Shown here: one piece after another, positions 1 to 60,284 of the stretch
Position numbering within the stretch: the stretch's first letter is position 1
Layout: every line of letters begins with the position of its first letter
Translations under genes and position numbers: made by a program
The notes under the pieces: generated by a model
The model's database searches: none
What the model was told of the DNA's origin: nothing
The model's input: only the letters and a program-made list of their open reading frames with translations
Assembly: GCA_937944105.1 (NCBI GenBank)
Contig: CALDZP010000002.1
Location: 1 to 60,284 of the forward strand
Reading direction: 5' to 3'
DNA: 60,284 nt
DNA from: an uncultured Ignavibacteria bacterium
Lineage (GTDB): Bacteria; Bacteroidota; Ignavibacteria; Ch128b

Positions 1-133
1 GTAGTAGCAAACTTCAACCCGTTATAAATTTAAATTAAATATCAGTATTTGCAACTTAAAGTATGATATATTCTAAGATGATAAATTATAGCTCTAATCT
101 AAGGATATAGCCTGTATTTTAGTTTTAAGAAAA

Positions 134-154
134 GCCCCCAAAATCAATGGGGGC
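134..154 (-). terminator. Rho-independent terminator of the M6 protease gene
   Basis: A perfect 7-bp GC-rich stem (134-140 with 148-154) and a 7-base loop. Read on the minus strand it is followed by TTTTCTT. It lies about 45 bases past the protease stop. Bases 1-133 hold no recognisable gene. Confidence 0.8.
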
Positions 155-199
155 AAATAAAAAATAATTGTTTTTATTCTTACTTTAAGGAAGAATTTT

Positions 200-2878
200 T
201 TATTTCAACAAAACCATTTTTCGGGTTATTGATTTTTTCTCAGTTTCAAGTTTATAGAAGTAAATTCCACTTGATAAATCACCGGCATCAAAATTAATAA
301 CGTAATTACCGGTTTGAAGTTCATCATTCACCAGAGTTTTAACATATTCTCCAATTGGATTATAAATTTTGATAGTTACATTCGATTTTTCTGGAACATA
401 GAATGAGATTTTTGTTATTGCATTAAATGGATTCGGGTAATTTTGGTGTAAAGCAAAGTCACTAATGATTGTTATTCCCTCAAATGGAACTAAAGTTTGT
501 CCTGTAAACCAGTTGTAAACTCTTGAAAATAAAACATTTCTTTTTATAGACGATAAACTGTCATTAATACTTTCAAAACCAAAACCGAGATAAAATAATT
601 TTGCTCCTGAGGGATACGTTCGCCAGCCTCCAGTTGCATCAGTTCCATCATTTTTAAATGCGAATGATACATTGAAATTGCCTCTGCTTTCAATGATATC
701 CATACTCGTTTCATTTGCAGCTCCGTCTGAACCATTTACTCGTAAATTGGGAATATCATTCCCAAAAAGATCACCAGCTTTTCCGTAAATTCTATTGGCA
801 AAAATGCTTGCATTCTTAACATAATTAATTCCAAGATAATTGTTAAGAAAGTCTTGATTTGCTGAACTTAAAAACTCTGCAATATTTTGCCCACTCATAA
901 ATAATTTTCCACCATTATCTAGAAACATTTTCAATGAATCGATGAATGAATTTTCAAATAAAGTGTCTTTATTCTTACCGGAATAAACGATCAGAATGTC
1001 TCTACCATAGAAATATTTTGGAGTATCATTTTCAACGAATTCAAATTTCTTGTTTAATGAATTTACTGCATTGAAATAAAAATTGCTTAACGATGGTTTT
1101 TCCGCTCGAGAATAAATTAATATTCTTGGAATTCCAATTATAACTTTTATACTATCGATAAAAATATTTCCACCAGTGGAAACAACATATTTTAAATAAA
1201 TATATCTACTATCAAAATCCGACTGAACTAAAAACAAACTATCAAGACTCACATTTACCTCTTCCAATCCATTCACTGAAATAGTTTTAGATGAATTGAC
1301 AAGCTGAATTCCAGTTTCATTGGTTTGAAATTCAATAGTTGAAGAGCTTGAAGAAATTTGTTCGACATTATACAACTTTAAAGATGCAGTTGCATATTCA
1401 TTTTGTTCAATTCTACCATTTTTATTATCCACAGCTTCAAGTAATTTGACTTCTTTTGCAATTACATAAGGTTGTGTTCCAATATCTAAAGTAGCAATAA
1501 CATTTTGACCGGATAATCTTATATTTCTTACAGAAACATAAGTTGGTTGATTGTTATAGTCGTGACTGTTAGGATTAGATGCGGCATCAAATCTTGTATT
1601 GTTTGTCGAACCAGGATAGGGATCTCCTGCATCACCTCTATTTCTTTTTCGATTTAGATCCCATAATCCATCAGCCTGAACCAATCCAACCTTGTAATGA
1701 TTCTCATCACGATTATTTGGTCGACTATCATCAACATGAAAAATTAGTAAACCTCCTGCATAAATATTTTTATCGAAACCAATTTTTTGTCTATTTTCAA
1801 TGAGAAAATATTCTACACCAATTGGTCCCATTCTCCACATTCTATAAACAACAGGATTTTGTTCTGAATTTACAATGGTCAAATCAGGAGAAAAATTTGC
1901 AATATCAATTGGAGCTAACCAGCCGAGTTGTTTTTTACACCAGGCACTCAAATGAACAGGCGTTTCAGGAGTATTCCCATTTCCTCCCCATGAACCGCCA
2001 GCCATCAAGCACCAGTTACCTAATCCTTCAGATGAATTATCTGTATCATAAAGATCTGGTAATCCAAAGATATGACCAAATTCATGTGTGAAAACACCAA
2101 TTTCAATAAGATCACCAATCTGGTTGTTGTTCCCTGCAAGTTCTGGTTGAATTGCGTAATCACCATCAATTAATACATATTTATTTGAGACTGGATCAAT
2201 ATCATTGGTTCTATACGGTTGTCCACCAGTTAACATTCTAAAATTCCAGCGATGTGACCAGATATTTTGTGCGCCTGCCTCTGCACCTGCACCAGTATGA
2301 ACTACTGCAATAAAACCAATTCGTGGATTTCCTTGACTATCATAATATTGGATAAAATTAGAATAATCTAATGTTGAATCGGCAGCTTTAATTAAGTCTA
2401 AAGTAAATCTAGGACCTCCATTTACTGAAAGCCCATTATCAGAACCGACATAAGAAGCCATCGTTCCTGGTACTTGATACCAGTTTGAACAGTAGCCAGT
2501 AAAATATAGTTGATTGTAAGAAACCTCACGATAATAATCTGTGATTGTACCTGTTGGATTTGGACCATCAAAAAGTTTTTGTTGAAATTGCTCGCGTGAA
2601 TATCGGGGATTAGAATCAGAATAACGACCAAGTAAGGTTAAAGCAAAAACAGTATCTGCTGTAAGAAAAGATTGAGGTAAAAGACCTTTCGAAATTTTTT
2701 CTCTCAAAAGTTTCCTTTCTTCGAACCTTTTAGCATAATATCCTTCGCTATAAGTTTTCTGAATCTCATTAAAAAATGATTTTGCATGATCAGGAAAATT
2801 CTGACCGTGTTTTGGAATAGTAATACAGATTAGATCTAAATAAAAAATTAAGATAAATAGAAGTATTAATTTTTTCAT
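200..2878 (-). CDS. M6 family metalloprotease with T9SS C-terminal sorting domain
   Basis: Predicted secreted zinc protease of about 892 residues. The start at 2878 is chosen because it gives a clean signal peptide (MKKLILLFILIFYLDL) with GGAG about 10 bases upstream. An in-frame start 84 bases further out (2962) would run into nadE and spoil the signal peptide. The zinc motif HEFGHIFGLPD (HExxH at about residue 265) and the surrounding blocks fit the M6/immune-inhibitor-A family. The last ~80 residues open with FALHQNYPNPFN and end in a beta-rich GIYFYKLE...KMVLLK block, the type-A T9SS sorting signal. The enzyme should cross the inner membrane by Sec and the outer membrane by T9SS, ending on the surface or outside the cell. 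The stretch between (about 490-810) looks like beta-sandwich and ThuA-like domains. Its substrate is not visible. It is monocistronic and divergent from nadE. Confidence 0.9.
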   Translation of the reverse strand: MKKLILLFILIFYLDLICITIPKHGQNFPDHAKSFFNEIQKTYSEGYYAKRFEERKLLREKISKGLLPQSFLTADTVFALTLLGRYSDSNPRYSREQFQQKLFDGPNPTGTITDYYREVSYNQLYFTGYCSNWYQVPGTMASYVGSDNGLSVNGGPRFTLDLIKAADSTLDYSNFIQYYDSQGNPRIGFIAVVHTGAGAEAGAQNIWSHRWNFRMLTGGQPYRTNDIDPVSNKYVLIDGDYAIQPELAGNNNQIGDLIEIGVFTHEFGHIFGLPDLYDTDNSSEGLGNWCLMAGGSWGGNGNTPETPVHLSAWCKKQLGWLAPIDIANFSPDLTIVNSEQNPVVYRMWRMGPIGVEYFLIENRQKIGFDKNIYAGGLLIFHVDDSRPNNRDENHYKVGLVQADGLWDLNRKRNRGDAGDPYPGSTNNTRFDAASNPNSHDYNNQPTYVSVRNIRLSGQNVIATLDIGTQPYVIAKEVKLLEAVDNKNGRIEQNEYATASLKLYNVEQISSSSSTIEFQTNETGIQLVNSSKTISVNGLEEVNVSLDSLFLVQSDFDSRYIYLKYVVSTGGNIFIDSIKVIIGIPRILIYSRAEKPSLSNFYFNAVNSLNKKFEFVENDTPKYFYGRDILIVYSGKNKDTLFENSFIDSLKMFLDNGGKLFMSGQNIAEFLSSANQDFLNNYLGINYVKNASIFANRIYGKAGDLFGNDIPNLRVNGSDGAANETSMDIIESRGNFNVSFAFKNDGTDATGGWRTYPSGAKLFYLGFGFESINDSLSSIKRNVLFSRVYNWFTGQTLVPFEGITIISDFALHQNYPNPFNAITKISFYVPEKSNVTIKIYNPIGEYVKTLVNDELQTGNYVINFDAGDLSSGIYFYKLETEKKSITRKMVLLK

Positions 2879-2901
2879 TTTATTTATATCCTCCAGAAGT
2901 T

Positions 2902-2932
2902 TTTGAATAACTTTACTCATTGAGTATTTTTG
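2902..2932 (+). promoter_or_regulatory. Bacteroidota-type promoter of nadE, leaderless start
   Basis: TTTG at 2902-2905, a 19-base spacer, then TATTTTTG at 2925-2932 match the TTTG/N19-21/TAnnTTTG consensus of Bacteroidota housekeeping sigma. Only 4 bases separate the -7 box from the nadE ATG at 2937, so the transcript is predicted to begin at or next to the start codon. No ribosome binding site fits between. Confidence 0.6.
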
Positions 2933-2936
2933 AATT

Positions 2937-4571
2937 ATGAAAATAAAATTAGTAAGTATCAATCCAACAATTGGTTATCTAAAACACAACTTTGAGAAAA
3001 TTATTGAAAATATCAAGATTAGCGAAAAAGAAAATATTGATTTAATTATCTTTCCTGAGCTTTCACTTATTGGTTATCCACCGCTTGATTTACTTGATAA
3101 AAAATCATTTATCGATGAGGTTATTTCATATAATCAAAAAATAGCTGAATATTCTGGTAAGGTAGGTGTTTTGTTTGGTAGTGTAACAAGAATTGAGGAT
3201 CAGATTGGTACAAATATTTTTAACTCAGCTATATTTTGTTTTGAAGGAAAGATTAAATCAATTCATCGTAAATCTCTTCTGCCCAATTATGATGTTTTTG
3301 ATGAAGTTAGATATTTTGAACCATCCAGAGAAATTCAGCTTTTAGAATTTAAAGGTAAAAAATTTGGAGTGACAATTTGTGAAGATGCCTGGAACGATAA
3401 AGATTTTTGGGTTCATAGAAAGTACGATTTTGATCCTGTTGAAGAAGTTGTAAAACTTGGTGCTGAAATCATTATAAATATGTCAGCCAGTCCCTTCAGC
3501 ATTGGCAAAGAAAAAATTCGAACGGAAATGTTTTCTCAAATTGCACACAAACATAAGAAGCCAACTTTATTTGTTAATCAAATTGGTGCAAATACAGACT
3601 TGATATTTGATGGGGGAGCAAAAGTTTTTGATAGAAACGGAAACCTTATTCTCGCATCTAATCGCTTCGAAGAAAGTTCTGTTCTTTTTGATATTGATAA
3701 AATTTACAATCCAATTACATATGATTTTCCTGAAGATATAGTAGATGTATATAATGCCTTAATTCTTGGAATTAAAGATTATTGTCAAAAAACAGGATTT
3801 AAAAAAGTAATTTTAGGTTTAAGTGGTGGAATTGATTCTGCGCTAGTTACTGTATTAGCTAAAGAAGCTCTTGGTTCGGAAAATGTTTTTTGTGTGATGA
3901 TGCCTTCTCAATACTCTACAGAAGGAAGTATAAAAGATTCGAAGAAATTGATTGAGAAGCTTGGAGTAAAGAGCACGATTATTCCAATTAATACTTTGTT
4001 TGATGAATTTAAAAAAGTTCTAAAGAACGAATTTAAAGATTTACAAGAAGATGTAACTGAAGAAAATTTACAGTCTCGTATTCGAGGTGTTTTATTGATG
4101 GCATTATCAAATAAATTTGGTTATCTATTGCTGGCTACTGGAAATAAATCAGAACTTGCTACTGGCTATGCAACTCTCTATGGTGACATGTGTGGTGGAC
4201 TTGCTCCGATTTCAGATGTTTATAAAACAAAAGTATACGAACTTGCTCGGTTTATTAATCGAAATGATGAAATTATACCTGAAGAAATAATTAAAAAGGT
4301 TCCTTCAGCCGAATTACGGCCAAATCAAACTGATCAGGATACTTTGCCTCCTTATGATGTACTTGATAAAATCCTATATTATTACATTGAGGAGGCTAAG
4401 GAAGTTGATGAAATTGTTGAATACGGTTTTGATAAAAATCTTGTTGAAAAAATTTTGAAAATGGTTGACCGAGCTGAATATAAAAGAAAACAAGCAGCTC
4501 CAGGACTAAAAATTACCAATAAAGCTTTTGGTACTGGAAGAAGATTCCCAATAGTTCAGAGGTGGAGATGA
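2937..4571 (+). CDS. nadE: Glutamine-dependent NAD+ synthetase
   Basis: Catalyses the last step of NAD synthesis, the ATP-dependent amidation of deamido-NAD using ammonia released from glutamine, in the cytoplasm. It has 544 residues in two domains. The N-terminal nitrilase-fold glutaminase carries the Glu-Lys-Cys triad: E41 in FPELS, K112 in HRKSLLP and C148 in TICEDAW. The C-terminal synthetase domain has the ATP PP-loop SGGIDS at 296-301 and the substrate-binding region ATGNKSELATGYATLYGD. Length and domain order are normal for the two-domain form. The stop overlaps the dsbD start (ATGA at 4568-4571), so the two are cotranscribed. The ATG at 2937 has no Shine-Dalgarno sequence and lies 4 bases after a promoter -7 box. 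Confidence 0.97.
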   Translation: MKIKLVSINPTIGYLKHNFEKIIENIKISEKENIDLIIFPELSLIGYPPLDLLDKKSFIDEVISYNQKIAEYSGKVGVLFGSVTRIEDQIGTNIFNSAIFCFEGKIKSIHRKSLLPNYDVFDEVRYFEPSREIQLLEFKGKKFGVTICEDAWNDKDFWVHRKYDFDPVEEVVKLGAEIIINMSASPFSIGKEKIRTEMFSQIAHKHKKPTLFVNQIGANTDLIFDGGAKVFDRNGNLILASNRFEESSVLFDIDKIYNPITYDFPEDIVDVYNALILGIKDYCQKTGFKKVILGLSGGIDSALVTVLAKEALGSENVFCVMMPSQYSTEGSIKDSKKLIEKLGVKSTIIPINTLFDEFKKVLKNEFKDLQEDVTEENLQSRIRGVLLMALSNKFGYLLLATGNKSELATGYATLYGDMCGGLAPISDVYKTKVYELARFINRNDEIIPEEIIKKVPSAELRPNQTDQDTLPPYDVLDKILYYYIEEAKEVDEIVEYGFDKNLVEKILKMVDRAEYKRKQAAPGLKITNKAFGTGRRFPIVQRWR

Positions 4572-6295
4572 AAAAAATAATTTTTATTATCAGTTTATTT
4601 TTAACTGTTTCTTCAACTTATTCTCAAAAAATTTTAAATGTAGAGTTAACCCAGAGTCACTCCAAAATTCTTTCAGGAGAAAATCTTTACTTAATCTTAA
4701 AAGTTAAACTCGACCCGGAATGGCACATTAACACTAATAAACCAAGTGAAGATTATTTAATTCCAACTGATGTAAGTATAAATTCAAAAGATGGTTTTTT
4801 AATTTCACAAAAAAATTTTCCTGAAGGGAAAAACCTAAAATTCGATTTTTCAGATGTGCCCCTTTCAGTTTATGAAAATGAATTTGAAATTCCTATTATT
4901 GTCAGAGTACCAGAAAATCTTATAGATGGAAAATATCAGTTTGATCTTGTTCTAGCCTATCAAGCGTGTAATAATCAATCGTGCTTACCACCTGAAAAAG
5001 AAAAGATTCCAGTGAATATTGAGATAACTTCACAAAGTTCAGGTGTAATTAAAAATAATGATTTTAATTTTTCGGTTTTTGATTCTAATATAAAAAGTAA
5101 AAACTCACTGGCTGATTCAATCTTTGATGGAAAAAGTTTACTTCTTTCATTTATTTTGGTTTTTCTTGGTGGCCTTGCTCTCAATCTCACTCCATGTGTC
5201 TATCCATTAATTCCAATCACATTAGGTTACTTTGGTGGTCAAAGTGAAAGTAAAACATCTCGATTGTTTGCTCTTGCATCTATTTATGTAATTGGTATGG
5301 CAATTACTTACTCGGTTATTGGTGTGGTAACTGCATTAAGCGGAAGTCTTTTTGGTGCTTTACTTCAAAATCCATTTGTGTTGATTGGAATTGCTCTGGT
5401 TTTAGTCGCTTTATCTTTAAGTATGTTTGGTTTGTATGAATTTCAAATTCCATCTTCATGGATGGTTAAATTTGGTGAAGCCCGATCCGGTTATTTTGGT
5501 GCTTTGTTTATGGGTTTGACAATGGGTATTGTGGCTGCTCCATGTATTGGTCCTTTCGTTGTTGGACTATTGACATTTGTTGGAGCTAAAGGCGATCCAA
5601 TGTTTGGCTTTTTAATTTTCTTTGTTCTTGCTTTAGGTCTCGGTTTCCCTTATATATTTTTGGGCGTTTTTTCCGGTAAAATTAAATCTTTACCTCGTAG
5701 TGGCGAATGGATGTTAGCAGTAAAGAAAATATTTGGTTTTATTTTAATTGGAATGGCAATCTACTTTTTACTTCCTTTATTACCTGAATCTTTTCGAGGA
5801 TATATTCTCCCATCATTTATGATTTTAAGTTCTGTTTATCTTTTAATTTTCGATAAATCGGGCACTAACATTAAAACATTTAATTATATTAAAAGCACAA
5901 TTCTTGTTCTAATAGCCCTATTGGGTTTATGGTTATTGATTCCATCTGAAACAGAATCAGTTCAATGGACAAAAGTAAATGTCGAACAAATTGAAATAGG
6001 AAATGGTCAACCAACGATTATCGATTTTTACGCTGATTGGTGTGTCCCATGTAAAGAATTGGATGCTTTGACTTTTACAGATCCTAAAGTAATAGAAGAA
6101 ACTAAGAAATTTCGAAGGTATAAAGTCGATCTTACGAAAACCGGAAGTGAAGAAACTCAACTTGCAATGCAAAAGTATGATATTGTTGGTGTACCAACAA
6201 TAATTTTGATTGATTCAAATGGTAAAGAATTCAAAAGGATTACATCGTTTATTAATGCCGAAGAATTTCTTGAAATAATTAAAGAAGTAGAGTGA
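4568..6295 (+). CDS. dsbD: Thiol:disulfide interchange protein DsbD
   Basis: Carries electrons from cytoplasmic thioredoxin across the inner membrane to periplasmic thiol proteins, including those of cytochrome c maturation. The 575-residue protein has a signal peptide, an N-terminal DsbD-alpha-like beta domain (about 25-155) with a Cys pair (ACNNQSC), a hydrophobic eight-helix core (about 190-460) with the two redox cysteines C210 (NLTPCVYP) and C326 (APCIGPF), and a C-terminal thioredoxin-like domain with CVPC at 492-495. All three redox centres are present. The ATG at 4568 is preferred (GAGGTGGAG just upstream) over an in-frame GTG at 4562. The gene overlaps the nadE stop by 4 bases. A role in supplying haem-c assembly fits the multihaem gene in this window, but that link is inference. 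Confidence 0.93.
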   Translation: MKKIIFIISLFLTVSSTYSQKILNVELTQSHSKILSGENLYLILKVKLDPEWHINTNKPSEDYLIPTDVSINSKDGFLISQKNFPEGKNLKFDFSDVPLSVYENEFEIPIIVRVPENLIDGKYQFDLVLAYQACNNQSCLPPEKEKIPVNIEITSQSSGVIKNNDFNFSVFDSNIKSKNSLADSIFDGKSLLLSFILVFLGGLALNLTPCVYPLIPITLGYFGGQSESKTSRLFALASIYVIGMAITYSVIGVVTALSGSLFGALLQNPFVLIGIALVLVALSLSMFGLYEFQIPSSWMVKFGEARSGYFGALFMGLTMGIVAAPCIGPFVVGLLTFVGAKGDPMFGFLIFFVLALGLGFPYIFLGVFSGKIKSLPRSGEWMLAVKKIFGFILIGMAIYFLLPLLPESFRGYILPSFMILSSVYLLIFDKSGTNIKTFNYIKSTILVLIALLGLWLLIPSETESVQWTKVNVEQIEIGNGQPTIIDFYADWCVPCKELDALTFTDPKVIEETKKFRRYKVDLTKTGSEETQLAMQKYDIVGVPTIILIDSNGKEFKRITSFINAEEFLEIIKEVE

Positions 6296-6321
6296 AAAAT
6301 TTTTCAATGATAAAAAGTTAC

Positions 6322-6353
6322 TTTGCAAATACTTTTTAATCTCTTTAGCTTTG
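6322..6353 (+). promoter_or_regulatory. Bacteroidota-type promoter of korAB
   Basis: TTTG at 6322-6325, exactly 20 bases, then TAGCTTTG at 6346-6353. It is the clearest consensus match in the window. It leaves a short leader of about 25 bases containing AGAGGA before the korA ATG at 6384. Confidence 0.7.
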
Positions 6354-6383
6354 TAAATGAAAAATTAAAGATTAGAGGAAACA

Positions 6384-8228
6384 ATGGAGAAGGAAATAAA
6401 AGAAATAACACAGGTGACCATTCGCTTTGCTGGTGATTCAGGCGATGGGATGCAATTAACCGGTAACATTTTTGGTGATACAACTGCATTGGTGGGTAAC
6501 GATTTAAGTACGCTACCAGATTATCCATCAGAAATTCGTGCACCCGCCGGAACCCTTTATGGAGTTAGTGGTTTTCAATTACATTTTGGTTCTCAGGAAA
6601 TCTATACTCCGGGTGACCAACCTGATGTTCTCGTCGCAATGAATCCTGCTGCATTAAAAGTTAATCTTAAAGATTTGTATCCAGGCGCAATTATAATTAT
6701 TAATGAAGATGCATTCGATCAAAAAAATCTCCAGCTCGCTCATTTCGATTCAAATCCACTTGAAGATGGATCACTATCACAATTTCAAGTAATTCGTGTT
6801 CCTATTACAACATTAACACTCAACGCTTTGGAAGGTTTGGGTCTTTCAATGAAAGAAATGACCAGATGTAAAAATTTCTTCACACTTGGTTTAACTTACT
6901 GGATGTTCGATCGTCCGCTTGAACCAACAATAAAATGGATTCATGAGAAATTCGGTAAAAATCCTAAAATAGCTGAAGCAAATGAGAAAGCACTTAAAGC
7001 TGGTTATTATTTTGGTGATACTGCGGAAATCTTTACAATGAGATTTTCAGTTAAACCAGCAAAACTTGAACCAGGGATTTATAGAAATGTGATGGGAAAT
7101 GAAGCACTTGCTATAGGTTTTGTTGCTGCTTCAAAAAAAGCCGGGATACCTCTTTTTCAAGGTTCATATCCTATTACTCCTGCCAGTGAAATTTTGCATG
7201 AGTTAAGTGCATTAAGAAATTATGATGTTATTACTTTTCAAGCTGAAGATGAGATAGCAGGAATTTGTACTGCCATAGGTGCTTCTTTTGCTGGTGGACT
7301 TGGAATTACTACTACTAGTGGACCAGGATTTTCACTAAAAAGTGAGGCTATGGGACTTGCGGTAATGGCTGAACTTCCAATTGTTATTTGTGATATTCAA
7401 AGAGCTGGTCCATCTACTGGAATGCCAACAAAAACAGAGCAAGGTGATTTGCTTCAAGCAATGTTTGGAAGAAATGGAGAAGCCCCAATTCCAATAATTG
7501 CTGCAAAAAGTCCTGCTGATTGTTTTTATGCTGCATATGAAGCTTCCCGTATTGCAATCAAATACATGACTCCAGTCATTGTTATGTCTGAGGGATACAT
7601 TGCTCAAGGATCAGAACCATGGAAAATCCCAGATCCGGATTCTTTGCCTGCAATTGAAGTTAGGTTTGCTAAACCAGAAGATTATAAAGATTCTAAATTT
7701 CAACCATATCTAAGAAATGAACTTAATGTTAGACCATGGGCAATTCCAGGAACTCCAGAACTTGAACACAGAATTGGTGGATTGGAGAAAAGACATATCA
7801 CAGGCGAAGTTACAAGTGATCCACAAAATCATGAATTTATGGTTAAATTGAGAGATGATAAGATTAACAAAATCGCTGATGATATTCCACTTCAGGATGT
7901 TTATGGTGATTTAGAAGGTGATTTACTTGTTCTTGGTTGGGGTGGAACATTTGGTGCAATTAGAGATGCTGTGAATAGAGTTCGTGAAAAAGGTTATAAA
8001 GTTTCTCAGGCTCATTTGTTTTACTTAAATCCGATGCCCAAAAATCTTGGAGAAATTTTACACAACTTCAAAACTATATTAATTCCCGAATTGAATTTAG
8101 GTCAACTTGCCTTTATAATTCGTGCAAAATATCTAATTCCAGTTCAGCAATTAAATAAAATTCAGGGATTGCCTTTCAAATCTTCTGAAATTGAAAATAA
8201 AATTTATGAATTGTTAGGAGTAAAATAA
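6384..8228 (+). CDS. korA: 2-oxoacid:ferredoxin oxidoreductase, fused gamma-alpha subunit
   Basis: Large subunit of a 2-oxoglutarate (or related 2-oxoacid) ferredoxin oxidoreductase, which oxidatively decarboxylates the 2-oxoacid to acyl-CoA with reduction of ferredoxin. It has 614 residues. The gamma domain comes first (about 10-190; FAGDSGDGMQLTGN near the start), then the pyrimidine-binding alpha domain (from about 225; QGSYPITPASEILHEL and the TTSGPGFSLK loop), and a C-terminal domain (about 500-610) with LGWGGTFGAI. This gamma-alpha fusion is the KorA form found in Bacteroidota, Chlorobi and many others. korB follows after one base. No ferredoxin-like delta subunit is encoded beside it, so a free ferredoxin must accept the electrons. 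Substrate preference cannot be fixed from sequence; 2-oxoglutarate is the usual assignment. Confidence 0.93.
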   Translation: MEKEIKEITQVTIRFAGDSGDGMQLTGNIFGDTTALVGNDLSTLPDYPSEIRAPAGTLYGVSGFQLHFGSQEIYTPGDQPDVLVAMNPAALKVNLKDLYPGAIIIINEDAFDQKNLQLAHFDSNPLEDGSLSQFQVIRVPITTLTLNALEGLGLSMKEMTRCKNFFTLGLTYWMFDRPLEPTIKWIHEKFGKNPKIAEANEKALKAGYYFGDTAEIFTMRFSVKPAKLEPGIYRNVMGNEALAIGFVAASKKAGIPLFQGSYPITPASEILHELSALRNYDVITFQAEDEIAGICTAIGASFAGGLGITTTSGPGFSLKSEAMGLAVMAELPIVICDIQRAGPSTGMPTKTEQGDLLQAMFGRNGEAPIPIIAAKSPADCFYAAYEASRIAIKYMTPVIVMSEGYIAQGSEPWKIPDPDSLPAIEVRFAKPEDYKDSKFQPYLRNELNVRPWAIPGTPELEHRIGGLEKRHITGEVTSDPQNHEFMVKLRDDKINKIADDIPLQDVYGDLEGDLLVLGWGGTFGAIRDAVNRVREKGYKVSQAHLFYLNPMPKNLGEILHNFKTILIPELNLGQLAFIIRAKYLIPVQQLNKIQGLPFKSSEIENKIYELLGVK

Positions 8229-8229
8229 G

Positions 8230-9258
8230 ATGACGACCATATCTTCGGAAGTAAAATATACACCAAAAGATTTTCAATCTGATCAGGATGTTAGGTGGTG
8301 TCCAGGTTGTGGTGATTATAGTATTCTTGCACAGGTTCAGAGAACTCTTCCACTTTTGAATATTAAAAAAGAAGATTATGTTTTTGTATCCGGTATTGGA
8401 TGTTCAAGTAGATTTCCTTACTATGTTGACCTATATGGTTTTCATGGTATTCATGGTAGAGCACCAGCTATTGCGACTGGGATTAAGTTAGTTAATCCTA
8501 AACTTTCTGTATGGGTTGCAACAGGGGATGGAGATTTACTTTCAATCGGTGGTAATCATTTTATTCATGCTTGTAGAAAAAATATTGATTTGAAAATTCT
8601 CCTTTTCAATAACAGAATTTATGGATTAACCAAAGGACAATATTCTCCAACTTCAGAATTGAATAAAGTTACGAAAAGTTCACCTTACGGTACAGTTGAT
8701 TACCCATTCAACCCTGTTGCATTAGCTATAGGAACAGAAGCTACTTTTGTTGCTCGATCTATGGATAGAGATCCAAAACATTTGCAGGAAATGATTTTAA
8801 GAGCGGGTCAACACAAAGGATTAGCTTTTATTGAGATTTATCAAAATTGTAATATTTTCAATGACGGTGCATTCTTGCATTTGACTGAGAAGGAATATAA
8901 ACCAGAGAATGTAGTATATCTCAAACATGGTGAACCATTGATTTTTGGAAAGGAAAATGACAAAGGTATCAGGATGGATGGAATGACACCCGTTGTTGTT
9001 TCGTTGAAAGACGGAAAATGGTCGAAGGATGATTTATTGGTTCATAACGAATTTAATGAAGATCCAGCTTATGCTTCAATGCTTGCTCACATGAATGAGA
9101 AACCAGGTCTTCCAACTCCGGTTGGTGTATTCAGACAAATATACAAACCAACTTATGATGAAATGCTTCATGATCAGATTAAAAAGGTGAAAGAGAAAAA
9201 AGGTGAAGGTGATTTGAAAAAATTATTCTTTAATGCAACAACCTGGGAAATTAAATAA
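8230..9258 (+). CDS. korB: 2-oxoacid:ferredoxin oxidoreductase, beta subunit
   Basis: Thiamine-diphosphate and iron-sulfur subunit partnering KorA. The 342-residue protein has WCPGCGDY near residue 20 (two of the [4Fe-4S] cysteines), GIGCSSR with the third, and a later Cys at IYQNCNIFNDG. The ThDP/Mg motif starts at GDGDLLSIGGNH and runs on to the Asn of NNRIYGLTKGQ. The start is preceded by AGGAG and falls two bases after the korA stop, so translation is coupled. A strong terminator follows. Together KorAB supply succinyl-CoA (or another acyl-CoA) and low-potential electrons. In an organism with a reductive TCA branch the complex could run the other way; the sequence does not decide. Confidence 0.94.
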   Translation: MTTISSEVKYTPKDFQSDQDVRWCPGCGDYSILAQVQRTLPLLNIKKEDYVFVSGIGCSSRFPYYVDLYGFHGIHGRAPAIATGIKLVNPKLSVWVATGDGDLLSIGGNHFIHACRKNIDLKILLFNNRIYGLTKGQYSPTSELNKVTKSSPYGTVDYPFNPVALAIGTEATFVARSMDRDPKHLQEMILRAGQHKGLAFIEIYQNCNIFNDGAFLHLTEKEYKPENVVYLKHGEPLIFGKENDKGIRMDGMTPVVVSLKDGKWSKDDLLVHNEFNEDPAYASMLAHMNEKPGLPTPVGVFRQIYKPTYDEMLHDQIKKVKEKKGEGDLKKLFFNATTWEIK

Positions 9259-9282
9259 AATTGACAATTAAGATATAATTAG

Positions 9283-9324
9283 AAATGTCATCCTGATGAG
9301 TTTCGGGATGACATTTTTTATTTT
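9283..9324 (+). terminator. Rho-independent terminator after korAB
   Basis: A perfect 11-bp stem (9283-9293 with 9306-9316), a 12-base loop and a T-rich tail (TTTTTTATTTT). It ends the korAB transcript. Confidence 0.88.
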
Positions 9325-9423
9325 ATACCCTTTGGAAACAAATTATTTCTTTCATTAGTTATTCCCAATTCATTAATTTTTTATAAATTGTAATAATCTG
9401 ATAAACTCAAAAAGGTAAGTTAA

Positions 9424-10431
9424 ATGATAAATTATAAACGCATCTTAGAAATTATTGAAAATAATAATTCGTTTGTAATTACAACTCATGTTAATCCAGA
9501 TGGTGATGCAATCGGTTCTGAACTTGCTCTCGCATACTTTTTACAAAAGTTGAATAAAGATTTTAAAATTATAAATCATAGTCCAACACCTGAGAATTAC
9601 ACTTTTCTTGATGAGGAAAATTTAATTAACATCTACGATAATTCTTTTGATAATTACATCTTAAATGCTAATGTAATAATTGCTGTTGATTTTAATACAC
9701 TGGGCCGTACCCGTTCGATGATGCAAATTCTCAATCAAACTAAAGCATATAAAATTATAATAGATCATCACCGTAACCCACAAAATTTTGTTGATGAAAT
9801 TTTTACTGACATTGATTCACCAGCCACTGCAATTTTAATATATGAATTGATTAAGACTTATGATTCAAACCTAATCGATAAAAAGACAGCCGATGCATTA
9901 TATGCTGCAATTATGACTGATACAGGTTCATTTAGATTTGAAAGAATCACTCCAAATGTTCATTTAATTGTTGCTGATTTAATTTCAAAAGGAACTAATC
10001 CAACTTACATTTACAATAAAATTTACAATGAAATGAATCTGGAAAAATTGAAACTGCTTGGAATATCTATTGCAAATATTAATTTGGCAATGGACGGCAA
10101 AATTGCCTATATGGTTATTGATAGGAACTTGCTGATGAAGTATGTTCCAGAAGAAGAAGAATTCGATGTAGATGGATTTGTAAATTATTGTTTAAGTTTA
10201 AAAACAACTATTGTTGGGATGCTATTTTTCGAAATTAAAAATGGTGTAAAGGTAAGTTTAAGGAGTAAAGAAAAATTTCCTGTTAATCTTTTAGCAGAGA
10301 AATTTGGTGGCGGTGGTCATTTAAATGCTGCCGGGATTCGTCTTGAAAATGCTAATTTAAAAGATGTAATTCCCATGGTCATTAATCAAACAATTCAAGA
10401 TTTAGAAAAATATGAAAGGGAAAAACAATGA
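9424..10431 (+). CDS. nrnA: DHH-family phosphoesterase (NrnA-type oligoribonuclease/pAp phosphatase)
   Basis: Predicted cytoplasmic Mn-dependent exonuclease that degrades short oligoribonucleotides to mononucleotides and, in characterised NrnA, also removes the 3'-phosphate of pAp. The 335 residues show the DHH order: HVNPDGDAIGSE (about 22-33), VAVDFNTLGR, the IIDHHRNP signature, TDTGSFRFE, and the C-terminal DHHA1 glycine-rich GGGGHLNAAG. Length is typical. The start has AAGG upstream (AAAAAGGTAAGTTAAATG). It overlaps pepA by 4 bases. Specificity for nanoRNA rather than c-di-AMP breakdown products is by family resemblance; a GdpP-type enzyme would carry extra N-terminal membrane and PAS domains, absent here. 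Confidence 0.88.
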   Translation: MINYKRILEIIENNNSFVITTHVNPDGDAIGSELALAYFLQKLNKDFKIINHSPTPENYTFLDEENLINIYDNSFDNYILNANVIIAVDFNTLGRTRSMMQILNQTKAYKIIIDHHRNPQNFVDEIFTDIDSPATAILIYELIKTYDSNLIDKKTADALYAAIMTDTGSFRFERITPNVHLIVADLISKGTNPTYIYNKIYNEMNLEKLKLLGISIANINLAMDGKIAYMVIDRNLLMKYVPEEEEFDVDGFVNYCLSLKTTIVGMLFFEIKNGVKVSLRSKEKFPVNLLAEKFGGGGHLNAAGIRLENANLKDVIPMVINQTIQDLEKYEREKQ

Positions 10432-11942
10432 TTAAATTCGAATTGATTGAAACAAAAAATAAAAAAATTTCATCGAAGTTTGAGCAGATTGAAAGTTTTT
10501 CTCTATTTTCATTTTCTGAAAAAGAATCAATTGAAGAAACTTTAGCTAAATTTTCCACTCTGACTAATGAAAAATTACCAAAAAGAATTCAGTCAATTTT
10601 AGAATCAACGGACGATAAATTATTCCATTTTACTTTGAGAGATGGGCGAGTTGTTTTGCTACAAAAAGTAGGTGAAAGAAAAAAACTCCATCCCGATACT
10701 TTTCGAAGAAATAGTTCAACTTTGTTAAAAAAACTTAAAACTCTTAAAATCAAAGAGACTATTATTATACCATCTGATTTAAGCGATGAAGAGATAATTC
10801 AAAACTTTAATAATCATGAATATTATATTCAAACATATCTTGAAGGACTAAAGCTTGGTGACTACAGATATGACGAATACTTAAGCAAAAAAAATGATCA
10901 CGAGATAACAATAAAAGTTTATTATCCTGAAATAGGCAATGAGAAATTGACTGATATTTTCAAAACGACCGATACCTTAATGAAATATGTTTTTCTTACA
11001 CGGGATTTACAAAATAAACCTTCCAATGAATTAACTCCTCAAAAATTTGTAGAGATAGTAAAAGATTTATCGAGGAAGAATCGATCTGTAAAAGTTCAGG
11101 TTTATGATTTTGAGCAAATTAAAAAAATGAAAATGGGGGGATTGGTTGCAGTTGGTAAAGGAAGTGATAACCCCCCATACTTTGTGGTTTTAAATTATCG
11201 TGGTAATCAAAATTCAAAAGACACAAATGTCCTCGTTGGCAAAGGAATAACATTTGATTCAGGCGGAATTAGTTTAAAGCCGTCTACTGGAATGTGGGAA
11301 ATGAAAGGTGATATGTCAGGTGCTGCTGCTGTTCTTTCAACTATTTTTGCCGCTGCTGAATTTAAGCTGAAAGTAAATCTTATTGGCTTGATTCCTCTTG
11401 CTGAAAATTTACCTTCCGGAAAATCGATGAAGCCAGGTGATATTATTAGAACAGCTTCAGGCAAGTCCATTGAAATTGATAATACAGATGCTGAAGGTCG
11501 TTTAATTTTAGCTGATGCACTGGAATATGCAAGTAAATTTAAACCTAAAGTTGTAATTGATCTTGCAACATTAACAGGTGCTTGCGTTGTGGCACTCGGT
11601 CAATTTGCTGCTGGATTGTTTACCCGTTCTGATGAGCTTGCCGAAAAATTAACTCGAGCAGGTAATTTAACATCAGAAAAAGTTTGGAGATTACCTCTCT
11701 GGGATGATTATCATGAATTGATTAAAAGTAATGTTGCAGATGTAAAAAATGTTGGTCGAAGATGGGCAGGTGCAATTACCGCCGCTTGTTTTCTTGAAAA
11801 GTTTGTCGATGAAAAATATAATTGGGTTCACCTCGATATTGCTGGTCCAGCATTTCAGGAAGATACTATCCCATATAATAATAATACTATGACAGGTTAT
11901 GGTGTAAGGCTGCTTATTGAATTTCTCAAAAATAATGTGTGA
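10428..11942 (+). CDS. pepA: M17 leucyl aminopeptidase
   Basis: Cytosolic dizinc/dimanganese aminopeptidase that removes N-terminal residues, recycling peptides. The 504-residue protein has a variable N-terminal domain (1-160) and the catalytic domain with the metal ligands K272 and D277 (VGKGITFDSGG), D295 region (MKGDMSGAA), and the signature NTDAEGRL at 352-359 containing D354, E356 and R358. All active-site residues are present. It overlaps the nrnA stop by four bases. Some M17 proteins double as DNA-binding proteins; nothing here indicates that. Confidence 0.94.
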   Translation: MIKFELIETKNKKISSKFEQIESFSLFSFSEKESIEETLAKFSTLTNEKLPKRIQSILESTDDKLFHFTLRDGRVVLLQKVGERKKLHPDTFRRNSSTLLKKLKTLKIKETIIIPSDLSDEEIIQNFNNHEYYIQTYLEGLKLGDYRYDEYLSKKNDHEITIKVYYPEIGNEKLTDIFKTTDTLMKYVFLTRDLQNKPSNELTPQKFVEIVKDLSRKNRSVKVQVYDFEQIKKMKMGGLVAVGKGSDNPPYFVVLNYRGNQNSKDTNVLVGKGITFDSGGISLKPSTGMWEMKGDMSGAAAVLSTIFAAAEFKLKVNLIGLIPLAENLPSGKSMKPGDIIRTASGKSIEIDNTDAEGRLILADALEYASKFKPKVVIDLATLTGACVVALGQFAAGLFTRSDELAEKLTRAGNLTSEKVWRLPLWDDYHELIKSNVADVKNVGRRWAGAITAACFLEKFVDEKYNWVHLDIAGPAFQEDTIPYNNNTMTGYGVRLLIEFLKNNV

Positions 11943-12069
11943 TATTAAAATTAAAAGATTGATTTGAGAAACTTAAACAAGTGAAAATTAATTTTTTTTG
12001 TTAGTAATTTAAATTGAACTTTAATTTGAACCTTTGTTAATCTTAGGAAAGTTAATAATCTTTTTTCAT

Positions 12070-12107
12070 AAAAAAAGTCACCAGAACACTTGGATTCTGG
12101 TGACTTT
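12070..12107 (-). terminator. Rho-independent terminator of gdhA
   Basis: A perfect 13-bp stem (12074-12086 with 12095-12107), an 8-base loop, followed on the minus strand by a run of seven T. It lies 22 bases past the gdhA stop. On the plus strand there is no T-run, so it acts mainly on gdhA. Confidence 0.9.
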
Positions 12108-12128
12108 GCAAAATTTAATTAAAACTTA

Positions 12129-13472
<1,344 letters not shown>

Positions 13473-13561
13473 TTACCTCTACAATAGTTTATTTGTTTTA
13501 TTTTAAGTGGGTTATTTAAATATTTTTTGTGAGGGGATAAGTTTTTCTTTATCATCTAGTA

Positions 13562-13593
13562 CAAAATTAGCTAATAGTATTTAGATACTCAAT
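13562..13593 (-). promoter_or_regulatory. Bacteroidota-type promoter of gdhA
   Basis: On the minus strand ATTG (13593-13590), 20 bases, then TAATTTTG (13569-13562). The -7 box is perfect and the -33 box is one base off TTTG. It gives a leader of about 90 bases before gdhA. The rest of the 314-base gap 13470-13783 contains no visible gene; the rhomboid gene's own promoter could not be placed with confidence. Confidence 0.5.
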
Positions 13594-13783
13594 TCTGTAC
13601 CTTATTACTTTTGAAGATTAATTTAAAGTTGTAGTTATTACAATTTGTCTTGAAATTTACATCCGTCATCAATTTATTGAATTAAATTAAAAATGACTTA
13701 AAAATTCATAAATTCATTATGTAAACGAATTAATAATTACATTTTTTTTCATTATTTTTTGTTTATGAAATTGAGGATTAGAA

Positions 13784-14680
13784 ATGTCTTATAACGATCG
13801 CTACTATAGACCTACGATGTTTGGTGGATTTTCATTTTTTCCACCCGTTATTAAATACCTAATGATCATTAATGGAATTGTCTATCTTTTACAGATTTTT
13901 CTTGGACAATTCTATTTTACTGACGATTTGGGAAGAGAAAAAAGCCTTGAAACTTACCTTATAAAATATTTTGCATTAATGCCCCTTGGTGAAAATTTCA
14001 GGCCATGGCAATTAATTACTTTCCAATTTATGCATGGTAGTTTTTCTCACATTCTTTTTAATATGCTTTATTTATGGATGTTTGGAACTGAACTTGAAAA
14101 CCTTTGGGGATCGAGAAAATTTTTAATTTATTATCTTACCTGTGGTATTGGTGCAGGTTTGACTCAATTATTTTTATCACCACTGTTAGAAGGTTCTATT
14201 GGCCCAACAGTTGGTGCTTCAGGTGGTATTTATGGTTTATTGATGGCTTTTGCACTTATTTTCCCTAGAAGACCCATTTATCTTTATTTCTTCATTCCAA
14301 TACCTGCAATGTATTTAATCGGTTTTATGATTTTACTCGAGCTCTTTTCCATTGGAGATCTTTCATTAACTGCTCACCTTGCTCATATCGGTGGAGCATT
14401 TATTGGTTTAAGTTACATTTTAATTGAAAGATATTATCATTGGTCTCTTGATGGATTAATTGATAAAATTATTTATCGAAAAAAATTGAAATATTATTCT
14501 ACTCGAGATTCTAAATATGAAGATGTGGAATATTTTGACATAAATGATGGGAAAAAATCTGAACATGAAATTGATCAGGAAGAAATAGACAGAATTTTAG
14601 AAAAAATTAGCAAATACGGTTATAAAAGTTTAACGGAAGAAGAAAAACGAATTCTATTTGAGGCAAGTAAAAAATTGTGA
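13784..14680 (+). CDS. Rhomboid-family intramembrane serine protease
   Basis: Inner-membrane protease that cuts transmembrane segments. The 298-residue protein has about six helices between residues 20 and 225. The serine lies in GASGGIYG (S146) and the histidine in HLAHIGGA (H201 of the catalytic dyad), with the structural HGSFSHILFNM motif near 85 that precedes the conserved W/F-G segment. A charged cytosolic tail (about 235-298) ends in a DUF6576-like segment (LEKISKYGYKSLTEEEKRIL) common to Bacteroidota rhomboids. It is first of a seven-gene plus-strand operon that runs to tsaB. The substrate is unknown. Confidence 0.92.
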   Translation: MSYNDRYYRPTMFGGFSFFPPVIKYLMIINGIVYLLQIFLGQFYFTDDLGREKSLETYLIKYFALMPLGENFRPWQLITFQFMHGSFSHILFNMLYLWMFGTELENLWGSRKFLIYYLTCGIGAGLTQLFLSPLLEGSIGPTVGASGGIYGLLMAFALIFPRRPIYLYFFIPIPAMYLIGFMILLELFSIGDLSLTAHLAHIGGAFIGLSYILIERYYHWSLDGLIDKIIYRKKLKYYSTRDSKYEDVEYFDINDGKKSEHEIDQEEIDRILEKISKYGYKSLTEEEKRILFEASKKL

Positions 14681-14997
14681 TATATATGAAATATCTTACC
14701 CTTCTTTTACTTCTCAGTGTAATATTTATAAGCTGTAAATCAAATCATCGAATAGAGGAAGATAACTTTGTAAATCTCTATGCCGATTTGCTTGTTGCTA
14801 AAGAAATATATCGTGGAAATGATTCAGCTTATATTAAAGCCAGAGATTCAATTTATAATGTTTATAGTGTTAATCAATTTATGGTTGAAAGAACACTTGA
14901 GTATTACAATTCTGATACAGAGAAATGGAAAAAGTTTTTTGAAAAAGTTGTTCGCAGATTGGAAGAAAAACAAACTGAAATTAAAATGTCATACTAA
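14677..14997 (+). CDS. Small lipoprotein, DUF4296-like
   Basis: A 103-106 residue predicted lipoprotein. A hydrophobic signal (YLTLLLLLSVIFIS) is followed at once by the lipobox Cys and CKSNHR. The mature part is a short helical domain (VNLYADLLVAKEIY...) resembling DUF4296 proteins of Bacteroidota, whose role is unknown. A GTG at 14677 overlaps the rhomboid stop by 4 bases and gives MIYMK; the ATG at 14686 gives MKYL and is equally possible. I keep the outer start because GAGG lies at a usable distance only from it. The overlap implies coupling with the rhomboid gene. Confidence 0.75.
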   Translation: MIYMKYLTLLLLLSVIFISCKSNHRIEEDNFVNLYADLLVAKEIYRGNDSAYIKARDSIYNVYSVNQFMVERTLEYYNSDTEKWKKFFEKVVRRLEEKQTEIKMSY

Positions 14998-15009
14998 ATT
15001 GTGTATAAT

Positions 15010-16308
15010 ATGAATCCCGTTGAAATTATAATTAAAAAAAGAAACGGAATGACTTTATCAACAGAAGAAATCGAATTTTTTGTAAATGGATATATTAAAG
15101 GTAGTATTCCTGATTACCAGATGTCTTCATTTTTAATGTCAATTTACTTCAAAGGAATGACTCAGGAAGAAACTGTGGCGTTAACTAAAGTCATGCTCTA
15201 TAGTGGTGATGTTTTAGATTTATCATATATCAATGGATTGAAAGTTGATAAACACTCAACTGGTGGAGTTGGTGACAAAACATCACTTGTAATAGCTCCT
15301 ATTGCTGCTGCTGCGGGAGTAATAGTACCAATGATTAGTGGTAGGGGGCTCGGTCATACTGGTGGAACATTAGACAAATTAGAATCCATTCCAGGGTTCA
15401 AAACCAATTTATCGAAAGAACAATTCTTAAAAACAATTGAAAAAATTGGTGTTTGCCTGATTGGCCAAACCAATGAAATAGCTCCAGCTGATAAAAAAAT
15501 TTATGCATTAAGAGATGTAACTGGAACCGTAGAATCTATTCCTTTAATTTGTGCCAGTATAATGAGTAAGAAACTCGCAGAAGGAATTAATGGACTTGTC
15601 CTTGATGTAAAAACTGGTAGTGGTGCTTTTATGAAAACTCTCAAAGATTCTGAAAATCTTGCTAAAAATCTAAAATATATTTCAGAAGCATTTGGTGTTA
15701 AAACCATTGCATATATTACAAACATGAATCAACCACTGGGTAATTATGTTGGTAATTGGCTTGAAGTTCTTGAATCAATAAAAATTCTGAGAAATCAAGT
15801 AAATAACGAATTAACTGAGCTTTGTCACTTATTAGCTGGAACAATGATTTATCTCGGAGGAAAATCTTCAACTGTTGAAGATGGAATAATTCTTTCGAAA
15901 AAATTAATTGAAAATGGAAAAGCTTATCAAAAATTTTTGGAAATTACTGAAAATCAATCTGGTGATGTTAGCTTTATTGAAAATCCCTCTAAATATCCTG
16001 AACCAAAATTTAAATTTGAAGTAAAATCACCTCGAGATGGTTTCATTAGTAAAATAAATTCTTTTGAAATTGGCATGCTTGGTATTGAGCTTGGTGCTGG
16101 CAGGATGAAAATTACTGACATTATTGATCCTAAAGCCGGATTTGTTTTCTTTAAAAAAGTTGGTGATGAAATCAAAACTGGTGATGTTATTGCTGAAATT
16201 AGAACAGATATAGATAATGAAAATTACTTTATAAAAAAATTCTTAAATGCAATTGAATTCAGTGGTTTTAAACCTGAGACTGAACCACTTGTTTATAAGT
16301 CGATTTAG
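15010..16308 (+). CDS. Pyrimidine-nucleoside (thymidine) phosphorylase
   Basis: Reversibly cleaves uridine or thymidine with phosphate to base and (deoxy)ribose 1-phosphate for salvage. The 432-residue protein has the family's three-domain order: an N-terminal helical domain, the phosphate-binding DKHSTGGVGDKTSL, the signature SGRGLGHTGGTLDKLESIPG (about 110-129) and a C-terminal barrel-sandwich domain with SPRDGFISKI. The ATG at 15010 is chosen over a GTG at 15001 because MNPVEIIIKKRNG is the usual N-terminus. No clear ribosome binding site is seen, so it may depend on coupling to the lipoprotein gene ending at 14997. Whether it is DeoA or the broader Pdp type is not decidable by eye. Confidence 0.93.
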   Translation: MNPVEIIIKKRNGMTLSTEEIEFFVNGYIKGSIPDYQMSSFLMSIYFKGMTQEETVALTKVMLYSGDVLDLSYINGLKVDKHSTGGVGDKTSLVIAPIAAAAGVIVPMISGRGLGHTGGTLDKLESIPGFKTNLSKEQFLKTIEKIGVCLIGQTNEIAPADKKIYALRDVTGTVESIPLICASIMSKKLAEGINGLVLDVKTGSGAFMKTLKDSENLAKNLKYISEAFGVKTIAYITNMNQPLGNYVGNWLEVLESIKILRNQVNNELTELCHLLAGTMIYLGGKSSTVEDGIILSKKLIENGKAYQKFLEITENQSGDVSFIENPSKYPEPKFKFEVKSPRDGFISKINSFEIGMLGIELGAGRMKITDIIDPKAGFVFFKKVGDEIKTGDVIAEIRTDIDNENYFIKKFLNAIEFSGFKPETEPLVYKSI

Positions 16309-16323
16309 TTTATGAGGTGAACT

Positions 16324-16539
16324 ATGAACATGCAAAGAATATTTATAATTATTGGTTTGTTATTTTTAGCAATCGGATTTTTGCTTCCTTATTTGAATAA
16401 AATCCCTCTTTTCAAATTACCAGGTGATATTGTTGTAGAAAAACCGAATTTTAAATTTTACTTTCCGATTACTTCCATGATTTTAATAAGTGTTTTACTT
16501 TCATTGATTATGTGGATAATTAGAAAATTTTTTAATTAA
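16324..16539 (+). CDS. DUF2905 small membrane protein
   Basis: A 71-residue protein with two transmembrane helices (about 5-24 and 47-66) around a short loop, LFKLPGDIVVEKPNFKFYFP, which is the DUF2905 hallmark. Function unknown. GAGGTG precedes the ATG at a good distance, and the gene lies 15 bases after the phosphorylase and 27 before porX, inside the operon. Confidence 0.85.
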   Translation: MNMQRIFIIIGLLFLAIGFLLPYLNKIPLFKLPGDIVVEKPNFKFYFPITSMILISVLLSLIMWIIRKFFN

Positions 16540-16566
16540 TTTTTTATTTTATTTCGTGGAGCCTTT

Positions 16567-18132
16567 ATGAACAAAGGAAAGCTTCTCTGGGTTGATGATG
16601 AAATTGATCTTTTGAGATCTCATATTTTATTTCTCAATGAAAAAGGTTATTTAGTTGATACAGTGACTAATGGTGAAGATGCAATTGATATGGTTTCTCA
16701 AAATCAATATGATCTGATTCTTCTCGATGAGATGATGACAGGGATGGGTGGACTTGAGACACTCTCAAAAATTAAAGAAATAAATCCTGCTATACCTGTT
16801 GTAATGATTACGAAGAATGAAGAAGAATCCTTGATGGAAGAAGCAATCGGTAGTAAAATTAGTGATTATTTACTAAAACCAATCAAACCTCATCAAGTTT
16901 TGATGATCTGTAAAAAATTTTTGGAAGGAAAAGAAATTTCCGCTCAATTTGTATCAAAGGATTATTTACAGGACTTTAATTATATTTCAAGAAGATTACT
17001 GGATGGACCGAAATGGGATGAGTGGATTGAAATTTATCTTAAGCTTATAAATTGGGAAATCGAATTACAACAACATCCAGAATTAGAGTTTCAATCTACT
17101 TTTGATGATTTGATAAAAGAAGCAAGAAAGGAATTTTCTAAATATATTGAAAGAAATTATAAAAGCTGGGTTCATTCTAGCGAAGATCGACCACTTCTTT
17201 CAGTTGATGTAGTTCCGGAGTCCGTTCTTCCGCTTTTGAAGGAGGGATACAATGTTTTTTTCTTTGTTCTTGATTGTATGCGATATGATCAATGGTTAGT
17301 GATGGAAGATGCATTGAGAAACTACTTCAACATAAAAAAGTTTTCTTATTATTCGATATTACCAACATCAACACCTTACTCGAGGAATGCAATTTTTTCA
17401 GGACTTTTTCCTTCCGAAATTGAAAAATATTATCCTGAATTATGGACACATGGGAATGATGATGAAACCTCGCATAATAGATTTGAGAAAGAATTACTTG
17501 AAAAATTACTGGAAAGAAAAAAAGTTTTTCTTAAAAGTGATATAAAATACATTAAACTCATTGATCCAGAGTACGGAAAAAGTTTTGAACAAAATATACT
17601 ATCGTTAATTGATCAAAGACTGGTGGCAGTAGTTGTAAATTATCTTGATATGATTGCTCATTCAAGGTCGGATTCGACAATCTTAAAAGAGATAGCTCCG
17701 AATGAGCAAGCATATCTATCGTTAACAAAAAGCTGGTTCGTTCATTCATCATTATTTAGAGCATTGAAAAATCTTTCAACTAATAAAAAAGTAAGAGTCG
17801 TTATCACCACAGATCACGGAAGCATAAGATGTATGCATGTAGCTAAAGTTCTTGGTGATCGCGAAGCCCTACCAAATCTTCGATATAAATTTGGAAGAAA
17901 TCTTAAAGTTGAAGATAAACAGGCTGTTTATATTCGAAATTCTGAAGATTATAAGTTGCCTAAAAGAGGAATTGCCATAAATTATATAATTGCCAAAGAA
18001 GATTTTTATTTCATTTATCCAACTGATTACAGTAAATATATGAATCTTTATAAAGATACATTTCAACATGGTGGAATATCAATGGAAGAAATGATTTTAC
18101 CTGTTGCTGTCCTTGAACCAAAAAATTTGTGA
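16567..18132 (+). CDS. porX: T9SS response regulator PorX (receiver + PglZ phosphatase-type domain)
   Basis: Two-component regulator that in Porphyromonas and Flavobacterium controls T9SS genes. The 521-residue protein has a CheY-like receiver (about 5-120) with phospho-acceptor D54 in ILLDEMM and K in LLKPIKP, a helical linker, and a PglZ/alkaline-phosphatase-superfamily domain (about 215-515). Metal-site motifs of the latter are visible: VLDCMRYDQW, TPYSRNAIFSG, NYLDMIAHSRSD and TTDHGSIR. Length and architecture match PorX (about 518). It has no DNA-binding domain, so it acts through a partner (SigP in Porphyromonas) or by its phosphodiesterase activity. GTGGAG precedes the ATG. No histidine kinase (PorY) lies nearby. 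Confidence 0.92.
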   Translation: MNKGKLLWVDDEIDLLRSHILFLNEKGYLVDTVTNGEDAIDMVSQNQYDLILLDEMMTGMGGLETLSKIKEINPAIPVVMITKNEEESLMEEAIGSKISDYLLKPIKPHQVLMICKKFLEGKEISAQFVSKDYLQDFNYISRRLLDGPKWDEWIEIYLKLINWEIELQQHPELEFQSTFDDLIKEARKEFSKYIERNYKSWVHSSEDRPLLSVDVVPESVLPLLKEGYNVFFFVLDCMRYDQWLVMEDALRNYFNIKKFSYYSILPTSTPYSRNAIFSGLFPSEIEKYYPELWTHGNDDETSHNRFEKELLEKLLERKKVFLKSDIKYIKLIDPEYGKSFEQNILSLIDQRLVAVVVNYLDMIAHSRSDSTILKEIAPNEQAYLSLTKSWFVHSSLFRALKNLSTNKKVRVVITTDHGSIRCMHVAKVLGDREALPNLRYKFGRNLKVEDKQAVYIRNSEDYKLPKRGIAINYIIAKEDFYFIYPTDYSKYMNLYKDTFQHGGISMEEMILPVAVLEPKNL

Positions 18133-18141
18133 TTGTAAAAA

Positions 18142-18567
18142 TTGGACAAATTAATATTCATTTCAAATTCACCAGAAGAAACTTTCGAAATTGCAAAAAA
18201 ATTATCATACGAAATAAGACAGGGTGATATTATTGCATTAATTGGAAATCTTGGTTCTGGTAAAACAATTTTTGTTAAAGGTATCTGTGAAGGATTGGGT
18301 GCACAACAAAATCCTCTTAGTCCAACTTTTTCAATAATAAATGAATACAAAGGAAAATTTGTGATTTATCATTTTGATTTTTACAGGATCAAAAATATTG
18401 AGGAACTTTATGACATTGGTTTTGAAGATTATTTTAATAACGATGGGATTTGCTTAATAGAATGGGCTGATCTATTTGAAGAAATTTTACCAGAAAAGTA
18501 TATAAGAGTGACAATTGAATTTGGAGAATCTGAAAACCAGAGAAAAATTATCATTGAAAAAAAATGA
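18142..18567 (+). CDS. tsaE: tRNA t6A biosynthesis ATPase TsaE
   Basis: ATPase of the TsaBDE complex that transfers threonylcarbamoyl to A37 of ANN-decoding tRNAs. The 141 residues carry the P-loop GNLGSGKT (about 35-42), the SPTFSIINEY block and HFDFYRIKN, followed by the GFEDYF...CLIEWAD motif. The only usable start is TTG at 18142, because a TAA lies in frame just upstream; no clear ribosome binding site is present. It sits 9 bases after porX and overlaps tsaB by 4 bases. Confidence 0.92.
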   Translation: MDKLIFISNSPEETFEIAKKLSYEIRQGDIIALIGNLGSGKTIFVKGICEGLGAQQNPLSPTFSIINEYKGKFVIYHFDFYRIKNIEELYDIGFEDYFNNDGICLIEWADLFEEILPEKYIRVTIEFGESENQRKIIIEKK

Positions 18568-19238
18568 AATTACTATCAATTAGCACTGCATCCGATACTT
18601 TAAGTTTATCAATTGTGATAGATAAAAAATTAATTGCGTCATTCACTTCACAAGGAAATAAAAAACACGCAGAATTAATTGCCCCTGAACTGAAGAAATT
18701 AATTTATAAATCAGGAATAACATTCGCAGATTTAAATGGAATTTGCGTTAATCTTGGACCAGGGTCATTTACAGGCTTAAGAGTTGGGCTTGCGACTGCA
18801 AAGGGAATTATTTACGGTTCTCAACTTAAACTTTACGGTTACACAAATTTTGAAGAATTACTTTATCAAGCAATTTTAGAAAATAAATTAATTGGAAAAA
18901 TTGCTGTGTTAATCCCGTCAAGAAAAAATGAATTTTATTTTGCCGCTTTTGAAGTAATAGATAAAAACTTTGTTCAACTTGATGTTTTTGAGCTAATGAC
19001 TTTACAAGACTTTAAAAATCACATTCATCATTTTGATAAAATTGTTACAGAAAAAAAGATGTTGGAAACACTTTCAAACGAATTTCAAGCTATTGAAGTT
19101 ATTGGTATTGAGAATAACTCTTACTATGGTGCATTGATTATAGAATCGAATTCTCAAAAATATTTATGTGATAATTATTTTTATCTTGAACCTCTTTATC
19201 TTAAAAATTTTGATTTGAAATTAAAGAAAAAATCTTAA
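18564..19238 (+). CDS. tsaB: tRNA t6A biosynthesis protein TsaB
   Basis: Non-catalytic ASKHA-fold partner that dimerises with TsaD. The 224-residue protein begins with LSISTASDTLSLSIV and has the core motif NLGPGSFTGLRVGLATAKG (about 63-81). Its start overlaps the tsaE stop by 4 bases. It is the last gene of the operon that starts at the rhomboid gene; the convergent NRDE gene ends 28 bases away. TsaD itself is not in the window, while TsaC is at 28.9 kb. Confidence 0.92.
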   Translation: MKLLSISTASDTLSLSIVIDKKLIASFTSQGNKKHAELIAPELKKLIYKSGITFADLNGICVNLGPGSFTGLRVGLATAKGIIYGSQLKLYGYTNFEELLYQAILENKLIGKIAVLIPSRKNEFYFAAFEVIDKNFVQLDVFELMTLQDFKNHIHHFDKIVTEKKMLETLSNEFQAIEVIGIENNSYYGALIIESNSQKYLCDNYFYLEPLYLKNFDLKLKKKS

Positions 19239-19266
19239 TTACATTTCTTAATCAATATTAAAGCAT

Positions 19267-20079
19267 TCAATTAATTCTTAAATTTAATTCAAAGATTCTA
19301 TCAGTTTGTTTATCAGGTTCATAATTCCTTTCGAAAAAAGTAACGTTGTTATCGTAATCACATAAAATTATGGTAGAGGAACGAGTTCCATAATTATCAC
19401 TTTTAATAAAGATTGATGAGAGTAGTCGTTCTCTTTCCAATCCAATACCTGTATCTGGCAGTAATTCATCATCAAATTTTGTTTGATCTGTTAATAAACT
19501 CATTAAATCATTGATCAAGTCATTTGAATTTTTAATTATCTCAGTAAATCTAAGCTTTGCCCAATGAACTTTTGGCCAGGGAATATCGAGAAAACTATTG
19601 CTCAAACCATGTATACCCGGACCTATTTCTTGAACAATATTTTTAAGACTTGAGTAGTAATATAACTGATCAAAATTTCCATAAATTAAATTGAATGCAT
19701 TATAATTTTTAGAATTTAATTGCAGTTCATTTCCAAAATCTTTAAACCTCGAGTCTATTGAGTTGAATTGGTAATTGCTAAGTAAAAAATCTAAAGCGAG
19801 TAATCCTCTTGATCGTAAGGATTTGTTTTCATTAAAATTATATAGGTCACGAAAATTTGTTACAACAACAAAGTCACCACTTGGTATCTCATCTTTTCGA
19901 TCGATAGATAGACCGAGCCAGAGCCCTTTAGATTTTAAATCAATTCCCGAGAGTATTTTGATCTGATTACCCCAGATTGAAGCATATTGTGTTGGTCTAT
20001 CATAAAACTCATCTCGGTTACCAGCAAATATAAATTTATAAGTTGGATGAAATTTATATGCAAAGACTAAAACGCACAT
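19267..20079 (-). CDS. NRDE/TANGO2-family protein
   Basis: A 270-residue member of the NRDE (TANGO2) family, characterised by MC at the N-terminus and the NRDE motif (FAGNRDEFYDRPT). After Met removal Cys2 would be N-terminal, as in Ntn-type hydrolases, though family activity is not settled; eukaryotic TANGO2 has been linked to haem or lipid handling. The start at 20079 is chosen because MCVLVFAYK is the conserved beginning and it lies one base after the stop of the upstream SDR gene. A longer reading to 20112 would overlap that gene and hide the Cys. Other blocks: LWLGLS, GLSNSFLDIPWPKV, and GTRSSTIILCD. Confidence 0.85.
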   Translation of the reverse strand: MCVLVFAYKFHPTYKFIFAGNRDEFYDRPTQYASIWGNQIKILSGIDLKSKGLWLGLSIDRKDEIPSGDFVVVTNFRDLYNFNENKSLRSRGLLALDFLLSNYQFNSIDSRFKDFGNELQLNSKNYNAFNLIYGNFDQLYYYSSLKNIVQEIGPGIHGLSNSFLDIPWPKVHWAKLRFTEIIKNSNDLINDLMSLLTDQTKFDDELLPDTGIGLERERLLSSIFIKSDNYGTRSSTIILCDYDNNVTFFERNYEPDKQTDRIFELNLRIN

Positions 20080-20080
20080 T

Positions 20081-20860
20081 TTAATTTCTCGAGTTAAATT
20101 TTTTAATAACATTTAAAACAAATGTTTGAGGAACTAACCTAACGAGTTTCGTTCCTAATTTGTTTAAAAATCCTGGAATCACCACTCTTTTTCCTTTCAT
20201 CAAGCCTTCATATCCAATTTGGGCGACCTTTTCAGCTGACATATAAGGAAGTAGTTTAGCTCTTTCAAGATTAATGTTTTCCATCCCTGCTCGTTTTTGA
20301 AATTCAGTTTTTGTTGGTCCAGGACATAATGCAGTTACAGTTATACCTTTAGATTTTAATTCTGCATAAATAGCCTCAGAAAAGGAAAGGACGAAGGATT
20401 TTGTGGCATAATAAATTGCCATATATGGACCAGGTTGGAAAGCAGCTGTCGATGCAACATTCATTATTTTACCTGATCTTTTTTCAATCATTTTGGGAAG
20501 AAATAAATAAGTTATTTGAACTAAAGAAGTAATATTTAATTGAATCATTTCGAGTTGAGCATTAATATCAAGTTCATTGAAAGGACCTAAAAGACCAAAT
20601 CCAGCGTTGTTAATTAAAATATCTACTTCAATATTTTTTTCAGCAATCTCATTAAATAGTTCTTGAGGAGATTCAGGTCTTGATAAATCTTTTTTGATTA
20701 TTACGATATTTACTCCTAGGTTTTGTAACTCTTCTCTGATTTCAATTAATTTTTCAATATTCCTGGCAACGAGAATTAAATTGTATTTCTCTTTAGCGAA
20801 AATTTTTGCGAGTTCATATCCAATTCCAGTTGAAGCGCCTGTGATTAATACAAATTTCAT
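20081..20860 (-). CDS. Short-chain dehydrogenase/reductase (DltE-like)
   Basis: Classical SDR of 259 residues with the Rossmann cofactor motif TGASTGIG (about 7-14), NNAG near 88, the catalytic Ser in MNVASTAAF and YYATKS (Tyr-x3-Lys), then CPGPTKTEF. The DltE/YqjQ-like C-terminus carries no obvious substrate clue. NAD(P)(H) specificity is not clear. It is upstream of, and one base from, the NRDE gene, so they form a two-gene minus-strand unit. GGAGG lies upstream of the ATG. Confidence 0.88.
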   Translation of the reverse strand: MKFVLITGASTGIGYELAKIFAKEKYNLILVARNIEKLIEIREELQNLGVNIVIIKKDLSRPESPQELFNEIAEKNIEVDILINNAGFGLLGPFNELDINAQLEMIQLNITSLVQITYLFLPKMIEKRSGKIMNVASTAAFQPGPYMAIYYATKSFVLSFSEAIYAELKSKGITVTALCPGPTKTEFQKRAGMENINLERAKLLPYMSAEKVAQIGYEGLMKGKRVVIPGFLNKLGTKLVRLVPQTFVLNVIKKFNSRN

Positions 20861-20929
20861 TTTATTACCTCCACCATTATTCTGAATTAATAATTTTTTA
20901 AGTTTAGAAAAAATTTTACTACAAATGAA

Positions 20930-22155
20930 ATGAAATTTATTAAACTAAAAATAAAAATATTTTTGAACTTATAGCATTCATTGTATCATTTGTATTAACT
21001 CTTTTGATTTACATGAATACTGATATTATGGATTATAAACATATTAATTTTAATTATCCTTTGGATTATCATAAGTACTTGTGGATGGCGACTAATAATT
21101 TAGATTTTCACATTTCTCCATTTTGTTGGCGAATATTTGTACCTTATCTGACTTCTTTATTGCCTTTCTAGATCTCTATTAATTTTAAATTAATTGCTTT
21201 TGTTTCTGTTGTTTTAACCGGATTTTATGTTTATAAAATTGGTTAGAAAATTTTTAATAATACAGCTCTATCTATATCATTGATGATTGGATATTTCTCA
21301 ATCAGCTTTGCATCAAAATTTGTTATCCATGATTTCTGGTTAGTTGATGCATTTGCAATTTTTTTATCAACTATGGGAATATATTCCATTTTATCGAAAA
21401 ATGATATTGCATTTGTTTTGGTTATGCTAATTGGTGCAATGACAAAAGCATCTGTTTGATTTGTCTTGCCTTTATATTATTCCTTACAAACCATAAAGAT
21501 TATTGACTTAAAACTAATGAAAAAAACTTTAATGATTTCAATATTTCCAATTCTTGTTTTTATTCTCATTAGAATATTAATCCCACCATTAAATTCATCT
21601 GAAGATTACTTAAAAACTTTACCATATCAGCTTAAATTGGTTCATTTGGATAACACAGAATACAGTTTAGAATTTTTATTGACTAAGTTGGCAATGACGA
21701 AATTAAGTGATTTTACTTTTGGTTTTTTATATTAAATCACTGTATACACTTTTATGGTACATTTCATTTTATCATTTTTTGATATCAATACTTTAAAGAA
21801 ATGGTTTTTCAGATTTTTACCATTTATTATCCTGATTTACTTTCAGATCTTTTTTGCAGTTAACGATGAAAGAGTAGTAGTTATTTCTTTTATCCCATTT
21901 TTGATTTTTTCGATAGCTGGATTAAATAAAATTCTATCTTCATTTCCTTATAAAGGATTTTCACTTATTTTTATTAATTCTGTTTTTTATCTCGTGGTGT
22001 AAAATTCTGGTTTATATTATGGTAATTGGTTAATAATTCGTCAAATTATTTTCGTTTTCGTTTTTGTAATAATTTTATTTTTAATTACAAAATTTCGAAT
22101 GAAGTATTTCAATTTTAAACGAAATTTAGTTCAGTATAGTGTTTTGATTGAATGA
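20930..22155 (+). pseudogene. Decayed polytopic membrane glycosyltransferase-like gene
   Basis: One reading frame can be followed for about 1.2 kb as a hydrophobic, many-helix protein, yet it is broken by in-frame TAG 21169, TAG 21244, TGA 21457, TAA 21733 and TAA 22000. The natural stop is probably TGA 22153, directly abutting the Rieske ATG. The first dozen codons (ATG 20930, MKFIKLKIKI) are in another frame and join the main one if one T is restored in the T tract at 20960-20964. Visible features include a charged lumenal loop, SPFCWRIFVPYLTSLLP, HDFWLVDAFAIFLST and AMTKASV, reminiscent of membrane GT-C or PMT-like enzymes; that assignment is tentative. No frameshift occurs in the main 1.2-kb frame. 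The adjacent position suggests it once headed the Rieske/cytochrome operon. Confidence 0.75.
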
Positions 22156-22527
22156 ATGATTGAAGAAAATTTTTTTATTTGATATGATGTTATTGGTGCA
22201 ATACTTTTAAAAGTATCAGGTAAAATTCTGACTCAAAATCAGAAAAGAAATAAAAAAATAATTAAAAACGATTTGGTCAATGGTGTCCATTTTAAAGATG
22301 AATTAATTATTTATAGAGAAGATGATTTAACTCGAGTTTTTAAATCCAGTTGTACACATCTTGGCTGTCAGATAAGACAATCTGGTGACGGTAATCTGGT
22401 TTGTCCTTGTCATGGTTCTCGATTTGATTATTATGGAAAAGTATTGAATGGTCCTGCAAATTCTCCTCTTGAACAAGCTAAATTCGAAGTCGACAAAATC
22501 AAGAATGAATTGATTATTTATGATTGA
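22156..22527 (+). pseudogene. Rieske iron-sulfur protein with premature stop in its membrane anchor
   Basis: The frame from ATG 22156 reads MIEENFFI, then TGA at 22180 in a position that looks like a Trp codon, then YDVIGAILLKV, a weak N-terminal anchor. After it comes a complete Rieske domain: CTHLGC (first Cys/His pair), CPCHGSRFD (second pair) and GKVLNGPANSPLE. All four [2Fe-2S] ligands are intact. Only TTG at 22273 could start a product after the stop, giving 84 soluble residues without the anchor. The stop overlaps the cytochrome b start by 8 bases, as in a genuine operon. In a working complex it would carry electrons from quinol to the haem-c domain. Readthrough cannot be excluded. Confidence 0.72.
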
Positions 22528-23899
22528 TATTAATAAAAAGGGGATAGATAAGTTAATTCAAAAATTTCACTTTGGTGAACTTGCGACTTCGACCTTTTAT
22601 ATTTCTATTATTTCCGGCATTCCTTTACTTTTAATTTTTGATATAAATAATCCTTTCAAAACGATAAGTTTAATTTTGGTTTCAGATTATTTGCTCACTT
22701 TTCTGAGGAATATACATTATTGGTCATCCCAATATTTTCTAATTTTTTCACTTTTGCATTTGTTTGACCATATTTCGAGGAAGTCGGAGAATAAATTTAA
22801 ATCAAAAGTTTGGCTTCATCTTACTCTTTCAATCCCAATTCTTTTCTATTTGATTTTAAGTGGTTTCATTCTGAAGGGTGATGTAGAATCTTTACTCGCT
22901 TTCAAAATCTTAAGGTCTCTACTTCAAAATATTCCTTACGTTGGAGAAGAACTATCATATTTAATAATGGGCAATGAGACTAATTTTCATATAATTTATT
23001 TTCATCATATCGCAACTGCTTCTATTATATTACTCTTCTTTATACTCGAACATTCGAAATTATTTTTCCCACGATCTCCTATTTTTTTAATTAGTCTTGT
23101 AATTATAGTAATTACAAGTTTTTTGCTTACCCCTCTTCCTGTTGATGAATATTCCAGCATAATCAAAGGTCCGTGGTATTTTATTGGATTACAGGAAATT
23201 TTGCATTACTTGAAAACTCCGAATTTTTTGAACTTATTTATTTTATTTTGTCTGATTGTATTTTATTTAATCAAATTTGTTAATGAATATTTTAGAAAAC
23301 TAATTATTCTGTTTTTTTCTTTATTGTTGATGTTATATTTAGTTTCAAGTTTTGTGGGTATGTTTTTTAGAGGTTCAAACTGGGAGTTGACTTCTTTATC
23401 ATTAAAAAACCTAAACTTGAATTATGAGTTAAATAAATTTATCAATAAGAGTGAAGAGGTTTATTTAGAAACTGATGAAATCAAATTTATTCATGATCGG
23501 GCTGAAGGCTGTTTAAATTGCCATATCATTGAAGGAATAGGATCTTATCACAATCCAGACTCAATTGGTTGTTTTAGTTGTCATAGGGGTAATCCATTTT
23601 CTCTCAATAAAAGAGCAGCACATGTGAACCTGATTAAAATTCCTGGTAACCTGAGTAATGCAAAATTCACCTGTGGTAATTCAAATTGTCATCCTGATAT
23701 ACTGTATCGAGTTAATAATTCAATTATGACGACAATGAGTGGAGTTGTCAGTACAGATAAAATTGTTTTTGATGAAATTTCTAATCCTGATTCACTTTTT
23801 AGAATTAACGATATCAAACACTCAATGGCTGAAAATCATTTGAGGAATTTATGTGCATCATGTCATTTATCCAATGAAAAAATGAGTATGGGAATATAA
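22520..23899 (+). CDS. Cytochrome b fused to multihaem c, N-terminal part (frameshift-truncated)
   Basis: A 459-residue open frame. Residues 20-300 form a cytochrome b6/bc1-like membrane domain. Two four-helix-bundle haem-b ligand pairs are visible: IHYWSSQYFLIFSLLHLFDH and FHHIATASIILLFFILEH; PWYFIGLQE resembles the quinol-site PEW region of subunit IV/cyt b. It runs into a periplasmic domain with haem-c sites CLNCH, CFSCH, CGNSNCH (an unusual CX4CH) and CASCH. The frame then stops at 23897, but the neighbouring frame continues the same protein with eight more haem motifs. Restoring one A near 23894 gives ...MSMGNINQLSRGGGCLACHL. So this is the first part of a broken single gene for a 12-haem quinol:cytochrome c oxidoreductase subunit. 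Confidence 0.75.
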   Translation: MIDINKKGIDKLIQKFHFGELATSTFYISIISGIPLLLIFDINNPFKTISLILVSDYLLTFLRNIHYWSSQYFLIFSLLHLFDHISRKSENKFKSKVWLHLTLSIPILFYLILSGFILKGDVESLLAFKILRSLLQNIPYVGEELSYLIMGNETNFHIIYFHHIATASIILLFFILEHSKLFFPRSPIFLISLVIIVITSFLLTPLPVDEYSSIIKGPWYFIGLQEILHYLKTPNFLNLFILFCLIVFYLIKFVNEYFRKLIILFFSLLLMLYLVSSFVGMFFRGSNWELTSLSLKNLNLNYELNKFINKSEEVYLETDEIKFIHDRAEGCLNCHIIEGIGSYHNPDSIGCFSCHRGNPFSLNKRAAHVNLIKIPGNLSNAKFTCGNSNCHPDILYRVNNSIMTTMSGVVSTDKIVFDEISNPDSLFRINDIKHSMAENHLRNLCASCHLSNEKMSMGI

Positions 23900-25221
23900 A
23901 TCAACTTTCAAGAGGTGGTGGTTGCCTTGCGTGTCACTTGAATTACTCAAATAAAGCATTGGTGGATCTCAATAAATATTTATCTATTCAAAAGTCATCC
24001 GGGAAACCACCAAAGTTTCATCCCTCATTAGATTTAAATATTACAAATGATCATTGTTTCGGTTGTCACAGTCGTTCTGGAAGAATATCAACTAACTACA
24101 TTGGATGGTCGGAAATTTTAACAGATGAATTAGATTCTACTACGACAAATATTAAAAGACTTGATGAAAGAGTTTTTGAAATAAAAAATGCAGATGTCCA
24201 TTATAAGGCAGGAATGGATTGTATTGATTGTCACATTGCACTTGAGTTAATGGGTGATGGGTCGTTATACTCACATAAAGAGGAACAAATAAAAATTAGA
24301 TGTGAAGATTGTCACTCTGAACAAATAAAGTTTTTACACTATAATGAGCTTGATTACGAAACTCATAAAATCTTAAGGTTAAGAAATAATGTTTTACATG
24401 ATTCAATTTTTATTGCATTAGGAAATTCAAAGCTTGCTTATTCAAATTCACTGAAATTTAAAAACAACAAGATTTTTCTTATTACGAAAAATACAAAAAG
24501 AAATCTTGAACTTCGACAACCTTCAAAAAAATGTAAATTACCGGCTCACAGAAACCTTAGTTGCCAATCCTGTCATACCTCATGGGTTACTTACTGTACT
24601 GACTGCCATACCTATTACGACAAAAACAAAGAAGGATTTGATTTATTAGGGAATAAAATAACTAGAGGCAGCTGGAACGAAGAGGCTGGTAATTTTCATA
24701 CTAATTATCCTGCTCTTGGAGTGGTAAAAAATAAAGATGGAGTTGAAAAAATCACAACTTTTATTCCCGGAATGATATTAAAAATTTCGTCAGGAAAAGG
24801 TTCGCAATTCAATTTTAAAAGAATATATGCTCCAATTTTTTCTCACACCATCACAAAAAAATCGAGAATCTGTGAGAGTTGTCATCAAAATCCTTTGGCG
24901 TTAGGATTTGGCAAAGGGGTATTTGATTATAAAAAGATAGATAGAACTATAAAGATTTATTTTAAGCCTTATAATCAAATTAATCCGCTAGATATGTTGC
25001 CCGTTGATGCATGGATTGGTTATAATAAAAAATCGCTTGAATTTTTATCAACACGAAAAAATATTTCACCATTATCACCTGCAATTCAGAAAAAGGTCTT
25101 AACAGTTGGTGTTTGTCTTTTATGTCATCGGGGCTCCTCCAATGTAATGCAAAAGGCATTATTTGATTTTGATTCTACTATTAAAAAAATTTCTTCCAGA
25201 TGTTTACTACCAGAGTTTTAG
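23878..25221 (+). pseudogene. Multihaem c domain, C-terminal part of the frameshifted cytochrome b fusion
   Basis: Open in this frame from 23878 (after a TGA at 23875) with no credible start codon of its own and no signal peptide; the nearest TTG (23938) lies past the first haem site. Haem motifs in order: CLACH, CFGCH, CIDCH, CEDCH, CQSCH, CTDCH, CESCH, CLLCH. Conserved-looking blocks include HPSLDLNITNDHCFGCHSRSG, KAGMDCIDCHIALELMGDG, FIPGMILKI and a C-terminal SRCLLPEF. With the four upstream sites this makes 12 c-type haems next to a cytochrome b. The two pieces belong to one ancestral gene. Confidence 0.75.
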
Positions 25222-25241
25222 TTCAGAAATATTTAGTTTGA

Positions 25242-25273
25242 AAATTTGAATTTTGCTTTACGAATTCAAATTT
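25242..25273 (+). terminator. AT-rich hairpin after the cytochrome locus
   Basis: A perfect 11-bp stem (25242-25252 with 25263-25273) and a 10-base loop, 20 bases past the last stop. There is no T-run after it on either strand, so terminator function is doubtful. The rest of 25222-25481 shows no gene; it should carry the promoter of the sulfur operon. Confidence 0.3.
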
Positions 25274-25481
25274 CAAAAAACCATATTTCTGATTTCCAAA
25301 TCATTTAGGTATAAAAATTTTGTTATTATTTATAAATATCAACTTTGATATAATAGTAACGAATTTTTTTCAATTTTGATAAAATTAATACTTTGAAAAG
25401 CCAAAAAAATTGAAAAATCTCATAAATCTGTCTGGCAAATTATTTGCTTAATATCAATTGCTGATACTTACGAAAAAAAAG

Positions 25482-25943
25482 ATGAACGATAAGCCAAAAT
25501 ACAAAATAAGTGAAGCAGCTAAGATTTTAGGAATTTCAGTTCATACAATTAGAATGTATGAAAGAGAAGGATTGATTGTACCTTATAAAAAATCAACCAA
25601 TCAGCGTCTTTATTCAGATAAAGATATAGAAAGATTGAGATGTATACGCAACGCAATTAACGAAGAAAAGATCAGTATAGAAGGGATTAAAAGAATATTC
25701 TCTTTAATTCCTTGTTGGGCAATTATTAAATGTTCTCTTAAAAATTTTGAATACTGTAGTGCATTAAAAGAAGCAAATCGACCTTGCTGGACATTTAAGC
25801 ATGAAAACAATTATTGTGCTGAAAAAAATTGTCGTGAATGTGAAGTTTATAATATTTTTAATGATTGTGAGCCAATAAAATCAAAATTAATAGAGTTAAC
25901 ATTTATGAATTCAATTAAAGAAAAAGAAGAGGAACTAAAATGA
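25482..25943 (+). CDS. MerR-family regulator with cysteine-rich effector domain
   Basis: A 153-residue transcription factor. The N-terminal winged-helix MerR domain (YKISEAAKILGISVHTIRMYEREGLI, then NQRLYSDKDIERL) is followed by a short C-terminal domain with eight cysteines, in the arrangement IPCWxxxKC, YCSALK, RPCW, YC, NCRECEVY and NDCEP. That density suggests a metal, iron-sulfur or persulfide sensor; which one is not visible. The ATG at 25482 is taken over a TTG at 25458, since the latter adds only a lysine-rich leader. It overlaps the SQR-like gene by 4 bases and so is probably the regulator of, and cotranscribed with, the sulfur module. Confidence 0.85.
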   Translation: MNDKPKYKISEAAKILGISVHTIRMYEREGLIVPYKKSTNQRLYSDKDIERLRCIRNAINEEKISIEGIKRIFSLIPCWAIIKCSLKNFEYCSALKEANRPCWTFKHENNYCAEKNCRECEVYNIFNDCEPIKSKLIELTFMNSIKEKEEELK

Positions 25944-27169
25944 GAAAATTAGTAATTCTTGGTGCCGGAACTGCCGGAACAATGATGTTGAACAAACTTT
26001 ATAATGCCCTTGATTTAAATGAATGGCATATTACAATTGTTGATAAAGACGAAACTCATTATTATCAACCTGGATTTCTTTTCATTCCGTTTGAAATTTA
26101 TAGTCGTCGTGATGTGATTAAACCTAAAAGGGATTTTTTCCCATCTGGTGTGGAAGTAATAATGAGCGAAATTGATAGAATAGAACCTGATAAGAACCGG
26201 GTAATTCTCTCGAATAACAGAGTCCTGTCATATGATTATTTAATTATCGCAACTGGCGTACGAGTTGACCCAACTGAAATAGAAGGAATGAAGGATAAAC
26301 TTTGGTATAAAAATGTTTTTGATTTTTATACCATTGATGGCGCTTGTGCTTTGAGAAATTTCTTCAAACATTGGGAAGGCGGAAAATTAGTTATCCATAT
26401 CACTGAAATGCCAATTAAATGTCCTGTAGCTCCACTGGAATTCGCTTTTCTTGCTGATTGGTATTTTACAGAGAGGGGAATAAGGGATAAAGTTGATATC
26501 TATTATGTTTCGCCATTATCTGGTGCGTTCACCAAACCTCGAGCGTCTGCAATACTCGGAGATTTTCTCGAAAAGAAAAATATAAAACTTGTTACCGACT
26601 TTAACATAGCTCGTGTTGATAATGATGAAAAGAAAATTATAAGCTGGGACGAAATAGAAGTGCCATTTGATGTGTTGGTTACTATTCCTACTAATAAAGG
26701 TGACGAGGCAATTGCTCGAAGTGGAATGGGGGATGTTTTGAACTTTGTCCCTACAGATAAACATACTTTGATGGCAGAAGGATTTAATAACATATTTGTC
26801 ATTGGTGATGCAACTAATCTTCCAAGTTCCAAAGCAGGTTCGGTTGCTCATTTCCAATCAGATATCTTATTTGAAAATTTTTTGGATGTAATAGATGGAA
26901 GGAAACCTACAGCAAAATTTGATGGACATGCTAATTGTTTTATTGAGAGTGGTTTTGGTAAAGGTATTTTAATTGATTTTAATTACGATACTGAACCTTT
27001 ACCTGGTAAATATCCATTACCTGCAATAGGACCATTTTCACTTCTTGAGGAAACTAAAATGAACCATTATGGAAAAATTATGTTTAGATGGATGTACTGG
27101 AATTTTCTGCTTAAAGGGGTTGAACTTCCTATTGAATCTCAAATGAGTATGGCTGGAAAGAGGTTATAA
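25940..27169 (+). CDS. Sulfide:quinone reductase-like FAD oxidoreductase
   Basis: Flavoprotein of 409 residues. The N-terminal dinucleotide motif GAGTAGTMMLNKL binds FAD, ATGVRVDP is the second FAD contact, and GDATNLPSSKAGSVAHFQSD is the C-terminal FAD block. Candidate redox cysteines lie in IKCPVAPLEF (about 155) and HANCFIESGFGKG (about 335), placed like the catalytic pair of sulfide:quinone oxidoreductases. The C-terminal ~40 residues contain an aromatic amphipathic segment that could dock to the membrane and quinone. It is expected to oxidise sulfide to polysulfide and reduce quinone. DUF1641 and DsrC/DsrE-like genes follow directly. Which SQR type it is cannot be fixed by eye; a role in related sulfane-sulfur chemistry is possible. 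Confidence 0.82.
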   Translation: MRKLVILGAGTAGTMMLNKLYNALDLNEWHITIVDKDETHYYQPGFLFIPFEIYSRRDVIKPKRDFFPSGVEVIMSEIDRIEPDKNRVILSNNRVLSYDYLIIATGVRVDPTEIEGMKDKLWYKNVFDFYTIDGACALRNFFKHWEGGKLVIHITEMPIKCPVAPLEFAFLADWYFTERGIRDKVDIYYVSPLSGAFTKPRASAILGDFLEKKNIKLVTDFNIARVDNDEKKIISWDEIEVPFDVLVTIPTNKGDEAIARSGMGDVLNFVPTDKHTLMAEGFNNIFVIGDATNLPSSKAGSVAHFQSDILFENFLDVIDGRKPTAKFDGHANCFIESGFGKGILIDFNYDTEPLPGKYPLPAIGPFSLLEETKMNHYGKIMFRWMYWNFLLKGVELPIESQMSMAGKRL

Positions 27170-27171
27170 CT

Positions 27172-27882
27172 ATGGAAGATAAAAACATTCAGACTCAACT
27201 TGATGAAATCAATAAAAAACTTGATTTCATTTTAAGTGAAATTAATCTACAGCGGAAGCACCGCCAGGAAATGGAAGATTTGAAAAATGATTTGATGCGT
27301 GTGGCAAAAGATGTATATCTAACTTCGCTCGATGAACTTGAACAGGTACACGATTATCTTAAAACTGGTGATATTCTTCACCTATTTAAAAAACTTTTAA
27401 GAAATATAAATAACTTAACCAAACTTTTTGATCAACTGGAAAATATTCGTGACTTTGTAAAAGATTTTGGCCCAATTTCTAAAGAAATGGTTATTGATTT
27501 TATGCATAAATTGGATGAATTAGATCGAAAAGGTTATTTTGAGTTCTTAAAAGAGTCTCAAAAAATTTTAGATAACATTGTAACTTCATTTACTATTGAT
27601 GATTTTAAAGCACTAGGAGATAATATTGTTACGATCTTAAACACAATTAAAAACCTTACACAACCTGATATGTTACATGCTATTAACAATGCAGTGAATG
27701 TCTATAAAAAATTAGACATTGAAGTAAAAGACAAAATTTCTCTTCTGGAATTAATCAAAGAACTTAATCATCCAGAAACAAAAAAAGCAATATTCTTTGG
27801 ATTACAATTCCTGAAAAGTCTCTCTACAATGAATTCAAACATTAATTATTTCGAAATAGATCATAAACAAAACAAAAACTAA
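27172..27882 (+). CDS. DUF1641-type helical protein
   Basis: A 236-residue, fully helical, charged protein without signal or membrane segment. The N-terminal part (1-60) looks like a coiled coil (IQTQLDEINKKLDFILSEI). The central stretch (about 75-175) with repeated helices resembles DUF1641 proteins, which commonly sit beside SQR-like flavoproteins. It starts 2 bases after the SQR-like stop, so translation is coupled. A scaffold or docking role for the flavoprotein is inference from gene order only. Confidence 0.7.
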   Translation: MEDKNIQTQLDEINKKLDFILSEINLQRKHRQEMEDLKNDLMRVAKDVYLTSLDELEQVHDYLKTGDILHLFKKLLRNINNLTKLFDQLENIRDFVKDFGPISKEMVIDFMHKLDELDRKGYFEFLKESQKILDNIVTSFTIDDFKALGDNIVTILNTIKNLTQPDMLHAINNAVNVYKKLDIEVKDKISLLELIKELNHPETKKAIFFGLQFLKSLSTMNSNINYFEIDHKQNKN

Positions 27883-27898
27883 TCTAAGGAGATAAATT

Positions 27899-28216
27899 AT
27901 GCCAGTAAAAGAAATTCTTGGCAGGCAAATAGAATTTGATGAAGATGGTCATCTCAAAAATCTAAATGACTGGAATGAAGAAATAGCTAAAGAACTAGCA
28001 AAAGAAGAAGGCATTCCTGAATTAACCGAGAGACATTGGTTAGTAATTAATTACATGCGTCAGGAATATCAAAAAGTTGGTGATGCACCATCAATTAGAA
28101 AATTGACTAAAGAAAGTGGTGTTGATACAAAAGAACTTTATCAACTATTTCCAAAAGGCCCTGCTAAAAAAGCGGCAAGGATTGCCGGTTTGCCAAAACC
28201 AAAAGGTTGCATTTAA
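27899..28216 (+). CDS. DsrC/TusE-family sulfur carrier, single-cysteine form
   Basis: A 105-residue DsrC-family protein. The family body is clear: a beta hairpin (IEFDEDGHLKNLNDWNEEIAKEL), LTERHWLVINYMRQEY, RKLTKESGVDTKELYQLFPKGPAKKAARIAGLPKPKGC. The penultimate C104 is the persulfide-carrying CysA. In true DsrC a second Cys lies 11 residues earlier; here that position is A93, as in TusE. It therefore can accept and pass on a persulfide but cannot form the trisulfide used by dissimilatory sulfite reductase. AAGGAG precedes the ATG. The neighbours are the SQR-like and DsrE-like genes. Confidence 0.88.
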   Translation: MPVKEILGRQIEFDEDGHLKNLNDWNEEIAKELAKEEGIPELTERHWLVINYMRQEYQKVGDAPSIRKLTKESGVDTKELYQLFPKGPAKKAARIAGLPKPKGCI

Positions 28217-28237
28217 ATAATAAAGGAGAGAATAAAA

Positions 28238-28732
28238 ATGCCTAATCAAAATGATGAGATTAAAAAAGTATCTATCATTGTTTCCCGTGGTTCGCTGGAC
28301 GGAGTCTATCCAGGATTAATTCTTGCAAATGGTGCAAGAATGGAAGGTATTGAAGCAAGTCTATTTTTTACATTCTTTGGCTTAGATGCTATAGTTGAAA
28401 AAAGAATGGATAAACTTTCAATTGTAACCGTAGGTAATGCAGCGATGCGTTTACCATGGGGACAAAAAATGCCAACCTGGCTTGGTGTTATTCCTGGAAT
28501 GGCGTCATTTGCAACCTGGATGATGAAAAAAGAAATGGAAAAACTGGATGTTCCCCCAGTTCGTGAATTTTTACAAATGATTAAAGATTCAGGTGGTCAG
28601 ATTTATGCTTGTAAATTAGCTATGGATATGTTTCATCTGAAAAAGGAGGATTTGTGGGAAGGTGTTGATGATATTTTGACCGTTGGTGATTTCTATCAAA
28701 AAGCAGCAGGTGGTATTGTATTATTTACTTAA
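28238..28732 (+). CDS. DsrE/DsrE2-family sulfurtransferase-like protein
   Basis: A 164-residue DsrE/F-like protein. It begins with a beta-strand (KKVSIIVSRGSLDGVYPGLILANGA), then EASLFFTFFGLDAI, a methionine-rich loop (LPWGQKMPTWLGVIPGM) and the candidate active Cys in GGQIYACKLAMDMF (about 128). The Met-rich/hydrophobic middle is typical of the DsrE2 group, often membrane associated. Such proteins pass sulfane sulfur to TusA or DsrC-type carriers. GGAGAG precedes the start; a terminator follows, ending the five-gene sulfur operon. Confidence 0.85.
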   Translation: MPNQNDEIKKVSIIVSRGSLDGVYPGLILANGARMEGIEASLFFTFFGLDAIVEKRMDKLSIVTVGNAAMRLPWGQKMPTWLGVIPGMASFATWMMKKEMEKLDVPPVREFLQMIKDSGGQIYACKLAMDMFHLKKEDLWEGVDDILTVGDFYQKAAGGIVLFT

Positions 28733-28771
28733 TGAAAGTTTTGTGATTATTTTCAAAGAAAGAATTTAATT

Positions 28772-28811
28772 TGCAACAGAGACATCTTTTTGGAGTCTCT
28801 GTTGCATAAAA
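28772..28811 (+). terminator. Rho-independent-like terminator of the sulfur operon
   Basis: A perfect 12-bp stem (28772-28783 with 28795-28806), an 11-base loop, followed by TAAAAATTTTT. The T-run is imperfect but the position, 40 bases past the last stop, fits. Confidence 0.75.
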
Positions 28812-28852
28812 ATTTTTAAGGCCAGAAATTATCTTTTCGATAAAAATTTTTA

Positions 28853-29476
28853 TTATTCTTTTATTTCAAGAAAATCAATAATTCCCGCACCTTCCCGAAT
28901 AATTTCAGGTTCTTCACCACTGAAGTCAATTATAGTTGATGGTGTTAATCCTAATGGACCTGCATATAAAATTAAGTCAACTTTTTTGCCGTAGTTTTTC
29001 ATGATTGATTCTTCATCATTTAATATTTCTCCATTCTCATCAGTTACGCTGGTACTAACAATTGGATGCCCAAGTTCTCTTGCAAGAGTTTGTGCAATTA
29101 AGTTATCTGGAACACGAATACCGACAGCTTTTCTTTTACTCCATAATTTTTTTGGAACCTCTCGAGCTGCAGGCAAAATAAATGTATAAGGTCCTGGAAA
29201 TGCATATTTTAGAAATCTATAAACTTGTGTTGATACTTTTGCATATTGAGCTATATCCTTGAGATCAGCACAGATAAAACTTAAAGGTTTATCATTTAAA
29301 TTTGGTTTGATGTGATAGATTCGCTCAATGGCATTTTTTTGAAATATATCGCATCCAAGGCCATAGACTGTATCTGTTGGATATATTATTACGCCTCCAT
29401 TTCTTAATACCTCCACTGCTCTATTGATGAATCTCATTTGAGGATTTTTAGGATGAATGTGAAGAATTTCTGCCAT
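28853..29476 (-). CDS. tsaC: Threonylcarbamoyl-AMP synthase (YrdC/Sua5 family)
   Basis: Makes L-threonylcarbamoyladenylate from Thr, bicarbonate and ATP, the first step of t6A37 tRNA modification. The 207-residue single-domain protein has GGVIIYPTDTVYGLGCD (about 27-43), the KP..KPLSFICAD block, PGPYTFILPA, VGIRVPDN, and HPIVSTSVTDENGE. It lacks the extra Sua5 C-terminal domain. GGAGAG precedes the ATG. It stands alone on the minus strand, about 10 kb from tsaE-tsaB. Confidence 0.92.
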   Translation of the reverse strand: MAEILHIHPKNPQMRFINRAVEVLRNGGVIIYPTDTVYGLGCDIFQKNAIERIYHIKPNLNDKPLSFICADLKDIAQYAKVSTQVYRFLKYAFPGPYTFILPAAREVPKKLWSKRKAVGIRVPDNLIAQTLARELGHPIVSTSVTDENGEILNDEESIMKNYGKKVDLILYAGPLGLTPSTIIDFSGEEPEIIREGAGIIDFLEIKE

Positions 29477-29572
29477 AGTAATCTCTCCATTTATTTCTAA
29501 AAGAAAATAATATTATTTAAGATTAAATTCCAATCAGAATTTTTAAAGCGTACCTGCTAACAGTTAATAAAT

Positions 29573-30120
29573 TTAATAAAAAGTAAGAGCGTTTTTAAGC
29601 CAATCTTTATTTCGTATCATTTCGTCACAAACTTCAAAAGGTGATTTGCCATTCTTGAACTTGATTGTTCCCTTGCAATCTTTATATGACTTAAATCGCA
29701 AATAATTTTTGTATAGGTTTAAGTAGTTTTCTGAATTAATAATATTCTTAAATGATTCCATTGTCTTCATTCTTATCGTTATTCTACGGTTGACATTTTC
29801 TGCTATGTTGTTTGTCTTCATTATCTTCCTATCTTCCTGATGCATAAGTAACTTATCTAAATGTATTCTAAAAAACTTACTTAACGCATGATACTTTTCA
29901 AAATATTTATCTAATTGAGTAAGTGAAGCAATTGAAGTTTCTACTTCGCAGCTATACAATGATTTATTATATAGTTGATATATCTTTTCACTTTACTTAT
30001 ACTCAATTAGCTTCTTTAAGTATTCTTTTTTATTCTTTGTTTACCATTTTTTATTGTATTTATGGATTAACACTTAGGATATCTAACTTTGCATATCTTA
30101 ATTGGTTTTTCTTATTTAAA
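29573..30120 (-). pseudogene. Remnant of an IS transposase
   Basis: The 3' part (29573 to about 29960) is open for some 128 codons and reads as a transposase C-terminus: MKTNNIAENVNRRITIRMKT, then YLNLYKNYLRFKSYKD. Further 5' on the minus strand the sequence can be followed as a degraded N-terminal zinc finger and helix-turn-helix: KVRYPKC-stop-SINTIKNGKQR, then after a one-base shift KEYLKKLIEYK-stop-SEKIYQLYNK. That pattern resembles IS1-type or related transposases. At least two stops and one frameshift make it dead. No terminal inverted repeats or target duplication were found. The following stretch 30121-30383 shows only AT-rich sequence before the Lon-like gene. Confidence 0.7.
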
Positions 30121-30383
30121 GATTGTGAAAATTTATCTTGATCTATCTCTCTTTAATATTTGACTTTTTAGTATTTCAAGGTTGAATTGTAAAACAAATC
30201 CCTGAACAAATTTTTTATTTTCGGAGCTAAGTAATAAATCAATCTCAGTTAAAATTGAATCTTGATTTCATAAAAAAAGATTGTTAAGTAAAAAAATTGT
30301 TGTTCGAAAATTGTTTTAAATATTACAGGTATATTTTAACTAATTTCAAATTTGCTTAATTTTCAAAAAAAGGTCATAGGACT

Positions 30384-32891
30384 ATGCAGAAAAAACTAAA
30401 ACCCTCACCTGTACATGAAACCATAAAGGTAGAAGATCTTACATGGACCTGCGATCCCAATATTTTTGAATTTGAATCGACAAAAAATCTTGAACCAATA
30501 GAAGGAATTATTGGTCAGGAGAGAGCTTTGAAGGCATTACGGCTTGGAGTAGATTTGAATGCACCAGGATACAACATATTTGTCACAGGATTATCAGGAA
30601 CAGGTAAAGCCACTACTATAAAAAAGATCCTTGAGAGAATAAGTCCAAATTGCCCAACACTTTATGATTATGCTTATGTAAATAACTTTACCAATCCCGA
30701 TATGCCCCGTCTGCTTGTATTTCCTGCTGGGGTTGCTCAGCTTTTTTCAAATGCCATGGACTCTATGATTGATTTCTTAATTGAAAAAATACCAGTCGTT
30801 CTAGAAGATGAAGCTTATGCGGTAAAACGAAAATCTATAATGGAAAGTTATGCTGAAGAAGAAAAAAAATTAATGGTTGAATTTGAGAATGAAATTAAGA
30901 AGGAAAATTTTTCTCTTGGACAAGTTCAAATGGGACAATTTTACCGTCCAGAAATTTTTCCAATCATCAATGGGAAACCAGTTCCAATTCAACAAATTGC
31001 TGAGCTTGTAAATAATAATGTCATAACACCAGAAGAAGCAGAAAGGGTTTATTCAAAATATCAAGAATACACTATTCAACTTCAGGAATTGTTTAAACGA
31101 GGTCTACAATTATCTCGCGAGTATCAGGAAAAACTAAGAAAACTTGAGCAAGAAGCTGTAAATAATCTTGTATCTGGTGTAATTACGGATATGAAAGAAA
31201 AATTTGACTTTCCTAAAGTTCATGAATATCTTGATGAAGTTAAAGAATCAATTCTAAATTCGCTTGAGGATTTTAAAGAAGCAGGAAAATCTGAACAGCA
31301 AACGCAACAAACTCCACAAATACCACCAAGTATTGCTGAAATTCGAGATCCCTTCAGAGTTTACCAGGTTAATATTGTTCTGGATAATTCTAATACTAAG
31401 GAATGTCCTGTTATTATTGAAACAACCCCGACATATGCGAATTTATTTGGTACAATAGAGCGAGTCTATGAAGGGGGAGGTGCATGGTATTCAGATTTTA
31501 TGAACATTAAATCAGGTTCAATTCTTCGAGCTAATGGTGGTTATCTGGTTTTAAATGCATTTGATGCTTTAACTGAACCAGGTGTTTGGAAAGCTCTTAA
31601 AAGAGTATTAATGTTTAGAAAATTGGAAATCCAGGATTACATTGGTCAATATCTTCTTTATTCAACTAATATAAAACCTGAACCTATCGAGATCAGCACA
31701 AAAGTAATTTTTATTGGAAGTGATGAGATTTACTACATATTAAGTGAATACGAAGAAGATTTCAAAAAAATATTTAAGGTTAGAGCGGATTTTGATTACG
31801 AGATGAAAAATACTCCAAAAGCATTAAATGACCTTGCGGGGCTTGTTAGAAAATTGTGCGAAGAGGAAAATCTTTTACATTTTGATAAAAAAGCAATAGC
31901 AAAACTTGCAGAGTTTTCTGCTCGCTATGCCGGTTCGAAGGATAAATTAACTGCTCGATTCGCTGTAGTTGCTGATATTATCCGAGAAGCAAGTTTTTGG
32001 GCTAAGGATTCAGGTGCTGAAATTGTGACAGGTGATCATGTTAAGCTTGCTTACGATAATTATGTTTATCGTCATAACATGATCGAAGAAAAGATCAATG
32101 AAAAAATTAAAGAGGAAAAATTAATTATTGATATAAGTGGTGAAAAGGTTGGGGAAATTAATGGTCTGGCAGTTTATTCAATTAATGATTATACCTTTGG
32201 TAAACCATCTAAAATCACTACGAGTGTATCCGCCGGGAATTCTGGCATCATTAATATTGAAAGAGAAGCGAGACTCTCTGGAAAAATCTACGATAAAGGA
32301 GTTCTTGTTATTTCCGGCTTGTTGAGAGAAAAATTTGGACAGGATTTCCCACTTTCTTTCACAGCTAGCATTTGTTTTGAACAATCTTATGGCGGAATAG
32401 ATGGTGATAGTGCATCTTCAACTGAAATTTATGCTTTGCTTTCGGCATTAAGTGGTATCCCAATAAAACAGGGAATTGCTGTGACAGGTTCTGTTAACCA
32501 AAAAGGGATAATTCAACCAATTGGTGGTGTTAATGAAAAGATTGAAGGCTTCTTCAAAGTTTGTAAGATGAAAGGATTGGATGGAACTCAAGGTGTAATT
32601 ATTCCGAGAAGAAATTTAAAGGATTTGATGTTAAATGAAGAAGTTGTGGAAGCAGTTAAACAAAAGAAATTTAGTATTTGGGCTGTTGATACAATTGATG
32701 AAGGTATTGAGATTTTAACGGGTTATAAAGCAGGTAAATACGAAAATGGTAAATGGGAATCTGGAACTGTTTATGAAAAAGTTTATCAGAAATTGAAAGA
32801 ACTTTATGAGATTACAAAATTTGAAGAGTCAAAAAGAAAAGCAAAGAAAACAAAACCCGTTGGTTTTGTTGTGAAAAAAGGTAAAAAATAA
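30384..32891 (+). CDS. Lon-like ATP-dependent protease (AAA_32/LonB-type)
   Basis: An 835-residue AAA+ protease. The Walker A GLSGTGKAT (K75) is near the N-terminus; the ATPase is interrupted by a long coiled-coil insert (about 130-300, including VNNNVITPEEAERVYSKY), followed by the second ATPase half and the Lon proteolytic domain. The Ser-Lys dyad is intact: S676 in DGDSASS and K719 in VNEKIEG, 43 residues apart as in LonA. It lacks the LonA N-terminal substrate domain, and no transmembrane helices were seen, so it is the soluble Lon-family ATP-binding type widespread in anaerobes. Substrates unknown. Pyruvate kinase follows after 20 bases. Confidence 0.9.
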   Translation: MQKKLKPSPVHETIKVEDLTWTCDPNIFEFESTKNLEPIEGIIGQERALKALRLGVDLNAPGYNIFVTGLSGTGKATTIKKILERISPNCPTLYDYAYVNNFTNPDMPRLLVFPAGVAQLFSNAMDSMIDFLIEKIPVVLEDEAYAVKRKSIMESYAEEEKKLMVEFENEIKKENFSLGQVQMGQFYRPEIFPIINGKPVPIQQIAELVNNNVITPEEAERVYSKYQEYTIQLQELFKRGLQLSREYQEKLRKLEQEAVNNLVSGVITDMKEKFDFPKVHEYLDEVKESILNSLEDFKEAGKSEQQTQQTPQIPPSIAEIRDPFRVYQVNIVLDNSNTKECPVIIETTPTYANLFGTIERVYEGGGAWYSDFMNIKSGSILRANGGYLVLNAFDALTEPGVWKALKRVLMFRKLEIQDYIGQYLLYSTNIKPEPIEISTKVIFIGSDEIYYILSEYEEDFKKIFKVRADFDYEMKNTPKALNDLAGLVRKLCEEENLLHFDKKAIAKLAEFSARYAGSKDKLTARFAVVADIIREASFWAKDSGAEIVTGDHVKLAYDNYVYRHNMIEEKINEKIKEEKLIIDISGEKVGEINGLAVYSINDYTFGKPSKITTSVSAGNSGIINIEREARLSGKIYDKGVLVISGLLREKFGQDFPLSFTASICFEQSYGGIDGDSASSTEIYALLSALSGIPIKQGIAVTGSVNQKGIIQPIGGVNEKIEGFFKVCKMKGLDGTQGVIIPRRNLKDLMLNEEVVEAVKQKKFSIWAVDTIDEGIEILTGYKAGKYENGKWESGTVYEKVYQKLKELYEITKFEESKRKAKKTKPVGFVVKKGKK

Positions 32892-32911
32892 AAATTAGAT
32901 TAGTCTAAGAA

Positions 32912-34336
32912 ATGAAAATACTTACAGGCGAAAAGACAAAAATCATTGCTACAATTGGTCCAGCATCTTCCTCGTTGTCAATTATAAAAAAAATGATTGA
33001 TGCAGGAACAGATGGTTTTAGATTAAATTTTTCTCATGGGGATTTAAAAGTTTTTGCTGAGCATGTAAAAGATATTCGTAATATATCCGTTAAGCTGAAA
33101 AAAAATATTCCAATTTTAGGCGATTTACAGGGACCAAAAATCCGAGTCGGTAAATTAAAAAATGGTTCAATTAAATTAATGAAAGATCAAATAATCACTA
33201 TTTATGATAAAGAAATTGAAGGCTCAGAAAATGCATTTTCTACCTCATACAAAAATTTATCAAAGGAATTAAAAATAGGTGAAAGAATTTTAATTGATGA
33301 TGGCTTAATAAAACTAAAAGTTATAAGTAAAAGTCCTAATTCACTTAAATGTAAGGTTATCGAGGGAGGAATATTAAAGGAAAAAAAAGGGCTTAATGTA
33401 CCTGATTCTATTCTTAAAACTCCATCAATTACGGAAAAAGATCGGGAGTGGATTGATTTTTCAATTGAAAATAAACTCGATTTTATCGCTCTCTCTTTCG
33501 TTAGAGATGAAGATGACATCATTAATTTGAAAAATTACCTCAAGAAGAAAAATGCAAATATTCCTATTATCGCAAAAATTGAATTGAAACAAGGTGTTGA
33601 AAATTTTGAATCAATTCTCAAAGTTGCTGATGGTATAATGGTGGCTCGTGGTGATCTTGGTGTTGAACTTGGTCCTGAAGAAGTTCCTCCTGTCCAGAAA
33701 TTTATTATTAGAAGGTGTATTGAAGCTCGCAAGCTGGTTATCACAGCAACTCAGATGCTCGATAGTATGATCAATAACCCAATTCCGACTCGTGCGGAAG
33801 CCTCAGATGTTGCCAATGTAGTGTTAGATGGTACAGATGCAGTATTACTCACAGCTGAGACATCTATTGGAAAAAATCCTGTGAGAGTTATTCAAACTAT
33901 GTCGCGCTTAATCCGAAGAGCTGAGCAAATTGAGTCGTACCATAATCTTCAATACGATTATATTGAAACAGATGAGGCTCACGTTCAATCTATTGCTCTT
34001 GCATCTTGTCAAATCGCTAATGATCTTAATGTAAAAGCAATAGTGCCAATCACTTATTCAGGTTTTACTGCCATTGTCCTATCTAAATATTTTCCTGAAT
34101 CTCCAATTATTGCTGTTACCAACAGATTTGAGACTCAGAATATTTTAAAATTCTACAGAGGAGTGGAATCAATTATCGTAGACGATATTAAAGACTTTGA
34201 AGCGGTTATCGATAAAACAATTGATAGATTCAAGAAACAAAATTTAGTCAAAAAACAAGATATGGTTTTGTTTGTTGGAAGTCTAAAGACAAAACAAAAA
34301 TCAATTTCTAATGTAATAAAAATAGTAACAATTTAA
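32912..34336 (+). CDS. pyk: Pyruvate kinase
   Basis: Transfers phosphate from phosphoenolpyruvate to ADP, the last glycolytic step. The 474-residue protein has KIIATIGPASS at the N-terminus, RLNFSHG, the B domain (about 70-165), the active-site signature IPIIAKIELKQGVENF, MVARGDLGVELG and ATQMLDSM. Length is standard for bacterial PK without the extra C-terminal PEP-utilising domain. The start has no strong ribosome binding site (TCTAAGAAATG). It lies 20 bases after the Lon-like gene. Confidence 0.96.
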   Translation: MKILTGEKTKIIATIGPASSSLSIIKKMIDAGTDGFRLNFSHGDLKVFAEHVKDIRNISVKLKKNIPILGDLQGPKIRVGKLKNGSIKLMKDQIITIYDKEIEGSENAFSTSYKNLSKELKIGERILIDDGLIKLKVISKSPNSLKCKVIEGGILKEKKGLNVPDSILKTPSITEKDREWIDFSIENKLDFIALSFVRDEDDIINLKNYLKKKNANIPIIAKIELKQGVENFESILKVADGIMVARGDLGVELGPEEVPPVQKFIIRRCIEARKLVITATQMLDSMINNPIPTRAEASDVANVVLDGTDAVLLTAETSIGKNPVRVIQTMSRLIRRAEQIESYHNLQYDYIETDEAHVQSIALASCQIANDLNVKAIVPITYSGFTAIVLSKYFPESPIIAVTNRFETQNILKFYRGVESIIVDDIKDFEAVIDKTIDRFKKQNLVKKQDMVLFVGSLKTKQKSISNVIKIVTI

Positions 34337-34368
34337 TCCTAAAATTTATTAATTAAGGAGGAAACAAC

Positions 34369-35319
34369 ATGGAATTTTCAAGAAGAAATTTTATTATAGT
34401 TTCAATTGCCGCAGCGGGAGCTTATTTTTTATCTAAGCCTGGCAAATTGCTTTCTCCTTTATTTGCAAAAGAATTAAACATGCCAAAGCGTGTACTTGGT
34501 AAAACTGGTTATCAAGTTGGAATTTTTTCTCTTGGGGGTCAAGCAACTCTTGAACAATCTGGAACTGAAAAGGAATCGATTAAAATTATCAATAGGGCAT
34601 TAGATCTTGGGGTAAATTATATTGATACAGCTGCTGCGTATGGTCAGGGAATCAGTGAGACATACATCGGTCATGTGATGAAATATAGAAGAAACGAAGT
34701 TTTTCTTGCCACAAAAACTCACAAACGCTCTTATGATGAATCGATGAAATTACTCGAAAAAAGTTTGAAACAATTACAAACCGATAGAATTGATCTCTGG
34801 CAATTACATAATGTAAGAACTGAAGATGATTTGAAAAAAATCTTTGCAAATGATGGTGCAATTAAAGCATTAGAAGAAGCAAGAAATAGTGGAACTGTTC
34901 GTTTTCTCGGAATTACAGGTCATTATGATCCATGGGTTCTCAAAAAAGCAATTGATGAATATAATTTTGATTGCATACTCATGGCATTAAATGCGGCTGA
35001 TCGTCATAACAAATCTTTTATAGATAATTTGTTGCCATTTGCAGTTCAAAAAAATCTCGGCATAATTGGAATGAAAATCCCTGCTCGTGGAAGAATCTTT
35101 AGACCAAATGGAATTACGACAATGAAACAAGCAATGGAATATGTTTTAACTCTTCCCGTGAGTACAATTATAGTAGGTGTTTCTACAATTCAAGAACTTG
35201 AGGAAAATGTTAGAATTGCTAAAAACTTTAAGCCTTTAACAAATGAACAAATGAAAGAGTTAGAAGAACTTACCAAAACATATTTTGATGATGCTGCATG
35301 GTTTAAGAACAAGTGGTGA
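34369..35319 (+). CDS. Aldo/keto reductase with Tat-type signal
   Basis: A 316-residue aldo/keto reductase. The N-terminus MEFSRRNFIIVSIAAAGAYFL has the twin-Arg and hydrophobic segment of a Tat signal, suggesting export of the folded, cofactor-loaded enzyme. The catalytic tetrad is visible: D in YIDTAAAY, Y in the same block, K in ATKTHKR and H in LWQLHNV. The rest covers the TIM barrel to IIVGVSTIQEL. AAGGAGG precedes the ATG. Substrate unknown. It lies 32 bases after pyk and is the last of this plus-strand group. Confidence 0.88.
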   Translation: MEFSRRNFIIVSIAAAGAYFLSKPGKLLSPLFAKELNMPKRVLGKTGYQVGIFSLGGQATLEQSGTEKESIKIINRALDLGVNYIDTAAAYGQGISETYIGHVMKYRRNEVFLATKTHKRSYDESMKLLEKSLKQLQTDRIDLWQLHNVRTEDDLKKIFANDGAIKALEEARNSGTVRFLGITGHYDPWVLKKAIDEYNFDCILMALNAADRHNKSFIDNLLPFAVQKNLGIIGMKIPARGRIFRPNGITTMKQAMEYVLTLPVSTIIVGVSTIQELEENVRIAKNFKPLTNEQMKELEELTKTYFDDAAWFKNKW

Positions 35320-35359
35320 TTGATGGAGAGAATTGATCGTATCAGTTTTGATTTTAAAT

Positions 35360-36133
35360 TTAAAATGAGTTCAATGAATATTTGGTAATGATGCTTTTTA
35401 TAAGTTTTGGAAAATCAGTTGTGATATAATTTACACCAAGTTCAATCATCTTTTGAGTAGAAAATTGATCATTAATGTTGTAAACACAAATTTCAATATT
35501 TAGTGTTCTGAGTTTATTGATTGCATTTTCATTCAAATTCGATTCAACATTCAAAACTATACCATCGCAATTAATTAATTTAATTGTTTGAGCAAATCTA
35601 TTAAAGGTAATTTTATTTTTATAATTTTCTCTTATATAAAGTGAATCAATAATCCAAAGAGTTTTTATTTCAGGAAGAATAAGTTTTGAATACTTCAAAA
35701 TATTTGTGTGATAAGATATTATCCTTAAATTATTATATGGGAAGTTCAGTTCAGATAATTTTTGCTTTAATACATCGATAAACTTGACACGATTATCCTT
35801 AATTTCAAGAAACAGCCCTTTACTATTGTTTAATAATGATACTACATCTTCTAGTGCAGGTATAAAAAAATTCGTTGAATGAGTTGAATCGAAATAATTA
35901 AGTGAATTAAGTTCGTTAAGAGTTGAATTTACAATATTCAATCGTAGTTTATTTTTTGTATTTTTTCCTGTGTATTGATCGTGGTGACAAACAATTTTGT
36001 TATCACGGGTTAGCCAGAAGTCACCTTCGATAAAATCTGCGCCATCATTCAAAGCTACTTTGAATGATTCAATTGTGTTTTCAATTTTTTCATATGGAGC
36101 TCCACGATGAGCAACGATAAAAGGTACTTTCAT
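35360..36133 (-). CDS. Glycerophosphodiester phosphodiesterase
   Basis: Hydrolyses deacylated phospholipids to glycerol 3-phosphate and the alcohol. The 257-residue TIM-barrel protein begins VAHRGAPYEKIENT (first catalytic His near 9), has the metal ligands in FIEGDFWLTRD and the second His in CHHDQYTGK, then LFLEIKDN. No signal peptide, so it is cytoplasmic. It overlaps the patatin gene upstream by 4 bases. Together they suggest phospholipid turnover: the patatin removes acyl chains, this enzyme cleaves the remainder. Confidence 0.92.
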   Translation of the reverse strand: MKVPFIVAHRGAPYEKIENTIESFKVALNDGADFIEGDFWLTRDNKIVCHHDQYTGKNTKNKLRLNIVNSTLNELNSLNYFDSTHSTNFFIPALEDVVSLLNNSKGLFLEIKDNRVKFIDVLKQKLSELNFPYNNLRIISYHTNILKYSKLILPEIKTLWIIDSLYIRENYKNKITFNRFAQTIKLINCDGIVLNVESNLNENAINKLRTLNIEICVYNINDQFSTQKMIELGVNYITTDFPKLIKSIITKYSLNSF

Positions 36134-37038
36134 TTTTTAATAATTTTATTAAAAAATTTTTTAATTCTGAGTAAATGGAAGTTCTCATTGTAAAATTTTT
36201 TGATAATATGAAGGTTTTCTAATGCTGATTTTTCTCCTTCACGAATTATATCCATTGCGTAGTTAAAATCAGACCAGTTGTATTGTCTTACATCTGGATT
36301 TATCAAAATATCTGCATCACGCAGTTGAATATTCGAAAGATGATAAGATGATATACTTTCAACTCTATAAAGTATTTCTAAAATATTTTTTGGGGGATTT
36401 GGATTTTCTAAACTTTTAACAACATCAACTGCTATAATTTTTTTATATCCTGATTCTTTTAATATGGTGACAGGAACAAGATCAGTAACACTGCCGTCCA
36501 CCAGTAAAAAATTTTTATATTTAACAGGTGGAAATATCCCTGGAATTGCAGAACTCGCTTGCAAAGCTTTTCTCAAACTTCCTTTTGATAAAACAACTTT
36601 TTCACCAGAAAGTAAATCACTTGCAACGGCAAAAAAATTTATTTTAAGTGATTCTATTGGAACATCGGGAATAAAATCGAAAATTTCATTTGTTAATTCC
36701 TCGTCAAAATATGATGCTCTATTTAGAGCTTTAATTATATGAATACTTGAACCGACAAAATCCAGAAATTGTTCGAGATAATTTGAATCTTCTGTCTTCT
36801 TAGTAAGCTTTTGAATACCCAATTCTTTGTATTTTTCACTTTTAATGGTTTCAATCACAAAGTCTTCAACTGATTTTGCATTACCAAAATATGCATAAAG
36901 ACCACCAACAATTGCTCCCATACTACAGCCAGCAATTGCGTCAATTTTAATTTTGTTTTGATCGAGAACTTCAAGAAAACCGATGTGAGCAAGACCCCTT
37001 GCTCCACCTCCACCAAGAGCTAAAGAAATATTTTTCAT
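36130..37038 (-). CDS. Patatin-like phospholipase (RssA/YchK type)
   Basis: A 302-residue patatin-domain acyl hydrolase. The oxyanion motif GGGGARGLAHIG lies at residues 8-19, the nucleophile in GCSMG (about S40) and the catalytic Asp in LVDGSVTDL (about 185). Length and the DPD/G-x-Y pattern fit RssA-like proteins. Without a signal peptide it should be cytoplasmic or peripheral. It overlaps GDPD by 4 bases and follows the dehydrogenase gene after a 39-base gap. Confidence 0.9.
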   Translation of the reverse strand: MKNISLALGGGGARGLAHIGFLEVLDQNKIKIDAIAGCSMGAIVGGLYAYFGNAKSVEDFVIETIKSEKYKELGIQKLTKKTEDSNYLEQFLDFVGSSIHIIKALNRASYFDEELTNEIFDFIPDVPIESLKINFFAVASDLLSGEKVVLSKGSLRKALQASSAIPGIFPPVKYKNFLLVDGSVTDLVPVTILKESGYKKIIAVDVVKSLENPNPPKNILEILYRVESISSYHLSNIQLRDADILINPDVRQYNWSDFNYAMDIIREGEKSALENLHIIKKFYNENFHLLRIKKFFNKIIKK

Positions 37039-37077
37039 TTTTTATGTTCTATTATTTAAAGAGATAATTGTTTGAAT

Positions 37078-37938
37078 TTAAAATTTATTTATTGCTTTAT
37101 AAACAGAGGAATAATCACTATCTGCAAAACCTTGATTGATAGCTTCTTCGATTACAGAATTTAGTGCGTTGATAATTTTTGTATTTAATTTTAGCTGAGT
37201 TGCGAGTTTCTCGATAAGTTTACCATCTTTTAATAAATGTTTGGTTGGGAAATTGGCTCTGGAAAAATCTTCATTCATAATTAATGGTAGCTTTGCATCG
37301 AAAGTTGGTGCATAAAGAGCACTTTTCCTCAAGATCTCCATAAAAACATTTATATCAAGATTGGACTTTTTTACAATTCCTAAACTCAATGAAAAAACAG
37401 GAATTAATGAAGCAATCAAATTATTAAATGCAAGTTTTATTGCTGCTGCTTTTCCTACCTCTCCGATGTGGTAAATATCATTGCTAAATGATGAGAATAT
37501 TGATTTGTATTTTTCAAATTGTTCTTTAGTACTTCCGACCAGTACGATTAATTTTTCTTGTAAAATTTGTGCTATGCTACCAAGTACAGGAGCTTCAAAG
37601 TATTCTGCGCCTTTATCAGTAAAAATTGTTTGAAAATGTTTGCTTTCATCTGGAAGAATGGTTCCCATTTGTATTACAAGTTTATTTCTAATTTTTGAAA
37701 GTACTTTTTCGCTGATCATTACTTCTTTAATTGCATTAGCATCTGCAAGCATAAGAATGATAATTTCAGATTTTTCAATTGCTTCAACTGGAGTATCAGC
37801 TATTTGAACCCCGAGAGATTTTAAGTTGGTTAATTTTTCTTTTGTTCTATTATAAGCAATGACATCATTTTTGTGTTCAAAAAGTTTTTGAGCAATTGGA
37901 CCGCCCATTAATCCTGCTCCAATAACAGAAATTTTCAT
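37078..37938 (-). CDS. Beta-hydroxyacid dehydrogenase (3-hydroxyisobutyrate dehydrogenase family)
   Basis: NAD(P)-dependent enzyme of 286 residues. The N-terminal Rossmann motif is VIGAGLMGGPIAQKL, with NRT after beta-2 favouring NADP. EAPVLGSIAQ replaces the usual DAPVSGG substrate block. The catalytic Lys lies in GKAAAIKLAFNNL. Resemblance to the GLYR1/succinate-semialdehyde reductase group is as good as to HIBADH. The start at 37938 is chosen because AGGAGG lies 5 bases upstream; a start at 37971 would run into the lipoprotein gene. Substrate uncertain. Confidence 0.88.
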   Translation of the reverse strand: MKISVIGAGLMGGPIAQKLFEHKNDVIAYNRTKEKLTNLKSLGVQIADTPVEAIEKSEIIILMLADANAIKEVMISEKVLSKIRNKLVIQMGTILPDESKHFQTIFTDKGAEYFEAPVLGSIAQILQEKLIVLVGSTKEQFEKYKSIFSSFSNDIYHIGEVGKAAAIKLAFNNLIASLIPVFSLSLGIVKKSNLDINVFMEILRKSALYAPTFDAKLPLIMNEDFSRANFPTKHLLKDGKLIEKLATQLKLNTKIINALNSVIEEAINQGFADSDYSSVYKAINKF

Positions 37939-37939
37939 C

Positions 37940-38404
37940 TTATCCTCCTTTCCTTTTAATAAATTTATCAAATACTAACTTGTAATAAATAAATAATTCT
38001 TCTTCAGCCTCAGGTGTATCTAATTTCAATTCTTTTATTACAGTATCCCTGACGGTTCTTGCATAATTTTCTGATTTATTTATTAATATTTCAAACTTTG
38101 GATGATTTATATGAAGAGCTTTAATTAAGAGTGTATCGTTATTCAAAACGCAATCAAAAATTGTTGTTGCATAATTACCCAATATAATTGAATTTGCCAC
38201 TAGATGAATGGAATCACCATTCTTGGTGAAATTACCTTTCAATGGATTTCTATCTTCTGGTATGCCAAATTCAAATTGTTGATTTTTAGTGAATTTGAAA
38301 TATGGTCCTTCGTTGCTTGAGTAAGTTCCTTCAAATTTATTTTTATTACAGGATGTAGAAAATAATATTATAGCAATTAAAAAAGGTAGATAAAATTTAT
38401 TCAT
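37940..38404 (-). CDS. Predicted lipoprotein of unknown function
   Basis: A 154-residue protein with a signal peptide and lipobox (LIAIILFSTSCNKNK). The mature part reads as beta-strands (FEGTYSSNEGPYFKFTKNQQFEFG, GNFTKNGDSIHLVANS), similar in style to small lipocalin-like or DUF lipoproteins of Bacteroidota. Not recognised. The stop sits 1 base before the dehydrogenase start, whose AGGAGG lies inside this gene, so they are coupled. A -7-like box CAAATTTA (38447-38454) upstream on the minus strand is a weak promoter candidate. Confidence 0.72.
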   Translation of the reverse strand: MNKFYLPFLIAIILFSTSCNKNKFEGTYSSNEGPYFKFTKNQQFEFGIPEDRNPLKGNFTKNGDSIHLVANSIILGNYATTIFDCVLNNDTLLIKALHINHPKFEILINKSENYARTVRDTVIKELKLDTPEAEEELFIYYKLVFDKFIKRKGG

Positions 38405-39127
38405 AATTATTTGTAGTTATTTTTTTGATGTAAAAAATTCACGATACAAATTTAATAAATCACCTCTTAATGATATTCAAATAAGAGTAATTCTGAGTTT
38501 AATGAATGAGTAATTTATCAAATATCGATTTGAAGAGACTAATTTTTGTTTGAAGTATTATTTATTCATAATGAGTTAATTCAATAAAGGAGGATTAAAG
38601 ATTTTATTTTTCATTCCAAAAGAAATTTCAAGTTAATAGAGAGTTTATTAAAAATAATTTCTATTGGAAAAGTTAATATTGAAATTAAAAGCGTCCCCAA
38701 AGGGACGCCTGCAGGAAGGGAGAGTATTTGAAAAATCAGAACCAGTATATACTAAGGAATAATTATGCCGGGATAAAAATTTAATTTTTAATAAAATAAT
38801 CAACATTCAGGAGGGTTAGTGTGTCTGAATTTAATACTTTGTTTTAAATTGAGAGAGAATTAATTATTGTATGTTTTACTTTTTATTAAGCCAAAGAGAT
38901 TAAAAGTAGAGTGACGAATTTTATTAAAATAAATTTGCCGATTTCGACTTTGCTCAACATAAAACTTAAATACTTTACCGATATGATCATGAAGGAGGAA
39001 TGTAATTTTTAGTTTTGAAGAAATAACAAAAATATTTCCAATCTTTGTGATTTCATAACCAGAATGAAAATAACAAATTAAATTTGGTTCTGCTAAATGT
39101 AATGTTGTATTTAATTTTTAATAGATT
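38405..39127. other. Long non-coding gap with hairpin and a start-less open frame
   Basis: The 723 bases between two minus-strand genes contain no normal gene. Seen: a GC-rich hairpin at 38691-38708, a GC-richer purine stretch just after it (GCAGGAAGGGAGAG), AGGAGGG at about 38811 without a lasting frame, and on the minus strand a frame open for 85 codons (39117 down to TAA 38860-38862) that has no ATG, GTG or TTG. The translation (including YFHSGYEITKIGNIFVISS and FYVEQSRNRQIYFNKIRH) looks protein-like but could be a gene remnant or chance. Confidence 0.6.
38691..38708 (-). terminator. GC-rich hairpin, candidate minus-strand terminator
   Basis: A perfect 7-bp stem (38691-38697 with 38702-38708) with a 4-base loop; read on the minus strand it is followed by TTTTAATTTC. 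It would end either the glycosyltransferase operon's transcript, 420 bases past its last stop, or a small RNA made from the gap. Confidence 0.5.
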
Positions 39128-41128
39128 TTACAGACTACTAAGTAATTTTTTATACTTTTCAGCTTCATCAAAATTTTTCTCAACATTTTCAAGTAAATTT
39201 ATCATAAATTGTATTGCTTCTTTAAAGTCAGGTTTATATTCAATCGCCTTGAGGAGTTCTAATTTAGCAAGGTCATATTTTTGTTGAATGAAATAAATTC
39301 GGGCGAGTTCATATCGTGCTTCAGGATATTCAGGATAAATTTGAATTGCTTTTTTCAAATAAATTTCTGCATTGTCGTAATCTTTTAGAAAGTCATAAAC
39401 ATTTCCTATCAGAAAAAGAGTTCGAGATGAGTTTGGATCTAATCGGAGAGATTTAAACAAAAAATCAAGTGCTGCTCTATAATTTTGATTTTGTACAAAG
39501 TAAATTGCTCTCTGGTTATAATATGAAGCTTCTTTAGGCATTATATGAAATCTTTCGGGTTCAAATTTAAAAACCTCAAAAAATTCAAATTCATTAATCG
39601 GGATAAATAATGGATTTTGATTTACTGCTTCGAACCAATTTCTCATTGTAACAAAGTATGAAACATTATTTTTTAGGAAATGTTCTTTGAGATAATCAGT
39701 TGAATTTTTGTCCTTAAGATATTCGATTATTTCTGGATTAATAAGTCCAACCATGTCAACAATTTTTCTATTACTATAAAAAGCCAGGGCTCCAATATCG
39801 TGTGTAGCAATTACATCACTTTCTTTTGTGTTTTCTTTTAGCCATTCTGCAACTTTAATGTGACGATCGTAGTGGTATTTACCTGTAAAAACTATTTCAT
39901 CAACATTTTTAGGTATTTCATTTAATGAAAGCAATAAAGTTATGGTAGCTATTCCAATGTAGATCATGTTGAACAAACTTCCTAAATCCGATTTACTTTT
40001 TGAATGAAGGAAACTCAGAATTTTTTGAAATCCGCCAAATGAGATAAATAAATAGAAGGGGATAACTGGCATCAAATATCTTCCAAATCTATGAGCAAAT
40101 GGGAGTTGAATATAATAAGCGAGTATGAAAACAAAAGAAAAAACTAAATGGAGAAGATTATTGTTGTATTCTTTCTTTATAAGGTCATACAAAATTTTCA
40201 AAATAGATATTAGAAAAACAAATGCAACTATTATAAACTCTTTTGAAGAAAAAAATTGAAGAACATCTCTTTTTAGAAAATTAGATCTATCTGAACCATA
40301 ATAATATGCAATCTTAGCGCTGTAGGTATTTGGCAAAATAGTTCCAGATAAAAAATAATTGAATGCAAAATATCCAGTAGAAATAACAATTAGTGGAATC
40401 AGAAACTTGAAATAAAATTTCTGACTGAAAAATATTTCAGAAAATTTGGTTTTGAAATAAACTTTTTGAAGAATTAAATCAAAAATTAGAACAACTATTA
40501 AAATTAGTCCTTCTGGTCTTGCCCAGAGTGCTAATCCAGAGAGAATTCCAGCCAGAAAAAATTTTTCATTGCGATAAAATACAACGGTACCAATAAGCAG
40601 AGCTATGAATAATGTTGTCTCCATTCCTGAAACAGAAATCAAGCCAAGCTTAGGTTGAAATGCAATGATTAGAGCAACTATTAAAGCAATATAGCTTGAA
40701 TTAGTTTCTTTTTTCATTAAATAAAATGAAAGAAAGGTAAGTAAACCAAAGGATACTATCCCAATAATGTAACTTAGAATGAATTCATTTTTAATTAATA
40801 AAAATAGCAACGCGGCTAAGAAAGTATAAAGTGGGGAAGTTGATCCTGAAGTTATCATCTCGTTTTTGAAATAAGAAAATGCGCCATATTCAACTAAATT
40901 TTTTGCAAATGTTAGGTGAATCCATGGATCGTCGAGGGGAAAAGAAAAGTAACCATTCTTCGAATGTTGAGAAATGATATAATAAATTCCAATTAAAAGA
41001 GATAAGAAAATTATGATAGAAATTGATAAAATCTCTATTTTTTTATTAATAATTTTTTCGAAGAACAATGGTTGTTTCTGAATTTTATGTTTTTGATGTT
41101 TTTCTCGTTTAATCTTTTTTGTTTTCAT
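39128..41128 (-). CDS. Membrane glycosyltransferase (GT-C/PMT-like) fused to TPR repeats
   Basis: A 666-residue protein. A basic N-terminus is followed by about 10-12 transmembrane helices (35-420). The first periplasmic loop carries the GT-C acid pair in SFPLDDPWIHLTFAKN, as in ArnT/PMT enzymes that use a lipid-linked sugar. A soluble periplasmic part (about 430-530, ATHDIGALAFYSNRKIVDM) leads into three to four tetratricopeptide repeats (about 545-650: AIYFVQNQNYRAALDFLFKS, NAEIYLKKAIQIYPEYPEA). It should glycosylate an envelope target while the TPRs bind a partner. It is the last of a three-gene minus-strand operon with GT9 and the methyltransferase. Confidence 0.82.
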   Translation of the reverse strand: MKTKKIKREKHQKHKIQKQPLFFEKIINKKIEILSISIIIFLSLLIGIYYIISQHSKNGYFSFPLDDPWIHLTFAKNLVEYGAFSYFKNEMITSGSTSPLYTFLAALLFLLIKNEFILSYIIGIVSFGLLTFLSFYLMKKETNSSYIALIVALIIAFQPKLGLISVSGMETTLFIALLIGTVVFYRNEKFFLAGILSGLALWARPEGLILIVVLIFDLILQKVYFKTKFSEIFFSQKFYFKFLIPLIVISTGYFAFNYFLSGTILPNTYSAKIAYYYGSDRSNFLKRDVLQFFSSKEFIIVAFVFLISILKILYDLIKKEYNNNLLHLVFSFVFILAYYIQLPFAHRFGRYLMPVIPFYLFISFGGFQKILSFLHSKSKSDLGSLFNMIYIGIATITLLLSLNEIPKNVDEIVFTGKYHYDRHIKVAEWLKENTKESDVIATHDIGALAFYSNRKIVDMVGLINPEIIEYLKDKNSTDYLKEHFLKNNVSYFVTMRNWFEAVNQNPLFIPINEFEFFEVFKFEPERFHIMPKEASYYNQRAIYFVQNQNYRAALDFLFKSLRLDPNSSRTLFLIGNVYDFLKDYDNAEIYLKKAIQIYPEYPEARYELARIYFIQQKYDLAKLELLKAIEYKPDFKEAIQFMINLLENVEKNFDEAEKYKKLLSSL

Positions 41129-41138
41129 AAGAATTGAA

Positions 41139-41948
41139 TCATTTCTTTGCTATTATAATTAATCCAGTTCCTTTTTGAATTTTTGATTTTGTGTCGAGAT
41201 AATTAAATAATAGAAATAGTGGTAGTGCGACTAAATAATAGACAGGTAAAATAAACAATAATAATTTGCTCTTATTCAGTAAGATCATTGGAAATTTAAT
41301 ACCAATTCTCCATGCTTTATCACCAAAAAAACCGTAAGTATAAAATCCCTCAACATTTGCAAAACCTACACGATTAAGCTTATCATTTAATTCTTCTTTA
41401 GAGTAACCATTTCTAAAATGTTCTTCAATGAAACTTTTATCGTCTTGATTATGGACATCACTTCCACCATAAATTGATGGAGTATTTATAATAAGGTATC
41501 CATCAGTTTTAAGGGCATCATAAAAATTTTTTAATACAAGTACATCATCATCAATATGTTCCATAACATCAACGCAAAGGATAAGATCAAATTCGCTTTT
41601 GTACGAAATAGTTTTTAAATCGTCTACTTTAAATTCTACATTTTTAATATTTGATTTCTGGAAAAATTCTTTAGCATCGGCTAAATAATCTTCCTTGATA
41701 TCTACGGCAAGGATTTTAGTGGATGGAAATTTTTTTGAAATGAAATAGGTATATTGAGCAAAACCAGTTCCCGCATCAAATATTTTTGGATGTACCGATT
41801 TTATTTCTGGAATTATTTTCTTAAGAATTCTTCTGATGTACCAGCTTCGAAGAAAAAATAGATTTAATAGCCAGTAAAAAGTTTTTCTTAAAAATGTATT
41901 GGACTTTATAAATTTTGCAAAGAAGTTTTTTATTGGATCGTATTGCAT
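41139..41948 (-). CDS. Class I SAM-dependent methyltransferase
   Basis: A 269-residue methyltransferase. SAM-binding motif I is FDAGTGFAQYTYFISK (about 57), followed by KILAVDIKEDYL (motif II acid), VDDLKTI, and LILCVDVMEHIDD (motif IV, about 125). The C-terminal ~45 residues hold two hydrophobic stretches (KSKLLLFILPVYYLVALPLFLLF), so it is probably membrane attached. The start is one base after the GT9 stop. Context in a glycan operon suggests a lipid or sugar acceptor. Confidence 0.85.
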   Translation of the reverse strand: MQYDPIKNFFAKFIKSNTFLRKTFYWLLNLFFLRSWYIRRILKKIIPEIKSVHPKIFDAGTGFAQYTYFISKKFPSTKILAVDIKEDYLADAKEFFQKSNIKNVEFKVDDLKTISYKSEFDLILCVDVMEHIDDDVLVLKNFYDALKTDGYLIINTPSIYGGSDVHNQDDKSFIEEHFRNGYSKEELNDKLNRVGFANVEGFYTYGFFGDKAWRIGIKFPMILLNKSKLLLFILPVYYLVALPLFLLFNYLDTKSKIQKGTGLIIIAKK

Positions 41949-41949
41949 T

Positions 41950-43065
41950 TTAATCCTTTATTAATTCCAAAACTTTATTAAAAATAATTTCTGGTCTGAT
42001 TGAATTCATGCAGTTTGGATCGTAATCACAATCCATTTTGTAGCAAACCAGGCAGTCAAGATCAGATTGGATTTTTGTGATTAAACCGTATGATTCAATC
42101 TCATTAGCTGAAGTTGGTCCGAATAATGCTATTATTTTTTTACCAAGTGCAGTAGCAGTGTGCATTGCAAGTGTATCACCTGTTACCAGAATATTACATA
42201 AACTCATCAAGGCAAAAAATTCTCTTAAGGAATTTTCAGTACCTGTATCAATTATTCGTTTTTTATTGATTTGAGAAAGGTAGTCGTTTCTTTCTTTTTC
42301 TTGAGGACCACCATAAAGAAAAACATAATAATCAGTTTTTTCAATTATCATTTTAATTAGAGTTTCAAATCCTTCGAGGGTCCAGGATTTAAATTTCCAT
42401 CTTGCACCAGCACCTGTATTCAATCCAACAATTTTTTTTGACCTATCGATAGAATTTTTATAGAGAAAATTTTGTGCAAAATTTTTTTCTAAGTCACTAA
42501 GATTTATTATGATGGGATAATTGTTTGTTTTAATTTTTGCAATATTAAGTATAATTGATTGATAGGTTCGATTATTTTTCTTTTTCAGGTCATCGAACGC
42601 TCCCATTAGAAACCACTCTTCAGCTTCAGGATTTATTGGATATACTTTTCCTTTTTCATCAAGAGCATATCCAAGTTTTTCTTTGCCATTAACAAAACTA
42701 CAAATAGCAGAACTGATAGGAGATGAATCTAAATTCAGAACAAGGTCAAAATTTTCAATCTTCAAAAAATAATTGGTCTCAAAATTTTCTATTTCAAGAA
42801 CTCTGTCAACATATTGATTGTGATAAAAAATTTCTTTCGCATTTTTTCTTGTAATCCAGCTAACATGTGAATGTGGATATTTCTCTTTTAATCCTGGTAA
42901 AATACAAGTTGTCCGAAGCACATCTCCAATTGCATCAAGCTTAATAATTAGAATTTTAAAGGTTACTGGTTCATAATAGGAGCAATTGTCGCATTTTATT
43001 CCTTCAATTTTGTGAAATTTACATGGTCTATCGCCAGGAAAATGTTTACAATCTCTTTTTAACAT
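41950..43065 (-). CDS. Glycosyltransferase family 9 (heptosyltransferase-like) with Cys clusters
   Basis: A 371-residue GT9 protein. The conserved N-terminal KLDAIGDVLRTTCILPGLK and the C-terminal LVTGDTLAMHTATALGKKIIALFGPT are those of ADP-heptose:LPS heptosyltransferases. Unusual are an N-terminal Cys cluster (CKHFPGDRPC, KCDNCSYY) and a C-terminal one (DCLVCYKMDCDYDPNC), four Cys each, plausibly metal sites. The ATG at 43065 is chosen since GGAG lies 5 bases upstream. A TTG at 43086 would also keep the frame but sits inside a TAATTTTG promoter-like box (43084-43091). First gene of the operon with the methyltransferase and the TPR glycosyltransferase. Confidence 0.87.
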   Translation of the reverse strand: MLKRDCKHFPGDRPCKFHKIEGIKCDNCSYYEPVTFKILIIKLDAIGDVLRTTCILPGLKEKYPHSHVSWITRKNAKEIFYHNQYVDRVLEIENFETNYFLKIENFDLVLNLDSSPISSAICSFVNGKEKLGYALDEKGKVYPINPEAEEWFLMGAFDDLKKKNNRTYQSIILNIAKIKTNNYPIIINLSDLEKNFAQNFLYKNSIDRSKKIVGLNTGAGARWKFKSWTLEGFETLIKMIIEKTDYYVFLYGGPQEKERNDYLSQINKKRIIDTGTENSLREFFALMSLCNILVTGDTLAMHTATALGKKIIALFGPTSANEIESYGLITKIQSDLDCLVCYKMDCDYDPNCMNSIRPEIIFNKVLELIKD

Positions 43066-43477
43066 ATCGCTCCAGAGTTTCTTCAAAATTAATAAAAAAT
43101 CTGAAAGGGTTTGTTATAAACCGAAAAATAATTGGCAATTTATAACTTCATTTCTTGTATTTGTGTAATCATTATTGGAAAAATTCTTATGCTTAATGGG
43201 ATATTTCAATGGAGTTAATTCAAATTTGTGTTTAATCTTTTGAGGGGATCAATTGATTTTAATTTGAAATTAAAGACAAACAATGCTGTTAAATTTTTGA
43301 GTAATAAATTGAGATACTTTCAGAGATAAGCATAAACAAAAAGATGTTCCCAGGAAGATATATTATTTCATTTCTTTTGAAAATTAGAAACACAGTTTGT
43401 TGAAAAAATATTTTTATTGCCAAATCAAATAAGAAAAATCGTGAATAAAATTTAGATGATGTAAGGCTTTTTTGTGA
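43066..43477. other. Gap between glnE and the GT9 operon
   Basis: About 390 AT-rich bases. A minus-strand -7-like box TAATTTTG (43091-43084) could serve the GT9 operon; no -33 partner is clear. No terminator was found after glnE, and no open frame of interest was seen on either strand. Confidence 0.5.
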
Positions 43478-46303
43478 TTAAAAAATTTCGGGACAAATTT
43501 TCTGTAGTATGTGAAAGTTATTTTTCAGCAATGAATTATAAAAGTCAAAAATGCTTTGCGAATTCTTGACCTTTAATTTTCTACGAAAATATTTTGAATC
43601 AAAGTTTTTGTCTATAATAAATGACTTTTTACCAGTTAATGTCTGCTTAATCAGTATCGATTCCATTAGTTTTTGATAATTTAATTGCAATTGTTTCAAA
43701 TATGTTCTGTTCAAATTTTCATTTGATTTTAAGAACTTGAGAGAATCATTAAAAGTATTTCCAATTATTTTCGAGTCAAATCCACTTAATAAAATCTGAT
43801 ACTGCAACATAAATTGTAGATCCATCAATCCACCGGAAGAGTTTTTCAAATCAATGCCAGAACTAATAGAAGTGATTTTTGAAGATTTAATGTTTGTTCT
43901 ATTTTTTTTGATTTCAGCAGCAACAAATTTTTTATCAAATTGTTTGACTCTTGTATTAATCATCTCACAAATTTTATTAAATAGATCCTTGTTACCATAA
44001 AGTAGTCTCATCTTTGTATAAGCCTGAAATTCCCATATTCTCATTCTACTAAAAATATATTTTTCAATTTCATTGATAGACCAACAAAGTTTAGAAACAG
44101 TCCCTTCAGGACGTAACTTTGAATCAGCCTGAAAAAAATCAAACAATCTGAATTTAGTCCTTAAATCTGATAATACATGAAAAGAAAATTTTTCGGCTGT
44201 TAATTCATCAATATCATTTGAACAGATGAAAAGGAGATCAACATCGGACTTAAAATGCATCTCCCTATTTCCAAAACTTCCCAGGCTTATAATAACTATT
44301 TGATTCTCATTTAAGTTATGATTATCAATACTCTTTGTTATAATATAACTTAAGTATCTTTCTATGAATGTTGTAATGTATTCTTGAACTTGATTAGATT
44401 TTAAATTTCCAGTGAAGAAGTTAAACATCAGATGAAAAATAAACTTTTTAATTTCATGGTCACCTGAGTATGTTAATTGTGAATTGAAATTGAACTTATG
44501 GAAGATGGTTCCAGAGAATATGGAATCAATAAATTCTTTTTCAGTTATCAGGTACTGAGATAGTGGTTCGGAATTTTCGAATATTTCTGAAATTGTTTTG
44601 AAGAGATTTTTATTTCGTATTAATTCGACAATTTGAAATGAGGAACTCGTATTAGAAACAAACTTCAAAAAATTATTAAGATATTTTTCAGGGTTCTGAC
44701 TTTTCCTTAATGTTTTAATAAAAACACTTTCGAAATTTTTAAGTTCTTGATCATTAAAAGAATTAGTATGGAATTCAATTTTCTGATGAATTAATTGCAT
44801 TAAATGAGTATAGGATTTTTTTAATTCAATATTGGAGTTAATTTTTGAATTACGAAGTAATTTTAGTCGAATATTTTTTTCATCTCTCTCAAAAACCTTA
44901 TTTGAAAAATCTTCTACAATTCTTCTGAATGATTTTAATTTTATGTTGAATTCATTTTTATTCTTTAGTCCAATGTACTTTATCAAATTTTCAAATTTAT
45001 CTTTGTCATTCGGAATATTATGCAACTGACGATCGTCCATTAATTGAATAAAATTTTCAATTCGTCTTAAAAACTTATAAGCCTGGATTAATTTTTTGCC
45101 CTCATTATTTTTAATCAAATTATATTTTATAAGTTTTTCAATTGATTCAATTGTGTTAGGTGCTCTTAATTCCTTGAAATTGCCACCGTGTAGAAGTTGA
45201 AGTGCCTGAACAGAAAATTCTACATCACGAATACCACCTCTGAAATGTTTAAGATTTAAAATTTCATTTGAATTAAATTCTGAAATTTTTTCGAGATAAA
45301 TGTTTCGAAACTTTTTAATAAAATTTTTGGGTGAAATAAGAAGAACTTTTGGAAAAATGAAACTCTGGATTGATACTTTAAATTTATCAAAAAGCTTTTT
45401 GTCTCCTCCAACATAGTTTAGTTTCAAAAGCATCTGTCTTTCCCAATCTCTACCATAAGTTTCATAATAAATTCGATAATAAGATAATGATCTTGCAAGT
45501 GGGGCGTATTTACCATCTGGTCGTAATCGAAAATCTATTCTATAAAGTAGACTTCCATCTATTGATTCAGTACAAAAATGAATGAAGTCTTTAACTACTC
45601 TGTCATAAAAGTCGAGAACTTCTGAAGAAATATTTTCTAAAGGGTTATCGTAAATGCATATCAAATCTACATCTGAACTAAAATTTAATTCATTCCCTCC
45701 AAGTTTACCTAAAGAAACTAGAACATAGTTGGGAATATCTTTAAGCGATATTTTTTTGCGATTGATATCAAAAGCAAGTTCAAAAACTTTATCGAGAATT
45801 GATTGAGTAAGGTAGGAATACTCAAGCATCGTTTGTTCGAGTTCGCAAAGATTTAAAATATCTCTTAGACCAATTCGAAGCATATGAAGTCGTTTAAACC
45901 TTCGTATTGCACTTAATTTTTTCTCATTTGATTTATAAATACAAATTTGTTGAGCCAGCTCGTTTTTGAAATCCTCCAATGAAAAATTTTTATATAGTTC
46001 TCCAGATGAAAGAAACCTTGTGAGAAATTCTGGATTACGAACCATGATATCGGTGAGATAATTACTGAATGCTGAGATCTTTAATATGATCTCAAGATAT
46101 ATATAAAAACAGTTTACATTTTCGAGATAGATAGTGATGTAGTAATCATTTTCAATAATTCGTCTGAAATTATTATAAACCCTTTCATGAAGAGATATTT
46201 CATCTAATAACTTATCAAGATGATAATTTAATTTTTTTTGATCAAGCTGAAATTTAGATGAAATAAATTCGATTAGGTATGTTTTAAGTCTTTTCTTAAG
46301 CAT
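43478..46303 (-). CDS. glnE: Glutamine synthetase adenylyltransferase/adenylyl-removing enzyme
   Basis: Bifunctional regulator that adds AMP to, and removes it from, glutamine synthetase in response to nitrogen state and PII. The 941-residue protein matches the length of GlnE. It contains two nucleotidyltransferase domains: GGNELNFSSDVDLICIYD (about 200-215) and GSFGNREMHFKSDVDLLFIC (about 675-695), each with the G-S/x-SDxDL metal motif, separated by helical regulatory domains (RGGIRDVEFSVQALQL marks the first). The ATG at 46303 is used; a TTG at 46309 falls within a -7-like promoter box. GlnB is 3.4 kb away. GlnD and glutamine synthetase are not in the window. Confidence 0.9.
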   Translation of the reverse strand: MLKKRLKTYLIEFISSKFQLDQKKLNYHLDKLLDEISLHERVYNNFRRIIENDYYITIYLENVNCFYIYLEIILKISAFSNYLTDIMVRNPEFLTRFLSSGELYKNFSLEDFKNELAQQICIYKSNEKKLSAIRRFKRLHMLRIGLRDILNLCELEQTMLEYSYLTQSILDKVFELAFDINRKKISLKDIPNYVLVSLGKLGGNELNFSSDVDLICIYDNPLENISSEVLDFYDRVVKDFIHFCTESIDGSLLYRIDFRLRPDGKYAPLARSLSYYRIYYETYGRDWERQMLLKLNYVGGDKKLFDKFKVSIQSFIFPKVLLISPKNFIKKFRNIYLEKISEFNSNEILNLKHFRGGIRDVEFSVQALQLLHGGNFKELRAPNTIESIEKLIKYNLIKNNEGKKLIQAYKFLRRIENFIQLMDDRQLHNIPNDKDKFENLIKYIGLKNKNEFNIKLKSFRRIVEDFSNKVFERDEKNIRLKLLRNSKINSNIELKKSYTHLMQLIHQKIEFHTNSFNDQELKNFESVFIKTLRKSQNPEKYLNNFLKFVSNTSSSFQIVELIRNKNLFKTISEIFENSEPLSQYLITEKEFIDSIFSGTIFHKFNFNSQLTYSGDHEIKKFIFHLMFNFFTGNLKSNQVQEYITTFIERYLSYIITKSIDNHNLNENQIVIISLGSFGNREMHFKSDVDLLFICSNDIDELTAEKFSFHVLSDLRTKFRLFDFFQADSKLRPEGTVSKLCWSINEIEKYIFSRMRIWEFQAYTKMRLLYGNKDLFNKICEMINTRVKQFDKKFVAAEIKKNRTNIKSSKITSISSGIDLKNSSGGLMDLQFMLQYQILLSGFDSKIIGNTFNDSLKFLKSNENLNRTYLKQLQLNYQKLMESILIKQTLTGKKSFIIDKNFDSKYFRRKLKVKNSQSIFDFYNSLLKNNFHILQKICPEIF

Positions 46304-46621
46304 GCACAAATTTAGTGAATGAACAATAAAAAAATTTAAACGCCTTTTAATTCTTAAGAGGAATAATAGAAATTAAAAGTATGTCATAGTATTTTATAAG
46401 TACTCTCATAATCTCGAAACCCTGAAAAATAAAAATTTCAAATTATCAGAAACAAAAATTGAATTTATAAATTAAATTAGCCTAATGATAGAATTAATGG
46501 AACTATTGCTTATCCAATCAATAGGTGCTTTTTATTATTCAACAATAATTACGAATTTTGTTATTAAAATTGTTTTTTCTAACCTATTTGATTAGTTTTA
46601 ATAAAATATTTAAGAGGTAAA
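46304..46621. other. Divergent promoter region between glnE and secA
   Basis: About 318 AT-rich bases. On the minus strand TAAATTTG (46314-46307) is a perfect -7 box, 3 bases before the glnE ATG, but no TTTG sits 19-21 bases upstream. On the plus strand the secA promoter is not convincingly visible; the best candidate is ATTG-N20-TAGTTTTA about 35 bases before the ATG. AGAGG precedes secA. No gene seen. Confidence 0.4.
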
Positions 46622-50040
<3,419 letters not shown>

Positions 50041-50327
50041 ATTTGTTCAAGTATGACTTTTGAAATTTTTGATATTGCTTATTTTGAATTAATAAATTTA
50101 TGATAAGCTTACATTTAAGATCTTTAAATGAGTAAATTTTTTAATTTGAAGATGATTTTTAAGTTTTGAACTGAGTTAAAAAAACATTAAAACTTAAAAT
50201 ATATTTGAAATTTTTTTAATATTCTTGATTATGAAAGTAAAATCAGGGGAATTAAATTATTGAAACAAGATGAATAATTTGCCAAATTTTTTTCGAGTGA
50301 TTTTAAAATTAATTCTAAAATAATCCA
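50041..50327. other. Gap after glnB
   Basis: AT-rich, no gene. A 9-bp inverted repeat (50159-50167 with 50189-50197, 21-base loop) and a lone TATATTTG (50200-50207) are seen, with no -33 partner. The porW-like gene probably has its promoter here. Confidence 0.35.
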
Positions 50328-52457
50328 ATGAAAATGAAAAAAAATATTTTACTCATTTTATTTTTGATTCAACTTTTTATTTTAAATTCTTGCTCGGTTA
50401 CTAATTATATTAAAAGAGGATTTGAGAATTTCACTACTTATTTCAATATATATTATAATGCAGCAAAAATTTTTGATGAAGCTGAGCGTGAATTAAATCT
50501 ACAACAAAAAGACTTGTTCACTACCAAAGTTTTTACTCCTGGTGGTAATGTAACGAATAAGTTTGTTCAGGTAATTGAAAAATGTTCGAAGATTTTACAA
50601 TATCACTCCAATAGTTCCCTCGTAGATGATGCTCTTTTTATGATAGGGAAATCATATTATTATCAAAAAGAGTATCCAAGTGCAATAAGAAAATTTACAG
50701 AATTAATCACGAATTTTCCTGAAAGTGATTATTATTTAGAATCTAAATTCTGGATTGCTCGTTCATATGCACAGGGTATTGAAATTGAAAAGTCATTAAG
50801 TCTATTAAATGATGTTTATCTTGAAGCAAAAAATAAAAAAAATAAAAAGGTAATGAGCAATTCTCTTCTTGAAATACTTAAAATTTATTTCAAGAAAAAT
50901 GATCATGATGGAATAATTAATATTGGAAATGAGTTTGTAAAAGTTTCGAAAGATAAAAATGCAATAGCACAGGTCTATCTTTTGATGGGTACATCTTACG
51001 CAAAGCTTGGTCAGCTTGATAAGGCAATTGAAAATTATCAGAAGGTTAAAAAATATACCTCGGACTTTTATTATCAATTCAAATCTCAACTTGAACTTGC
51101 AAAAATTTTTAGAGAAAAAAATGAATTTGAGGAATCTAAAAAAATCCTCGATTATCTCAGTAAAGAAACTCTTTTTAACGAATATAAAGATTATACAGAA
51201 TTAGAATATGGTTATTTATATTTATCTACTGGTGATACCTCTGAGGCATTAAAATATTTTATAAAAGTGGATACTTCTTATTCATCAAAAGAAACAGGAG
51301 GAATTGCTCAATATGAATTGGCTGGATATCTTGAAAATGTAATTGGTAATCTCGACTCTGCTAAATTTTATTATGATAAATCGTTAAGAACTCAAATTCC
51401 AGATGACATTAAAAAAATCGTTCAGACTAAATCCAGTATCTTGAATAGATATAAAAATTTGTGGACAGGTATCACAAATCTTGAAAAACAAATCACTTTA
51501 CTAAAAACATTCCCAGTTGATTCGACTTATCAAAAATTTCACGAGATTGAAATTGATTCTGCTATGTTGAGTGATTCGGCTTACCTTGCAGACTTAGAGC
51601 AATATTTTGAAGAAAAAAGAATAGCTGATAGTTTATATGCAATTAAGCTTCAACAAGATTCGTTGAGATATAAAGAAAATTTAAAGACTGCAGATTCAAT
51701 TGAAGTTAATATTGCCAGATTAAAATTTGATCTTGCATCTTTGTTTATGGTCGATTACAATAAACCTGATTCAGCTTATCGTTATTTAAAAGAGATTGTT
51801 GATAAGTTCCCTGATAAAGACTTTAGCGAGAGAACATATTATGCTCTTGCAAATTATTATAGTTCGATTGGTGAAAAGGAAAAATCAGATAGTCTATTCA
51901 GAATAATTTACGATAGATTTGCAGATTCTGAAATCTCAAAAATTGTTTCGAAAAAACTTGGCTTAATGACAAGGATTTTAAAGAATGATCAACCTGAAAT
52001 CGAATATCGAGAGGCAGAAATTTTAATTGAGCAGGAAAAGTACCATGAAGCATTAAAAAAGCTTGATTCAATTTATAACAAATATCAAAATACTGATTAT
52101 GCACCAAAATCTTTGCTTATGATCGGTTATGTTTATGAAAATAAATTGAAAATGTATGATTCTGCTTATTCTGTCTATAAACGATTAAAAGAAAAATTTC
52201 CTGCATCCTTATATACTCAAAGAATTAATTCCAAGTTAATAGCTTACGAAAGTGAGTTACAAAGAAAAGCCCAGGAGAAAAACTTAAAAACAGATAGTTT
52301 GAATTCTAATGAACCAGGTAAGGAACTTAATGAGAAGAATAATCTTGAGCTTGATAATGATGAAGAAAAATTACAAGAATTGAAAGAAGCACCTCAGTTC
52401 AACAAAGATTCGAAAATAATAGAAGAAAAGAAACCTGATTTAAGAAGACGAAGGTGA
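50328..52457 (+). CDS. TPR lipoprotein, PorW/SprE-like T9SS component
   Basis: A 709-residue lipoprotein: signal peptide, lipobox at FILNSC, then FENFTTYFNIYYNAAKIFDEAE, which resembles the start of PorW/SprE proteins of the type IX system. Many tetratricopeptide repeats follow (about 80-330 and 480-640), e.g. LVDDALFMIGKSYYYQKEYPSAIRKF and YHEALKKLDSIYNKY. A charged tail ends in KPDLRRRR. In Porphyromonas, PorW links the outer-membrane and inner-membrane parts of T9SS. The identification is by architecture and N-terminal likeness only; a plain BamD-like TPR lipoprotein is the alternative. The stop overlaps the mtgA start (GTGA). Confidence 0.62.
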   Translation: MKMKKNILLILFLIQLFILNSCSVTNYIKRGFENFTTYFNIYYNAAKIFDEAERELNLQQKDLFTTKVFTPGGNVTNKFVQVIEKCSKILQYHSNSSLVDDALFMIGKSYYYQKEYPSAIRKFTELITNFPESDYYLESKFWIARSYAQGIEIEKSLSLLNDVYLEAKNKKNKKVMSNSLLEILKIYFKKNDHDGIINIGNEFVKVSKDKNAIAQVYLLMGTSYAKLGQLDKAIENYQKVKKYTSDFYYQFKSQLELAKIFREKNEFEESKKILDYLSKETLFNEYKDYTELEYGYLYLSTGDTSEALKYFIKVDTSYSSKETGGIAQYELAGYLENVIGNLDSAKFYYDKSLRTQIPDDIKKIVQTKSSILNRYKNLWTGITNLEKQITLLKTFPVDSTYQKFHEIEIDSAMLSDSAYLADLEQYFEEKRIADSLYAIKLQQDSLRYKENLKTADSIEVNIARLKFDLASLFMVDYNKPDSAYRYLKEIVDKFPDKDFSERTYYALANYYSSIGEKEKSDSLFRIIYDRFADSEISKIVSKKLGLMTRILKNDQPEIEYREAEILIEQEKYHEALKKLDSIYNKYQNTDYAPKSLLMIGYVYENKLKMYDSAYSVYKRLKEKFPASLYTQRINSKLIAYESELQRKAQEKNLKTDSLNSNEPGKELNEKNNLELDNDEEKLQELKEAPQFNKDSKIIEEKKPDLRRRR

Positions 52458-53197
52458 AAAATCAGAATAATTCGTTTCTTGAGCTTGAACTTTATTTTCA
52501 ATTTATTAAGGAAAAATTTTATAATAAATCTCCATTTCAATTTGTTATAATTTCTTTTATCATTCTTTTTTACCTTGCAATTCCGGGCTTTCATACATCA
52601 TCACTTGAAATCTCAAGAACTAGAATATCTGGAATAATGGAGCAGAGAGCGTTTCAGAATTTTTTGTTTTATTATCCTATTCAATACTGGTTGAATTATA
52701 ATGAAATTCCAGATGACTTTAAGAGGGCTATGATTGTAATGGAAGATGATGGATTTGTTTTCCATAAAGGTATTGACTGGGAAAGTCTACAGCTTGCATC
52801 AAGAATAAATTTGAGAAGAGGTAAAATTGTTCGAGGTGGTAGTACTATTACAATGCAAACAGCTAAGAATATTTACTTCACAACTCATAGAAATTATTTC
52901 AGAAAAGCTAAAGAAATTCTGACTGCTATGAGAATGGAAAAAGAATTGGAAAAGAAAACAATTCTTGAACACTATCTTAATATTATTGAACTTGGTGATG
53001 GAATTTTTGGAATTCAAGCAGCGAGTAAAAATTATTTTAATAAAGATGCATCAGAATTGAGCAGAGAACAAATGGCAAGAATTGCAGCAATTGTTCCATC
53101 TCCTTTAAGACATTCTCCTGCTGATAACAGTAGATTCGTAATAAGAAGGAAAAATATTGCTTTAAGTCGAATGTTTTCCGCAATTATACCTGGATAA
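52454..53197 (+). CDS. mtgA: Monofunctional peptidoglycan glycosyltransferase
   Basis: GT51 enzyme that polymerises lipid II into glycan strands at the periplasmic face. The 247-residue protein has one N-terminal transmembrane helix (about 27-46) and the GT51 motifs: VMEDDGFVFHKGIDWESL (catalytic Glu), RGGSTITMQTAKNIYF, KKTILEHYLNIIELGDGIFG. There is no transpeptidase domain. It starts with GTG overlapping the porW-like stop by 4 bases. Pairing with a T9SS-type lipoprotein may serve wall remodelling around the secretion complex; that is inference. Confidence 0.93.
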   Translation: MKNQNNSFLELELYFQFIKEKFYNKSPFQFVIISFIILFYLAIPGFHTSSLEISRTRISGIMEQRAFQNFLFYYPIQYWLNYNEIPDDFKRAMIVMEDDGFVFHKGIDWESLQLASRINLRRGKIVRGGSTITMQTAKNIYFTTHRNYFRKAKEILTAMRMEKELEKKTILEHYLNIIELGDGIFGIQAASKNYFNKDASELSREQMARIAAIVPSPLRHSPADNSRFVIRRKNIALSRMFSAIIPG

Positions 53198-53200
53198 TAA

Positions 53201-53869
53201 ATGACAACTGAATTGAATCATCAAGAAGCATTAAGGTTGATTTCGGAGGGGGAAAATTCAAAGGTCGAATTTAAAAGGAAGTTTACCACATTCGAAAAAA
53301 TAGCTCGTGAGTTAATTGCATTTGCAAATTCAAAAGGTGGATTGATCTTTTTTGGTGTTGATGATAATGGTGAAATTGTTGGAGTGAAAAGTGAAAAAGA
53401 AACTACAGAACTTTTACTTGAAACAGCGAAAAATTACTGTGAACCTGAAATCGATCTAAAGGTTTATGTTATGGAAATTGAAGGAAAAGATGTCGTTATA
53501 GGCGAGGTTAAAGAAAGCACTCATAAACCTCATAGAATTCAAGATTTTCAACCTAATCTGAATTATAGAACAGCAAAAGTCTTTATTCGATTAAAATCAA
53601 AGTCTATCCAGGCTTCAAGAGAGATGATTAAATTACTTCATACAAGTTCAATGGAAAATAATGAAGCGGAATTTCATCTTGGGAAAAAAGAAAAAGCTCT
53701 TTTTGAATATCTTGATAAGAATGAAAGAATTAGTACGCGTGAGTATTGTAAACTGGTTAACATTTCTGAAAGACGAGCTCAAAGAGTACTTATTAAATTA
53801 GTTAGGCTTGGAGTTTTATTTTTACATCAAGAGGATAATGGTAAAATTTATTTTTCATTAAACGAATAA
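53201..53869 (+). CDS. AlbA_2/Schlafen-type putative DNA-binding protein
   Basis: A 222-residue cytoplasmic protein. The N-terminal AlbA_2 domain (about 8-145) has the hallmark EGENSKVEFKRKF and FANSKGGLIFFGVDDNGEIVG; the C-terminal winged helix (about 158-215, TREYCKLVNISERRAQRVLIKL) should bind DNA. A transcriptional regulator is likely. It begins 3 bases after mtgA, so it may be controlled with it. The gene converges on trmH with a 2-base gap and no terminator is visible. Confidence 0.82.
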   Translation: MTTELNHQEALRLISEGENSKVEFKRKFTTFEKIARELIAFANSKGGLIFFGVDDNGEIVGVKSEKETTELLLETAKNYCEPEIDLKVYVMEIEGKDVVIGEVKESTHKPHRIQDFQPNLNYRTAKVFIRLKSKSIQASREMIKLLHTSSMENNEAEFHLGKKEKALFEYLDKNERISTREYCKLVNISERRAQRVLIKLVRLGVLFLHQEDNGKIYFSLNE

Positions 53870-53871
53870 CT

Positions 53872-54411
53872 TCATTTTTCTTCTGAATAAATTTTTCTCA
53901 GTTCATAAATTGCAATTCCGTAAGCGACCGCTACATTTAATGAGTGTTTTATTCCATACATTGGTAGTTCAATTGCAAAGTCACATAAATCAAGTAAAGA
54001 TGCCTGAACGCCTGTTATTTCATTTCCGATGATTAAACATAATGGGAAATCTTCTTTTCTCACTTTTGTATAATTTATGCTTGAGTCTGTGATTTCCAGC
54101 GCTACAATTTTAAATCCATCTGATTTTAATTTTTCAATTAATTCTATCGCATTTTTGCAATATTCCCATTCAACACTTTCGGTTGAACCGAGTGCTGTTT
54201 TCTTCACTTCTTTTTTTTCTGGTGTTGGTGTATAGCCTGTTAAATATAGCTTTTGAATCATAATCGCATCAGATGTTCTAAAGATTGATCCTACATTGTA
54301 CATACTTCGAATATTATCAAGCACTACCACAACAGGAAATTTCTCTGCCTTTGAAAGAGTTTCTAAACTTAATCGTTTACTTTGAATTTCGAAATGACTT
54401 AACTTTTTCAT
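53872..54411 (-). CDS. TrmH-family (SpoU) RNA 2'-O-methyltransferase
   Basis: A 179-residue SPOUT enzyme. Motif 1 NIRSMYNVGSIFRTSDA, motif 2 LCLIIGNEITGV and motif 3 IELPMYGIKHSLNVAVAYGIAIYE, which form the trefoil knot that binds SAM, are all visible. Whether it methylates a tRNA or 23S rRNA is not decidable. It is the last gene in a minus-strand group with the transporter and the agmatine genes. Confidence 0.9.
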   Translation of the reverse strand: MKKLSHFEIQSKRLSLETLSKAEKFPVVVVLDNIRSMYNVGSIFRTSDAIMIQKLYLTGYTPTPEKKEVKKTALGSTESVEWEYCKNAIELIEKLKSDGFKIVALEITDSSINYTKVRKEDFPLCLIIGNEITGVQASLLDLCDFAIELPMYGIKHSLNVAVAYGIAIYELRKIYSEEK

Positions 54412-54430
54412 GTTAATGGTGTTAATAAAA

Positions 54431-55294
54431 TTATTTTGAAAATGTGATTAACAATACACCAATAAACATTAAAACTGCTGCTGCAAGTCTTTCTTTTAGA
54501 TATCCTTCCTTGAAAAATATTCTTCCGAAAATAACGCTGAGAATTGAATTGGTTCTTTTAATTGATATGACATATGGAACTAATGTTAAACTTATTGCAA
54601 GCATATGACAGATGATTGTTAAAGTAGATAAAATTCCAACACCAAGCATAGCTTTTAAGTTTTTATTAAACGACTCTGGAGCTTTTCTAAATTTTGGAAT
54701 AACAAACACAAGCATTAATGTTCCAATATATAGTTGAACAGTAAACGAATAAAATAGCGGTGAGGAATTCACAACTCCTATCTTATCAAAATTTGCTGTA
54801 ATTGCCCAAATTAAGACAACTATTAGCATATACCTTGGCCCCTTTTCATTTAATATAGCTCTGAAAGGAGCGAAAATATTTTTTTCATCTCTCTTAAAAT
54901 TTAAAAGGTATGCACCAATAACTATTGAAATCATTCCCAGCAATCCTTGAAAAGATGGAAATTCCCCAACAATTATAGGTGAAGTAATAAGCAATAGCAA
55001 AGGAGAAAGAGTTGTCAGTGGAACTGTATTGGACAAATCTCCGCTTTTGATTGATTTCATGAAAAATATTAATGCAACAATATTAAGAGTACCACTTACA
55101 ATTAATCCTGCAAAAAACATGGGTTTAATTTCGGGCAGTTCATAAAACAAAATTGGGATAAGAAAAAGAGCAGAGAAAAATGAATTAGCCCATGCTACAA
55201 CATATTCATCAATATTCTTTAAAGTGTGTTTTGCAAGAACATTTTTAAGTGAATCGAAAATTGCAACACCAAAGGCTAATGGAATCCAGATCAT
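54431..55294 (-). CDS. EamA/DMT-family transporter
   Basis: A 287-residue inner-membrane protein with about ten transmembrane helices in two EamA repeats (about 5-135 and 150-285). Features include VAWANSFFSALFLIPI, LSNTVPLTTLSPLLLLITSPI and KEGYLKERLAAAVLMFIGVLLI. Substrate unknown. The start overlaps the agmatine deiminase stop by 4 bases; export of a polyamine or amino acid would fit but is not shown. Confidence 0.86.
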   Translation of the reverse strand: MIWIPLAFGVAIFDSLKNVLAKHTLKNIDEYVVAWANSFFSALFLIPILFYELPEIKPMFFAGLIVSGTLNIVALIFFMKSIKSGDLSNTVPLTTLSPLLLLITSPIIVGEFPSFQGLLGMISIVIGAYLLNFKRDEKNIFAPFRAILNEKGPRYMLIVVLIWAITANFDKIGVVNSSPLFYSFTVQLYIGTLMLVFVIPKFRKAPESFNKNLKAMLGVGILSTLTIICHMLAISLTLVPYVISIKRTNSILSVIFGRIFFKEGYLKERLAAAVLMFIGVLLITFSK

Positions 55295-56334
55295 AATTCT
55301 TCAGCAGGTTGTTCGTGAGTTAAACAATGAATGGTTCCCAGTCCCCACACCAGATCAACCGCATGAATTCCAACAACTTTTCTATCGGGGAATAATTCAC
55401 TTAAAATTCCCAGAGCAATTCTGTCGTTTACATCATTAAAAGTTGGAACTAAAACACAGGCATTCGAGATGTAAAAGTTTGCATAACTTGCTGGTAATCT
55501 TTGATTTTCAAAATACACTGGTTCGGGCATAGGTAGATCAATTATTTCTATTCTGCTGCCATCAGCAAGTCTTTCTTCTTGAAGAATTTCTTTATTCTCT
55601 AAAAGTATTTTATAATTTTCATCGGCAGGATTTTTTTCTGAACAAAGTAGAATGGTATTTTTATTAACAAAACGGCAAACATCATCAATGTGTCCGTGAG
55701 TATCATCGCCAACAATTCCTTTTTTTAACCAGATAGTTTTTTCAATGCCAAGGTACTTCTTAAAAACTTTTTCATAATCATGTTTTGTAAAACCTTTATT
55801 TCTAACTTGAATATTTTCATCAAGTAAACATTCTTCGGTTGCTATTAATGTTCCATATCCATTTATATCGATTGCTCCACCTTCAAGAATCACAAGTTTA
55901 TCTTTATAATTTGCTTCAATTAAATTTTTGTTTAATACTTTTGAAATTGTGAAAGGAATTTTTTGATCTAATTTATAGTTTTTATACTTAGCCCAGGCAT
56001 TAAACCCGAATCTAATTAAGTGGACTTTACCCCTTTCATCTTTCACAAAAAAGGGGGCAGAATCTCTTAACCAGTTTCTGTCTGTTTTCTGATGAACAAA
56101 GATAATTTGGTTAAAATCAACACTTATTTTCTTTAAAGTTTGAGTTGCTAAATTCTGATGAGTTTCATCTTGAATCAAAATATAAACCAGTTCACCTTCA
56201 GAGATTTTTTTAACTATTTCTGCAAAGACCCATGGAATAGGTTGAAATTTCCCTGGCCAATCTTCTTTATTGAATGGCCACCCTATCCATGTTGCTTCAT
56301 GCTTTTCCCACTCTGCGGGAAGTCTAAATTTCAT
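55291..56334 (-). CDS. aguA: Agmatine deiminase
   Basis: Converts agmatine to N-carbamoylputrescine and ammonia. The 347-residue member of the guanidino-modifying fold has WIGWPFNKEDWPG, the substrate loop RNWLRDSAPFFV, EGGAIDINGYGT, the His-Asp pair in DDTHGHIDDVCRF and the C-terminal nucleophile Cys in GTIHCLTHEQP. All catalytic residues are visible. It is next to aguB, the enzyme for the following step. Confidence 0.93.
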   Translation of the reverse strand: MKFRLPAEWEKHEATWIGWPFNKEDWPGKFQPIPWVFAEIVKKISEGELVYILIQDETHQNLATQTLKKISVDFNQIIFVHQKTDRNWLRDSAPFFVKDERGKVHLIRFGFNAWAKYKNYKLDQKIPFTISKVLNKNLIEANYKDKLVILEGGAIDINGYGTLIATEECLLDENIQVRNKGFTKHDYEKVFKKYLGIEKTIWLKKGIVGDDTHGHIDDVCRFVNKNTILLCSEKNPADENYKILLENKEILQEERLADGSRIEIIDLPMPEPVYFENQRLPASYANFYISNACVLVPTFNDVNDRIALGILSELFPDRKVVGIHAVDLVWGLGTIHCLTHEQPAEEL

Positions 56335-56448
56335 TTCTAAACCTATTTCTTTAGTTAATTTTTATTATGAGCGATAAAAAATTAGTATCATTAAATAGCA
56401 CAATTGTGTTGAATTATGATTATGAAAATTAATCTGGAAATGAATAAA

Positions 56449-57342
56449 TCAATCGATAAATCGTTTAGTGATTTCATTGTAAGCATCAATTCTTCTGTCT
56501 CTTAAGAAAGGCCAATGTGTTCTAAAAATGTCTGTTTTTGAAAAATCCAGATCTGCAACTAAAATTTCTTCTTTATCTTCGGATGCTTTCACTAAAATTT
56601 TCCCTTGTGGATTGCAAATAAACGAACTTCCCCAGAATATAATTCCATCACTATTTTGATCAATTCTTTCAAAACCTACACGATTAACCGATGCAACATA
56701 AACTCCATTTGCAATAGCATGACTTCTTTGAATTGTTATCCAGCTTTCTCGTTGAGATTCTCCATATTTATCTTTTTCTGACGGATGCCAACCAATGGCT
56801 GTTGGGTAAAACAAAATTTCTGCGCCTTTTAAAGAAGTAATTCTTGCTGCCTCTGGATACCACTGGTCCCAGCAAATTAATGTTCCGATGTTTCCGAACT
56901 TTGTCTTAAAAGCTTTAAATCCCGTGTCACCAGGAGTAAAATAAAATTTCTCGTAATAAAGTGGATCATCGGGAATGTGCATTTTCCTATAAAATCCTTC
57001 GAGTTCACCTCTGTCATTTATTACAATAAGACTGTTATGATATAATCCATTCGCTCTCTTTTCAAAAATTGGTACAATAATTATGATTTTATATTTTTTT
57101 GAAATTTTTGAGAATTCTGAGAATGATTCCCCATCTAATTTTTCTGCAATTTTGAAAAATTTATGATCTTCTTTTTGACAGAAATAAAGTGATTTATACA
57201 TTTCAGGAAGACAAATAATTTTGGCTTTGTCTTTTGCAGCATCAATGACCATTTGTTTTGCTTTTTTAAGATTTTTTGAAACCTCTTCCTCCATCGACAT
57301 TTGAATTAATGCAACTCTTGTTTTGTTAATTTTAATTCTCAC
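56449..57342 (-). CDS. aguB: N-carbamoylputrescine amidohydrolase
   Basis: Nitrilase-superfamily enzyme of 297 residues that hydrolyses N-carbamoylputrescine to putrescine. The catalytic triad is visible: E in ICLPEMYKSLYF, K in YRKMHIPDDP and C in TLICWDQWYPEAAR (about C151). The last block is the AguB signature. It lies 114 bases upstream of aguA on the minus strand. The pair makes putrescine from agmatine; arginine decarboxylase is not in the window. Confidence 0.93.
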   Translation of the reverse strand: MRIKINKTRVALIQMSMEEEVSKNLKKAKQMVIDAAKDKAKIICLPEMYKSLYFCQKEDHKFFKIAEKLDGESFSEFSKISKKYKIIIIVPIFEKRANGLYHNSLIVINDRGELEGFYRKMHIPDDPLYYEKFYFTPGDTGFKAFKTKFGNIGTLICWDQWYPEAARITSLKGAEILFYPTAIGWHPSEKDKYGESQRESWITIQRSHAIANGVYVASVNRVGFERIDQNSDGIIFWGSSFICNPQGKILVKASEDKEEILVADLDFSKTDIFRTHWPFLRDRRIDAYNEITKRFID

Positions 57343-57364
57343 TTTTTACCTCATTAAATTGTAG

Positions 57365-58444
57365 TCATACTTTAATTGAGCTTTTTCTTCTTAAAATTTT
57401 TGTAGCAAGTTGTCCACAAGCACCTGCAATATCACTGCCTTTCGTATTTCGAACAAAAACAGTGAGATTGTTTTTCCTCAATTTTTCGACAAATGCATCA
57501 AATTCTTCTCTGGAAGTGGGTTTAAGTTCAGCTGCTATTCCCAAAGGATTTGTATGAGCAATTGAATTAAATGGAATGATATTAATCTTGCTAGGAATTC
57601 TTTTTGAAAGTTTCACAAGTCCCTGTATATCTTTATCTGAATCATTTATACCTTTAAGAAGAATGTATTCAAAAGTAATTCTTCTGCGAGTTTGTTTGTA
57701 AAAATATTCTAATGCTTCAATGTTCTCTTTGAGCGAATATTTTTTATTAATGGGCATAATAAGACTTCGAATTTCTTCGTCTGTTGAATGTAGAGAAAAA
57801 GCAAGTTTCCCTTTGAAAGGTTGATTGGCAAAATCTATAATTTTATCGGGAATGCCTGCTGTTGAAACTGTAATTTTCTTTGCAGAAATATCAAATGCAA
57901 GATCCGATGAAAATATAGAAAGTGATTTTAAAGTATTTTCATAGTTGAGAAATGGTTCACCCATTCCCATGTAAACGATATTGGTAATAAGTCTATTTGA
58001 ATGTTTACTTGTCTGAATGAATTGATCGATTATTTCAAATACACTTAAATTTCTTTTATAACCCATTTGTCCTGTAGCGCAGAATTTACAATCAAGAGGA
58101 CATCCAACTTGAGTTGATATACACAGAGTTAATCGATCTTGATCTGGAATTAAAACTGATTCAATTAATGATCCATCTTCACATTTGAATACGAACTTTC
58201 TTGTATCTGTTTTTTGTGATATCTGCACTTCGATCAGTTCAAGTGATTCAATTGAAGCAATTTTATTTAAGTTATTTCTTAAGGCTTTCGAGAGATTACT
58301 CATTTCATCGAATGAATCAATACGCTTCTGGTAAAGCCATTGAAAAACTTGAGCTGCTCGATATTTTGATTCATTAATAGATTCAAAAAATTCTTCAAGC
58401 TCCTTTAATGTCTTACCCTTAAGGTTGATTTTTTTCTCACTCAT
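57365..58444 (-). CDS. rlmN: 23S rRNA/tRNA adenine C2-methyltransferase RlmN
   Basis: Radical-SAM enzyme that methylates A2503 of 23S rRNA and A37 of some tRNAs. The 359-residue protein has the [4Fe-4S] motif CPLDCKFCATGQMGYKRN, the GGEP-like block MGMGEPFLNYEN, and a C-terminal Cys in IAGACGQLA, the methyl-carrying Cys pair partner. A -7-like box (TATTTTTG, 58473-58466) precedes the start but without a -33 partner. It is first of the minus-strand group; the spacing to aguB is 22 bases. Confidence 0.95.
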   Translation of the reverse strand: MSEKKINLKGKTLKELEEFFESINESKYRAAQVFQWLYQKRIDSFDEMSNLSKALRNNLNKIASIESLELIEVQISQKTDTRKFVFKCEDGSLIESVLIPDQDRLTLCISTQVGCPLDCKFCATGQMGYKRNLSVFEIIDQFIQTSKHSNRLITNIVYMGMGEPFLNYENTLKSLSIFSSDLAFDISAKKITVSTAGIPDKIIDFANQPFKGKLAFSLHSTDEEIRSLIMPINKKYSLKENIEALEYFYKQTRRRITFEYILLKGINDSDKDIQGLVKLSKRIPSKINIIPFNSIAHTNPLGIAAELKPTSREEFDAFVEKLRKNNLTVFVRNTKGSDIAGACGQLATKILRRKSSIKV

Positions 58445-58884
58445 ATCTAAAAATTAAATTTAATACAAAAATAAGAAAAGTGTTAAAGATAATATTGAAA
58501 TGAATTTTATTCACAGGTTACTTATAGCAAGTTGATAATCAAAATATCTAGATTAATTAAAGTAATCAGAAATTAATCTATTTCAAAAAAAATTCTTTTT
58601 AAAAAATTTTTATTCTTTCATTGATATTTTGAAAAGAATTTTTCAAAAGATGTTGATCAATCTTTGAAGAATTAATACAATGCTTTAAAGATGAAAAATA
58701 GCATCTCAGTTATTGACAAAAATTTATTTTTTACTCTTAACTCATTATGATTAAATATGAATAATTCATATAGCTTACACTCTTTAGAATTTTATTCCTA
58801 AAAAAGCTAATTGGTTAGATAGTTTCATAATTAATGAGTTTGTTTATTTTTTTAACAAAACACAAAAAAGCATATAAGTATTTG
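58445..58884. other. AT-rich gap upstream of tryptophanase
   Basis: About 440 bases with no gene. A 12-bp perfect but AT-only-rich inverted repeat (58588-58599 with 58632-58643, 32-base loop) is present and might be regulatory. No Trp-rich leader peptide of the tnaC kind was found. Confidence 0.4.
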
Positions 58885-58916
58885 TTTGCAACTTCGCTTG
58901 TTATAAAATAACTTTG
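58885..58916 (+). promoter_or_regulatory. Bacteroidota-type promoter of tnaA, leaderless start
   Basis: TTTG at 58885-58888, exactly 20 bases, TAACTTTG at 58909-58916. Only four bases then precede the ATG at 58921, and no ribosome binding site is present, the same geometry as at nadE. Confidence 0.62.
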
Positions 58917-58920
58917 AGTT

Positions 58921-60284
58921 ATGAAAACAATCATTGAGCCATTCAAAATAAAATCAGTTGAATCTATCCGCTTTACAACGCGAGAACAAAGAGAAAAAAT
59001 TCTTAAGGATGCGTTTTATAATCCTTTTATGATTCATTCACGAGATGTTATAATAGATTTACTTACAGATAGTGGAACATCTGCGATGAGTTCCGAGCAA
59101 TGGGCAGGAATAATGAGAGGTGACGAAGCTTATGCTGGTTCTCAGAGTTTTTTCAGGTTTGAAAGAGTTGTAAAAAAAATCACAGGATTCAAACATATCA
59201 TTCCAACTCATCAAGGAAGAGCAGCTGAAAAAATTCTTTTTTCTATTCTTGGTGGACCAGGAAAATATTTTCCGAGCAACACACATTTTGATACAACAAG
59301 AGCAAATATTGAATTTGTCGGTGCTGAGGCTGTGGATCTTCTTAATGAAATTGGATTGAAAACTGATCTCCGAGCAGATTTCAAAGGTAACATAGATATA
59401 GATGCTCTGGAAAAATTTATAAATAAAGTTGGACCTGAAAATATACCAATTGTAATGTTGACTGTTACGAACAATTCAGGTGGTGGGCAACCAGTATCAA
59501 TGGAAAATATAAGAGAGACAAGAAAAATCTGTGATAAATATGGACTTAAGCTTTTTCTGGATGCATGTCGATTTGCGGAAAATGCTTACTTTATCAAAAA
59601 AAGAGAGAAAGGGTATGAAAATAAATCTGCCTTAGAAATTGCTCAGGAAATGTTTGCTTATGCTGATGGTTGTACAATGAGTGCAAAAAAAGATGGACTT
59701 GTTAATATTGGTGGTTTTCTGGCAATGAATGATGATGAACTGGCAATGAAATGTAGAAATGTTTTAATTGTTACAGAAGGATTTCCAACTTATGGTGGGC
59801 TGGCAGGTCGTGATTTAGAAGCAATTGCACAGGGTCTGGAAGAAGTTCTTGAAGAAGATTATTTACGGTATCGAATAAGATCCGTTGAATATCTTGGTGA
59901 AAAATTAATTGAAGCTGGAATTCCAATTATTGAACCTCCTGGTGGTCATGCGATTTATATCGATGCAAAAAGATTTGCTCCACATATTCCTCCTGAAAAT
60001 TATCCTGGTCAATCTATTGTTTGTGAACTTTATCTTGAAGGTGGAATTCGTGCAGTAGAAATTGGAAGTGTTATGTTTGGTAAATATGATTCAAATGGTA
60101 AATTAATCCCTGCAAAACTTGAGCTTGTGCGACTTGCAATTCCAAGAAGAGTTTATACTCAAAGTCATATTGATTATGTGATTGAGGTGATTGAGGAAGT
60201 CTTTAAGAAAAAGGATAAACTCAGAGGAATGAAAATTATCGAAGAAGCTCCTATCTTGAGACATTTTACTGCAAAGTTTGATTA
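58921..60284 (+). CDS. tnaA: Tryptophanase (window edge cuts the last few residues)
   Basis: PLP-dependent beta-eliminating lyase turning L-Trp into indole, pyruvate and ammonia. 454 complete codons are in the window; the frame ends in LRHFTAKFD, which in this family lies just before the C-terminus. Visible: DLLTDSGTSAM, THQGRAAEK, the PLP lysine K257 in SAKKDGLVN, EGFPTYGGLAGRD and AIPRRVYTQSH. Tryptophanase and tyrosine phenol-lyase are close relatives; at the position of the phenol-binding Arg381 of tyrosine phenol-lyase this protein has I381 (VEIG, as in E. coli tryptophanase), so tryptophanase is preferred. The ATG at 58921 follows a -7 box by 4 bases. Confidence 0.88.
   Translation, partial: MKTIIEPFKIKSVESIRFTTREQREKILKDAFYNPFMIHSRDVIIDLLTDSGTSAMSSEQWAGIMRGDEAYAGSQSFFRFERVVKKITGFKHIIPTHQGRAAEKILFSILGGPGKYFPSNTHFDTTRANIEFVGAEAVDLLNEIGLKTDLRADFKGNIDIDALEKFINKVGPENIPIVMLTVTNNSGGGQPVSMENIRETRKICDKYGLKLFLDACRFAENAYFIKKREKGYENKSALEIAQEMFAYADGCTMSAKKDGLVNIGGFLAMNDDELAMKCRNVLIVTEGFPTYGGLAGRDLEAIAQGLEEVLEEDYLRYRIRSVEYLGEKLIEAGIPIIEPPGGHAIYIDAKRFAPHIPPENYPGQSIVCELYLEGGIRAVEIGSVMFGKYDSNGKLIPAKLELVRLAIPRRVYTQSHIDYVIEVIEEVFKKKDKLRGMKIIEEAPILRHFTAKFD

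Follow-up and report, generated by a model that had tools for sequence, protein, structure and literature searches.

A conserved promoter box four bases before the nadE start codon predicts a leaderless mRNA in a family of Ignavibacteria

The nadE locus and its predicted promoter

The window analysed here is a stretch of 60,284 nucleotides that makes up one contig (C2) in the assembly of an uncultured Ignavibacteria bacterium, which comprises 2.74 Mb in 96 contigs and is 99.4% complete. On its forward strand, at positions 2937–4571, lies nadE, which encodes a glutamine-dependent NAD+ synthase of 544 amino acids (NF010588, 689 bits against a cut-off of 479) whose closest named relative among the matches listed is the 79% identical NadE of the Ignavibacteria MAG L073. 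The initial annotation called this gene essential; the basis for this is that no second NAD synthase of full length was found in the 99.4%-complete assembly, and the word itself goes beyond this evidence. The start of nadE is secure because an in-frame TGA (2931–2933) two codons 5′ of the ATG rules out an upstream start, the 150 bases around the called start contain no other in-frame ATG, GTG or TTG, and the first methionine of NadE aligns with that of 11 relatives (12 sequences in all; for the L008 and L014 loci, the ATG codon just 5′ of the match was added). We therefore discarded the idea of an alternative start codon.

The flanking genes are both associated with Shine-Dalgarno (SD) or SD-like sequences. 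On the reverse strand, a gene for a secreted M6-type metallopeptidase (200–2878) diverges from nadE, with the two starts 59 bases apart, and carries GGAGG at 2894–2890 before its own ATG. On the forward strand, a dsbD-like gene (4568–6295, with a predicted start at 4568) overlaps the nadE stop within an ATGA and is preceded by an SD-like GAGGTG contained in the last nadE codons (4559–4571). The two genes probably form an operon in which the dsbD-like gene is second, and the GAGGTG site combined with the ATGA overlap makes translational coupling between them probable.

Directly upstream of nadE we observed the layout TTTG (2902–2905), N19, TATTTTTG (2925–2932), AATT (2933–2936) and ATG (2937–2939), which agrees exactly, in sequence and coordinates, with what had first been annotated. 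Bacteroidota-type sigma-A promoters consist of a TTTG about 19–21 bases 5′ of a -7 box. At nadE, TATTTTTG conforms to the TAnnTTTG form of the -7 box, the TTTG forms a -33-type box separated from it by N19 (N19–20 in all six genomes of the family described below), and both elements are conserved across that family. The best RpoD-like match in the same genome is a 285-aa open reading frame scoring 267.5 bits to TIGR02393, below the cut-off of 354; its shortness would fit a missing region 1.1 and likewise a promoter of the TTTG/TAnnTTTG type. No SD core (GGAG, GAGG or AGGA) occurs between -20 and -5 of nadE. The first 12 bases of the predicted nadE mRNA are unpaired in its predicted fold, which is otherwise unremarkable (z 0.58). 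We also considered NAD-capping of a +1 A as a possible form of nadE feedback; the bases around the predicted +1 do not match the consensus favouring capping.

The two-box match alone is no more than chance in this AT-rich window, where TTTG-N17–23-TAnnTTTG occurs eight times against 6.98 expected from shuffled sequences (sd 2.53), and we rejected the motif count as proof in itself. Across the whole genome, the two-box pattern followed by an ATG within 25 bases gave 112 matches versus 44 in a reversed control, in a comparison that counts some promoters twice. What is above chance at nadE, as judged by comparing genomes, is the position of the box together with its conservation in six genomes.

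nadE upstream regions inside and outside the family

Among 61 genomes searched, we found six that make up the family studied here (G000–G005, three genera), and all six carry TTTG-N19/20-TAnnTTTG-N4-ATG at nadE. The NadE proteins of the family relatives are 70–81% identical, and synonymous divergence of the gene is near saturation: among 98 four-fold columns, defined as those with conserved first and second bases, the third base is invariant across the six genomes in 6, and pairwise four-fold identity ranges from 0.31 to 0.51. A box-to-ATG gap of 4 in 6/6 genomes at such divergence indicates, at the level of comparative sequence, that this spacing is held by selection. In the two genomes G005 and G003 (loci L007 and L008, within about 45 bases 5′ of nadE), both boxes and the spacer that joins them are identical, with a four-fold agreement of only 0.38, and a regulator site may overlap the nadE promoter.

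The conserved layout survives a change of neighbour. A homolog of the divergent M6 gene sits beside nadE in five of the six genomes, starting 52–59 bases upstream and carrying an SD-like site of its own, whereas in G001 the upstream neighbour, an open frame on the nadE strand, stops 269 bases short of nadE and is followed, as judged by eye, by a terminator-like inverted repeat and a T-run. G001 nevertheless retains the nadE promoter and its 4-base gap, and the conservation is therefore no by-product of the neighbouring gene. This genome also bears on two alternatives. The first is that the nadE box is a chance promoter lookalike of the kind that AT-rich DNA produces, as the unremarkable window count would allow; conservation in six genomes at near-saturated divergence, maintained where the neighbour has changed, leaves this explanation with next to no probability. 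The second is that nadE is expressed mainly by read-through of a longer operon, so that its leader would lie inside the upstream gene, and the orientation and proximity of the open frame in G001 would suit it. It is just as improbable, as the upstream gene is divergent in the other five genomes and the terminator-like repeat intervenes in G001 itself.

A further alternative is that a second promoter inside the divergent gene makes the main, leadered nadE mRNA, leaving the close promoter a minor or different role. A leadered message of this sort would sit poorly with the lack of an SD core before nadE, and when the six genomes are aligned, the -33 box marks where columns without variation first appear ahead of the ATG, one isolated T aside. 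Searches for other elements were equally unproductive: a scan of positions 2600–3100 for sigma-70-type promoters returned 3 sites versus 2.9 in shuffled sequences, and Rfam at its gathering threshold gave 0 matches in the window, so that we rejected both a sigma-70-type promoter near nadE and an RNA element or riboswitch before it. On these grounds we regard a second upstream promoter as quite improbable, and we retain the close box as the predicted promoter of nadE.

Outside the family, the nadE upstream region looks different. Our outgroup comprised the 27 distinct nadE loci that remained, once duplicates and G001 were removed, from two sources: 24 loci scanned out of a set of 80, of which 29 were inspected, and the loci of the 61-genome search. 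Record titles and positions guided the choice of the 24, and the loci of that set that were left out were mostly from other phyla. A TAnnTTTG-type box 3–6 bases before the nadE ATG was found in 0/27 of these loci. In 3/27 the 60 bases before the start contain an exact TAnnTTTG, at 20, 20 and 27 bases, and allowing TAnnTTTC adds nine more, eight at 19–41 bases and one (L081) at 7; the other 15/27 have no recognisable box. Where the box is visible, a predicted nadE leader of about 15–37 bases is thus the norm for loci outside the family, and the leaderless layout of nadE is likely derived within it.

TAnnTTTG boxes before other gene starts

We examined the placement of the box in a census of 726,667 bases, or 27% of the genome with the window included, in which a home-made caller identified 559 genes. 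TAnnTTTG lies 3–6 bases before the start of 11 of the 559 genes and 18–22 bases before the start of 17, against means of 1.76 and 2.90, respectively, for the 840 rearrangements of the motif; it ranks first at both distances, and no other rearrangement reaches either count. The two peaks fit leaders of about 0–2 and about 14–18 bases, and the census supports the view that the polymerase of this lineage reads TAnnTTTG. The 11 near-box genes include nadE itself, two genes with doubtful TTG starts and two that sit 1–8 bases behind a same-strand gene, and we judge about 7 of the 11 to be credible. No box occurs 0–2 bases before any of the 559 starts (expected mean 1.33), an absence that we discarded as evidence since 273 of the 840 rearrangements also have none there.

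The strength of the near peak varies among relatives. In the sister genome G002 it is weak (4 of 626 genes, a count equalled or exceeded by 90 of 840 rearrangements); by contrast, 23 genes carry the box at 17–24 bases, a strong leader peak of rank 1. In G041, which belongs to another family, the near peak was not seen (1 of 349 genes; 341 of 840 rearrangements reach this), and the peak at leader distance is modest (6 genes at 17–24; 38 of 840 rearrangements reach it). A peptidase-like gene of the census list also has the box in the G002 sample, at 8 bases.

The same sample shows that SD sites are in wide use in this lineage, with an SD core before 191 of the 559 genes versus 35 in a control stretch, and that predicted leaderless genes are a small set beside the SD-led ones, which sets the lineage apart from Bacteroidia. 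An SD core precedes 0/11 of the genes with the box at 3–6 bases versus 11/25 of those with the box at 17–30, a difference that is partly spatial because a close box occupies the SD region. We found no match to 16S rRNA in the genome's own assembly; among five other family genomes, the anti-SD is intact in 3/3 of the 16S sequences found, which end in GGATCACCTCCTTTCT, and Ignavibacteria appear in a published table of anti-SD types (PMC10783764). The initial annotation had reasoned from a Bacteroidota background; with SD use as wide as it in fact is in this lineage, the SD-less nadE becomes more notable.

We followed the close box across the family for seven candidates: nadE, a glnE-like gene, a tryptophanase-like gene, murA, smpB, a sigma factor gene and a lipB-like gene, the names of the last two being our own reading of the proteins. 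The glnE-like gene of the window (46303–43481, reverse strand), labelled from matches that lie under curated cut-offs (best 379 bits, cut-off 625), has the -7 box TAAATTTG (46307–46314, reverse strand) 3 bases before its ATG, and the box-to-start gap is 3–5 in 6/6 family genomes. We placed the starts of these orthologs at the codon behind the box, which is ATG in two genomes and GTG in four. The gap is 3 in four genomes, each of which also has an in-frame TTG overlapping the box. If the layout is leaderless, a gap of 3 requires a transcription start 3 bases after the box. The second case is a gene of the tryptophanase/tyrosine phenol-lyase family that extends to the contig end, where TTTG-N20-TAACTTTG (58885–58916, forward strand) is followed by 4 bases and the ATG at 58921. 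This gap of 4 recurs in 5/5 genomes with a close ortholog, of which none was found in G001.

The remaining candidates hold the layout less strictly. In murA the box lies 3–4 bases from the start in three of four genomes (L176–L178) and 23 bases from it in the fourth (G004, L179), no match at threshold being found in G003 and G005; from its upstream sequences, murA may be a natural switch between a leaderless-like and a leadered layout inside one family. In smpB (L190–L195), TAnnTTTG lies 7–8 bases from the ATG in 5/6 genomes and the sixth has TAAGTTAG at 7; this TAAGTTTG box, imperfect in that one case, is accompanied by a conserved CGCA just 5′ of the ATG, and the layout predicts a leader of about 3 bases. 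The sigma factor gene has the box at 6–7 bases in 3/6 family genomes, and the lipB-like gene has a close box in 1/4, with no match in G004 and G005; we rejected both as family-wide close-box genes, the layout not being held.

Predicted start of the nadE mRNA and known leaderless systems

Where transcription would begin relative to the box can be estimated from Flavobacterium. In many Flavobacterium johnsoniae promoters the -7 box, running from T-12 to G-5, is separated from +1 by 4 or 5 bases (PMC6847099), and the -7 box of Flavobacterium psychrophilum is likewise described at -12 to -5 (PMC9723704). With a spacing of 4, the nadE +1 would be the A of the ATG at position 2937, whereas with a spacing of 5 it would fall on the U and the start codon would be lost, so the leaderless reading requires either a spacing of 4 or initiation a little further upstream. 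The initial annotation had allowed 4–7 bases; the published range of 4–5 is narrower, and any value above 4 cuts into the AUG. Its central claim, that the nadE mRNA lacks a leader, is well supported by comparison, through the gap of 4 in 6/6 genomes, the census peak at 3–6 bases and the position that the box takes in flavobacteria (-12 to -5). Its description of nadE translation as efficient goes beyond this evidence. We put the probability that the mRNA is leaderless, with its 5′ end at the A of the ATG or 1–2 bases before it, at roughly 80%. A pyrimidine-purine step is commonly preferred at transcription starts, and the T that directly precedes the nadE ATG in 6/6 family genomes supplies one.

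Part of the same evidence would accommodate a polymerase that starts 1–4 bases upstream and leaves a leader of 1–4 bases, which would be functionally almost equal. Start-site choice shifts by a few bases, the glnE-like gap varies from 3 to 5, and the smpB box, 7–8 bases from the ATG (exact in 5/6 and imperfect in the sixth), fits a leader of 3–4 bases. Such flexibility is difficult to reconcile with a gap of exactly 4 in 11/11 nadE and tryptophanase-like sequences, and a start further 5′ leaves only 1–3 bases after the box; we consider a short leader at nadE unlikely.

Leaderless mRNAs are generally started by a 70S ribosome or an initiator-loaded 30S subunit on the 5′-terminal AUG. In the leaderless model that we favour, a Bacteroidota-type housekeeping (sigma-A) promoter would drive nadE, and the placement of its -7 box would set the RNA polymerase start at the A of the ATG or 1–2 bases 5′ of it. 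The resulting mRNA, leaderless and without an SD site, would present a 5′-terminal AUG to which a 70S ribosome, or a 30S subunit loaded with initiator tRNA, binds directly, and the dsbD-like second gene would be read through its SD site or by overlap coupling. What we observe are the boxes with their spacing, which the family conserves, and a peak in box position across the genome itself; promoter use, the exact +1 and the mode and efficiency of translation at nadE are what we would predict from them. We further speculate, as a rather doubtful extension, that a small fixed set of genes (nadE, the glnE-like and tryptophanase-like genes, partly murA, and smpB with its leader of about 3 bases) has been selected to be leaderless and forms a separate route of translation, used by 70S ribosomes or where IF2 is abundant; NAD synthesis, nitrogen control and ribosome rescue could then respond jointly when SD-led initiation drops.

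A conserved and precisely spaced TAnnTTTG-ATG shows that comparison can bring leaderless genes to light. The arrangement also provides a natural contrast, in which nadE appears leaderless in one family and outside it mostly has a predicted leader of about 15–37 bases where the box is recognisable, and together the nadE and murA contrasts offer a way to test what a gene gains or loses by having a leader. Should 5′-end mapping agree, the box would become a landmark for annotating start codons, as in the glnE-like gene with its GTG in 4/6 genomes.

Other Bacteroidota are among the nearest known systems. Leaderless mRNAs make up 5.5% in F. psychrophilum (PMC9723704) and, counted as those with 5′ UTRs under 10 nt, about 3.7% in Bacteroides thetaiotaomicron (PMC7366714), so that in these reports, as here, promoters with the same TAnnTTTG -7 box yield a small minority of leaderless mRNAs; the mRNAs of both species are described as lacking SD sequences, whereas the Ignavibacteria lineage studied here uses them. 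The main texts of these two papers do not contain the word nadE, and among the literature matches listed no title or abstract reports leaderless mRNA in Ignavibacteria or a leaderless nadE. Zheng et al. (2011) predicted leaderless genes, as we do, from the position of a promoter box relative to the start, and reported them in 1 of 37 Bacteroidetes/Chlorobi genomes, at 2.4% of genes (PMC3160421). As that study describes its approach, it identified no promoters other than Pribnow-like ones, and the TAnnTTTG class would therefore have been missed.

The Deinococcus-Thermus group is also among the nearest parallels, in its layout. Its leaderless genes, for which experiments have been done, have a -10 region that adjoins the open reading frame (PMC12340547), and as reported they resemble the genes described here in having a box a few bases before the start, conserved among the species of a genus and with no room for a leader, alongside genes with ribosome-binding-site motifs. 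They differ in using a classical -10 box and in accounting for about one third of the genes of D. radiodurans (PMC12340547), whereas the layout predicted for the Ignavibacteria family uses TAnnTTTG, at about 2% of sampled genes or fewer. Leaderless mRNAs are thus a known kind, and what is new is a family-wide, base-exact layout at nadE within an SD-using Ignavibacteria lineage, together with the same layout at two further genes of the window, the glnE-like and the tryptophanase-like gene.
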